Origin: Clostridiales bacterium
GTDB lineage: Bacteria; Bacillota; Clostridia; Christensenellales; Aristaeellaceae
Direction of reading: 5' to 3'
Assembly: GCA_016930575.1 (NCBI GenBank)
Contig: JAFGGL010000016.1
Location: forward strand, 1 to 43,500
Length of the DNA: 43,500 bases
Part shown: one piece after another, positions 1 to 43,500 of the stretch
Numbering within the stretch: position 1 is the stretch's first letter
Layout: each line of letters opens with the position of its first letter
Position numbers and translations under genes: made by a program
The notes under the pieces: model-generated
What the model saw: the letters and a program-made list of their open reading frames with translations, nothing else
Databases searched by the model: none
What the model was told of the DNA's origin: nothing

Positions 1-739
1 AGGCAGCCACGATACCGTCCTGCGTGGGATTGTTCGCGACGTACTGCCCGATCGAGCCGCTGCGCCGGACTTCGTTGATGGTCTGCAGGTGGTTATAATG
101 CCCGTTGTACTTGAGCTCCTTGGTGTAGATATCCTGCCCGAGGCCGGTGTGGAACAGCCCGGCCTCCAGATCGTGCGTCGCTAGGGCGTTCCCCGCGAGA
201 ACGGCGTGCACATAGCCGTTTTGGATAAGACCTGACAGCGCACGCCTTGAATCATGGTCAAACGCAACGGCGGGACCGAGTACCCATACGATGGTCCCGT
301 GTTCGCGGTCATGCCGCAGCACTTCATACAACTCGTCATAATCACGGGAATAAGACGTTTCCCTGGACTTTCCGGTGCGGAAAGCGAAACCCTGCGCCGC
401 GCTGCGCCCGTTGACTTCCTGAAAAGCCGATGTGTCGGTGTACACGCCGTTTGAGAGGTCTTCTTCACGCCCGACGACCATGCCGTCGCCCTTTTTGACT
501 TTTCTGGCTTCCGTGGCGACGGGACGCCCGTTTGTGATCACCACGGCGCAGTCCATCCGAGCGGCGTCAATCAGCTTCCAGTCCCCGGCGATCTTGAAGT
601 ATTCCGGATAGATACTGGTGGCGTAAAAATCATCGGGCAACATGCCGTCTCCGGGAGCGGGTACGGTGCGTACGTCCGGCGTGGAGGCAAACTTCCTTGC
701 CTTGAAATCCGGCATGCTGTATTCGGGCAATTGGAACAT
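1..739 (-). CDS. Ornithine cyclodeaminase-like LOR/SDH (TIGR00300) family protein, C-terminal part outside window
   Basis: About 246 N-terminal codons are visible; the frame stays open to the window edge. The translation contains MLPDDFYAT near residue 38, a DCAVVITNG stretch, then IVWVLGPAV, NGYVHAVLAGNALATHDLEA and INEVRRSGSIGQYV. These match my recollection of the TIGR00300 family (LOR/SDH bifunctional-enzyme conserved domain), which includes the archaeal ornithine cyclodeaminase of Methanococcus and the C-terminal domain of cyanobacterial ArgZ/AgrE. Family members of about 400 residues convert ornithine to proline plus ammonia or do related amino-acid deaminations. The substrate here is not shown by the sequence. 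The ATG at 737-739 is chosen because GGAGG lies 8 nt upstream on the minus strand and a good promoter sits about 60 nt further up. The gene is divergent from the FMN-binding protein gene. Confidence 0.72.
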   Translation of the reverse strand, partial: MFQLPEYSMPDFKARKFASTPDVRTVPAPGDGMLPDDFYATSIYPEYFKIAGDWKLIDAARMDCAVVITNGRPVATEARKVKKGDGMVVGREEDLSNGVYTDTSAFQEVNGRSAAQGFAFRTGKSRETSYSRDYDELYEVLRHDREHGTIVWVLGPAVAFDHDSRRALSGLIQNGYVHAVLAGNALATHDLEAGLFHTGLGQDIYTKELKYNGHYNHLQTINEVRRSGSIGQYVANNPTQDGIVAA

Positions 740-805
740 AGCGGAAACCTCCGGGGTGATTATATGCCGGACTGAACACATCATGGATTACGTTATTCAA
801 GTACC

Positions 806-834
806 AGTATATACACACGATGTATATTTTGCAA
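806..834 (-). promoter_or_regulatory. Sigma-A-type promoter for the TIGR00300 gene
   Basis: On the minus strand TTGCAA (829-834) is followed after 17 nt by TATACT (806-811). Expected transcription start is near 799, giving a 5' leader of about 60 nt. An imperfect palindrome, ATATAC-7 nt-GTATAT, lies within the spacer and -10 and could be an operator. Confidence 0.6.
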
Positions 835-907
835 TACAGAAACGCGGCTGAAAAGCAACGAAAAAAGCGACGATCTGAACAACTTCTTGCGGTATATGGT
901 TGAAACA

Positions 908-937
908 CTTGTAAATACAAGATTCGGACGATATACT
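908..937 (+). promoter_or_regulatory. Promoter with overlapping palindromic operator, FMN-binding protein gene
   Basis: TTGTAA (909-914), a 17-nt spacer and TATACT (932-937) form a promoter with predicted start near 944, about 33 nt before the ATG. The -35 box lies inside a perfect palindrome, CTTGTA-AA-TACAAG (908-921). A protein bound there would block RNA polymerase. Which regulator binds is unknown; the nearby TetR-family protein is one candidate, but its own promoter carries a different palindrome. Confidence 0.6.
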
Positions 938-976
938 GTTGCTATATTGAAAACAATCATGTCGGAGGTGTAGGAA

Positions 977-1381
977 ATGAGCAAAAAGAGCAAAGTGATT
1001 TTGATCGTCGTTGCGGTGATCGTGATACTGACGGCGGTGATCGCCGGCGTGATCACGGTGGCGGGAAGGAACCAAAAGGAGGTCGAAGCCATCACGATCG
1101 AGGATGTAGACCTGACCAGTATTCCTGACGGCACATACACCGGCGATTACAACGCCTTCCCTGTGGTCGTCAAGGTCGATGTGACCGTAAAGGATCATGC
1201 GATCGTCGCGATCGATTTGGTGAAACACCAAAACGGCCAAGGAGGGGACGCGGACGCCATCCCGCAGATGGTAGTGGATGCGCAGTCGCTGCTGGTGGAT
1301 ACGATTTCCGGCGCCACCTTCTCCAGCAAGGTCATCCTGCTTGCCATCCGTGACGCCTTGCAAAGCGCGGCGGGGGAATAG
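977..1381 (+). CDS. Membrane-anchored FMN-binding domain protein
   Basis: 134 residues. Residues 7-30 form one hydrophobic transmembrane segment after a short basic start (KKSK), so the protein is probably anchored in the membrane with the rest outside. The remainder (about 48-134) is a single FMN_bind domain (PF04205): DGTYTGDY at 51-58 and DTISGATFSSK at 108-118. The latter fits the D-x-x-[ST]-G-A-[ST] flavinylation motif, making Thr114 the predicted site of covalent FMN attachment by ApbE. ApbE is not in this window. Such small proteins act in extracytoplasmic electron transfer, as in Rnf/Nqr subunits or flavin-based reductases. GGAGGTG lies 7 nt before the ATG. The gene is monocistronic, between its own promoter and a strong terminator. 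Confidence 0.85.
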   Translation: MSKKSKVILIVVAVIVILTAVIAGVITVAGRNQKEVEAITIEDVDLTSIPDGTYTGDYNAFPVVVKVDVTVKDHAIVAIDLVKHQNGQGGDADAIPQMVVDAQSLLVDTISGATFSSKVILLAIRDALQSAAGE

Positions 1382-1405
1382 AGACCATCGGCTGGCAACA
1401 TAAAT

Positions 1406-1435
1406 AAAAATCCCGGGCATTTGCCCGGGATTTTT
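1406..1435. terminator. Bidirectional rho-independent terminator
   Basis: A 14-bp inverted repeat (1406-1419 and 1422-1435) with GC core CCCGGGCA/TGCCCGGG is flanked by A5 on one side and T5 on the other. It therefore ends transcription of both the FMN-binding gene (+) and the convergent TetR gene (-). Confidence 0.9.
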
Positions 1436-1438
1436 CGA

Positions 1439-2056
1439 TTACGATTTGAGTATCAGGATATCATCCAGAAACCGCAGGACAGTCTCAAGCTGCCGTGAGG
1501 CGATCTCATCCGGGTCTTTTCCCGCCAGGAAGTAGCAGTAGATATTGTCCGCGCTGAACCCAAGGTACACGTACCCCAGAAGCCTGCCGGTATACTGCGG
1601 ATCTTTCACGCTGATATACTTCAGATTATCCATGAGGACGAACAGCGCTTCCATGGACCTGAGCAGGCGCTGCCTGTCCCGAAACGCGATCTCGCCGGCG
1701 ACTGCGTTGGTGTACTGCTCCATCAGGATGATCTTTGTCAGCCGCAGCAGCTTCTCGTTACGCATAGATTGCAGGTAACTCCGCGTGATATGCTCAAACA
1801 AGGCGGCGGGGCCGTGCTGGGCCAGAAAACGTTTATAATCGGCAAGATCTCCGTCCGTTTCCTGCGGCTGGATACATTGCGTGGTGTAGTAGTCGTATAC
1901 CGCCTTCAGCAACTCATCCTTGCTGGCGAAATGGTTGTAGAACGCGCCGGGCGTGACGCCAGCCCGTTCGGTGATCTGGCGTATGGTGGAAGCGTTAAAG
2001 CCATGCTCGGAAAACAAGTACAGGGCGGATTCGAAGATCATTTCTTTCGTTTTCAT
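1439..2056 (-). CDS. TetR/AcrR family transcriptional regulator
   Basis: 205 residues. The N-terminal helix-turn-helix is typical of TetR: residues 1-47 read MKTKEMIFESALYLF..HGF..STIRQITERAGVTPGAFYNHFASKDEL. The helical C-terminal ligand domain is not conserved enough to name an inducer. The ATG at 2054-2056 is chosen over longer upstream readings because AAAGGA sits just before it, the HTH begins immediately, and the upstream nitroreductase stops 13 nt earlier. The two genes form one operon, so the regulator probably controls its own transcription and the nitroreductase through the palindrome at 3052-3069. TetR proteins are usually repressors released by a small hydrophobic ligand. Confidence 0.9.
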   Translation of the reverse strand: MKTKEMIFESALYLFSEHGFNASTIRQITERAGVTPGAFYNHFASKDELLKAVYDYYTTQCIQPQETDGDLADYKRFLAQHGPAALFEHITRSYLQSMRNEKLLRLTKIILMEQYTNAVAGEIAFRDRQRLLRSMEALFVLMDNLKYISVKDPQYTGRLLGYVYLGFSADNIYCYFLAGKDPDEIASRQLETVLRFLDDILILKS

Positions 2057-2069
2057 CTTGCTTGTTCCT

Positions 2070-3035
2070 TTACGGCAGCCAGACGACCCGTACCGGCCCT
2101 CTCGGCGGTATACGCCGCCAATGAAGGTCCGCGTAACCAAACGCGACCGCGGCGTCCAGGCGTTCGCCCGGTTTGAGTTTGACAAGCCGTCCGAGCTTGG
2201 GATCCTGTGCAAGCGCAATCTCCAAAAGGCCCATCCGGCAGGACGCCAGGCCGAGCGCCTTGGCCATCAGGATGCCGAAGGTCGCGGAAATGGAAGCGTC
2301 GCCGCGGTAGAATTCCTTGTGCATCGTAGAATACTTTTCGCCTCTGGTGACCAGAATCAACGCAGGAGCATGCTTCAGATAGGAAAAGGAAGAATCGGTC
2401 GTCGGTATGGCGTCCTTCAGGATGGATTGCATCAATTGCCTGCGCTGCTTGAACGGCATTTTCGCGGTTTCCAGCGTGCCGATGTTTTGCTTCCCGGCTC
2501 GCAGCGCGCCTATCCAGATAAACACGGTGCGGGAGACGGGTTTTCGCAGCGCTTTCAGACTCTTTGCATAGTGCTGCGCAAGGGCCTGCTCAAGCGCATC
2601 CAGGGTTTGGGGCGCGGTCACGATACAGAAGTTCCTGTTTTGCTCGTTTCCCGCCGATGCGGCGCGGGCCATGGCGTCGACGATCGTTTGAAGCTTCTCA
2701 CGTTCCACAGGTCTGGTATTGAAAATGCGGGTGGATCTTGTGGAACAGAGGAATTCAAACACGGAATCCGGGCTGAAGACAGATGCGCCGGAAGCGAGGC
2801 TTACGGTCTTTGCGACGTAGGTTCCCGCCTCTTCGTCCGGCTCCTGCAGCGGCGTGAATGTGATCGCGTCTTCGGGGCATATGGCAAGGCAATGCCCGCA
2901 ATAGATGCAGCGGGTGTCGAAGCGGAACTCCGGCAGGCCTTCTTCGTTTTGAACGATTACCTGGCTGTTTGTGCAGACGGCCTCACACTGCATGCAGGAA
3001 GTACATTTGTCGGGATCGATTGTTTTCAGAAACAT
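2070..3035 (-). CDS. Ferredoxin-nitroreductase fusion flavoprotein
   Basis: 321 residues. Residues 1-60 hold two 4Fe-4S motifs: CTSCMQCEAVC (12-22) and CIYCGHCLAICP (43-54). From about residue 90 there is a nitroreductase-family FMN domain starting with EFLCSTRSTRIF and ARAASAGNEQNRNF. The later GDASISATFGILMAKALGLASCRMG segment is typical of ferredoxin-linked members. The architecture suggests that electrons pass from the clusters to FMN and then to an unknown nitro, quinone or other acceptor. It is the first gene of the TetR operon: GAGGTGAG lies before the ATG, promoter and operator are at 3052-3097, and the TetR gene follows 13 nt downstream. Induction by a toxic substrate or metabolite is the simplest reading but is an inference. 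Confidence 0.88.
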   Translation of the reverse strand: MFLKTIDPDKCTSCMQCEAVCTNSQVIVQNEEGLPEFRFDTRCIYCGHCLAICPEDAITFTPLQEPDEEAGTYVAKTVSLASGASVFSPDSVFEFLCSTRSTRIFNTRPVEREKLQTIVDAMARAASAGNEQNRNFCIVTAPQTLDALEQALAQHYAKSLKALRKPVSRTVFIWIGALRAGKQNIGTLETAKMPFKQRRQLMQSILKDAIPTTDSSFSYLKHAPALILVTRGEKYSTMHKEFYRGDASISATFGILMAKALGLASCRMGLLEIALAQDPKLGRLVKLKPGERLDAAVAFGYADLHWRRIPPRGPVRVVWLP

Positions 3036-3051
3036 CGTATCTCACCTCAAT

Positions 3052-3069
3052 TATGAACGTTTGTTCATA
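3052..3069. promoter_or_regulatory. TetR-type palindromic operator
   Basis: TATGAAC-GTTT-GTTCATA is a perfect 18-bp inverted repeat, a typical size and shape for TetR-family operators. It reaches into the -10 box and covers the predicted transcription start of the nitroreductase-TetR operon, so binding should repress it. No other copy was noticed at the nearby promoters. Confidence 0.75.
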
Positions 3070-3097
3070 TTATGCGAAAAAGACAGAAACCTGTCAA
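3069..3097 (-). promoter_or_regulatory. Promoter of the nitroreductase-TetR operon
   Basis: On the minus strand a consensus TTGACA (3092-3097) is followed after 17 nt by CATAAT (3069-3074). Predicted start is near 3062, inside the palindromic operator, about 27 nt upstream of the ATG. Confidence 0.8.
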
Positions 3098-3126
3098 TAG
3101 ATCTTCGTAAGCATAAGAGAAATGCA

Positions 3127-3147
3127 TGGCAAACGAACGGTTTGCCA
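3127..3147 (+). other. Hairpin-forming inverted repeat with downstream stranded SD and ATG
   Basis: TGGCAAAC-GAACG-GTTTGCCA forms an 8-bp stem with no T-run, so it is not a terminator. After it come GGAGGT (3160-3165) and an ATG at 3172 on the plus strand. The 53-codon frame from that ATG runs antisense through the 3' end of the next gene and has no recognisable product. The arrangement looks like the surviving 5' end of a lost divergent gene. Confidence 0.4.
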
Positions 3148-3183
3148 CGCATAATGAATGGAGGTATTCAAATGGAATACGGT

Positions 3184-4155
3184 TTATATGCCGGAACCGC
3201 CGATACGCTTGAGGATTCGCAAAACCAAAAACGTCAGCCACGGCGAGGGCTGCTTCTTCTGCCCGAAGTCCCAGGCCTTCCAGGCCATCCAAACGGATTC
3301 GGGCGTGTAGCGTCCGTCGCCGTCGGCTTTTGATTTGATGATGTCAATCATTTCTAGCACGCGGGGATCGTTGCGCAGCCATTCCATCTGCGAAAGCACG
3401 TCGGCGGCGTGCAGGATATCATACCAGATGAACGGCGCTTTTAGCTTGCGGAAATCCGTGCCCGTATAAAACAAAAACGGATGCAGTTCCCGGCTGTGTT
3501 CCCAGAGTGAAAGCAAACACTCCGCTCCGGTATGCAATTCGGAGTGATATCGGTCTTTGGTCTGCAGGAGCACGGAGAGCATCAGCAGCGTCGCGTACGG
3601 ACATGGATCGCTTTTTCTGCCGGGCCCTCTAAAACGCCCGACTATCGGCGAAGCCGCGCAGGGATAGCCGTTGTCCCTGATCAGCGCCGCCAGGATATCC
3701 AGCCCTTTACCGAGCGACGCGTAAGGCACGCCCATTTTCAGCAACGAGAAATACAGCCGCGGCGCGTCGCAGAGCATCCATATCCATATGTCCTCTCCCG
3801 TGCCGCCGAAGACCGTGGGGATGTTTCCCCGTACTTCGAGTACGCCCTGTTCCGAAATGTGCGCGGTGATCCTATCAATGACGGATTGCACGCCCGGATC
3901 TTCCGCCGTCAAGCCGATCTCCGCAAGGAAGGCCAGCTTGTGATAGAACAAGTCCGCTTTCTTATGGTTGTTGACCGTGCCGCCGGGCCAAACCTCCAGT
4001 TCGGAAAGCAGTTCCCGCACCAATGGAGACGCAAGCATTTCTTTACGCGCCTGTTGAACTTCGGAATCGTCGGAGGATTGCCCTAGCAGGTCCAGCCGCG
4101 TACGGTACCGTACATAGGGTTCGCTTGCCAGAAGCCATCCGATCGTGTTGCTCAT
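3184..4155 (-). CDS. Alpha/alpha-toroid (prenyltransferase/squalene-cyclase-like) protein of unknown function
   Basis: 323 residues with no signal peptide or membrane segment. The sequence is a series of helical repeats, for example WLLASEPYVRYRTRLDLLG at the start, DIWIWMLCDAPRLYFSLLKMG and FIWYDILHAADVLS in the middle, and ESVWMAWKAWDFGQKKQPS near the end. This pattern is familiar from hypothetical proteins of Bacillota with a terpenoid-cyclase/prenyltransferase-like toroid fold. I see no DDxD or other cyclase motif that would support an enzymatic function. It is the last gene of the PaaX operon, 15 nt after the GNAT-YoaP gene, with GGGAG before its ATG. Function is unknown. Confidence 0.65.
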   Translation of the reverse strand: MSNTIGWLLASEPYVRYRTRLDLLGQSSDDSEVQQARKEMLASPLVRELLSELEVWPGGTVNNHKKADLFYHKLAFLAEIGLTAEDPGVQSVIDRITAHISEQGVLEVRGNIPTVFGGTGEDIWIWMLCDAPRLYFSLLKMGVPYASLGKGLDILAALIRDNGYPCAASPIVGRFRGPGRKSDPCPYATLLMLSVLLQTKDRYHSELHTGAECLLSLWEHSRELHPFLFYTGTDFRKLKAPFIWYDILHAADVLSQMEWLRNDPRVLEMIDIIKSKADGDGRYTPESVWMAWKAWDFGQKKQPSPWLTFLVLRILKRIGGSGI

Positions 4156-4170
4156 GCCCGTCTCCCGCTT

Positions 4171-4962
4171 CTATTTCAGTTTCTTCACGTGCTTGGCGAC
4201 CAGCTTTTTGATTTCTTGATAGGAAAGCGGCGGCCCGTTGCTTGCCCGCTGATCCTCGATATACAGTTCGTTATGCGCGCCCCATGCCAGATAGGTTTCC
4301 CTGTCAAGGACGTTGACGGTTTGGAACACCGCCTTGTCGCCGAACTCCGCAGCCGCTCTTTTGGCCCGCTCGCATACGGCGTTGCATGCGGGGCAGCAAC
4401 CGTTTAGGAAATACGTCAGGGTGACTTTGCCGGGATTTTCGTTTTTTTGCGGCGTTTTCACCTGTTTGACGAATACGGGCGGCTGTGCGTCTGCGGTAAA
4501 CGGCTTGAACAACAACTGCATGATGCTGTTTTTATCTGCGAGCTGGTATCCTTTCTTCTTATAGAAAGAAGCGGGAATCCAAACAGGCAGCGTGATTCCG
4601 TGCGCCGCAATGCCCTTGGCGCCAAGCGCCCTGGCGTCTTCCTCCGCGGCTGTAAGCAGCGCTTTGCCGTATCCCTGTTTCCTTTGGTCGCCGACGCCCT
4701 GCTTATGCCCGTGCACCCAGATGCAGTTGATGTAGTACAGATCATGCCCGTCAGCGATCGAGTACTCGATTGGGAAATACTCGATCATCCCCACGGCCTT
4801 GCCCTGATCGTCCAGGGCGAGTTTTACGCGCAAGCCCTTGTCCTTCATGCCGTTGTACCAGGTTTCTTTGTGGTTTCCGGCTTCCTTCATTTCTTCCGAC
4901 CAATCTTCCAGGCATACGAAATACAGCGCTTCGAATTCCTTTGTGAGATCGATGATTTTCAT
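4171..4962 (-). CDS. GNAT acetyltransferase with C-terminal YoaP-like domain
   Basis: 263 residues. Residues 1-150 are a GNAT N-acetyltransferase domain, with the acetyl-CoA loop at RKQGYGKALLTAAEEDARALG. After a linker, about residues 175-263 form a thioredoxin-like YoaP domain with NGCCPACNAVC (Cys189, 190, 193 and 197). I recognise the whole as the GNAT/YoaP family named after Bacillus subtilis YoaP; its substrate is not known to me. The start MKIIDLTKEF is chosen because GGAGG lies 7 nt before it and it overlaps the PaaX-like gene stop as ATGA, which implies translational coupling. An upstream in-frame start would overlap the PaaX gene further and lacks an SD. Confidence 0.82.
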   Translation of the reverse strand: MKIIDLTKEFEALYFVCLEDWSEEMKEAGNHKETWYNGMKDKGLRVKLALDDQGKAVGMIEYFPIEYSIADGHDLYYINCIWVHGHKQGVGDQRKQGYGKALLTAAEEDARALGAKGIAAHGITLPVWIPASFYKKKGYQLADKNSIMQLLFKPFTADAQPPVFVKQVKTPQKNENPGKVTLTYFLNGCCPACNAVCERAKRAAAEFGDKAVFQTVNVLDRETYLAWGAHNELYIEDQRASNGPPLSYQEIKKLVAKHVKKLK

Positions 4963-5753
4963 GGCGTATCCTCCTGATCGAAAATTTGTTCCCAATAGGG
5001 TTTGGATCGTTTGGTTGACAGGTCGTCAAAGCGAAAGAATGTCTTTCGTATCGTTTCGCCTTGCCAGTCAGACGGCAGAAACTGTGGGGGGAGCAGCGGA
5101 TCGGAAAACAGGATATTCACCACGGCGTCGCCGACGGTCATTTTTTCCACAAGTGCCTGCTGAGGCGAAACGGCATCGAGTTTCTTCAATCCCGCTTCCA
5201 GCAACTTCAACCCTGACAGGAAGTCCCGGTTGATCTCCCGGAGGCTCCAAAGCGTTGCCGCCTGTTCCGGAGTGAATTCCTTGTGATTGTGAAAGCGGAT
5301 CAACCGGCAGTATCCGGACGAGAGGATATTATCAAGGATCTTTGGTATATGTTCGCCCGGATGCGCCGGGCGAATCCAAAATCCCGGATTGAGGCACGCA
5401 AAACGGTAATTGGTAAGCTTCTTGCGGATGTAATGCCGGGTATCGCCGTGGGCTTCGGGCACGGAAAAACTCACGCCCCAGTATGCGCCGTCCCATCCGG
5501 TCCAGTCCGGCGTTTGAAAACCGCGGCTGACGTTATTGCTGATCCGCCGACCCTTTATACCGAAACTGTAGTACGCGTTCCTGCCTCCCTTGCTGACCGA
5601 GACGACTTTCGCGGCCGACATCCTGGACAGGCTGGTGCGCAGGCTGGCAACGGATACATGAAACGGAGCGGTCAGATGCCGAAGGTCGCCAAAGGAATAG
5701 ACTTCCTTGTCAAACGAAGCCATCAACCCGAAGATCAGATCGCTGTCTTTCAT
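4959..5753 (-). CDS. PaaX-like transcriptional regulator
   Basis: 264 residues. The N-terminal winged-helix region (about 5-75) contains VYSFGDLRHLTAPFHVSVASLRTSLSRM followed by the wing KGGRNAYYSFGIKGRRI. The middle, WDGAYWGVSFSVPE..RHYIRKKLTNYRF, and the helical C-terminal half match the PaaX family. Classical PaaX represses phenylacetate degradation and senses phenylacetyl-CoA. No such pathway is present here, so the ligand is unknown. It heads a three-gene operon with the GNAT-YoaP and toroid genes and lies behind a consensus promoter with a 7-bp inverted repeat, suggesting autoregulation. Confidence 0.8.
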   Translation of the reverse strand: MKDSDLIFGLMASFDKEVYSFGDLRHLTAPFHVSVASLRTSLSRMSAAKVVSVSKGGRNAYYSFGIKGRRISNNVSRGFQTPDWTGWDGAYWGVSFSVPEAHGDTRHYIRKKLTNYRFACLNPGFWIRPAHPGEHIPKILDNILSSGYCRLIRFHNHKEFTPEQAATLWSLREINRDFLSGLKLLEAGLKKLDAVSPQQALVEKMTVGDAVVNILFSDPLLPPQFLPSDWQGETIRKTFFRFDDLSTKRSKPYWEQIFDQEDTP

Positions 5754-5767
5754 GGGGCACCTAATAC

Positions 5768-5792
5768 ATTACTAATTCATAATCATAGTAAT
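5768..5792. promoter_or_regulatory. Inverted repeat, probable PaaX-family operator
   Basis: ATTACTA (5768-5774) and TAGTAAT (5786-5792) form perfect 7-bp arms around an 11-nt spacer. The right arm covers the -10 box and the left arm the first transcribed bases of the PaaX-like operon, a position suited to autorepression. Confidence 0.55.
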
Positions 5793-5813
5793 ACAAATGT
5801 AATGCTATGTCAA
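5785..5813 (-). promoter_or_regulatory. Promoter of the PaaX-like operon
   Basis: TTGACA (5808-5813) is followed after 17 nt by TACTAT (5785-5790) on the minus strand. Predicted start is near 5778, about 25 nt before the ATG. Confidence 0.75.
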
Positions 5814-5824
5814 GTGTATATTGT

Positions 5825-6580
5825 CTATGTCAGGACGATTTCGACATTCGCTTGCCGCAGCGCGTTAAGCAGAGTTCCCTGCGGCTGCCTGTCGGTCACC
5901 AGAACGTCGATGCGCCGCAGTTCGTCGGTCTTGCACAGGTAATACTGGTTGAATTTGCTGGAATCGCAGAGCAGCATATGCCTGTCGCCTGCGTCCAGCA
6001 TGCAGCGCTTGATCGCGGCTTCCTCGGGTACGCTTTCCCACAAACCGTCGTGAGTCAATCCGCGGCAGGATACCACGCTCCATGATCCGTGGTGGTCCCG
6101 CAGGAACGCCGCCGCGTCTACGCCCGCAAGCGAGGCGGAGTTCTCGCGCAGCATGCCGCCCGTGCACATCACGCGGCGGCCGGGAACGGCGAAGGCCTGC
6201 ACGGTTAAGAGCCCGGAGGAAATGATCGTAAGCGATCCCATGTCCCGCAGCGCTTCGCCCAGTGCAAGCACGGTGGTGCTCGCGTCCAGTATCAGCGTAT
6301 CGCCGGGGGATATGAAGCGCGCGGCGGCCTTTGCGATCGCCTGCTTTTCCGCCTTGCGCTCCATGCGCCGGGACAACAGCGGCATATCCTGCATGCTTTG
6401 CAGGGGGAGCGCCGCACCGCCGTGGATTCGGCGGATGCGCCCTTCTTTTTCCAGAAACTGCAGGTCGCGCCGCATCGTCGCGCCGCTGACGAACAATTCT
6501 TTGGCCAGCGTTTCCACGGTCAACATTTTTTTGTCTTCCAGAAGGGAGATAATATACTCCCTGCGTACAAACGGAATCAT
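5825..6580 (-). CDS. DeoR/GlpR family transcriptional regulator
   Basis: 251 residues. The N-terminal DeoR winged helix reads EYIISLLEDKKMLTVETLAKELFVSGATMRRDLQFLE..GRIRRIHGGA. The C-terminal sugar-phosphate sensor domain (DeoRC) follows, with GDTLILDASTTVLALGEAL, ISSGLLTV and the terminal CDSSKFNQ. These regulators usually repress sugar catabolic operons and are released by phosphorylated sugars. The gene is divergent from the six-gene 2-oxoacid dehydrogenase/sugar-phosphate operon, its likely target. Start choice: ATG at 6578-6580 lies about 8 nt after AAAGG; GTG (6589) and ATG (6586) lie closer to the SD and are less likely. Confidence 0.88.
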   Translation of the reverse strand: MIPFVRREYIISLLEDKKMLTVETLAKELFVSGATMRRDLQFLEKEGRIRRIHGGAALPLQSMQDMPLLSRRMERKAEKQAIAKAAARFISPGDTLILDASTTVLALGEALRDMGSLTIISSGLLTVQAFAVPGRRVMCTGGMLRENSASLAGVDAAAFLRDHHGSWSVVSCRGLTHDGLWESVPEEAAIKRCMLDAGDRHMLLCDSSKFNQYYLCKTDELRRIDVLVTDRQPQGTLLNALRQANVEIVLT

Positions 6581-6621
6581 AGGCATCACCTTTCGTTAGG
6601 CGCGCATATGTTCACGCTGTA

Positions 6622-6647
6622 TGCGCAAATGTGCGCCAATGCGCAAA
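6622..6647. repeat. Three TGCGC[AC]AA direct repeats, candidate DeoR operator
   Basis: TGCGCAAA at 6622, TGCGCCAA at 6632 and TGCGCAAA at 6640 are spaced 10 and 8 nt apart in the divergent region between the DeoR gene and the operon. DeoR-family proteins often bind short tandem repeats. The copies lie just upstream of the operon -35 box. Confidence 0.5.
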
Positions 6648-6661
6648 ATATCGGGCGATAA

Positions 6662-6690
6662 TGGACAAAAGTGCTTAATCTCAGTATAAT
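6662..6690 (+). promoter_or_regulatory. Promoter of the 2-oxoacid dehydrogenase/sugar-phosphate operon
   Basis: TGGACA (6662-6667), 17 nt, TATAAT (6685-6690). Predicted start is near 6697, about 45 nt before the first ATG. Confidence 0.75.
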
Positions 6691-6741
6691 AAGGATGCAT
6701 TGTTATGTCAAGAAAGACCGCATGGCGAATGGAGGAATTGG

Positions 6742-7977
6742 ATGGCAAATCAGGTGCTTCTTCCCCAAATGGGGATATCGGAAGAAAGCGCGGTGGTCGG
6801 TGAATTTTACGTAAAGACCGGCGATGCGGTGAAAGCCGGCGACCGGTTGTTTTCTATCGAAACGGGCAAGAGCGTATTCGACGTGGAAAGCGAGTTTGAG
6901 GGCGTCGTACTCGGCTTTTTATGCGAGGAAGGCGACGAGCTGCCCATCAAGGCTCCGGTGATGGTCATCGGGCAGGAAGGGGAAAGCTTTTCCGCACCGC
7001 AGGCCGCGCCGAAGGAAGATAAAGTACCGGAAGTGACAGAAGCGAAACCGGAGATAGAAACGGCGGAAATGCCTGTGGTAAGCGAGCATTTCGCAAACGC
7101 AGGCAAGAAGCTGTCCTCGCCCCGTGCGCGGGCTTTGGCCGGTAAGGCGGGCGTCGACCCCGCGCTGGCGCAGCCGACGGGCGCGGAAGGGTTGATCGTC
7201 GAGCGCGACGTGAAGCGGATGCTGGATACGGGCGTGCCGGAAGCGGCTCCCGCCGTCATTGCAGTTGAGGATCAGGATATCCCGCTGACCATGATGCGCA
7301 AAACGATCGCCAAGACCATGTACCAATCCCTGCAGTCCATGGCGCAGCTTACCCATACCGCAAGCTTTGATGCAACCGAATTGTTGGCTTACCGCAAGCA
7401 ATGCAAGTCGCAGGAGCAAACAAAGGGCATCACCCTGGGCGATATGGTGCTGTATGCGGTTTCCCACATGCTCAAGGCGTTCCCCGAAATGAACGCGCAT
7501 TTCCTGGATGATAAGATACGAAGGTTCGGCGGCGTGCATCTGGCCGTGGCGGTGGATATCCCCATCGGGCTTGTGGTGCCCGTCATCCGTAACGCCGATC
7601 AATTGAGTCTCAGGCAAATTTCCGAAGAGATGAAACGCCTGGCGGAAGCCTGCCGTAATGGAAGCATCGCGCCGGAACTGCTCACGGGCGGCACGTTTAC
7701 CGTGAGCAACCTGGGCAATCTCGGCGTCGAACACTTTACCCCCATCATCAATCCGCCGCAGGTCGGCATTTTGGGCGTGAACACCGTCACGCTGCGCCCG
7801 CGTAGGGCGGACAACGGCACCGTAAGTTTCTACGACTGCATGACGCTGTCGCTCACCTACGACCACCGCGCGGTGGACGGTGCGCCCGCCAGCCGATTTT
7901 TACAGGCGCTGTGCAAGAATCTGGAATCCTTCACCTCGTTATTGAACGACAACGCTGCGGGAGGTGCGGACGTATGA
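6742..7977 (+). CDS. 2-oxoacid dehydrogenase E2 component (lipoyl acyltransferase)
   Basis: 411 residues. Residues 1-78 are a lipoyl domain with lipoylation Lys43 in IETGKSVFDVES. Residues about 128-168 are the peripheral-subunit-binding domain (SSPRARALAGKAGVDPALA). Residues about 185-411 are the catalytic acyltransferase with FTVSNLGNLGVEHFTPIINP and the active-site motif DHRAVDG (about 374-380). It moves an acyl group from lipoamide to CoA at the core of the complex. The ATG at 6742 is preceded by GGAGG at 6-nt spacing and begins directly with the lipoyl domain. It is the first gene of the operon and overlaps the E3 gene as ATGA. Sequence alone does not say whether the substrate is pyruvate, acetoin or another 2-oxoacid. 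Confidence 0.93.
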   Translation: MANQVLLPQMGISEESAVVGEFYVKTGDAVKAGDRLFSIETGKSVFDVESEFEGVVLGFLCEEGDELPIKAPVMVIGQEGESFSAPQAAPKEDKVPEVTEAKPEIETAEMPVVSEHFANAGKKLSSPRARALAGKAGVDPALAQPTGAEGLIVERDVKRMLDTGVPEAAPAVIAVEDQDIPLTMMRKTIAKTMYQSLQSMAQLTHTASFDATELLAYRKQCKSQEQTKGITLGDMVLYAVSHMLKAFPEMNAHFLDDKIRRFGGVHLAVAVDIPIGLVVPVIRNADQLSLRQISEEMKRLAEACRNGSIAPELLTGGTFTVSNLGNLGVEHFTPIINPPQVGILGVNTVTLRPRRADNGTVSFYDCMTLSLTYDHRAVDGAPASRFLQALCKNLESFTSLLNDNAAGGADV

Positions 7978-9338
7978 CGGAGACCAGGTATGATCTGATC
8001 ATTATCGGCGGCGGGCCCGCGGGTTACCGCGCTGCGGAGCGCGCCGCGGAGGAAGGGTATAAAACGCTGCTGTTTGAAAGCCGCGCGCTTGGCGGCGTAT
8101 GCCTGAACGAGGGCTGTATTCCATCCAAAACCCTGCTCTACTCGGCAAAGCTTTACGACTACGCCAGGGGCGGCGGCGAGAAATACGGCGTCAGCTGCGA
8201 AAACGCTGCGCTGAACCATCAAACGGTGCTGCGCCGCAAGAACAAGATCGTCAAAAAGCTGACGCTCGGGATCGCCGCGCAGTTGAAGGCCGGAAACGTT
8301 GCGGTCGTGCAGGAGGAAGCGGAAATCGCCGGGCGAGCGGACGGCGGCATAACCATTGCCGCGGGCGGGCGGGAATACCTCGGCGCGCGCTTGCTGCTTG
8401 CCACGGGCTCCATGCCCGCGCTGCCGCCCATCGAGGGCCTGAAGGAAGCGCTGGCCTCCGGCTTCGCGCTGACCAACCGCGAGGTGCTGGACCTGCCCGA
8501 AATCCCCAAATCGCTGGTCGTGGTCGGCGGCGGCGTGATCGGGCTGGAGATGGCAAGTTACTACGCCTCCGCGGGCAGCGCCGTAACGGTGGTGGAAATG
8601 CTTGAAACAATCGGCGGCCCGATCGACGAAGAGATCGCCGGGAAGCTATTGAAGGCCTACGAAAAGAAGGGCGTCACTTTCATGCTGGGCACGATGGCGC
8701 AGAAGTTTGCGGAAGGTTCCGTGACCGTTGTGAAAGACGGGAAGGCCGAAATCCTGCGCTGCGACAAGGTTCTGGTCAGCATCGGGCGCCGCCCGGTACT
8801 GCCCAAGGGCGCGGACAAGCTGAAGCTGACCGTTGAGCGCGGCGCGGTGGCGACGGACGAGCATATGCTGACAAGCGAGCTGAACGTCTACGCCGCGGGC
8901 GACATCAACGGCAAAAGCATGCTGGCGCACACGGCCTACCGCGAAGCGGAAGTCGCCGTCAATCATATGGCGGGGAAAAAGGACGCGATGGATTACGCGG
9001 CGATACCCTATGTGATCTACACCAATCCCGAGGTCGCCGGATGCGGCGAAACGCTTGCGTCCGCCAAGGCAAAAGGGCTGGAGGTAATTGAGAAGAAAGT
9101 CCCGCTTTCCTACTCCGGGCGTTTCGTGGCGGAAAACGAAGGCGCGGACGGCCTGTTCAAGGTGGTCATGGAGAAAGAAGGCAGGATACTCGGTATTTCC
9201 ATGATCGGCAATCCCGCAAGCGAGATCATCTTCGGTGCGTCCATGATGATCGGCAAACAGATGCGCGCCAAAGATTTGCAGCGCGTCGTGTTCCCGCATC
9301 CCACGGTCAGCGAAATTTTCAGAGAAACGATATTTTAG
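7974..9338 (+). CDS. lpdA: Dihydrolipoyl dehydrogenase (E3)
   Basis: 454 residues, normal for the family. FAD-binding GGGPAGYRAA is at 12-21. The redox disulfide is Cys43/Cys48 in GGVCLNEGCIPSK. The NAD-binding VVGGGVIGLEMASYY follows near 182-196, a second FAD motif is VYAAGDINGK, and the C-terminal catalytic His-Glu pair lies in HPTVSEIFRE. It reoxidises the dihydrolipoyl group on E2 with NAD+. GAGGTG precedes the ATG at 7974, which overlaps the E2 stop codon. Having its own E3 in the operon suggests a complex dedicated to this pathway. Confidence 0.95.
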   Translation: MTETRYDLIIIGGGPAGYRAAERAAEEGYKTLLFESRALGGVCLNEGCIPSKTLLYSAKLYDYARGGGEKYGVSCENAALNHQTVLRRKNKIVKKLTLGIAAQLKAGNVAVVQEEAEIAGRADGGITIAAGGREYLGARLLLATGSMPALPPIEGLKEALASGFALTNREVLDLPEIPKSLVVVGGGVIGLEMASYYASAGSAVTVVEMLETIGGPIDEEIAGKLLKAYEKKGVTFMLGTMAQKFAEGSVTVVKDGKAEILRCDKVLVSIGRRPVLPKGADKLKLTVERGAVATDEHMLTSELNVYAAGDINGKSMLAHTAYREAEVAVNHMAGKKDAMDYAAIPYVIYTNPEVAGCGETLASAKAKGLEVIEKKVPLSYSGRFVAENEGADGLFKVVMEKEGRILGISMIGNPASEIIFGASMMIGKQMRAKDLQRVVFPHPTVSEIFRETIF

Positions 9339-9348
9339 GAGGATTCCC

Positions 9349-11814
9349 ATGCCGCAAAGTCAATTTTACGACCCGAACGTCGTCCGCGCCAAAGGAGAAC
9401 TGAGGATTCCGACTATCCCGCTAAACACCTATCAGAAGTGCGTGAAGGACGAACGCAACAACTTTACGGATGAGGAATTCATCAACATTTTCCACGATAT
9501 GCAGGCGATCCGCGAGTTTGAAACGATGATCTTTTCCGTACGCACCACCAAGCAGTACAACGGCGTGGATTACGTATACACCGGCCCCGCGCACCTGTAC
9601 ACCGGGCAGGAAGCCGCGGCCGTCGGCATGGCGTATACCCTGGACTTAAGCGACGCGATCTTCGGCTCGCACCGCAGCCACGGCGAGGTGCTTGCGCGCG
9701 GATACAGCGCCATCCGCCAGCTCGGAGACGACGAGCTGACGAAGATCATGCGGACCTTCAATAACGGCAAAACCATGGCCGCCGTGGGAACTCGTTCGCA
9801 GGGAAACGTGAAGAAACTGGCGCAGGATTTCCTGCTATACGGCTTCATGGCGGAGCTGTTCGGGCGTGAAAACGGCTTTACGCGCGGGCTGGGCAACTCC
9901 ATGCATGTGTTCTTCGCGCCGTTTGGCATTTACCCCAACAACGCCATCGTCGGCGGCAGCGCGGGCATCACGGTCGGCGCGGCGCTGTATAAAAAGGTGA
10001 TGAAGCAAAAGGGCCTCGTGGTATGCAACATCGGCGACGGAGCGCTTGGCTGCGGCCCTGTGTGGGAAGCGATGAACTTCGCTTCCATGGAGCAGTTTAC
10101 AAAGCTTTGGGACGACGCGCACAAGGGCGGGCTGAAGCTGGTGTTCAACTTCTTCAACAACGGCTACGGCATGGGCGGCCAGACCGACGGCGAGACCATG
10201 GCCTACGGCACGCTGGCGCGCGTGGGCGCGGGCATCAATGCCGACGCCATGCATTCCGAGCGCGTGGACGGCTATAACCCGCTTGCGGTCATCGACGCGT
10301 ACCGGCGCAAGCGGAAGCTTTTGGAAGAGGGGAAAGGCCCCGTGCTGCTGGACGTTGTGACCTACCGCTACGTCGGCCATTCCACGACCGACGCATCCAC
10401 CTACCGTACCAAGGAAGAAATCGAAACCTGGCAAGCGCAGGATTCCATTCAGGCCTACCGCAGGCAACTGATTGAGGCCGGCGTGGCGACCGATGAAGAG
10501 CTGACCGCGATCGAGGACGGAATCAAGAACGACATCACCGAGATCCTGAAGCTTTCCGTCGACGACGCCGTATCGCCGCGCGCGGACCTGAAACAAAACC
10601 CCGATGCAATCCGCGGCTTCAACTTTTCCAACGAGCGCATCGAAGTTTGCGCCGTCGGCGAGCCGGACGTGTTGATCCCGCTTGCGGAAAACCCCCGCTT
10701 CGTCAAGAACCAGAAAAAGGCGCGCTACGCGTTTGACGAAAACGGCGAGGCCGTGTCTAAAATCAGGCAGTTCAACGTCCGCGACGCGCTGTTTGAAGCC
10801 ATTATCCACAAGTTCTATCAGGACCCGACGCTGATCGCCTTCGGCGAGGACAACCGCGATTGGGGCGGCGCGTTCGGCGTGTACGGCGGGCTGACGGAAT
10901 CGCTGCCGTACCACCGCTTCTTCAACGCGCCGATCAGCGAGGGCACCATCGTGTCCAGCGCCGTAGGCTATGCGTTGATGGGCGGGCGCGCCATCCCCGA
11001 GCTGATGTACTGCGATTTCTTGGGCCGCGCGGGCGACGAGGTGTTCAACCAGCTTGCCAAGTGGCAGGCGATGAGCGCGGGCGCGCTGAAGATGCCGGTG
11101 GTGCTCAGGGTATCCGTGGGAAACAAGTACGGCGCGCAGCACTCGCAGGACTGGACAAGCCTCGCGGCCCATATCCCGGGCCTCAAGGTGTGTTTCCCCG
11201 TCACCCCGTACGACGCCAAGGGCATGATGAACGCCGCGCTCGCGGGCAGCGATCCCGTGGTGTTCTTCGAAAGCCAGAAGCTCTACGACAAGGGCGAGGA
11301 ATTCCGCAGGGAAGGCGTGCCCGAGGAATACTACGAGATTCCGCTGGGCGAGCCGGATATCAAGCGCACGGGAACGGATTTGACCATCCTGTCCGTCGGC
11401 GCGTCGCTGTACCCAGCGATGGAGGCCGCCAAGCAGCTTGAATCCTTCGGCGTATCCGCCGAGGTGATCGACGCGCGTAGCCTGGTGCCGTTCAACTACG
11501 AACCGGTGAACGAAAGCGTGAAAAAGACCGGACGCATCGTGCTGGTCTCCGACGCCTGCGAGCGCGGCAGCCACATGAACGACATGGCCCGCAACGTTAC
11601 GGAGTTCTGCTTCGGCTGGCTGGACGCCCCGCCGGTCGTGGTCGGCGCGTCCAACGGCATCAGCCCCTGCCCGGAGCTGGAGCACTACTATTATCCGCAG
11701 GCAAGCTGGATACTGTCCGCCGTTCACCAGAAGATACTGCCTTTGAAAGGCTACGTGCCGGAGTTCAACTACCAAACGCTTGAGAAGATGCGGCGCGAAC
11801 GCTTAGGCCTGTAA
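9349..11814 (+). CDS. Fused alpha-beta E1 component of a thiamine-diphosphate 2-oxoacid dehydrogenase
   Basis: 821 residues, E1-alpha and E1-beta in one chain. The alpha half (about 40-440) has the TPP motif starting GDGALGCGPVWEAMN at 229 and ending NN at 270-271, plus TYRYVGHSTTDASTYRTKEE. The beta half (from about 470) has LIAFGEDNRDWGGAFGVYGGL, NAPISEGTIVSSAVGYALMGGR and a transketolase C-terminal domain with SVGASLYPAMEAAKQLE. It decarboxylates a 2-oxo substrate and acylates the E2 lipoate. The alpha motif has about 38 residues between GDG and NN instead of the usual 26-27, owing to an insert around MEQFTKLWDDAHKGG. Compared with acetoin or pyruvate E1 the protein is long, so the substrate may differ. 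AGGAGG precedes the ATG; it lies 10 nt after E3. Confidence 0.9.
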   Translation: MPQSQFYDPNVVRAKGELRIPTIPLNTYQKCVKDERNNFTDEEFINIFHDMQAIREFETMIFSVRTTKQYNGVDYVYTGPAHLYTGQEAAAVGMAYTLDLSDAIFGSHRSHGEVLARGYSAIRQLGDDELTKIMRTFNNGKTMAAVGTRSQGNVKKLAQDFLLYGFMAELFGRENGFTRGLGNSMHVFFAPFGIYPNNAIVGGSAGITVGAALYKKVMKQKGLVVCNIGDGALGCGPVWEAMNFASMEQFTKLWDDAHKGGLKLVFNFFNNGYGMGGQTDGETMAYGTLARVGAGINADAMHSERVDGYNPLAVIDAYRRKRKLLEEGKGPVLLDVVTYRYVGHSTTDASTYRTKEEIETWQAQDSIQAYRRQLIEAGVATDEELTAIEDGIKNDITEILKLSVDDAVSPRADLKQNPDAIRGFNFSNERIEVCAVGEPDVLIPLAENPRFVKNQKKARYAFDENGEAVSKIRQFNVRDALFEAIIHKFYQDPTLIAFGEDNRDWGGAFGVYGGLTESLPYHRFFNAPISEGTIVSSAVGYALMGGRAIPELMYCDFLGRAGDEVFNQLAKWQAMSAGALKMPVVLRVSVGNKYGAQHSQDWTSLAAHIPGLKVCFPVTPYDAKGMMNAALAGSDPVVFFESQKLYDKGEEFRREGVPEEYYEIPLGEPDIKRTGTDLTILSVGASLYPAMEAAKQLESFGVSAEVIDARSLVPFNYEPVNESVKKTGRIVLVSDACERGSHMNDMARNVTEFCFGWLDAPPVVVGASNGISPCPELEHYYYPQASWILSAVHQKILPLKGYVPEFNYQTLEKMRRERLGL

Positions 11815-11829
11815 GCCGGGAGGCGAACT

Positions 11830-13767
<1,938 letters not shown>

Positions 13768-13778
13768 CGGAGATAACG

Positions 13779-15044
13779 ATGACAGATATCGCAGCCTTGA
13801 ACGCAGACACCGCCGGGGAACGCCTGGAAAACCTGAACGCCATTCTGGCGGAGCGGCAGGCGAAGCCCGAACGAACTGTGTTCGTGAACAACCATATCCA
13901 CACCACCTATTCCTTTTCGCCGTATTCGCCGACGTCGGCGGCGTATCACGCGTGGCTGAACGGGCTTGCGACCGCGGGAATCATGGATCACGATTCCGTG
14001 TCGGGCGCAAGGGAGTTTCTGGAGGCCGGAAAGCGCGTCGGCATCGGCGTGACCAACGGTTTTGAATGCCGCTGTTCCATGCAGGGCACGCCGTTTACGG
14101 AAATACGGCTCAACAACCCCGATCAAGCCGGCGTTGCGTACGTCGCCTGCCACGGCATCCCGCGCCAGAACATCGAAAAAGCCGACGCCTGGCTGTCGCC
14201 GTACCGCTTAAGCCGCGGCAAGCGCAACCGCGAAATGGTCAGGAGGCTGAACGCGATGTGCGTGGATCCCGCGCTGTGGCTGGATTACGACGAGGACATC
14301 CTGCCGCTGAGCTGCGCGCGCGAGGGCGGCTCTGTGACGGAACGGCACATCCTCTACGCGCTGACGCGCAAGGCGCTTGCCGCCACCGGAAAGGGCGAAC
14401 CCATGTTTGCGCTGCTCAAAGGGCAATACGGCATCGACGCGCAGGGAAGCACGCGCGACATCCTGCTGGACACGGACGACCCGTATTACGATTACCGCCT
14501 GCTCGGGGTGTTCAAAAGCCATCTGGTGGAGAAATTCTATGTCGACGCGACCTACGAATGCCCGCATATACTGCAGTTCGTCTCGTTCGCGCAATCCATC
14601 GGGGCGGTTTCCGCCTACGCCTATCTGGGCGACGTGGGGGAAAGCGTCACGGGCGATAAAAAGGCGCAGGTGTTCGAGGATGCGTTTCTGGACGACCTGA
14701 TCGCCTGGCTCAAGGGGGTCGGTTTCCATGCCGTGACCTATATGCCGACACGCAACACGTCCGCGCAGCTCAAGCGGATTATGCGGCTGTGCCGTAGGCG
14801 GGACCTGTTCCAGATCTGCGGCGAGGATATCAACACGCCGTTCCAGTCCTTCCTCTGCAAGCAGCTGGCGCAGCCGGAGTTCCGGCATCTTAAGGACACC
14901 GCTTGGGCGTTGATCGGGCACGAACTGCTGGCGACGAACAGCCTGGACGACGGCATGTTTTCCGAAAAGACCGTCAGAGACTATCCGGCGCTTGCCGATC
15001 GCATTGCACATTTCGCATCCGCCGCAAAGGCAACGAAAGGATGA
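13779..15044 (+). CDS. PHP-domain metal-dependent hydrolase
   Basis: 421 residues. The first PHP motif is NNHIHTTYS with His39 and His41. Motif two is GIMDHDSVSGAREF near 67-80, followed by GVTNGFECRC and VACHGIP. The long C-terminal half contains YLGDVGESVTGDKK, GFHAVTYMPTRNTSAQLKRI and FQICGEDINTPFQSF, which probably completes the trinuclear metal site. PHP proteins include histidinol phosphatase and other phosphoesterases. A phosphatase or phosphodiester/lactone hydrolase acting on a sugar-phosphate intermediate is plausible, but the substrate is not readable. It lies 11 nt after the aldolase/SDR gene and overlaps the region before the next start. Confidence 0.8.
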   Translation: MTDIAALNADTAGERLENLNAILAERQAKPERTVFVNNHIHTTYSFSPYSPTSAAYHAWLNGLATAGIMDHDSVSGAREFLEAGKRVGIGVTNGFECRCSMQGTPFTEIRLNNPDQAGVAYVACHGIPRQNIEKADAWLSPYRLSRGKRNREMVRRLNAMCVDPALWLDYDEDILPLSCAREGGSVTERHILYALTRKALAATGKGEPMFALLKGQYGIDAQGSTRDILLDTDDPYYDYRLLGVFKSHLVEKFYVDATYECPHILQFVSFAQSIGAVSAYAYLGDVGESVTGDKKAQVFEDAFLDDLIAWLKGVGFHAVTYMPTRNTSAQLKRIMRLCRRRDLFQICGEDINTPFQSFLCKQLAQPEFRHLKDTAWALIGHELLATNSLDDGMFSEKTVRDYPALADRIAHFASAAKATKG

Positions 15045-15049
15045 ACCGT

Positions 15050-16327
15050 ATGCTGACAACGGCATTGAGACTATACGGGAAAAACGACCTGAGGCTGGAG
15101 AGCTTCGAGCTTCCGGCGATCAGGGACAATGAGATCCTTATCAAAATCATCTCCGACAGCATCTGCATGTCCACCTACAAGGCGGCCAAGCAGGGCAGCG
15201 ACCACAAGCGCGTGCCAAACGACGCGGACAAGCATCCCGTGATCGTCGGGCACGAGTTTTCCGCCGAGATCGTCGAGGCCGGCGCAAAGCTCGGCGGTCA
15301 GTATCATACGGGCCAGCGCGTATCGCTGCAGCCTGCGCTCAAGGGCACCTACGACGCGGCGGGCTACACCTTCCCGTATCTGGGAGGGGACGCGACCTAC
15401 GCCATCATTCCTCCGGTGTATATCGGGCAGGGCAACGTGCTGCCGTTTACGGGCGACGCGTTTTACGGCGCGTCGCTGTCCGAGCCGCTGTCCTGCGTCA
15501 TCGGCGCGGTGCACGCCTGCTATCACACTTCGCAGGGGGAGTATACCCACGCGATGGATATCAAGGCCGGCGGCGCAGCGGCGATCCTGGCGGGCGCCGG
15601 CCCGATGGGCCTTGCGATGATCGACTACATGGTGCACCGCGGCAGGCATTCCGGGAAAATCGTCGTCACGGACATCGACGAAAAACGCCTTGCGCACGCG
15701 CAGCGGATTCTATCGGTGAAGGAAGCCGCCGAACACGGAGTGGAACTCGTCTACCTGAACACGAAAAATATTGACGATCCGGTATCGGAACTGAGGAAGC
15801 TGTCCGGGAAGGACGGGTATGACGAGGTGTTCGTCCTCGCGCCCGTTCCGGCGGTAATTCAGCAGGGCGACAGGATACTCGGCTACGACGGCTGCCTGAA
15901 CTTTTTTGCCGGGCCGACCGACCCTGCGTTATCCGCGCCGTTCAATTTCTATAACGTGCATTATAACGCCACCCATCTCGTGGGCACCTCCGGCGGCAAC
16001 ACCGACGACATGCGCGAAGCCCTGCGCATGGCGGGGAAAGGTCAAATCACGCCCGCCATTCTGGTCACGCACATCGGCGGCCTGGACGCGGCGCGGGAGA
16101 CCATCCTCAGCCTGCCCGACGTGCCCGGCGGCAAAAAGCTGCTCTACACGCACATCAGCCTGCCGCTGACGGCGATCGACGAATTTGAGAAGAAGGGAAA
16201 GACCGACCCGCTTTTCAAGGAACTTGCGAAACGCTGTGCGAAAACCGGCGGGCTCTGGAACGCGGACGCGGAAAAATACCTGCTTCAAAACGCGCCGAAG
16301 CTGGACGCGAAACAGTACCGCGTATAA
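15050..16327 (+). CDS. Zinc-type medium-chain dehydrogenase, SorE (L-sorbose-1-phosphate reductase)-like
   Basis: 425 residues. The N-terminus TTALRLYGKNDLRLESFELP, the segment SICMSTYKAAKQGSDHKRVP with zinc-ligand-type Cys39, GHEF (His68-Glu69), GGDATY and the C-terminal stretch FFAGPTDPALSAPFNFYNVH followed by GTSGGNTDDMREAL closely resemble Klebsiella SorE as I remember it. SorE reduces L-sorbose 1-phosphate to D-glucitol 6-phosphate with NAD(P)H. No four-Cys structural zinc loop is visible. The nucleotide site is AAILAGAGPMGLAMID near 184. The ATG at 15050 is preferred because AAAGGA lies 8 nt upstream; an ATG at 15041 overlaps the PHP stop but is too close to the SD. The true substrate may be another ketose phosphate. 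Confidence 0.82.
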   Translation: MLTTALRLYGKNDLRLESFELPAIRDNEILIKIISDSICMSTYKAAKQGSDHKRVPNDADKHPVIVGHEFSAEIVEAGAKLGGQYHTGQRVSLQPALKGTYDAAGYTFPYLGGDATYAIIPPVYIGQGNVLPFTGDAFYGASLSEPLSCVIGAVHACYHTSQGEYTHAMDIKAGGAAAILAGAGPMGLAMIDYMVHRGRHSGKIVVTDIDEKRLAHAQRILSVKEAAEHGVELVYLNTKNIDDPVSELRKLSGKDGYDEVFVLAPVPAVIQQGDRILGYDGCLNFFAGPTDPALSAPFNFYNVHYNATHLVGTSGGNTDDMREALRMAGKGQITPAILVTHIGGLDAARETILSLPDVPGGKKLLYTHISLPLTAIDEFEKKGKTDPLFKELAKRCAKTGGLWNADAEKYLLQNAPKLDAKQYRV

Positions 16328-16335
16328 TCAGCAAC

Positions 16336-16364
16336 TTGTCAGCAAAACAATAAACGGCTATACT
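16336..16364 (+). promoter_or_regulatory. Promoter of the NadR-like gene
   Basis: TTGTCA (16336-16341), 17 nt, TATACT (16359-16364). Predicted start is near 16371, 28 nt before the ATG. It separates the NadR-like gene from the upstream operon, although read-through is possible because no terminator is seen between them. Confidence 0.75.
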
Positions 16365-16398
16365 TAATCACAACCAAACAGCCGAAGGGGGAGCTTGC

Positions 16399-17442
16399 AT
16401 GTATAAGGTCGGCGTGTATTTCGGACGCTTCTGCCCGCCGCACAGAGGCCACCTGTACCAGATCGTCGAGGCGTCCACGAAGTGCGAAAAGCTGATCGTG
16501 GTGATTTCGGACAACGAGCAGGAGACCGTGGACATCTGCCGTCAGGCGGGCCTAACGACCATCACCTATCAGCTTCGCAAGCAGTGGATCAATCAGCAGG
16601 TACAGGATATCGAACATATTGAAGTGCGCGTGCTCAACGAAAACACAATCCCGCGCTATCCATCCGGCTGGGACGAGTGGTGCAAAGAGATGCGCAACGT
16701 CGTGCCCGAGGCCATCGACGCGTTTTTCGCGGGCGACGTCAAGTTCGAAGCGATGCTCAAGCGGCATTTTCCCGAATCAGCCGTTGAGATCTTCGATCCA
16801 AAGCGCACACGCTACCCGATCTCCGCAACGGACATCCGCCACGATATCCTTGGCAACTGGGATTATATCCTGGGTTCCGCAAGGCCGTTCTTCGCCAAGA
16901 AGGTGCTGATCGCGGGCACGGAAAGCTGCGGCAAGACCACGCTGACGAAATGCCTGGCAAAGCTGTACAACACCTCCTGGTCGGAGGAAGTGGGCAGGTA
17001 TTACGCGCGGGATTATCTGGGCAGCGACGAGACTATTTTCACCGATACGGATTTTTCGCGCATCGCGCATCTGCAATATGAGCAGGATTACCATGCCCTG
17101 CGTTCGGCTAACCGCGTTTGTTTTTTCGATACGGACGCGACCTATACCGATTATTTCTCGGAATTGTTCCTCGGCCGCCGCAACGCGCTGGTGGAGGCTT
17201 ATATCGACCCCGGCCGCTACGATATGGTGCTCTTCCTGCTTCCCGACGTCCGCTGGGTGAACGACGGCCAGCGCTTAAACGGCGATCAGGAAAGACGAAT
17301 GAAATTAAGCGACCGACTGCTGGGCATGTACAGGGCGCAGGGTTTCGGCGACAAGATCACCGTGCTCTCCGGCAACTACGAGCGGCGGCTGACCAAAGCG
17401 GTCAAGCTGGTCGACGGGCTGATGCATGGGAACGCCGTATGA
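16399..17442 (+). CDS. nadR: NadR-like bifunctional NMN adenylyltransferase / ribosylnicotinamide kinase
   Basis: 347 residues. Residues 1-160 form a nucleotidyltransferase: GRFCPPHRGH at 9-18 is the HxGH ATP-binding motif and YPISATDIRHD the C-terminal ISxTxIR-type motif. Residues 168-347 form a P-loop kinase with GTESCGKTT near 173-181 and EVGRYYARDY. This is the NadR arrangement of enzymes making NMN from nicotinamide riboside and then NAD. The E. coli type also has an N-terminal DNA-binding HTH; it is absent here, so this version is probably purely catalytic. GGGGGAG precedes the ATG. Its own promoter and terminator make it a single-gene unit. Confidence 0.88.
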   Translation: MYKVGVYFGRFCPPHRGHLYQIVEASTKCEKLIVVISDNEQETVDICRQAGLTTITYQLRKQWINQQVQDIEHIEVRVLNENTIPRYPSGWDEWCKEMRNVVPEAIDAFFAGDVKFEAMLKRHFPESAVEIFDPKRTRYPISATDIRHDILGNWDYILGSARPFFAKKVLIAGTESCGKTTLTKCLAKLYNTSWSEEVGRYYARDYLGSDETIFTDTDFSRIAHLQYEQDYHALRSANRVCFFDTDATYTDYFSELFLGRRNALVEAYIDPGRYDMVLFLLPDVRWVNDGQRLNGDQERRMKLSDRLLGMYRAQGFGDKITVLSGNYERRLTKAVKLVDGLMHGNAV

Positions 17443-17454
17443 TTTAGTGCAATA

Positions 17455-17486
17455 AAAAAGAACACCCCGAACGGGGTGTTCTTTTT
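17455..17486. terminator. Bidirectional rho-independent terminator
   Basis: A5GAACACCCC (17455-17468), loop GAAC, GGGGTGTTCT5 (17473-17486): a 14-bp perfect stem with A- and T-tracts. It serves both the NadR-like gene (+) and the convergent acyl-ligase fusion gene (-). Confidence 0.92.
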
Positions 17487-17492
17487 ACGTTG

Positions 17493-20400
17493 TTACTGTG
17501 GCGCCGGCAATTTAATTCCCGTCTCTTCGGAGAGCCTCATCAGCGTATCCAGCGCCTGTACGATCTGCTCGGGCTTATGCTCGCTGATCACACAGAAGCG
17601 CAGGCGCGCTTTGTTTTTCGGCACGGCGGGGTAGACCGCCGGCGGCACGAACACGCCGTTTTCGCGCATCTTGTTGGAGAGGAAGAACGCGTGCTCGTCC
17701 TGCCCGACCAGCACGGGGATGATGGCCGAATGCCCCGCCAGGCAGATATCCAGATTGCGCCTCTTCGCCTCGGCGACGAAGAAATCGATGTTTCGTTTCA
17801 TGTTTTTCATGATCTGCGGATTGCTGCGAATCAGGCGGATGCTTGCGAGTGTCGCCCCGGCAAGCGGGGGAGAAATGCCAACGCTGAAAACAAAGCCCGG
17901 CAGGTTGTAGCGCAGGTAGGTGATCAGCGCCCTGGAGCCCGCAAGATAGCCGCCGCAGGTGCCCAGCCCCTTGGACAGCGTACCCATCTTGATATCCACG
18001 TCGTCGGGCGCGAGGCCGAAGTATTCGTCCACGCCGCCGCCGGTTTCCCCAATCACGCATGTGGAGTGCGCTTCGTCCACCAGCAGGAAGCAGCCGTACT
18101 TCTTTTTGACCGCCACAAAGGCGGGCACGTCGGCGATATCGCCGTCCATGGAATATGCGCCCTCGATGATGATCAGCACCTTCGCGAAGCGCTCACGCTG
18201 CACGCGCAGGATACGTTCCAAAGCCTCCGCGTCGTTATGGGGGAAGGGCTTGGTGGTGGCGCGGCTCAGGCGGCAGCCCTGGTCGATGGAATTATGCGCC
18301 AGCACATCATAGAGGATCAGGTCGTTCTGGTCGCAGAAGTTGCCCACGAAGGTCACGTTGGTGGAATGACCGCCGACGAGCACCAGCGCGTCCTCGGTGT
18401 GCTTCCAGTCGGCGATCTCATGCTCCAGTTCGATGTTGAGCTCCTTTTCACCGGCAAGCAGGCGGCTTCCGCTGTCGCTGGTGCCGTATTTGTCCATAGC
18501 ATCTCTGGCGGCCTGGATCACCTCCGCCCTGCCGCTCATGCCCGCGTAGTTGTAAGAGCCGAAATTCAACGCTTCTTTGCCGTCCATGATGCTGGTATCG
18601 CGCAGCGGGGATTCGTGGCAGACGAAATAGGGGTTCACGCCGCCCAGTTCGTCCAGGCTGTCGATGCGCTTCTGGAATGCGATGAATTCAGGCGCGTCCT
18701 CAAAACGCTCGATAGGCTGTATCGCCTCGTCCGGCTGCCCCTGGTTTTCATAGGCGGTCTGCCCGTTCAGCTTGGCGTAGATTAAAGCGGACATATCACT
18801 GACCGTCGTACACTGTCCGTACTCCTCTACCGGAATGGTGATGGAGAACTGCTCCTCTGTTTTCAGCGCGGCGGAGAGAACCTGCAGGCTGTCTCCGTCC
18901 AGGTCGTCGATGAAATGCTGATCGTCTGAAATGGACGCTTCGTCGATATCCAAAGCTTCCGCGTACAGGGCGCGGACTTTCTGCTTGATCTCTTCCAGTT
19001 GCAGGTCGCTTGGCTGCACCTCGCGCACGACCACTTCCTTGGGCGCTTCGGAGATCACGACCTTGGACGCGTTCATCCGCAGGTCGCGGTACGCCAGCTT
19101 GCTTTCCTCGATCAGGGCTTTCAATGCAAAGCGTTTCACCTTGATGCCGTTGACGAGCGGCAAAGGTTCGGGGGTGACGATCACGCGGGTGAGGCGTTTA
19201 AGCGTTGGGAGTTTGGCGTTGCGCAGGTTGATCTCCTGCATCAGGGTTTCCAGGTACGCGTCGTCCCTGTACGCCGCGCCGACGTTCATCACCAGCACGA
19301 TATCCTCGTATTTCTGGCTCTTTCCGGGTTTGAGCACGCCGAGCACCGTGGACTGCTCCACGCCCGCCATGGCTGAAAACACGTTGTCCAGTTCGTCGGG
19401 ATATACGTTCTCGCCAGATTCGTTGATGATCACGTCCTTGCAGCGGCCTTCCACGAACATGCGGTCGCCGCGCTCCAGGCGCACCACGTCGCCCGTGGGA
19501 TACCAGCCGCCCTCGATGGTATCGGGCGGCATACGCTTGCCGTCCACCAGGCGACCCGTGTGCAGGCTCTTGCCGCGGATGAACATCTCGCCGCGGCGGC
19601 CGTGCCCGTCGCTGGGCTTCACACGGTATTCCACGTTGCTCAGCGGCTTGCCGACGGAGCCGGAAATGCGCTTTCGCAGGTTCATGCTGGTTTCAACGCT
19701 CGTGATGGCGGTCTCCGTCATGCCAAAGCCGCAGATGGTGTAGTAACCGATGCCGTTGAGCATCTTCAGATGTTCCATCGGCGTATAGGCTCCGCCCAGG
19801 ATGATACAGGAGATATCAGAACCTAAAAGCCTGGACGTCAGGCTGCCGAAGAATACCTTCTCGGCGACCTTCAGCCCCAAATTGGGCGCGACGGTCTGTA
19901 TGCCAAGGCTGACGGCTTTCATCACATGGAACATCGTGCGCGTCAGCGCGCTTTCCTTCGCCAGCTTCTTTTGCATGCCGGTGCAGAAATTGTTTGCGAC
20001 CAGCGGAACCGTGACCAGCAGCTGCGGCTGGCATTTCTGCGCGGTCTCCAAGATCGCTTCCGGGGTGCGGTTCGCGGGATAGATGTTGGAGTACCCCAAA
20101 AAGCAGCTCCACATCAGGTTGACGATAAAGCCGAACACATGATGGAAGGGCAGGAATGCAAAGGAACGAAAATTCCGGTTCGCTACAGCGCGCCGCAGGT
20201 TGTGGAACAGGATCTCGGACGAGAGTACCTGCTCAACGATCGCCTGGCCGTTGTAATCGAATATCCGGCTCGTGCCCGTGGTGCCGCTGGTGCAAAGCGC
20301 CGCGTGATCGCCCCACGCGCCGGGGACGAAATCCTCCGCCTCCGGCGCGTTGAACAGCTCGTTGGCGTCGATATAGCGCACGGAGGGAGAAAGCGCCGGG

Positions 20401-20750
20401 CGCGGCGCGGTGGTGATGATCGCCTTGGCGCCTGCCTGGCTGATCTGGAAATTCACCATCTCGTCGGAGAGGTTCACGTCCACCAGCAGCGCGTTGTAGC
20501 CCGCCTGGATGATGCCCCAGAAAACCGGGAACCATTCCTTGCAGGTGTCCAGGGAGATGACGATGTAGGAATCCGGCTCCGCGCCGATGTTGTCGCGCAG
20601 ATACGCGGCGTAGTTCTTCGTCATACGGATGTATTCTGCGTACGAAAGGCTCTTGACCTCGCCGTTCTCAAGCCAGACCGCGGCTTCCGTATCGCCGTAG
20701 CGTGCGATGATATCATATAGGTTTTTAAGCGTCTTATCGGCGCGAAGCAA
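17493..20750 (-). CDS. Acyl-adenylate ligase - acyl carrier protein - alpha-oxoamine synthase fusion
   Basis: 1085 residues in three domains. Residues 1-550 are an AMP-forming acyl ligase: SGTTG at 155-159, GFGMTETA at 341-348, YPTGD near 417-421 and a C-terminal hinge with GRCKDVIINESGENVYPDE. Residues about 585-665 are an acyl carrier protein with phosphopantetheine Ser621 in DDLDGDSLQVL. Residues about 690-1085 are a PLP-dependent alpha-oxoamine synthase (KBL/BioF/HemA/serine palmitoyltransferase family): GTSDSGSRLLAGEKELN, DEAHSTCVIGETGGG (892-906) and PLP-Lys927 in GTLSKGLGTCGGYLAG. The enzyme should load an acid on its own ACP and condense it with an amino acid, releasing CO2 to give an alpha-aminoketone. 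The TTG start at 20750 follows AAAAGG at 9 nt; no ATG alternative with an SD is seen. It lies 38 nt after the SDR gene, in the same operon. Confidence 0.88.
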   Translation of the reverse strand: MLRADKTLKNLYDIIARYGDTEAAVWLENGEVKSLSYAEYIRMTKNYAAYLRDNIGAEPDSYIVISLDTCKEWFPVFWGIIQAGYNALLVDVNLSDEMVNFQISQAGAKAIITTAPRPALSPSVRYIDANELFNAPEAEDFVPGAWGDHAALCTSGTTGTSRIFDYNGQAIVEQVLSSEILFHNLRRAVANRNFRSFAFLPFHHVFGFIVNLMWSCFLGYSNIYPANRTPEAILETAQKCQPQLLVTVPLVANNFCTGMQKKLAKESALTRTMFHVMKAVSLGIQTVAPNLGLKVAEKVFFGSLTSRLLGSDISCIILGGAYTPMEHLKMLNGIGYYTICGFGMTETAITSVETSMNLRKRISGSVGKPLSNVEYRVKPSDGHGRRGEMFIRGKSLHTGRLVDGKRMPPDTIEGGWYPTGDVVRLERGDRMFVEGRCKDVIINESGENVYPDELDNVFSAMAGVEQSTVLGVLKPGKSQKYEDIVLVMNVGAAYRDDAYLETLMQEINLRNAKLPTLKRLTRVIVTPEPLPLVNGIKVKRFALKALIEESKLAYRDLRMNASKVVISEAPKEVVVREVQPSDLQLEEIKQKVRALYAEALDIDEASISDDQHFIDDLDGDSLQVLSAALKTEEQFSITIPVEEYGQCTTVSDMSALIYAKLNGQTAYENQGQPDEAIQPIERFEDAPEFIAFQKRIDSLDELGGVNPYFVCHESPLRDTSIMDGKEALNFGSYNYAGMSGRAEVIQAARDAMDKYGTSDSGSRLLAGEKELNIELEHEIADWKHTEDALVLVGGHSTNVTFVGNFCDQNDLILYDVLAHNSIDQGCRLSRATTKPFPHNDAEALERILRVQRERFAKVLIIIEGAYSMDGDIADVPAFVAVKKKYGCFLLVDEAHSTCVIGETGGGVDEYFGLAPDDVDIKMGTLSKGLGTCGGYLAGSRALITYLRYNLPGFVFSVGISPPLAGATLASIRLIRSNPQIMKNMKRNIDFFVAEAKRRNLDICLAGHSAIIPVLVGQDEHAFFLSNKMRENGVFVPPAVYPAVPKNKARLRFCVISEHKPEQIVQALDTLMRLSEETGIKLPAPQ

Positions 20751-20788
20751 TTCGCTGAACCTTTTTACGTCATGAACGGTAGATATAG

Positions 20789-21604
20789 TTATCCCTTCTT
20801 TCCGTAATAGCTGCGTAAAATCCGCATGTTGGTCATTGGGGGGAGGGCGTCGTGCAGGAACACGATTGCTTTCTGGTCCGTTTTAGCGATGCGGACGCGA
20901 AAACGCATCCGCTTACGTTTGACGTTGCGAAGTACGGCCTTTGCCAGTTTGGCCGGAGGCAAACCCTTGTTTTCGTCTTCCCTTATTTGCGAAACGGCGG
21001 ATGCGAAGGACTGCCTGTAGGGGGAATCGTCCTTGACGGAGACGGAAAGCCTGCAGCGCTTGCTGCCGCCGCTGTGGTCGCCGGGCTCGATCAGCGATAC
21101 CTGAACGCCCATCGGCCCGCACTCCATCGCCAGGCACTCCGCGTAGCCTTCCACGGCATGCTTGGAGGCCACGTACGCGCTTTGGAACGGGATGCCGAGT
21201 AAGCCGTTGATGGAGGAAAATAAGACGATTTTCCCGTGCGCCTGTTCGCGCATCCTGGGCAAGACCTGCGATACAAACGCAGTCATCCCCAGGAAGTTGG
21301 TCTGCATCACGCGGGTATACTCATCGTAAGACGTCAGTTCGCAGGGGGAGAGGACAAGGATCGCGGCGCAATAGATCAGCACATCAACGTGTGGGGACAG
21401 AGTAAACGCGTCCCTGACGAACGCAGCGCGGCTTTCTTCGTCGGTCACATCCAGGTGCAGCTCGCGGATCGCTTTTTCCTGCCTTGCTTTTCCGAATGAA
21501 CGCGCCCCGGATACAACGAACCAGTCATCCGCCGCGAATGCTTTTGCCGTGGCAAGCCCAAGCCCGCTGGAGCCGCCGATGATCCAAACGGTTCCCTTTT
21601 TCAC
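20789..21604 (-). CDS. Short-chain dehydrogenase/reductase, 3-ketosphinganine-reductase-like context
   Basis: 271 residues. The nucleotide motif is IGGSSGLGLATA (9-20), the catalytic triad region is Ser130/131 in FSSING with YVASKH (Tyr144, Lys148), and the NNAG position reads CAAI. The C-terminus from about 195 has EPGDHSGGSKR and a basic helical tail (RNVKRKRMRFRVR) that could touch membrane, as in reductases of lipid ketones. The GTG at 21602-21604 is chosen because GGAGG lies 7 nt upstream and the Rossmann fold starts at once. It is the first gene of the operon with the ligase-ACP-oxoamine synthase fusion, so reduction of the 3-keto condensation product is the natural inferred role. Confidence 0.82.
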   Translation of the reverse strand: MKKGTVWIIGGSSGLGLATAKAFAADDWFVVSGARSFGKARQEKAIRELHLDVTDEESRAAFVRDAFTLSPHVDVLIYCAAILVLSPCELTSYDEYTRVMQTNFLGMTAFVSQVLPRMREQAHGKIVLFSSINGLLGIPFQSAYVASKHAVEGYAECLAMECGPMGVQVSLIEPGDHSGGSKRCRLSVSVKDDSPYRQSFASAVSQIREDENKGLPPAKLAKAVLRNVKRKRMRFRVRIAKTDQKAIVFLHDALPPMTNMRILRSYYGKKG

Positions 21605-21643
21605 GTGGATTCCTCCAGTATAAGTGCTGCATAAAACATGATG

Positions 21644-21672
21644 ATTATACCGTAAAGTCGTCAACCATGCAA
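21644..21672 (-). promoter_or_regulatory. Promoter of the SDR/oxoamine-synthase operon
   Basis: TTGCAT (21667-21672), 17 nt, TATAAT (21644-21649) on the minus strand. Predicted start is near 21637, about 33 nt before the GTG. A TTGACG lies within the spacer but is too near the -10 to serve. Confidence 0.7.
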
Positions 21673-21740
21673 CAAGGCAGGTAAACGCCTGCGGGATACC
21701 GAATAGCAGTACAATATCGATTTTTGGGATGGTGTTTTGA

Positions 21741-22820
21741 TTGACGACCGTTTCTGCCAGAAAAGTTAGCGGCTATGATGTCGATGCGATATATGCGGCG
21801 GTCTGCGGGCATTTTGAGGATTTGGGCGTGGAACAGGAGCTGTCTCCCGGCATGCGGGTGCTGCTCAAACCCAATATGCTGTTGGGAACAAGCCCCGCCA
21901 GAGCCGCGACGACGCACCCCGCGTTTCTTCGGGCGGTCGCCGGGCGTTTGCGGGAGATGGGCGTGAAGGAGATCATCCTGGCCGACAGCTCCGGCGGGCT
22001 GTATAACGTATATACGCTGCGTAAAACCTACGACGCCTGCGGCTTTTCGGCGCTTTCCGATATCGTAACGCTGAATTATAATACAAAAAGCACCAGAATC
22101 GACAAGTTTCAAATTATCGCGCCTGTATCGGACGCCGACTACATCATCAACTGCGCCAAGCTGAAGACTCACGCACTGATGCTGATGACAGCGGCGGTGA
22201 AGAACATGTTCGGCAGCGTGCCGGGTCTCACCAAGGCGGAGTACCACTGCACGAAGGCGACGATCGAGCCTTTTACCAAAATGCTTCTGGACCTGCATGA
22301 GACGGTCAAGCCGCAGCTCAACCTTGTCGACGCGATTGACTGCATGGAGGGCAACGGCCCAAGCGGCGGTACGGTGCGGCATATGGGCATTACCCTGGCG
22401 TCCCAATGCGCGTATGCGGCGGACGAAGTATGCGCTACGCTGATGGGCATCAACCCAACGATGGTGCGTACGATCTACTGGGCGCGTAAACGCGGACTGG
22501 TCGATCCGGAGGGAATCAAAACGATCGGCGACGAACTCACATCCGCCGATCCCGCGTTTCGGCTGCCGGACAGCTTCATCGATGCAAACAGGACACGGTC
22601 CGGCGGCGGTATCGGGCGGCTGCTGTGGGGGATGACGTCCACAAGGCCCGTGGTCGTGCCGGAAAAATGCGTCGGCTGCGGTAAATGCGTTGAAGGCTGC
22701 CCCAAGCAGATCATCACGATCACCGATGAAATCGCGTTCATTCCCCAAAGGGGATGCATCTCCTGCTATTGCTGCCATGAACTCTGCCCGGAGCAGGCGA
22801 TTGATATCGTAAAGCGTTAG
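21741..22820 (+). CDS. DUF362-domain protein with C-terminal 2[4Fe-4S] ferredoxin
   Basis: 359 residues. Residues 1-290 are a DUF362 domain: VLLKPNMLLGTSPARAATTHPAFLRAV near 36-62, ILADSSGG, YIINCAKLKTHALMLMTAAVKNMFG and AIDCMEGNGPSGG. The C-terminus is a ferredoxin with CVGCGKCVEGCP and CISCYCCHELCP. Such proteins are common in anaerobes and are of uncertain redox function. The TTG at 21741 is the first possible start after an in-frame stop; GGGATGG upstream is a weak SD, so the start is uncertain. It is divergent from the SDR operon and followed after 98 nt by rubredoxin, with which it may share a transcript. Confidence 0.8.
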   Translation: MTTVSARKVSGYDVDAIYAAVCGHFEDLGVEQELSPGMRVLLKPNMLLGTSPARAATTHPAFLRAVAGRLREMGVKEIILADSSGGLYNVYTLRKTYDACGFSALSDIVTLNYNTKSTRIDKFQIIAPVSDADYIINCAKLKTHALMLMTAAVKNMFGSVPGLTKAEYHCTKATIEPFTKMLLDLHETVKPQLNLVDAIDCMEGNGPSGGTVRHMGITLASQCAYAADEVCATLMGINPTMVRTIYWARKRGLVDPEGIKTIGDELTSADPAFRLPDSFIDANRTRSGGGIGRLLWGMTSTRPVVVPEKCVGCGKCVEGCPKQIITITDEIAFIPQRGCISCYCCHELCPEQAIDIVKR

Positions 22821-22918
22821 CAAAATCCGAAGACGAAAAGAGGAAGCGGCGGCTTTTGCGGCGAAACCTATTTCATGAAAAACTCCCGCGGCCGCGGGGA
22901 TAAATGGAGGTCTGTGAC

Positions 22919-23080
22919 ATGAAAAAATACACCTGTACCGTTTGCGGATATGTTTACGACGAAGCTGAAGGCGATCCGGACAACGGCGTCGCGGCCGGCA
23001 CCAAATGGGAAGATGTCCCAGAGGACTGGGTATGTCCTGTCTGCGGCGCAGGCAAGGATGAATTCGAGCTCGAAGCATAA
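22919..23080 (+). CDS. rub: Rubredoxin
   Basis: 53 residues, a typical size. Both iron-binding motifs are present: CTVCGY (Cys6, Cys9) and [11 protein letters not shown] (Cys39, Cys42), with the conserved [20 protein letters not shown] between them. It carries single electrons on one Fe(Cys)4 centre in anaerobic redox and oxygen-detoxifying systems. GGAGGT lies 8 nt before the ATG. It follows the DUF362-ferredoxin gene and precedes a terminator. A perfect 14-bp GC palindrome (22885-22898) lies just upstream of the SD. Confidence 0.96.
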
Positions 23081-23097
23081 CGGCCAAACACTTCAGC

Positions 23098-23132
23098 ATC
23101 ATTGATCGGCAGCTTGCCGGTCAATGATTTTT
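23098..23132 (+). terminator. Rho-independent terminator after rubredoxin
   Basis: A 14-bp stem with one G-U pair (23098-23111 and 23115-23128), loop GCT, followed by a T5 run. It closes the DUF362-rubredoxin unit before the rhamnose genes. Confidence 0.8.
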
Positions 23133-23177
23133 ACACGCGAAGGATAACGCGAACTATCGAAAGTTGTTGGGAGAAGC

Positions 23178-24584
23178 ATGAGAAACAGCGCATACTATCT
23201 GGCTGTGGATATCGGGGCGTCAAGCGGCAGGCATATCCTTGGCGCGATTGAGCACGGAAAGCTGACGGCCAAAGAAATCTATCGTTTTGAAAACAACGCG
23301 CAGATGAAAGGTGGGCATCTCTGCTGGGACGCCGAAGCGCTGCAAATGCACGTGCTGGAAGGGCTTAAGGCTTGCGGGAAACTCGGCGTGCATCCCGCAA
23401 GCGTCGGCATCGATACCTGGGGTGTGGATTTTGCGCTGCTTGACAAAGACGGCGGTCTGGTTGGCGATATCGTCGCCTATCGCGACAGCCGCACGGAAGG
23501 CATGGATACGCTGCTTGAAAAAACCATGGCGTTTACGGAGTTGTACCGGAAGACAGGCATCGCCAAACAGCCGTTCAATACCCTGTATCAGCTGATGGCG
23601 GCGATCAAGGAGAATCCGGAATACCGGGATACCGTTGATGATTTCCTGCTGATACCCGAGTACCTGAGCTATATGCTGACGGGTATAAAGGCGCATGAAG
23701 AAACCAACCTGTCCACCGGCGCGCTGCTGAACGCAGGGAGCCGCACATGGTGCGCGGACGCCATCCGGGCGGCTGGGCTGCCCGGGAAGTGGTTTAAAAC
23801 GCCGATCGTCAAAGCCGGGACCGTGCTTGGAAACCTTCAGCCCGAACACGTGAAGAAGCTCGGGTTTAATACGACCGTCGTCCTCCCCGCTACGCACGAT
23901 ACGGGTTCGGCGTTCATGGCGGTGCCCGCAAGAGATGAAAGCGCGGTGTTTTTATCCAGCGGAACCTGGAGCCTGCTTGGTACGGAGTTGCATAAGCCGC
24001 AGACCGATGCGGACAGCCGGACGATGGGCTTTACCAACGAGATGGGATACGGCGGCACGACGAGATACCTGAAAAACATCATGGGGATGTGGATGCTGCA
24101 GCGTATCCGTAAAGAAGTCGCCGGAGAAATCTCTTTCGACGAGATCGCAAGCCTTGCGGCGGAATCCAAGTATAACTGCTTCGTGGATGCGACGGACAGC
24201 CGCTTCTTCGCGCCGGAGAACATGACGGACGAAGTGCGCGGCGCACTAAAAGAACAGGGCGCGCCGGCGCCGGCGGACAACAAAGATTTATACCGTACGG
24301 TATTTCTAAGCCTGGCGATGTGCTACCGCGACAGCATCCTTCAGATCGAAAAGCTGACGGGCAAGGAATTTACCTCCGTCAATATCGTAGGCGGAGGCAG
24401 CCAGAATATCATCCTCAACCGCATAACGGCCGAGGTCACAGGACTGCCCGTCTATGCGGGCCCCACGGAAGGAACGGCGCTGGGCAACCTGATCGCGCAG
24501 ATGATCACCGGAGGGGAACTTAGAGACCTGCCGACCGCTAGACGGTTGATCGCAGATAGTTTTCTTATAAAGGAATATTCATAA
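23178..24584 (+). CDS. rhaB: Rhamnulokinase
   Basis: 468 residues of the FGGY kinase family. The N-terminal phosphate loop is LAVDIGASSGRHILG (8-22), WGVDFALLD near 80 is the sugar-side motif, ATHDTGSAFMAVP the central loop, SSGTWSLLGTEL the ATP site and VNIVGGGSQNIILNRITAE the C-terminal adenosine motif. These features are characteristic of rhamnulokinase rather than xylulo- or glycerol kinase. It phosphorylates L-rhamnulose at C1. GGGAG precedes the ATG. It is followed 17 nt later by L-rhamnose isomerase, which confirms the assignment. No rhamnose transporter, regulator or stand-alone RhaD lies next to it. Confidence 0.94.
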   Translation: MRNSAYYLAVDIGASSGRHILGAIEHGKLTAKEIYRFENNAQMKGGHLCWDAEALQMHVLEGLKACGKLGVHPASVGIDTWGVDFALLDKDGGLVGDIVAYRDSRTEGMDTLLEKTMAFTELYRKTGIAKQPFNTLYQLMAAIKENPEYRDTVDDFLLIPEYLSYMLTGIKAHEETNLSTGALLNAGSRTWCADAIRAAGLPGKWFKTPIVKAGTVLGNLQPEHVKKLGFNTTVVLPATHDTGSAFMAVPARDESAVFLSSGTWSLLGTELHKPQTDADSRTMGFTNEMGYGGTTRYLKNIMGMWMLQRIRKEVAGEISFDEIASLAAESKYNCFVDATDSRFFAPENMTDEVRGALKEQGAPAPADNKDLYRTVFLSLAMCYRDSILQIEKLTGKEFTSVNIVGGGSQNIILNRITAEVTGLPVYAGPTEGTALGNLIAQMITGGELRDLPTARRLIADSFLIKEYS

Positions 24585-24601
24585 AGTGCGGAGGCGTAAT
24601 C

Positions 24602-25855
24602 ATGAACAGCGCGTATGAACTGGCAAAAGTAAAATACCGGGAACTCGAAGTCGATACCGAAACGGCGATGAAGACCCTGTCCGAAACGCCCATCAGCATT
24701 CACTGCTGGCAGGGCGACGACGTAAGCGGGTTTGAAAACGCGGGCGAAGCGCTCTCCGGCGGCATCCAGGCGACCGGCAACTATCCCGGCAAGGCGCGGA
24801 CGCCGGCAGAGCTGATGGCGGATTTTGAAAAAGCGATTTCGCTGATCGGCGGGCGGAAACGCATCAACCTGCACGCATGTTACGCGATCTTTCCGCCTGG
24901 TGAGAAGGCGGACCGCGACGCGCTTGAGCCCGAGCATTTTAAGAAGTGGGTCGCTTTTGCCAGGAAGAACGATCTGGGCATCGACTTTAACCCGACCTTC
25001 TTCAGCCATCCGATGGTCAGGGGCGGGCTGACTCTGTCATCGCCCAACGAGGACGTGCGCGCGTTCTGGGTGCGGCACGGGATCGCTTGCCGCCGCATCG
25101 CCGCGTATTTCGCGAAGGAACTGAATACGCACAGCCTTTGCAACGTATGGATACCCGATGGCTTTAAGGATGTGCCGGCCGACCGTTTTACGCCGCGCAA
25201 GACCTTGCAAAAGAGTCTGGACGAGATCTTCGCGGAAAAACTCGACGGCGTGATCGACTGCGTGGAGAGCAAGCTGTTCGGCGTCGGGGTGGAAGCGTAC
25301 ACGGTGGGCTCGTCGGAGTTCTATCTGGGATACGCGGCCTCGCACGAGGGTGTGTACGATCTGATGGACAGCGGGCATTACCATCCCACAGAGGTCATCA
25401 GCGACAAGATCCCCGCCATGCTCTGTCACTTCGACCGCATTCCACTGCACGTCACCCGCCCCATCCGATGGGACAGCGACCATGTGGTGCGGCTGGACGA
25501 CGAGCTCAAGGAGATCGCAACCGAACTCGTGCGCAACGGCGCGCTTCAAAAGGCGCTGATCGGGCTGGATTTCTTCGATGCGTCCGTCAACCGCGTGGCG
25601 GCGTGGATCATCGGCGCGCGCAACATGCAAAAGGCGCTTTTATTCGCGCTGCTGACACCGCATAAGCAGCTTGCGGCGTTGCAGAGAGACGGACGATGGA
25701 CGGAACTGATGGCGCGGCAGGAAGCCATGAAAGTGATGCCCGTGGGCGCCGTGTGGGACGAATTCTGCCGCCGCGAAGGCGTAGGGGACGACGGGGAGTG
25801 GCTTGAAACCGTCATGCGGTATGAAAAGGACGTCCTGCGTAAAAGAACGAACTGA
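24602..25855 (+). CDS. rhaA: L-rhamnose isomerase
   Basis: 417 residues, the usual length. Recognisable segments are PISIHCWQGDDVSGFE near 30-45, LHACYAIFPPGEKADRD, GIDFNPTFFSHP, NVWIPDGFKDVPADRFTPR and the metal-site region EAYTVGSSEFYLGYAASHEG, then LDFFDASVNRVAAWIIGARN. It interconverts L-rhamnose and L-rhamnulose with Mn2+. GGAG lies before the ATG. It is the second gene after rhaB. The intergenic sequence after its stop goes straight into the rplJL promoter, and I see no terminator hairpin between. Confidence 0.95.
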   Translation: MNSAYELAKVKYRELEVDTETAMKTLSETPISIHCWQGDDVSGFENAGEALSGGIQATGNYPGKARTPAELMADFEKAISLIGGRKRINLHACYAIFPPGEKADRDALEPEHFKKWVAFARKNDLGIDFNPTFFSHPMVRGGLTLSSPNEDVRAFWVRHGIACRRIAAYFAKELNTHSLCNVWIPDGFKDVPADRFTPRKTLQKSLDEIFAEKLDGVIDCVESKLFGVGVEAYTVGSSEFYLGYAASHEGVYDLMDSGHYHPTEVISDKIPAMLCHFDRIPLHVTRPIRWDSDHVVRLDDELKEIATELVRNGALQKALIGLDFFDASVNRVAAWIIGARNMQKALLFALLTPHKQLAALQRDGRWTELMARQEAMKVMPVGAVWDEFCRREGVGDDGEWLETVMRYEKDVLRKRTN

Positions 25856-25873
25856 GGAAATCCCAAAAAGCCG

Positions 25874-25902
25874 TTGACAAAATCCCCATAACTCTATATA
25901 AT
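25874..25902 (+). promoter_or_regulatory. Consensus promoter of rplJ-rplL
   Basis: A perfect sigma-A promoter: TTGACA (25874-25879), 17 nt, TATAAT (25897-25902). Predicted start is near 25909. Both boxes match consensus fully, as expected for ribosomal protein genes. Confidence 0.92.
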
Positions 25903-25908
25903 GCACTT

Positions 25909-26045
25909 GTTTCATCTGGAAACCTATGCCGAAGACAGCGAGTGGCCGAGCCATAACGAAGCAGCGCTTCACTCGCCGAGGTGTAAGGCGGGAGAAATCC
26001 CTTGCGAATATAATTCGCCCTTGCGCCTGCAAGGGTATTCTTTTT
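25909..26045 (+). promoter_or_regulatory. Ribosomal protein L10 leader with attenuator
   Basis: The transcript start region contains GCCGAAGACAGCGAGTG, a distal hairpin and CACTCGCCGAGGT. I recognise this as the conserved core of the Firmicutes L10(L12)4-binding leader; GCGAGTG pairs with CACTCGC and ACCT with AGGT. Downstream, CCCTTGC-GCCT-GCAAGGG (26018-26035) followed by TATTC and T5 forms an intrinsic terminator. A second copy of CCCTTGCG at 25999-26006 can compete for the same GCAAGGG. The leader should let excess L10/L12 stop transcription of its own genes. Confidence 0.85.
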
Positions 26046-26252
26046 GAAATGAATGCTGATCCCAGCCCTTCTCACTGTTGCCTTGCGTCGTCTTTTGCCC
26101 GCAACCGTCGTCGAGAAAACTCAATGTAGCTTCCGGCTACATCTTCGTTTCCTCTTCTCGGCTGCGAACAAAATACTCGCAATCCATGCAGTTTGAAAGA
26201 TTGGAATTAACATTCACCATCGATTATCATTTCAAGAAGGAGGTGCCATGGA
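26046..26252 (+). other. Untranslated region between L10 attenuator and rplJ
   Basis: About 200 nt with no supported gene. It can form a hairpin, ATGTAGC-TTCCG-GCTACAT (26124-26142), enclosed by CGAGAA/TTCTCG pairing. No second promoter is obvious. It ends with the AGGAGGTG SD of rplJ. Confidence 0.5.
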
Positions 26253-26759
26253 ATGAGCAAGAACCTCGAAATCAAGAAGGAAACGGTCAAGGTAATCAAA
26301 CAGAAGTTCGACGAAGCGCAAAGCGTTGTGATCATCGACTACATGGGAATCACCGTAGACCAGGTCAACGAACTGCGCGCCAGTTTCCGCGAAGCCGGTG
26401 TGGACTATTGTGTGTTGAAAAATACGCTGGTGCGCCGCGCGCTGGCGGAGTGCAAGATCGAAGGCCTTGAAAACGCTTTAAACGGTCCGTCCGCGTTTGC
26501 GTTCGGCACGAAGGACGTCGTATCTCCGGCTAAAGTCGTGTACGATTTTAAAGTTAAATCCAAAACGAAGTTCCTCGCCGTAAAAGCCGGTCTGATGGGC
26601 AAAGACGTCATTGACGCAGTCATGGTGGAAGAACTTGCGAAGACACCGTCCAGGAACGAGCTGCTTGCAAGGCTGCTGGGGAGCCTGCAGTCAAGCATCG
26701 GCGGCTTTGTCCGCGTGCTGGACGCGATCGCGGCCAAACAAGCGGAAGCAAGCGTATAA
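26253..26759 (+). CDS. rplJ: 50S ribosomal protein L10
   Basis: 168 residues. The N-terminal RNA-binding part contains [39 protein letters not shown], and the end is the helix that binds L7/L12 dimers at the ribosomal stalk ([16 protein letters not shown]). The ATG at 26253 has AGGAGG at 9 nt. An ATG five bases upstream opens only a two-codon frame (Met-Glu-stop) overlapping it and is not the start. The product binds the leader of its own mRNA. Confidence 0.97.
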   Translation: [168 protein letters not shown]

Positions 26760-26789
26760 CTGAAAACATGAATAGGAGGATATACAATC

Positions 26790-27164
26790 ATGAAACATGA
26801 AGAATTCATTGCGGAAATCGAAAAAATGACCGTTCTGGAATTGAACGATCTGGTCAAGGCTCTGGAAGAGAAGTTCGGCGTATCGGCTGCGGCAGCCGTA
26901 GTGGCGGCGCCTGCGGCGGGCAACGGCGCGGCGGCGGCGGCGGAAGAGAAGACGGAGTTCGACGTCGTGCTCAAGGCAGCCGGCGATCAGAAGATCAAAG
27001 TCATCAAGGCTGTCCGCGAAGTGGTTAGCGGCCTGGGCCTGAAAGAAGCCAAGGACATCGTGGAAGGCGCCCCCAAGACCCTTAAGGAAGGCGTCACCAA
27101 GGAAGAAGCCGACAAGATCAAAGAGAAGTTCGAAGAAGTCGGCGCGACCATTGAGATCCAATAA
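26790..27164 (+). CDS. rplL: 50S ribosomal protein L7/L12
   Basis: 124 residues. N-terminal dimerisation helices ([23 protein letters not shown]), an Ala-rich hinge (about 39-58) and a C-terminal domain with [26 protein letters not shown] and [16 protein letters not shown]. It recruits translation factors as the stalk protein. AGGAGG precedes the ATG, 30 nt after rplJ. The gene pair ends in a strong terminator; rplK, rplA and rpoB are not adjacent. Confidence 0.98.
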
Positions 27165-27180
27165 ACATCCGCGTTATTGA

Positions 27181-27208
27181 AAACACCGCCTTCACGGCGG
27201 TGTTTTTT
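27181..27208 (+). terminator. Rho-independent terminator after rplL
   Basis: AAACACCGCC (27181-27190), loop TTCAC, GGCGGTGTTT (27196-27205), with the T-run continuing to 27208. It may also serve the convergent M15-like gene ending at 27221. Confidence 0.9.
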
Positions 27209-27220
27209 GGTTGATATTTT

Positions 27221-28399
27221 TCAGAAGCCGTAGGTGTACGCCATCACAACGGCGCCCATATTGTCGATGCTGGCCAGATACTCGCTGGACAGGCTGGTGA
27301 TGGGCAGGTCGTATGCAGTTTGCTTGTTGACGCTGATTCTGACGATCTCATACCGCAGCACGTCGTTTTCATAGATCGTAATATGCGGGTGATCCATCAG
27401 GAACTCGACGTATTCCTCCAGGCAGTACCCAAGGATCTGCATCGCGACCGCATGCGGCTTGCCGACGTAACGGTATAAGTTCAGGTGGATGGATACGCCG
27501 GTTTTGTAGGATTTATCTTCCCATTGCGGGGTGGGGAAGTCGTCTGACGGGAAACGGAAGATGATGCCGTATTTCCAGCTGTTGTCGGTCACCCAGATTC
27601 CCTGCTCCGATTCCTGGAAATTCTGTTTGGCTACGTTAGGATCCTCGGCGTTGTAAAGCCCGAGCCTGAACGACAACCCCGTTTGATACTCGCTGGTACC
27701 GGGATAGTTCACGGTTTTTTTGGTTTGCTCGATCAAGATGTTCCCGGAATACTTATCCGAAAGCTTGTCCATGACGTCCGTGAACAGCTCCGTCTGCGTT
27801 TTGTTGGTACGGAAACCCTCGCGTACGATATAGTCCGACATTCCGGCAGCGGTGGCGTCGTCATACATCGCCTTCAGCGCGCTGTATGCGTTGGGGAAGA
27901 TCATGACGGTCGAATCCTGCACGGGGATGCTCCACCCGCTTGCGTTTCCGATGCTTATCATGTTGGCGCTGTCGAAGTGATCGGGCACGGAATGCCAGCC
28001 GTTCACAAGCATCAATCCGCCTTCGCAAAGCGTGGAACTGCTGATGGTGACGGTATAGGTGTTTTCAAGCCCCGCGCCGCCTTCGTCCTCAATACGCCAG
28101 GCGGTATCCTCGAGCGTCGCTTCCCACGAGGGCAGGGTTACCACAACGTCCTCGTCGGTGCTGACGGACTGCGAAGCGCTTTCGCGCAGCGCGTCGAGCT
28201 CCATATTGAAGGCCTGCTCATCGGCGATATTCTGCTGATGGATATCCTCCACGATGGCGCGGTATTCGGAATCGACCCACGCGTTGCACACAAGGAAAAC
28301 CGCAAGGCCGATCAGCGCGACGGCCGCGATGATGATGGTGATCCGAACGAATATCTTGTACGGATCCTTTTTGCGCTTCTGCTTTTTTGGTGCAGTCAT
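27221..28399 (-). CDS. Membrane-anchored M15B (VanY-like) family protein lacking the zinc ligands
   Basis: 392 residues. A basic N-terminus (KKQKRKKD) and one transmembrane segment (about 16-38) place the rest outside the membrane. The C-terminal half keeps the layout of D-Ala-D-Ala carboxypeptidases of the VanY/M15B family: VREGFRTNKTQTELF, YPGTSEYQTGLSFRL, NSWKYGIIFRFP and LNLYRYVG. However, the SEHQTGLxxD site reads SEYQTGLSFR (about 236-245) and EPWHxRYVG reads HLNLYRYVG. His, Asp and His zinc ligands are thus replaced by Tyr, Arg and Leu. The protein is probably a non-catalytic cell-wall binder or regulator. Start: the ATG at 28397-28399 has AGGTGG about 6 nt upstream; a GTG at 28408 is an alternative. 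It is 26 nt after parB, probably in the parAB operon. Confidence 0.75.
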   Translation of the reverse strand: MTAPKKQKRKKDPYKIFVRITIIIAAVALIGLAVFLVCNAWVDSEYRAIVEDIHQQNIADEQAFNMELDALRESASQSVSTDEDVVVTLPSWEATLEDTAWRIEDEGGAGLENTYTVTISSSTLCEGGLMLVNGWHSVPDHFDSANMISIGNASGWSIPVQDSTVMIFPNAYSALKAMYDDATAAGMSDYIVREGFRTNKTQTELFTDVMDKLSDKYSGNILIEQTKKTVNYPGTSEYQTGLSFRLGLYNAEDPNVAKQNFQESEQGIWVTDNSWKYGIIFRFPSDDFPTPQWEDKSYKTGVSIHLNLYRYVGKPHAVAMQILGYCLEEYVEFLMDHPHITIYENDVLRYEIVRISVNKQTAYDLPITSLSSEYLASIDNMGAVVMAYTYGF

Positions 28400-28425
28400 C
28401 TCTGCCACCTGCCCTTTCCAACTTG

Positions 28426-29280
28426 CTAGACCGATTTGGTAATTCTGGAAAACACTTCATAGAGGTGTTCGAGTTCGTCATTGCTGCTATAGGAGAAGAC
28501 GATCTTGCCTTTATTTTCGTTCCCGATCAAGTCTGTTTTTACACCTGTGGCTTCACGCAGGCTGTCTTTGAAACCGGCAAGCTCTACGGGAAGTGGCTTC
28601 GTTTTGGATGCGCGTTCGGCAGGCCGCGCCGGCTTCTTAGCGAGCTGCTCCAGCTTGCGAACGGGGTAGGCGTGCAATACGCACAGATGCGCGAGTTCCA
28701 GTTGACGGCTTTCGGGGGATACGCCCGCCAGCACCCTGGCGTGCCCCGCGGACAGGTCGCCGCTTACGACCATCGCCTGTACGGCTTCGGGCAGTGTGAG
28801 CAGGCGCAGCTGATTGGCGACGGTCGGGCGGCTTTTCTGCAGCTTGTGCGCGGCATCCTCCTGCGTATATCCGAAGCGGTCGATCAGGCTCTGGATAGCC
28901 TGCGCCTCTTCGATGGGGTTGAGATCCTCGCGTTGTATATTCTCTATCAGGGACGCTTCCAGCCGCTGCGCTTCGTCAAACTCCCTGATCATACAGGGGA
29001 CGGACCGAAGCCCGGCAAGGCGGCATGCGCGGTAGCGGCGCTCGCCGGCGACAATACGGTATCGCTGCCCTTCTCTTGCAACCAGGATAGGCTGCAGCAG
29101 GCCTTTCTGCCTGATGCTTTCGGCGAGCTGCATAAGCTTCTCGTCGTCAAACGCCTTGCGGGGCTGGGAGAGGTTGGGATCGATCTCGGACATCGGAAGC
29201 TCCATCACAAGCGAATCTTCGAGCGCTTCGGTCTGCGGAAGCAGGATATCCAAGCCTCGGCCCAGCCGCGGTTTCGTCAT
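28426..29280 (-). CDS. parB: ParB/Spo0J chromosome-partitioning protein
   Basis: 284 residues. The N-terminus is KPRLGRGLDILLP. The ParB-N CTPase domain contains QPRKAFDDEKLMQLAESIRQKGLLQPILV and the GERRYRACRLAGL box near 77-89; NIQREDLNPIEEAQAIQSLI and the helix-turn-helix (YTQEDAAHKLQKSRPTVANQLRLL) follow. The C-terminus is a dimerisation domain. It loads on parS sites and spreads as a CTP-dependent clamp. AAAGGAG precedes the ATG, 24 nt after parA. No parS-like GTTTCACGTGAAAC was found in the window. Confidence 0.96.
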   Translation of the reverse strand: MTKPRLGRGLDILLPQTEALEDSLVMELPMSEIDPNLSQPRKAFDDEKLMQLAESIRQKGLLQPILVAREGQRYRIVAGERRYRACRLAGLRSVPCMIREFDEAQRLEASLIENIQREDLNPIEEAQAIQSLIDRFGYTQEDAAHKLQKSRPTVANQLRLLTLPEAVQAMVVSGDLSAGHARVLAGVSPESRQLELAHLCVLHAYPVRKLEQLAKKPARPAERASKTKPLPVELAGFKDSLREATGVKTDLIGNENKGKIVFSYSSNDELEHLYEVFSRITKSV

Positions 29281-29304
29281 GGGGGCACTCCTTTATATTG
29301 GAAG

Positions 29305-30066
29305 TCATGATGCGTCGCGCCGGAGAAACTCCTTTGCCAGCCGACGGTAGCTTTCCGCCCCGAGGCTGCGGGGGTCGTACAGGTGTATGGGCAGGCCGTG
29401 GCTCGGGGCTTCGCCGAGGCGCACGTTGCGCGGTATGGCGGTCGCGTAAACCTTCTTCCGGAAGTGTTTTTTCACCGTGTCCACGACCTGGATGCCGAGG
29501 TTGGTGCGCCCGTCCAGCATCGTCAGCAGCATGCCTTCGATGTCCAGGCCGGGGTTGGAACGCCGCTTGATCAGATCGATGGTATACGTCAGGCTCGAGA
29601 GCCCTTCCAGCGCGTAGTACTCGCATTGGATGGGGACGATCAGCCTCTGCGCCGCGGTCAGCGCGTTGACGGTCAGCAGCCCCAGCGACGGGGGACAATC
29701 GATGAAGACATAATCATAATCGTTGACCACGGGCGCAAGCGCTTTTTTCAGGTGGAATTCCCTCTCCTGCGCGTTCACCAGCGCGGGTTCCGCGTTGGCC
29801 AGGCGGATGTCCGATGGAACGACATGCAGGTGCCTGAGCATCGTGGGGAAGATGCAGCGGGCCATCGGTACGCCGCCGAGTACGGCTTCGTATACGGTAT
29901 CGTCTTCGGCCCTGACGTTTAAGCCGCTGGACGTGTTCCCCTGCGGGTCGAAATCCACCAGAAGGATTTCTTTTCCGAGTTCTGCGAGACAGGCGCTCAG
30001 GTTGATTGCCGTTGTCGTTTTGCCCACACCGCCCTTTTGATTGGCGATGGCAATCACTTTGCCCAT
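29305..30066 (-). CDS. parA: ParA/Soj chromosome-partitioning ATPase
   Basis: 253 residues. The deviant Walker A motif is KGGVGKTTTAINL (10-22), Walker A' is LLVDFDPQGNTSSGL, and Walker B is DYVFIDCPPSLGLLT. The family gradient-sensing ATPase works with ParB to separate replication origins. GAGGTGAGGAG precedes the ATG. It begins the parA-parB-M15 operon with its own promoter. Confidence 0.97.
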   Translation of the reverse strand: MGKVIAIANQKGGVGKTTTAINLSACLAELGKEILLVDFDPQGNTSSGLNVRAEDDTVYEAVLGGVPMARCIFPTMLRHLHVVPSDIRLANAEPALVNAQEREFHLKKALAPVVNDYDYVFIDCPPSLGLLTVNALTAAQRLIVPIQCEYYALEGLSSLTYTIDLIKRRSNPGLDIEGMLLTMLDGRTNLGIQVVDTVKKHFRKKVYATAIPRNVRLGEAPSHGLPIHLYDPRSLGAESYRRLAKEFLRRDAS

Positions 30067-30099
30067 ACCGTCTCCTCACCTCGCAAAAGAATCAAACTC

Positions 30100-30128
30100 A
30101 TTCTAACTGCTTTTACGGGGTTTGTAAA
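30100..30128 (-). promoter_or_regulatory. Promoter of parAB
   Basis: TTTACA (30123-30128), 17 nt, TAGAAT (30100-30105) on the minus strand, predicted start near 30093, about 27 nt before the parA ATG. Confidence 0.65.
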
Positions 30129-30133
30129 GAGTT

Positions 30134-31021
30134 TCACCACATCGACAGAGAGACTTCGGGATCGCCGTCGTCGCCGTAAACGTCCAATACCGTGGTCGTC
30201 ACGGCAGCCGGTGCCATCGTGCTTTCCCAAAGGAGCTGTGCCTGCACATTCCCGCCGTCCATGAGAAACGCATCCAGCGCTGCCTGCCATTCGACGGTGA
30301 ATTCCTCAAGAGTCAGCCCCGTACGCTTGATGTAGCCTGCGATCTCCCGCCCGACATAGCGCAGATGCCAGGGTTCGTAAGGAACCTGCGTGATGTCCTC
30401 CTTATCCTCCGGATAGCGGATGATGAAGCCGAAGGCGGCGGCGTTTTCCTCCATCCACTGCGCTTCGGGCGTTCCGTAGTTGGATGAATTCATGTACTGA
30501 TGCGTGTTGTTATAGTCCACGCTGAGCACGTCCGCCGCAAGGCCGGTCTGATGTTCGCTGGAGCCGGGCGGCGAGGATATGCCGTCGTCGACGCCGCCGT
30601 TGCGCGCGAGGTAATTATTGTAAATTGTATATTGGGAGCTATAGGAACGGTAGCCGCTTTTCAATACAAGCTGCATGCCGTCGGGGTCGGAGAAAGCGGT
30701 ATAGACCCAACTCCCGTCCGAATCTTCCACCCTGTACAGGTATTCGGTCACTTTGGCGGCGGTATCGAACATATCCTGAAGCGCGGCGGCGACGACCGCG
30801 TCCAGTTCTATCACCGTGCTTGATACCTTCCGCACTTCCGCGCTGACCATGTTGCCGGGGATATAATCGCTTTCCAGCTTGTGATTCCTGTTGACAAGGA
30901 TCGTATATTCGCTTAAGACAGCGGAAAGCGGGATTTCGTAGGTCCATTCCGCCTCCGATAGGGCAACGCTTGCGGGTAATGTGAGTAAGACCAGGAGCAT
31001 GACGGCGATCAATCGTTTCAT
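30134..31021 (-). CDS. Secreted M15B D-alanyl-D-alanine carboxypeptidase (VanY-like)
   Basis: 295 residues. Residues 1-24 are a signal peptide (MKRLIAVMLLVLLTLPASVALSEA). The catalytic domain has KSGYRSYSSQYTIYNNYL near 121-138, the zinc motif SSEHQTGLAADV with His157 and Asp164, FGFIIRYPEDKEDIT and EPWHLRYVG with His219. All zinc ligands are intact, so it should trim the terminal D-Ala of peptidoglycan stem peptides outside the cell. It overlaps the upstream M15B gene as ATGA and is the last gene of the iscR-hflX cluster on this strand. GAGGTG precedes the ATG. Confidence 0.9.
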   Translation of the reverse strand: MKRLIAVMLLVLLTLPASVALSEAEWTYEIPLSAVLSEYTILVNRNHKLESDYIPGNMVSAEVRKVSSTVIELDAVVAAALQDMFDTAAKVTEYLYRVEDSDGSWVYTAFSDPDGMQLVLKSGYRSYSSQYTIYNNYLARNGGVDDGISSPPGSSEHQTGLAADVLSVDYNNTHQYMNSSNYGTPEAQWMEENAAAFGFIIRYPEDKEDITQVPYEPWHLRYVGREIAGYIKRTGLTLEEFTVEWQAALDAFLMDGGNVQAQLLWESTMAPAAVTTTVLDVYGDDGDPEVSLSMW

Positions 31022-31698
31022 GGAAGCACCTCGTTGGTTTGTTGCACCAGATATGTGTACAGTTCCATACGGTGCAAGGAGACGTACAGGTCCAGCGGTA
31101 ATCCCGACTTATAGACCGCTTTGGCATATTCCTTGCCGATATAGCGGATATGCCAGGGCTCGTAGGCATAGCCTGTGATCTCTTCCATGCCTTCCTGGTA
31201 GCGTATGATAAATCCGTACAGATGCGCATTTTCCGCGACCCATTGGCCTTCCGTTGTCGTGCCGAACTTGCTGGAAAGGCTGGAGGAGGTAGATTTAGTC
31301 ACGTCCATGGCAAGCCCGAGCTGATGCTCACTGCTTCCGGGAAGTGCCACATAGGAATCGGCGACTTCGATGCCGGCGGACGCTACCTTGCGCTCATAGA
31401 TCGTATTCTGCTTGGAATAGCTGCGGTAACCCGATACCGTCGCCAGGCGGACGCCGTCCGCTTTGGCCGCGGCGAACATCTCCTCCAGCGCCGTTGCGGC
31501 GTCTTCGCGCATGGATTGGGATAATCCCGCCAAATCCGTTATGCGGGTCTTCGGCACATAATCCTCGCTGATCATTTGGCTGCGGTTGATTAAAAAAAAG
31601 GTACCGTCGATATTCTTGTCCGGCATGGCAACGTCCATACCGCCTTTAAGCAGCGAGGCGGCCAAAAGCATCACGGAGAGGGCTTGTTCGATCACCAA
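31018..31698 (-). CDS. M15B D-alanyl-D-alanine carboxypeptidase (VanY-like)
   Basis: About 226 residues. After a short hydrophobic N-terminus (ALSVMLLAASLL) that may act as a signal anchor, it has VSGYRSYSKQNTIYERKV, SSEHQLGLAMDV (His125, Asp132), YGFIIRYQEGMEEITGY and EPWHIRYIG (His183), so the zinc site is complete. The start is uncertain. TTG at 31698 has AAAGGG 9 nt upstream; GTG at 31695 and a TTG at 31725 that abuts the hflX stop are alternatives. It lies directly after hflX and overlaps the next M15B gene by ATGA, forming a tandem paralogous pair. Confidence 0.85.
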   Translation of the reverse strand: MVIEQALSVMLLAASLLKGGMDVAMPDKNIDGTFFLINRSQMISEDYVPKTRITDLAGLSQSMREDAATALEEMFAAAKADGVRLATVSGYRSYSKQNTIYERKVASAGIEVADSYVALPGSSEHQLGLAMDVTKSTSSSLSSKFGTTTEGQWVAENAHLYGFIIRYQEGMEEITGYAYEPWHIRYIGKEYAKAVYKSGLPLDLYVSLHRMELYTYLVQQTNEVLP

Positions 31699-31725
31699 GA
31701 GCGCACACCCTTTTAAAAAAATCAA

Positions 31726-33498
31726 CTATATAATTTCGTCGTCAAGTATCCGTATCCCTTCTTTACGGATACTATTCATCAGGGTTCGATCGGCCTCGAC
31801 CGTTAAAACCACGCCGTCGTCCCGATAGCTTTCTTCACGAATCACGCCGCCTTTGCGGATTCTGTTGAGCATATGATAGGCGGAAAAGGGGACGAACACG
31901 CGGAAGGCCTGCATATGCGCCGATACCGCCTTTTCGATACGCATCAGAAGCGCGTCAAGCCCGTCTCCGTGCAGCGCGCTGATCCTGATCGCATCCGGGT
32001 CGGCGGTTTCGCCGTTTGTCATCAGATCGGCTTTGTTCAGCGCGTGGATCTGCGGCGCTTCGGACGCGCCCAGGTTTTGAAGCACTTCCTGTACGGTCTT
32101 GTGGTGCTTGAGCAAATAGGAGCTGGAGCCGTCGGAGACGACGACGATCACGTCGGCAAGCGCGGCTTCCTCCAGCGTCGCGTGAAAAGCCTCAATCAGA
32201 TCGTGGGGAAGCTTGTGGATAAAGCCGACCGTGTCGATCAGCAGCGCCCGTCCGCCGCGGGGCAGCGTGACGGGGCGGGATACGTTGTCAAGCGTTGCGA
32301 ACAGGGCGTCCTTTACATAGACGTCCGCGCCGGTCAAACGGTTGAACAGCGTGGATTTCCCGGCGTTGGTGTAACCGACGAGCGCGACGATCGGGATGCG
32401 GTTCTTCTCCCGGCGCTTGCGGCGCAGGGAGCGCTGGCTTTCCAGCGCGCGCAGCTGGCGCTCCAGGTCGGCCATCCTCTCCCGGATGCGGCGGCGGCTG
32501 ACCTCCAGCTTGCTTTCGCCGGGGCCGCGGGTGCCGATGCCGCCGGCCAGACGGCTTAACACAAGCCCCTGTCCGAGCAGCCGCTGGGAACGATACTTAA
32601 GCTGCGCCATTTCCACCTGCAGCTTGCCCTCGCTCGTCCTGGCGCGCAGCGCGAAGATATCCAGGATCAGTGCGGTGCGATCGATCACCTTGACCTGCAA
32701 AAGCTCTTCAAGGTTGCGCTGCATCACGCCGGACAATTCCTCGTCGAATATCACCAGGTTCGCCTGCAAAGTCTGCACCGTCAGGGCGAGTTCTTCCGCC
32801 TTGCCTTTACCGACGCAGTACAGCGGATCCGGTCTGTCGCGTTTTTGCAGGATGCTTTCCAGCGTTATCGCGCCCGCGGTTTCGGAAAGCTGGGCGAGTT
32901 CCGCCAGCGAATCCTCGCCTTCGATTCCCACGAGCACAGCTTTTTCGATATCCGCTTGCGAGGCGGGGAGCGCCGCGCGGTAGTTTGCGTCGACGTCCTC
33001 GATCTGCCTCAGCCACGCTGCATCCGGCAGCGATTTCGCGGACACGACTTCCGACAACGTGGTTTCACCGTGAACGTCCGGATTTAAAAACGCGCACTGC
33101 GCCGTGGTGGGCGATCCGTTCCGGCCGACGCCCACGGAACACATGGCGTCCAGCTGCACGGTGACAAGCGCGGAAAGATCCACGTCGCTGAGCTCGCCGC
33201 CGTCGTTTGGATGCGTATGCACGCAGCGCACCATGGACAGGCGCGCCGCGCTACGCCGCAGGCTCAGCTCCGGCAGGTCGATGCGGTCGGACTTGCCGAT
33301 GATCACGTCCAGGATATCGCCGTAGCGGGAAATGTATAAAGCGATCTCGCGGTTAACGGACAAAGAGAATCCGCAGAGTTTTTCCAGCAGCGGATAGGGA
33401 ATGAATGTCTCTGCGGGGATCTGTTCGTCGTAAAGCGCCTTGATTTCCGTCAGGGTCGCTTTTTTGATGCCTTCGAGGTTCCCGTGCAATTCGGGCAT
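31726..33498 (-). CDS. hflX: HflX GTPase with N-terminal JAMM-like extension
   Basis: 590 residues against about 420 for E. coli HflX. Canonical HflX begins near residue 187: AVLVGIEGEDSLAELAQLSETAGA, then GGIGTRGPGESKLEVSRRRIRERM and the G domain with GYTNAGKST (375-383), DTVGFIHKLPH and NKAD. HflX binds 50S subunits and rescues or splits ribosomes under stress. The first 185 residues have HTHPNDGGELSDVD (94-107), an exact H-x-H-P-x6-S-x-x-D JAMM/MPN metal motif, and a candidate Glu51 in REIALYI. AAAGGA precedes the ATG. It is 19 nt after iscU in the iscR operon. Confidence 0.93.
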   Translation of the reverse strand: MPELHGNLEGIKKATLTEIKALYDEQIPAETFIPYPLLEKLCGFSLSVNREIALYISRYGDILDVIIGKSDRIDLPELSLRRSAARLSMVRCVHTHPNDGGELSDVDLSALVTVQLDAMCSVGVGRNGSPTTAQCAFLNPDVHGETTLSEVVSAKSLPDAAWLRQIEDVDANYRAALPASQADIEKAVLVGIEGEDSLAELAQLSETAGAITLESILQKRDRPDPLYCVGKGKAEELALTVQTLQANLVIFDEELSGVMQRNLEELLQVKVIDRTALILDIFALRARTSEGKLQVEMAQLKYRSQRLLGQGLVLSRLAGGIGTRGPGESKLEVSRRRIRERMADLERQLRALESQRSLRRKRREKNRIPIVALVGYTNAGKSTLFNRLTGADVYVKDALFATLDNVSRPVTLPRGGRALLIDTVGFIHKLPHDLIEAFHATLEEAALADVIVVVSDGSSSYLLKHHKTVQEVLQNLGASEAPQIHALNKADLMTNGETADPDAIRISALHGDGLDALLMRIEKAVSAHMQAFRVFVPFSAYHMLNRIRKGGVIREESYRDDGVVLTVEADRTLMNSIRKEGIRILDDEII

Positions 33499-33517
33499 AT
33501 ATTATCCTTTCGAAAAG

Positions 33518-33886
33518 CTAGGCGTGCTTTTTCTGATAATCCTCCAGCGCCGCGCGGATGGATTCTTCCGCAAGCACCGAACAGTGGATCTTCACGGGCG
33601 GCAGGCCGCCCAGTTCGTCCATCACCTGCTTGTTGGTCAGCGCCAACGCTTCCTCAATGGTTTTTCCCTTGATCATTTCGGTTGCCATGCTGGAGGTCGC
33701 CACCGCGGCGCAGCACCCGAAGGTCTTGAATTTCGCGTCGACGATCACGCCGTTTTCCACCTTGATATCCATCTTCATGATGTCTCCGCACTTGGCGTTG
33801 CCGACCGTGCCGGAGCCCGAGGCGTTATCGATTTCACCCACGTTGCGGGGGTGTTCAAAATGATCCATGACTTTATCAGAGTACAT
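33518..33886 (-). CDS. iscU: Fe-S cluster scaffold protein IscU/NifU
   Basis: 122 residues. The three cluster-binding cysteines are visible: Cys33 in GNAKCGD with Asp35, Cys58 in KTFGCCAAVATSS, and Cys102 in KIHCSVLAEESI. It builds 2Fe-2S or 4Fe-4S clusters with sulfur from the adjacent cysteine desulfurase. The GNAKCGD and KIHCS context resembles the NifU-N type used with NifS-like enzymes. Its ATG overlaps the iscS stop (TGATG), and AAGGAG lies just upstream, showing translational coupling. Confidence 0.95.
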   Translation of the reverse strand: MYSDKVMDHFEHPRNVGEIDNASGSGTVGNAKCGDIMKMDIKVENGVIVDAKFKTFGCCAAVATSSMATEMIKGKTIEEALALTNKQVMDELGGLPPVKIHCSVLAEESIRAALEDYQKKHA

Positions 33887-35067
33887 CAGGCATTCTCCTT
33901 TGCTTTATCCATATGATACAGCGGGCTCATGTCCCGCAGAACCTGCACGATGCCGGGAAGTTTGGATAGCACGTAGTCGATATCCTCTTGCGTGGTATCA
34001 AGCCCGAGCGTCAGCCGCAGGCTGCCGTGTGCGATCTCGTGCGGCAGGCCGATGGCTAGCAGCACGTGCGAGGGATCCAGGCTTCCGCTGGTGCAGGCCG
34101 AGCCGCTGGAGCCTTCGACGCCCGCCAGATCCAGCCGCATCAGCAGGCTTTCGCCTTCGATATAGCGGAAGCACATGTTGAAATTATTGGGCAGCCGTTG
34201 CGTGGGGTGGCCGTTGAGCCGGACGTCGGGGATGGTTTTCAGCACGCCGCCGATCAGCTTATCGCGCAGCTTGGTCAATCGTTTTCCGTGCTCCTCAAGC
34301 TCGGCGGCGGCGATTTCGATGGCCTTGCCCATGCCGACGATTGAGGCGAGGTTCTCCGTGCCTGCGCGCCTGTTGTGCTCCTGCGCCCCGCCGAAAATGA
34401 ACGGGGAGATGCGCAGGCCCTTGCGAACGTACAGCGCGCCGACGCCCTTGGGGCCGCCCAATTTATGCGCGGACATCGAAAGCATGTCCACGTTCATGGC
34501 ATTGACGTCGACCGGGATGGCGCCTACGGCCTGCACCGCGTCGGTGTGGAAGGGGATGCCGGCTTCTTTGGCGATAGCGCCGATCTCCGCGATGGGCTCA
34601 ACGGTGCCGATCTCGTTATTGGCCGTCATGACCGTGATCAATATGGTGTCGCCGCGTATCGCGTCCTTCACGGCCTGCGGGCTGACGAACCCATATTCGT
34701 CCACGGGCAGGTAGGTGACCTCGTAGCCTTTCTTCTCCAGGTATTCGCAGGTGTGCAGCACGGCGTGGTGCTCGATCGCGCTGGTGATGATGTGCCTGCC
34801 TTTGGCGACGTCCGCCAGCCCGCGAATCGCCCAGTTGTCGCTTTCAGAACCGCAGCCCGTGAAATAGATCTCCTGCGGCAGCGCGCCGATAGCCGCGGCG
34901 ACCTGCTTGCGCGCGGTCTCCACGGCGATCTTCGCCTCACGACCCGCCGCATGGATGGAGCTGGGATTGCCGTAATGCGCGGAAAACCAGGGCAGCATCG
35001 CGTCCAGCACTTCCGGGCGGACGGCCGTGGTTGCAGCGTTATCCAGATAGATCATCTTATGGTTCAT
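33886..35067 (-). CDS. iscS: Cysteine desulfurase
   Basis: 393 residues. YLDNAATTAVRPEVLDAML starts the fold, PLP-Lys202 lies in MSAHKLGGPKGVGALY, and the sulfur-transferring Cys325 in SSGSACTSGSLDPSH. It takes sulfur from cysteine for Fe-S clusters and passes it to IscU. The start at 35067 (MNHKMIYLDN) is preceded by AGAGGAAAG and begins 19 nt after the iscR stop; longer upstream readings would overlap iscR. Its position between iscR and iscU makes the assignment firm, although NifS is an equally valid name. Confidence 0.95.
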   Translation of the reverse strand: MNHKMIYLDNAATTAVRPEVLDAMLPWFSAHYGNPSSIHAAGREAKIAVETARKQVAAAIGALPQEIYFTGCGSESDNWAIRGLADVAKGRHIITSAIEHHAVLHTCEYLEKKGYEVTYLPVDEYGFVSPQAVKDAIRGDTILITVMTANNEIGTVEPIAEIGAIAKEAGIPFHTDAVQAVGAIPVDVNAMNVDMLSMSAHKLGGPKGVGALYVRKGLRISPFIFGGAQEHNRRAGTENLASIVGMGKAIEIAAAELEEHGKRLTKLRDKLIGGVLKTIPDVRLNGHPTQRLPNNFNMCFRYIEGESLLMRLDLAGVEGSSGSACTSGSLDPSHVLLAIGLPHEIAHGSLRLTLGLDTTQEDIDYVLSKLPGIVQVLRDMSPLYHMDKAKENA

Positions 35068-35086
35068 CGTTCTTTCCTCTCGCTGT

Positions 35087-35479
35087 TTATAACATATCTT
35101 TGAGTGAAACGCTGGCAAGTTCGCGGTTGATGTTGACCGTTAACCGCTCCCACGTGTGCCTTACGCGGCATTTGGTCGCTTTCGCGCAGCACCTGTCGTC
35201 GGCGATGCAGTCGCTCAAAGCCAGCGGGCCTTCCATCGCGTCCAGGATATCAAGCACCGTGATTTCTTCCGACGGCTTGGCGATTTGATAACCGCCGTTG
35301 GCACCGCGCACGGAATGAATCAATCCGTTGCGGCGCAAGCTTCCCAGCAGTTGTTCCAGGTACTGCTTGGGGATGCCGACGGATGCGATGCGGCTCAGGC
35401 TCTGCGGGCCCTCGTGCTCGTGCTGCGCCAGGTAATGCATGGCGTACAGCCCGTATTTGCCGCGTGTGGATAGCCTCAT
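35087..35479 (-). CDS. iscR: Rrf2-family Fe-S-responsive regulator IscR
   Basis: 130 residues. The winged helix is MRLSTRGKYGLYAMHYLA and SLSRIASVGIPKQYLEQLLGSLRRNGLIHSVRGANGGYQIAK. The cluster loop is DCIADDRCCAKATKC with Cys91, Cys97/98 and Cys104, sufficient to bind 2Fe-2S. It should sense Fe-S status and control the isc operon it heads. A consensus promoter and a 27-bp inverted repeat lie directly upstream. CAGG precedes the ATG, a modest SD. Confidence 0.93.
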   Translation of the reverse strand: MRLSTRGKYGLYAMHYLAQHEHEGPQSLSRIASVGIPKQYLEQLLGSLRRNGLIHSVRGANGGYQIAKPSEEITVLDILDAMEGPLALSDCIADDRCCAKATKCRVRHTWERLTVNINRELASVSLKDML

Positions 35480-35494
35480 GCGAACCTGCCTTTC

Positions 35495-35521
35495 GATACC
35501 ATAGTAATCTGGTCGGGTATC
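35495..35521. promoter_or_regulatory. Candidate IscR operator
   Basis: A 27-bp inverted repeat with perfect GATACC/GGTATC ends and a partly symmetric centre (containing GGTCGGGTAT). It begins at the predicted transcription start and runs toward iscR. The ATACC-CGAC...GGTAT shape resembles Rrf2/IscR-type motifs of Bacillota as I remember them, implying feedback control. Confidence 0.55.
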
Positions 35522-35527
35522 AGGGAT

Positions 35528-35556
35528 ATCATAGCACGCCGGTATTCAATTGTCAA
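35528..35556 (-). promoter_or_regulatory. Promoter of the iscR operon
   Basis: TTGACA (35551-35556), 17 nt, TATGAT (35528-35533) on the minus strand. The -35 box lies inside the last codons of the upstream phosphodiesterase gene (which ends at 35546). Predicted start is near 35521. Confidence 0.85.
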
Positions 35557-36067
35557 TGGTTTTTGCCTGAAGTTTGATAAAATTTGCACGAATATGTTGA
35601 GTTTCATCAATGATGACTTCCAGATAAGCCGTATCCGTCAGGGACCAGGAGGCAAGCGAGCCGGGATTGATCAGCGTAACGCCGTGCTTCTCCCTGACGA
35701 GCGGCTGGTGGGTGTGGCCGAAGAAAACGAGCCGCATGCCCATGGCGTGAGCGGCCCTGGAAAGCTTGCCGAGGCCGTGCTTCACCTGATAGTCGTACCC
35801 GTGTGTGATCAGCGTGCGGACTCCGTTCAAATCAGTTGTTTCTATGCCGGGATACCGGAACGCGCCGATGTCGCAATTGCCGCGCACGGCATAGATGCGG
35901 ATATTCGGATTGCGTTGCAGCAGTTCTGATTCTACGGCTTCCAGATCCCGTACGCCGTCGCCGCAGTGGATGAGCACGTCGATGGCACCATCTTCCATCG
36001 CCTGCTCGACGCAGCGGTGGAAAAGCGCCGTTTTCTGATGGGTGTCCGCGAAAGCGACCGCTCTCAT
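35546..36067 (-). CDS. YfcE/MJ0936-family metallophosphoesterase
   Basis: 173 residues. Calcineurin-like metal motifs are present in order: FADTHQ (Asp8, His10), IHCGDG, VRGNCD, ITHGYDY and FFGHTHQP. The family hydrolyses phosphodiesters such as 2',3'-cAMP or bis-p-nitrophenyl phosphate; the natural substrate is unknown. It overlaps the RNase PH/RdgB gene as ATGA. The rph-rdgB-yfcE order is familiar in Clostridia. Its 3' end contains the -35 box of the iscR promoter. Confidence 0.9.
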   Translation of the reverse strand: MRAVAFADTHQKTALFHRCVEQAMEDGAIDVLIHCGDGVRDLEAVESELLQRNPNIRIYAVRGNCDIGAFRYPGIETTDLNGVRTLITHGYDYQVKHGLGKLSRAAHAMGMRLVFFGHTHQPLVREKHGVTLINPGSLASWSLTDTAYLEVIIDETQHIRANFIKLQAKTIDN

Positions 36068-37380
36068 GACCAGAAAAGCCCGCGCAATATATCGCGCATC
36101 TTTGCCGCCGCCATCGCGCGGTGGCTGACTTCGTTCTTCTTTTTTGGGCTCAATTCCGCAAATGTCTTGTTGTTTTCATATAGAAACAGGGGATCGTACC
36201 CTAAACCGCTTGTGCCGCGCGGCTGCATAAGCAGCGTGCCCGCGCATTCGCCGGTGACGGTGACCGTGTCTCTGGCGGGCAGCGCAAGCGCCATCGCGCA
36301 GACGAACTTGCATGCCCTGTTTGTCTGTCCTTCCATGTTCTTCAACAACAGTTCGTTGTTCGTCTTATCGTCGCCGTGCTCGCCCGCGTAGCGCGCGCTG
36401 TGCACGCCCGGCGCGCCGTGAAGCGCGTCAACGGAAAGGCCGCTGTCGTCTGCGAGGGACGGAAGGCCGGTAGCTTTCATGATCGCATCCGCTTTCAAAA
36501 CGGCATTCTCTCCAAAGTTTTTTCCGGTTTCTTCGATGCCGTCGGCAAGCCCGAGTTCAAGCATCCCAACCGGCTCGCAGACGCCCTTGAATAACTCCCG
36601 AAGTTCTTTGAGCTTGTGCTCGTTGGCGCTTGCGACCGCAAGGCGCGGCAACGGAAGAAGGTGCGCGATCTCCTTAAGCGCTTTGCGCTGGTCGCGCATC
36701 AGGCCGAGGATGCCCTGCCTGCCGTACCCAAGCAGCACGCGCAGTTCAGCCTCGGTAAACGCGCGGCCTTCGCCCGTGCCCTGCAGCTCGATGAACTCGC
36801 CGCGCTGGTTCATCACAAGGTTTATATCGGTCTGCGCGTTGGAATCTTCGGTATAACAAAGGTCCAGCAGCGGCTGGCCGTCCACGATACCGACGCTGAC
36901 GGCGGCGATCTGCCCGGCGATGGGATTTATTTGCAGCAATCCGTTCTCCAGGAGTTTTCGTACGGCCAGCACCAGCGCGACGTATGCGCCCGTGATGGAC
37001 GCGGTGCGCGTTCCGCCGTCGGCCTGCAGCACGTCGCAGTCCAGCGTGATCGTCCGCTGCCCGAGCAAGGTGAGGTCAACGGCCTGCCGCAGCGAGCGCC
37101 CGATCAGGCGCTGGATCTCCACGCCGCGTCCGTCCTTTTGGATGCCGTCGCGCTTCTTGCGCGTGCCGGTGGAGGCCGGAAGCATGGCGTATTCCGCGGT
37201 GACCCAGCCCTGGTTTTTATCCCGCAGGAAGGGCGGCACGCTTTCCTCGACGCTGGCGGTGCAGATCACCCTGGTGTTTCCCACGGCGATCAGACAGCTC
37301 CCGTCGGCTGTTTTCACAAAGTCCGTTTCGATGACGCAATCCCGCGCCTGCGCCGCCGCGCGCCCGTCCGTCCGTATCAT
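36064..37380 (-). CDS. Ribonuclease PH - XTP/dITP diphosphatase fusion
   Basis: 438 residues. Residues 1-240 are RNase PH: MIRTDGRAAAQ, GNTRVICTASVEESVPPF, GWVTAEYAMLPAST, RLIGRSLRQAVDL, DCDVLQADGGTRTASITG and the C-terminal GTGEGRAFT. From about 245 the chain is RdgB/HAM1: LAVASANEHKLKELRELF, SLADDSGLSVDALHGAPGVHSARYAGEHG and GLGYDPLFLYENN. The first half trims tRNA 3' ends phosphorolytically. The second removes inosine and xanthosine triphosphates from the nucleotide pool. Elsewhere these are usually separate neighbouring genes. The ATG at 37380 is chosen since RNase PH normally starts MRxDGR and AAAGGA lies 10 nt upstream; a GTG at 37389 is too close to that SD. Confidence 0.93.
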   Translation of the reverse strand: MIRTDGRAAAQARDCVIETDFVKTADGSCLIAVGNTRVICTASVEESVPPFLRDKNQGWVTAEYAMLPASTGTRKKRDGIQKDGRGVEIQRLIGRSLRQAVDLTLLGQRTITLDCDVLQADGGTRTASITGAYVALVLAVRKLLENGLLQINPIAGQIAAVSVGIVDGQPLLDLCYTEDSNAQTDINLVMNQRGEFIELQGTGEGRAFTEAELRVLLGYGRQGILGLMRDQRKALKEIAHLLPLPRLAVASANEHKLKELRELFKGVCEPVGMLELGLADGIEETGKNFGENAVLKADAIMKATGLPSLADDSGLSVDALHGAPGVHSARYAGEHGDDKTNNELLLKNMEGQTNRACKFVCAMALALPARDTVTVTGECAGTLLMQPRGTSGLGYDPLFLYENNKTFAELSPKKKNEVSHRAMAAAKMRDILRGLFWS

Positions 37381-37417
37381 TCCTGGCACTTCCTTTCACC
37401 GGAAATGTTCTCCTGCT

Positions 37418-37446
37418 ATTATACGGTTTGGGTTTGCTGTTGTCCA
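37418..37446 (-). promoter_or_regulatory. Promoter of the RNase PH/RdgB operon
   Basis: TGGACA (37441-37446), 17 nt, TATAAT (37418-37423) on the minus strand. The boxes are identical to those of the 6662-6690 promoter. Predicted start is near 37411. Confidence 0.75.
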
Positions 37447-37469
37447 GTTGCCGCGATGTATGCTATCAT
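37440..37469 (+). promoter_or_regulatory. Probable promoter of the phosphatase-family gene
   Basis: TTGTCC (37440-37445), 18 nt, TATCAT (37464-37469) on the plus strand. It overlaps the -35 box of the divergent operon promoter, so the two may compete for polymerase. Confidence 0.5.
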
Positions 37470-37510
37470 GACTTCATGCAACGAAAACAAGCGATGCGGA
37501 GGTGAGTGCC

Positions 37511-38608
37511 ATGCAATACCCGGACTACGACCACTGCCTTGTCAACCTCACAAACTCTATTCTCAAACACTTCGGAGCGGAAACAAAGCATGCGCCGCTG
37601 TCCGATGTGGACGATATTCTTGAAAAAGGGTTTCAGAACGTAGTTTTGATGATCTTCGACGGCATGGGCGTATCGAGCCTGGAACACCACCTTCCGGCGG
37701 ACAGCTTTTTGCGCTTGCATTACAAACAGGCTATATCCTCCGTCTTTCCGCCGACGACGGCGGCTGCCCTAACGTCCATCGAAAGCGGACTGACGCCGGC
37801 GGAGCACGGCTGGCTGGGATGGAGCCTGTATTTCAAGGAAGTCGACAAAATTGTGGAACTGTTCCCCAATACCGTGAAAGACAGCGGAGGCGTGCAGGCG
37901 ACGGAGTACCACGTTGCCGGGAAATATCTTCCGGTTCAGAATATCGACGTAGATATCAACCGTGCGGGAATAGGGAACATGGTGGTGATTTCACCGTATG
38001 ATGGGTTTCGGGTGACAAAACTGAATGATTTATTTGCGACCGTGCAGCGGCATTGCGGGAAGACCGGCAGAAAGCTGATATACGCCTATTGGGGCCAGCC
38101 CGATAAATGCATGCACGAGACCGGCTGTGAAAGCGAACAGACGCGGGATGAAATACGAAATATCAATAAGGGCGTTCAGGCACTATGCGAGTCGCTTCGG
38201 GATACGCTGGTTATCGTTACCGCCGATCACGGGCATATCGATATATCCTATCGCTTTGTTTCAGATTATCCCAACGTGATGAACGCACTGCTTCGTCCGC
38301 CGTCTATCGAAAGCCGTGCGGCTGCCTTCTATGTGAAAGAAGAACACAAGGCGGCCTTCCCGCACGAGTTTGAGAAGGCTTTCGGGGACGATTTTCTGCT
38401 CTTCTCCAAAGAGGATGTGATCGAAAAGGGCTTGTTTGGTAACGGCACGCAGCATCCGCGCTTTGCGGAATCCATCGGAGATTTTCTGGCAGTGGCTGTT
38501 TCGGATATTGCAATTGCATACAACAAGCAATGCAAGCAATTCGCGTCCACCCATGCGGGACTTACGCGGCAGGAGATGGATGTGCCGCTGATTATCATCG
38601 AAACGTAA
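37511..38608 (+). CDS. Alkaline-phosphatase-superfamily phosphodiesterase/phosphatase
   Basis: 365 residues without signal peptide, so cytoplasmic. The metal and nucleophile sites of the type I phosphodiesterase/nucleotide pyrophosphatase branch are visible: VVLMIFDGMGVSSLE (about 45-59), SSVFPPTTAAALTSIESGL with the nucleophilic Thr, GWLGWSLYF, then IVTADHGHIDI near 235. Members hydrolyse nucleotide or lipid phosphodiesters; this one's substrate is not readable. GGAGGTG lies 6 nt before the ATG at 37511; a GTG inside the SD at 37502 is rejected as start. RqcH follows 41 nt downstream. Confidence 0.85.
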   Translation: MQYPDYDHCLVNLTNSILKHFGAETKHAPLSDVDDILEKGFQNVVLMIFDGMGVSSLEHHLPADSFLRLHYKQAISSVFPPTTAAALTSIESGLTPAEHGWLGWSLYFKEVDKIVELFPNTVKDSGGVQATEYHVAGKYLPVQNIDVDINRAGIGNMVVISPYDGFRVTKLNDLFATVQRHCGKTGRKLIYAYWGQPDKCMHETGCESEQTRDEIRNINKGVQALCESLRDTLVIVTADHGHIDISYRFVSDYPNVMNALLRPPSIESRAAAFYVKEEHKAAFPHEFEKAFGDDFLLFSKEDVIEKGLFGNGTQHPRFAESIGDFLAVAVSDIAIAYNKQCKQFASTHAGLTRQEMDVPLIIIET

Positions 38609-38649
38609 CCGGTATTGCCGCGATAAACAATGGAAAGGAGTGGTGGGAA

Positions 38650-40416
38650 ATGCCGATGGACGGCTTTACGCTTTCGTTCATGGCGCGCGAATTGCGCGAT
38701 AAACTGGTCGGCGGGCGCATGGACAAGGCCAGCCAGCCGGAGCGCGACCTGCTCCTTCTTTCCATACGCAGCCAGGGCGCGAATCACAGGCTGCTGCTCA
38801 ACGCAAGCGCGAACGGCGCGCGGGCGCAGCTGACGACGCAGTCCTTTGAAAACCCAGCGGAACCGCCGGTGTTCTGCATGCTTCTGCGCAAGCACCTGTC
38901 CGGCGCCAGGATAAGCGGCATCGAGCAGCTTGGCTGCGACCGCGTGCTGACCCTGACCTTCCAGTGCCTCAGCGAGATGGGCGACGAAGTACAGAAGTCC
39001 CTCGTGCTTGAGATGATGGGCAGGCATTCCAACCTGACGCTCGTGGACGAGAACGGCGTGACGATCGACAGCGTACATCATGTGAACGCGGACGTCAGCC
39101 GCGTGCGCGTCGTGATGCCGGGCAAGGCGTTTTCCCTGCCGCCGGAGCAGGACAAGTTGAATCCCTTCACGATGACCGCGGATGAACTTTATCAAAAGCT
39201 GTCCGCACTCGGCTGCCCGCTGTACAAGGGATTGATCGAAACGATCAGCGGCTTATCGGCCGTCAGCGCCAGGGAGATCTGCGCGCAGATCGGTTTGAAT
39301 GATATAACGGGCATAGAGCAAAACCAGCTTCCGTCAATCGCAGAAAAGGTCGTCGACTTGTATACGCGGCTGGGAAAGATGGGTCCGCCCGTCGTGCTGC
39401 GCGATACGGCGGGGACGAATCTGGAGTATTTCCCGTTCTCGTATCTCAGCGGCGCGCCGGAGATGCAGAAGCGATACGATACGCTCAGCAAAGCGATGGA
39501 CGCGTATTACGGCGAGCGGGAGCTGCGCGCGCGCATGGACCAGCGTAGCGCGGGTATCCGCAAACGTGTGAAAAGCAATATTGCGCGGCTGGAAAAGAAA
39601 AATGCGATGATGCTGGAGACCCTGTCGCAGAACGACCGCGCGGAGGAAAGCCGCATCTTCGGCGAATTGCTGACCGCCAACCTGCACCGGATCAAAAAGG
39701 GCGCGGCCTCCGTGAAGGTCGTCAATTATTACGACGCGGAGCAGGCGGAGATCGACATACCGCTGAAGCCGGATATCTCGCCTTCCCGAAACGCGCAGTA
39801 TTATTATAAGAAATACAGGAAAGCCAAGGGCGCGCAGCAATATGCGAAAAAGGAACTCGGTACGATCGAAAAGGAACTGGATGTCCTGGAAAACGTGCAG
39901 GAGGATCTGGAGAAATGCACCTCCGCCGCCGATTTGAACGAAATCAGGTATTTCCTGATCGAAAACGGATTTATGCGCCCCGAACCCGGTACCAGGAAAC
40001 ACAGGAAGCTCAAGGAAGGGCAGCCTTACCGTTTTCGTGCCGACGACGGCACGGAGATCCTCGTGGGAAAAAACGCGGTGCAAAACGACAGGATCACTCT
40101 GCACGCAAGGCCCAATGAAACCTGGCTGCACGCGCAGGGCGTCGCGGGCTCGCACGTTATCATCCGAACGGAGGAGGAGCCCGCGGACGATACGCTGCTG
40201 TTTGCCGCCAGGCTCGCCGCCTATTACAGCAAGGGGCGCAACCATCCCAGCTTTCCGATCGACTATACAAAGCGCAAGCATGTCAGGAAGAAATCAGGAT
40301 CTCCGTCCGGTTTCGTGATCTACCAGCATTTCAAAACCATCCATATCGGGCTAACGCCGCAGGATATGGAAACGATACGGCGACATGCGATGGAATCTAC
40401 GGGAGGCGCGCAATGA
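38650..40416 (+). CDS. rqcH: RqcH (NEMF/Rqc2 family) ribosome quality control protein
   Basis: 588 residues. The NFACT-N domain opens with MPMDGFTLSFMARELRDKL and contains VLEMMGRHSNLTLVDE; a helix-hairpin-helix (GLSAVSAREICAQIGL) and a long coiled coil (about 280-440) follow. The C-terminal NFACT-R domain has LHARPNETWLHAQGVAGSHV and YTKRKHVRKKSGSPSGFVIY. RqcH binds obstructed 50S subunits with peptidyl-tRNA and recruits tRNA-Ala to add C-terminal alanine tails. Older annotation calls it fibronectin-binding protein FbpA. GGAG lies 9 nt before the ATG at 38650, and MPxDG is the usual start of the family. Confidence 0.94.
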   Translation: MPMDGFTLSFMARELRDKLVGGRMDKASQPERDLLLLSIRSQGANHRLLLNASANGARAQLTTQSFENPAEPPVFCMLLRKHLSGARISGIEQLGCDRVLTLTFQCLSEMGDEVQKSLVLEMMGRHSNLTLVDENGVTIDSVHHVNADVSRVRVVMPGKAFSLPPEQDKLNPFTMTADELYQKLSALGCPLYKGLIETISGLSAVSAREICAQIGLNDITGIEQNQLPSIAEKVVDLYTRLGKMGPPVVLRDTAGTNLEYFPFSYLSGAPEMQKRYDTLSKAMDAYYGERELRARMDQRSAGIRKRVKSNIARLEKKNAMMLETLSQNDRAEESRIFGELLTANLHRIKKGAASVKVVNYYDAEQAEIDIPLKPDISPSRNAQYYYKKYRKAKGAQQYAKKELGTIEKELDVLENVQEDLEKCTSAADLNEIRYFLIENGFMRPEPGTRKHRKLKEGQPYRFRADDGTEILVGKNAVQNDRITLHARPNETWLHAQGVAGSHVIIRTEEEPADDTLLFAARLAAYYSKGRNHPSFPIDYTKRKHVRKKSGSPSGFVIYQHFKTIHIGLTPQDMETIRRHAMESTGGAQ

Positions 40417-40973
40417 ATACGAACATCAGGATTGCCGCGAAGGCGGACGCGCAGTTCGTGCACGACGTGTACGGGTACTACGTCGAGCATACCAACGTGA
40501 CGTTCTACGTGAAGAATTTCTCCCTGGAGGCGTTTAAGGAGAAAATCGCCAAAACGCTTGCCGTTTTTCCGTTTTATATTCTGGAGCTTGACGGCAAGCC
40601 CTGCGGCTTCGCGTACGCAGGTGCGATCCGCCCGCAGGACGCCTATCAGTGGACGGTGGAGGGAACGGTATATCTATCGCCCGAAGCGCCCAGACGCAGG
40701 GGATTGGGGCGGCTTTTATACCAGAAGCTTTTAGACACCCTGCAGGCGCAGGGCATCCAGACGGTCTTCGGCGTGATCACCGCCGCCAACGAGGCGAGCA
40801 TCCGAATGCACCTGAATATGGGCTTTGTTGAAGCGGGACGCTTCAAGCGCATGGGCAACAAGAACGCCGAATGGCTGGACGTGGTGTGGATGCAAAAGAC
40901 GCTCAACGTCCTCGGGGACGATCCCGAGCCGCCCGTTCCGTTCCCGAAATTGGGGCAGCCGCCGCTTGCGTAA
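40413..40973 (+). CDS. GNAT N-acetyltransferase (phosphinothricin-acetyltransferase-like)
   Basis: 186 residues. The fold begins IRIAAKADAQFVHDVYGYYVEHTNVTF. The acetyl-CoA loop is PRRRGLGRLLYQKLLDTLQAQG, and AANEASIRMHLNMGFVEAGRFKRMGNK is typical of the Pat/YncA branch. These acetylate free amino groups of small molecules or amino acids; the substrate is unknown. It overlaps rqcH as ATGA. The proline-rich C-terminal tail (DDPEPPVPFPKLGQPPLA) contains the -35 of the next promoter. Confidence 0.9.
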   Translation: MNTNIRIAAKADAQFVHDVYGYYVEHTNVTFYVKNFSLEAFKEKIAKTLAVFPFYILELDGKPCGFAYAGAIRPQDAYQWTVEGTVYLSPEAPRRRGLGRLLYQKLLDTLQAQGIQTVFGVITAANEASIRMHLNMGFVEAGRFKRMGNKNAEWLDVVWMQKTLNVLGDDPEPPVPFPKLGQPPLA

Positions 40974-40994
40974 CGCCGCCGCTTCCTGTACAAT
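40966..40994 (+). promoter_or_regulatory. Promoter of folT-nth-obg
   Basis: TTGCGT (40966-40971), 17 nt, TACAAT (40989-40994). Predicted start is near 41001, leaving only about 42 nt of leader, too short for a THF riboswitch. Confidence 0.55.
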
Positions 40995-41042
40995 ACATTC
41001 GATTTTATTGTTACTATTTTTTCTTGCAAGGAGCCGTCGGAT

Positions 41043-41633
41043 ATGAAGAACAATCGCTTCGCACTGGTTACAATCACTTATATCGGAGCCATGGTAGCCC
41101 TTCAGGTGGTTTTGGGAAGCATCGTGCAAATTCCAATGTTAACAAAGCAGATCAATCTGGGATACCTTCCCGTTGCGGTTGCGGGATATCTCATGGGGCC
41201 GATCGGCGGGATTGCGGTCGGCGTTCTTGGCGATTTTCTGGGCGCGCATTTATTTCCGCAGGGCGCGTATAACGCCTTGTTCACGCTGACTGCGGCGATC
41301 GTAGGGTTTGTGTACGGGTGGTTTCTCTATCCTGAAAATCAAAAATGGATAGGCAAGATTACGAAAACCCATACCCGGGCATTGATCGTCCGCGTGGTGA
41401 CAGCGTGCGTCATCGCGGCGCTGGTTAACCTTTTCATGAATACGCTGTGGATACAGATTCTTTACGTGCCGGGGAAAGCATATTGGGCATTGCTGCTGAG
41501 CCGACTGGTCTACGTGCCCGTGGAAACGCCGATCGCAATCATTCTGGTGACCCTTTGCTGCTCGCAGATGAAGCGCTTGCCCCGGATGCTGCTGCCGGAT
41601 GAGATTCGCAAAAACATCGTCGAAAAGCAATGA
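41043..41633 (+). CDS. folT: Folate-type ECF transporter S component (FolT)
   Basis: 196 residues with about six hydrophobic segments. INLGYLPVAVAGYLMGPIGGIAVGVLGDFLGAHLFPQGAYNALFTLTAA, followed later by VNLFMNTLWIQILY and SRLVYVPVETPIAIIL, matches the folate-family substrate-binding subunit of energy-coupling-factor transporters. The energising EcfA/EcfA'/EcfT module is not in the window and is usually shared among several S components. AAGGAG precedes the ATG. The stop overlaps the nth start. Confidence 0.87.
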   Translation: MKNNRFALVTITYIGAMVALQVVLGSIVQIPMLTKQINLGYLPVAVAGYLMGPIGGIAVGVLGDFLGAHLFPQGAYNALFTLTAAIVGFVYGWFLYPENQKWIGKITKTHTRALIVRVVTACVIAALVNLFMNTLWIQILYVPGKAYWALLLSRLVYVPVETPIAIILVTLCCSQMKRLPRMLLPDEIRKNIVEKQ

Positions 41634-42256
41634 TGAAAGAAGATATCCTAAAGATTCTCAGGACATTCCGGGAATTATATCCCGACGCGAAACCCGAGCT
41701 GCATTTTTCTGACCCTTACGAGACGCTGATCGCCGTGATGCTTTCTGCGCAGAGCACGGATGTGCAGGTGAACAAGGTCACGCCGGTGCTGTTTGAGAAG
41801 TACCCGACCGTACGCGCATTGGCCGATGCGAAGGCGGAGGACGTGTTTCCCATCGTACGGAGCTGCGGATTCAAAAGCAAGGCGGCCAATATCGTGGAAG
41901 CGTCAAGGATGATCGTGCGCAGCTATCAGGGGGAAGTCCCCGATACCATGGAGGAGCTGACGAAACTCCCCGGCGTCGGACGGAAAACCGCGAACGTCGT
42001 GCTGGCGAACGCGTTTCATATTCCCGCGATCGCGGTAGATACGCATGTGTTCCGCGTCAGCAACCGCATCGGCCTCGCGGACGCGAAGAACGTGGAGCAA
42101 ACGGAACAACAGCTCATGCAGGCCATTCCCAAGGAAGACTGGATCGTAGCGCACCACTGGCTGATCTACCACGGCAGGCGCGTATGCCACGCGCGGAAGC
42201 CCGCGTGCGGCGCCTGCGCCGTCGCGCCGTACTGCAAGTACCTGAAAGGCGATTGA
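41630..42256 (+). CDS. nth: Endonuclease III
   Basis: 208 residues. The helix-hairpin-helix is LPGVGRKTANVVL with catalytic Lys119. The catalytic Asp137 lies in AVDTHVFRVSNR, and the 4Fe-4S cluster is bound by Cys186-x6-Cys193-x2-Cys196-x5-Cys202, all close to the E. coli numbering. It removes oxidised pyrimidines and cuts at abasic sites. The start is one of two adjacent ATGs (41630 or 41633) overlapping the folT stop; no good SD is present, so translation is probably coupled to folT. obg starts 3 nt after its stop. Confidence 0.95.
   Translation: MMKEDILKILRTFRELYPDAKPELHFSDPYETLIAVMLSAQSTDVQVNKVTPVLFEKYPTVRALADAKAEDVFPIVRSCGFKSKAANIVEASRMIVRSYQGEVPDTMEELTKLPGVGRKTANVVLANAFHIPAIAVDTHVFRVSNRIGLADAKNVEQTEQQLMQAIPKEDWIVAHHWLIYHGRRVCHARKPACGACAVAPYCKYLKGD

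Positions 42257-43500
<1,244 letters not shown>

Follow-up and report, generated by a model that had tools for sequence, protein, structure and literature searches.

In the sga cluster of Pseudomonas fluorescens MYb115, PfSgaB is a serine palmitoyltransferase (SPT) that makes sphinganines and accepts L-serine almost to the exclusion of Ala and Gly, and the acyl chain in the PfSgaA/PfSgaB/PfSgaC system is built by an iterative type I polyketide synthase (PKS) (PMC12134224). The presence of a canonical SPT is also used to judge which bacteria make sphingolipids (PMC12134224). Known sphingoid-base routes use separate proteins or a PKS. Here, we describe a clostridial protein in which a ligase, an acyl carrier protein (ACP), and a PLP alpha-oxoamine synthase (AOS) are joined, a fusion that appears to point to an unrecognized group of sphingolipid makers. 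Among the matches listed from the openly licensed PMC literature, we found no description of a ligase-ACP-AOS fusion or of clostridial sphingolipid synthesis.

Results

We analyzed a 43,500-nucleotide stretch of DNA from a Clostridiales bacterium (contig JAFGGL010000016.1 of assembly GCA_016930575.1), hereafter the window. The fusion gene and a short-chain dehydrogenase (SDR) gene lie on its minus strand, with the following features.

17493-20750, minus strand: ligase-ACP-AOS fusion ORF, 1085 codons, TTG start as called
19071..20750, minus strand: AMP-ligase domain, presumably for fatty acids, spanning residues 1 to about 560 with Lys537 as catalytic residue (Pfam AMP-binding)
18780..18983, minus strand: acyl carrier protein domain, residues 590-657, phosphopantetheine Ser621 (Pfam PP-binding)
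17496..18680, minus strand: AOS domain, residues 691-1085, with Lys927, His819, Asp892, His895, and Arg1051 (Pfam, phylogeny, residues, and model)
17880..17882, minus strand: codon of Val957, which aligns with an Ala of bacterial SPT and with Lys281 of the cysteate transferase SulA
20784..20786, minus strand: probable true start codon of the fusion, reading ATA in the window and ATG in three same-genus loci (L045, L046, and L047)
20793..20798, minus strand: GAAGGG, resembling a ribosome-binding site, 5' of the fusion (read by eye)
17451..17484, unstranded: terminator-like GC-rich hairpin with a T run after it, in the gap separating the fusion from a convergent nadR-like gene (read by eye)
20789-21604, minus strand: KdsR-like SDR, 271 aa, GTG start, directly before the fusion (best model NF049977)

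A first-pass annotation of this DNA had read the long ORF as one 1085-residue protein combining a ligase, an ACP, and a PLP AOS, and we found the ORF, the Pfam domains, and the motifs all present. AMP-binding (residues 16-397, 132 bits), PP-binding (590-657, 46.3 bits), and Aminotran_1_2 (727-1069, 156 bits) each scored above the curated cut-off. The ligase domain carries TSGTTGTS from residue 154, GFGMTET from 341, and the lysine K537; the carrier has DGDSL with S621, and the AOS has GTLSK with K927. Both lysines are invariant among the aligned relatives, the ligase core motifs are kept across a 26-row alignment, and the carrier DSL is present in those of the 26 rows that are complete there. 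K927, D892, H819, H895, and R1051 were found in 40 of 40 rows, spanning fused, stand-alone, and PKS/capsule enzymes. The fusion probably starts 12 codons upstream of the called TTG, at 20786: the codon there is ATG in the three same-genus relatives and ATA in the window, and it follows GAAGGG by 6 nt and the SDR stop by 2 nt.

The model of the ligase domain (pLDDT 84.4) had A-PCP didomain and acyl-CoA synthetase structures as its top Foldseek matches. The domain matches general families only, and its substrate is presumably a fatty acid. The AOS model (pLDDT 91.5) was best matched in VIA-align by SmSPT (3a2b, Z 51.9), with a Z of 50.2 against KBL, a comparison that does not separate SPT from KBL.

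We then considered the SDR. It matches Pfam adh_short (129 bits) and has the motifs YVASK and SS. Its best NCBIfam model was the 3-ketodihydrosphingosine reductase NF049977 (201.7 bits; next model, 158.7), below the cut-off of 400. That cut-off says little here, because it was exceeded in none of nine genomes, our own included, and in none of 14 control genomes, Bacteroides ihuae among them. KdsR was also the best model for the SDRs adjoining two SPT-like genes of the same order (L069 and L073). Of 24 family genomes that have the AOS, 22 also have an ortholog of the SDR, against 3 of the 18 that lack it (Fisher p 9e-7); among 36 genomes not chosen for an AOS match, the counts were 17/19 and 2/17 (p 5e-6). 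Both comparisons draw on family genomes that are not independent of each other and on bit thresholds chosen once the scores were known. Two genomes (G298 and G315) have the AOS and no SDR ortholog, G298 having a KdsR-model match of 194 bits that is only 30% identical to the window SDR (P0002), and two others (G303 and G348) have the ortholog and no AOS. A search at 1e-30 did not find the ortholog in four f97 genomes (G367, G386, G403, and G420). The best model and the co-occurrence support the ketone-reductase role proposed for this SDR. In the window the SDR lies directly before the fusion, but the pairing is an association at the genome level and not a fixed operon, the two genes being apart in 11 of the 22 family genomes having both.

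The fusion architecture is not confined to this genome. The same fusion recurs at 44-73% identity, near full length, in 13 of 59 other genomes searched and is therefore not a product of chance. At least two families of a single Clostridia order carry it, and its hosts include sheep-gut metagenome genomes. A contig search returned 10 loci matching most or all of the query, several of them probably the same records as loci of genomes already examined. A sample of 291 genomes from the class gave three matches at 1e-100: our own and two with the ligase part only. In a phylum sample, scored for at most two candidates per genome, 41 of 398 genomes matched at 1e-75, and our own genome had the sole full-length fusion among them; the others were two ACP-AOS, one ligase-ACP, and 37 AOS alone, six of which we placed in the tree, all in another clade. 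Three genomes had the AOS alone, with no ligase at 1e-15. A stand-alone SPT-like AOS was present in four other genomes among the 42 family genomes, none of which had both kinds of AOS. Separately, among 200 genomes drawn from the order, 53 have stand-alone SPT-like genes.

To place the AOS domain, we built trees of 78 rows (without the four repeat loci L112, L113, L125, and L087) and, from a thinned set, of 56 and 60 rows, with roots drawn at the midpoint. HSPs below 250 query residues were excluded, and L043 and the cut loci are therefore absent. The fused AOS and eight PKS/capsule AOS rows formed one clade in the three trees (100/97, 100/98, and 100/98, respectively). The fused AOS joined the eight rows and was not nested inside them; the eight alone had values of 98/97, 99/94, and 85/54. 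Joining the fused AOS to the bacterial SPTs SmSPT and SpSPT was rejected (AU test, p 0.000158). Outside the order, its nearest kin are AOS enzymes associated with type I PKSs and with capsule loci; the next branch is eukaryotic LCB2, with which the fused AOS has a SYNY stretch in common. The top NCBIfam model was bioF (332 bits; cut-off 426), and no equivalog cut-off was reached. Scores against the SPT models were all under their cut-offs (NF047600, 302/640; NF047599, 262.5/500; NF047603, 221/670). Val957 replaces the Ala of bacterial SPT. Of the 29 fused rows, 28 have Val at this site and one has Ala; all three stand-alone rows and seven of eight PKS/capsule rows also have Val. Tree placement had been set in advance as a test, and in all three trees the AOS fell outside the KBL and BioF clades; it was also outside HemA and under the cut-offs, and we rejected membership of all three.

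We think it likely that the two genes make a sphingoid base, taking a fatty acid on the built-in ACP and L-serine to 3-ketosphinganine and then sphinganine. The domain make-up, the intact catalytic residues, the clade membership, and the co-occurrence of AOS and SDR in genomes carry this reading. It is also favored by two f142 genomes in which a CDP-alcohol phosphatidyltransferase gene, a head-group-type partner, precedes an ACP-AOS belonging to the fused clade. Weighing against it are the bioF top model, the missing SDR orthologs, the genomes with the AOS alone, the match of the ligase to general families only, Val957, and the ATA codon. The ligase domain would adenylate a free fatty acid and load the fused ACP. 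In the AOS domain, the amino acid, in all likelihood L-serine, would be bound to PLP as an aldimine and condensed with the acyl chain on the ACP. CO2 would be lost and 3-ketosphinganine released, for the KdsR-like SDR to reduce to sphinganine. Here, we infer the serine, the fatty acid and its length, cis loading of the ACP, and the final role of the product as a lipid of the membrane or of a surface glycan.

The clade shared with PKS/capsule AOS, the KdsR-like partner, and the built-in activation and carrier agree with the sphingoid-base-like pathway of the first-pass annotation. Its description as self-contained goes too far: the pair supplies neither the fatty acid nor serine, nor a phosphopantetheinyl transferase, nor any step of N-acylation or head-group addition, and the genes are apart in half of the family genomes that have both. 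It had also left the amino acid and the acyl chain open; the amino acid is now partly constrained by the SgaB-like enzymes of the nearest clade and the L-serine specificity of PfSgaB. For the same reason, ordinary sphinganine is likelier than the unreported aminoketone or signal that had been suggested. The chemistry is a variant of known sphingoid-base synthesis, with no new molecule class.

A rival reading, different in product fate alone, follows the proposal made for rhizobial rkpA/rkpGHIJ and has the base anchor or carry a surface glycan as its lipid part; we regard it as unlikely. Capsule loci do contain AOS genes of the nearest clade, alongside LTA-synthase-like and capsule genes. For the rkp genes, a role in making a lipid carrier or anchor is proposed in the part of the source available (PMC3557214), and a UDP-GlcNAc 2-epimerase gene lies near the pair in the same-genus locus L047. 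However, we assigned the rkp names at the S. meliloti locus from its layout, the window neighbors are not glycan-like (judged by eye, with the DUF362 gene alone scanned), and 17 of 18 flank ORFs scanned at seven relatives' loci are not nucleotide-sugar or capsule genes, three of these having no family. Most of the 18 are housekeeping genes (including rRNA methyltransferases, CdaA, RecQ, malic enzyme, and DXP synthase), and we rejected a fixed larger cluster; the others are a PucR-type regulator, a transporter, the epimerase, and the three without a family.

More doubtful still is the same condensation with alanine, glycine, or another amino acid, yielding a 1-deoxysphinganine-like base, an aminoketone signal, or a natural product. 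Related AOS sit in PKS or other secondary-metabolite-like clusters, Val957 and an SVG stretch differ from bacterial SPT, and the HMMs leave the choice open. Against this, Ala and Gly are rejected by PfSgaB, which we take to be the characterized enzyme most like it (PMC12134224); the SDR paired with the fusion resembles KdsR; and no set of tailoring genes recurs in the 18 flank ORFs of the seven loci, the regulator and the transporter appearing once each.

A BioW-BioF-like role, with an acyl ligase fused to 8-amino-7-oxononanoate synthase in a biotin or related small-molecule pathway, is very improbable. It would fit the top bioF model and the natural BioW-BioF fusion described in the portion of the report available (PMC9544090), but the AOS is under the bioF cut-off and outside the BioF rows of three trees, and the Pseudomonas AOS of L090 has a similar bioF score. 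The fusion also has a built-in ACP and a KdsR-like partner, and no bio genes lie next to it in the window (ORF list, by eye). Finally, a cysteate acyltransferase starting the sulfonolipid (capnine) pathway can be all but set aside: SulA shares the fold (7u7h, Z 44.5) and also uses acyl-ACP, but its Lys281, proposed as a diagnostic residue in the available part of the source (PMC9304779), is Val957 here, so that we rejected SulA identity.

Discussion

The fusion scores below the cut-off of each of the three SPT models and would receive a BioF-like name, so a survey of canonical SPTs would miss its hosts, the sheep-gut metagenome genomes included. If the pair is active, uncultured Clostridia would join the sphingolipid makers, the fusion would be a one-protein biocatalyst from fatty acid to 3-ketosphinganine, and the finding would bear on the origin of eukaryotic SPT. 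A tentative extension, which we hold possible but doubtful, is that the AOS lies in the bacterial branch nearest eukaryotic LCB2, that this Clostridia lineage makes true sphingolipids through one polypeptide charging its own ACP and condensing with serine, and that this branch, not the SPT of Bacteroidota or Sphingomonas, is the bacterial relative of the eukaryotic enzyme.

The closest likeness is to the PfSga system, seen through a stand-in and not PfSgaB itself: a Pseudomonas plasmid cluster (L090) laid out like sgaAB, with PKS-AOS order and an SDR five listed genes on. Its AOS falls in the clade nearest the fusion and shares the top NCBIfam model at a similar score. Both systems have a KDSR-like SDR partner and an acyl chain delivered by a carrier-bearing protein. 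However, the PfSga chain is PKS-built, whereas the AMP-ligase of the fusion would load a preformed fatty acid, and the ORF list has no PKS-sized ORF beside the fusion in the window. The hosts also differ, Gram-negative bacteria there and Clostridia here, as do the SDRs, nearest PRK07024 and not KdsR in L090 and KdsR-like here.

Bacteroidota SPT with KdsR (NF047600 and NF049977), like the SPT-like/SDR pairs of this order, has a KdsR-type SDR and the same expected reaction, but the SPT is stand-alone, unfused, and of the bacterial clade. TamA reportedly also carries an ACP. In the available portions of their reports, BioWF (PMC9544090) resembles our protein in fusing a ligase to an AOS and TamA (PMC5939613) in being a fatty-acid adenylating enzyme; as far as seen there, neither combines ligase, ACP, and AOS, and the substrates differ. 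Caulobacter and the Rhodobacteria have the same acyl-ACP synthetase, dedicated ACP, and SPT functions, according to the part of the source available (PMC9386255), and the fused AOS lies in another clade than SmSPT and SpSPT, the two bacterial SPTs used for the comparison. What those bacteria distribute over separate proteins is found here in one polypeptide.

A reductase gene and a three-domain fusion stand as a pair

The first-pass annotation had claimed that an acyl ligase, a carrier protein and an oxoamine synthase are joined in one 1085-residue protein, and the domain matches bear this out. The fusion and its surroundings in the window are as follows:

16399–17442, convergent, downstream of the pair: nadR-like gene, named by eye
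After the fusion stop: hairpin and T run, read by eye
17493–20750, minus strand: fusion ORF, 1085 codons, listed start TTG; AMP-binding, PP-binding and class I/II aminotransferase domains
20784–20786, minus strand: ATA codon, separated by 6 nt from an upstream GAAGGG and by 2 nt from the end of the SDR gene
20789–21604, minus strand: SDR gene (P0002), directly upstream of the fusion ORF
From 21741, divergent, upstream of the pair: DUF362-ferredoxin gene

Because the upstream gene is divergent and the downstream gene convergent, the SDR gene and the fusion stand alone as a pair. The fusion of same-genus relatives starts with an ATG 12 codons upstream of the TTG listed here; the window reads ATA at that position. 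Either an unusual start codon, a mutation of this strain or a fault of the assembly accounts for the difference. Elsewhere in the window, three ORFs resembling D-Ala-D-Ala carboxypeptidase (VanY-like) paralogs (27221–28408, 30134–31021 and 31018–31725, all minus strand), named by eye, lie around parA/parB-like genes.

The fusion is single copy in its own genome. A whole-protein match at 1e-60 was found in 32 of 60 genomes (its own and 59 relatives), a count that takes in separate AOS (alpha-oxoamine synthase) genes; the fusion extends over nearly its whole length in 14 of the 60, its own included, and others are cut by contig ends. In f97, a second family of the order, open frames of >1000 codons with a fused-clade AOS occur in G386, G403 and G420, and the ligase is present. 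Three genomes (G298, G320 and G304) have a stand-alone AOS nested inside the fused clade of the 78-row tree, with no ligase at 1e-15. G343 has two copies of ligase-ACP alone and a separate SPT-like (serine palmitoyltransferase-like) gene, and in a sample of 398 genomes of the phylum, two f142 genomes carry an ACP-AOS protein and G808 a ligase-ACP protein. These stand-alone AOS, ligase-ACP and ACP-AOS proteins are derived or partial forms of the fusion. The titles of the named carriers, all metagenome genomes, read Clostridiales, Clostridia or Eubacteriales and, in one case (L043), Bacteroidales; sheep rectum and colon are among the sources. Among the literature matches listed, we found no report of the ligase-ACP-AOS architecture.

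The fused AOS branches with PKS- and capsule-type enzymes

In the 78-row tree, the fused AOS and its stand-alone relatives formed a clade of 32 rows (support 100/100) that joined eight PKS/capsule-type AOS (100/97), drawn from a Planktothrix PKS, a Streptomyces KS-AT-ACP-AOS protein, and loci of Paraburkholderia, Pseudomonas, Caballeronia, Sinorhizobium, Methylobacterium (a record without annotation) and Acidisoma. The eight formed a group of their own in this tree and in the thinned 56-row and 60-row trees (98/97, 99/94 and 85/54). Membership of KBL, BioF or HemA was rejected: the 78-row tree set the fused AOS and the eight apart from all three and from the bacterial SPT clade, and bioF, the top NCBIfam model (332 bits, with SPT next at 302 bits), fell, like the rest, below its cut-off. 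The placement outside KBL and BioF leaves the first-pass reading of a sphingoid-base-like pathway standing. Constraining the fused rows to group with bacterial SPT cost 91 log units (p-AU 0.00016). The eukaryotic catalytic subunit LCB2 (human, yeast and Arabidopsis) was the next branch after the fused AOS and the eight in two trees (100/94 and 99/96), both rooted at the midpoint, which fell on the KBL/BioF side; constraining LCB2 to bacterial SPT gave a p-AU of 0.0215, in a test framed post hoc from the tree and with long LCB2 branches.

The PLP lysine K927, the stacking H819, D892, H895 and R1051 were conserved in 40 of 40 fused, stand-alone and PKS/capsule rows. SYNY occurs in all fused rows and the three LCB2 rows, with a near-match in SpSPT (TYNY), and differs in SmSPT (SNSY); CGGY is shared by the fused AOS and Arabidopsis LCB2a (human LCB2, SGGY; yeast LCB2, AGGY). 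The AOS structure model (pLDDT 91.5) fitted SmSPT best, with KBL almost equal. PMC9304779 gives Lys281 of the cysteate acyl-ACP transferase SulA, Ala in bacterial SPT, as the residue telling the two apart. Its counterpart in the window is Val957 (Val in 28/29 fused and 7/8 PKS/capsule rows), and cysteate would be an unlikely substrate because Val replaces the SulA-type Lys.

Other nearest-clade AOS are located in capsule loci. That of S. meliloti resembles the rkp-1 region, with gene names assigned from the layout of the locus. According to PMC3557214, the rkp-1 genes are believed to make a lipid that carries or anchors the K antigen.

As described in PMC12134224, the iterative PKS SgaA and the AOS SgaB of Pseudomonas fluorescens MYb115 yield C24–C28 sphinganines and phosphoglycerol sphingolipids; purified SgaB used L-serine almost exclusively when compared with alanine and glycine, and the SDR SgaC was proposed to reduce the ketone. 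In a Pseudomonas plasmid cluster (L090), the AOS comes after a PKS and is followed, five listed genes further on, by an SDR, an order that fits the locus tags in that paper, and we infer that L090 is an sga cluster. The L090 AOS shares its top NCBIfam model with the fused AOS and scores 278 against SPT, so a score below the SPT cut-off says little; its SDR is nearest to PRK07024, whereas P0002 matches the 3-ketosphinganine reductase KdsR best. More AOS lie in natural product clusters of Streptomyces, Thioclava and Methylocystis plasmids (L094 7037–11074, L096, L097, L100 and L101), of kinds (PKS, pyrrole-like, tryptophan-gene-like) guessed from gene names.

The reductase co-occurs with the AOS

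P0002 scored 201.7 bits against KdsR. KdsR was also the best match of SDRs adjoining two SPT-like genes of the order (L069 and L073; 282 and 217 bits), and its cut-off of 400 was reached in 0/9 genomes and 0/14 controls. With presence set at >460 bits for the AOS and >190 bits for the SDR ortholog, thresholds chosen after the scores were seen, 24 of 42 family genomes had the AOS and 25 the SDR: 22 both, two the AOS only (G298 and G315), three the SDR only (G292, G303 and G348) and 15 neither (Fisher p 9e-7, kinship ignored). G292 is 60% complete, and its fusion runs off the end of a contig. An AOS match had brought six of the 42 into the set; the remaining 36 gave 17, 2, 2 and 15 (p 5e-6, kinship ignored).

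The SDR had also been placed in the operon of the fusion. It lies directly upstream in the window, but among the 22 genomes with both it adjoins the fusion in 10 and lies elsewhere in 11, with G295 ambiguous from a contig end; in G485 it is ~6 kb upstream. Four f97 genomes (G367, G386, G403 and G420) had no SDR ortholog at 1e-30 and also carry SPT-like genes. The unlinked ortholog adjoins the same two genes at L145 (G308) and L149 (G304), one of which starts SPFH-like by eye.

Stand-alone SPT-like genes and a possible head-group partner

Stand-alone SPT-like AOS were found in 53 of 200 genomes of the order (for example L069 and L075–L083; also L073 and L074, from two family genomes), at 496–564 bits to NF047600 (cut-off 640); at its looser limit the search also matched 8/14 control genomes, including E. 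coli and B. subtilis. Those placed in trees group with Bacteroidota SPT. An SDR adjoins the gene at L069, L073 and L074, and is KdsR-like in the two scanned. Canonical sphingolipid synthesis may thus be widespread in Clostridia. Four family genomes with such a gene (G296, G300, G310 and G314) had no fused-clade AOS, a zero overlap with a chance of 0.03 (42 genomes) or 0.04 (36 genomes), kinship ignored. However, mutual exclusion is not general, because the two types co-occur in f97 genomes.

In both f142 genomes, a CDP-alcohol phosphatidyltransferase gene directly precedes the ACP-AOS gene (L163 6959–9207, identified by Pfam; L164 6491–8722, a homolog 79% identical), which fits a phospho-head-group lipid.

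Proposed pathway and known parallels

We consider it likely that the fusion and the SDR together make sphinganine. The ligase would convert fatty acid and ATP to acyl-ACP, the AOS would condense acyl-ACP with L-serine to 3-ketosphinganine, and the SDR would reduce this with NAD(P)H to sphinganine. In Rhodobacteria, SPT is served by an acyl-ACP synthetase and a dedicated ACP, all as separate proteins (PMC9386255); the same functions are fused in the window protein, whose AOS branches apart from SmSPT and SpSPT. BioWF provides a published example of a natural fusion between ligase and AOS (PMC9544090).
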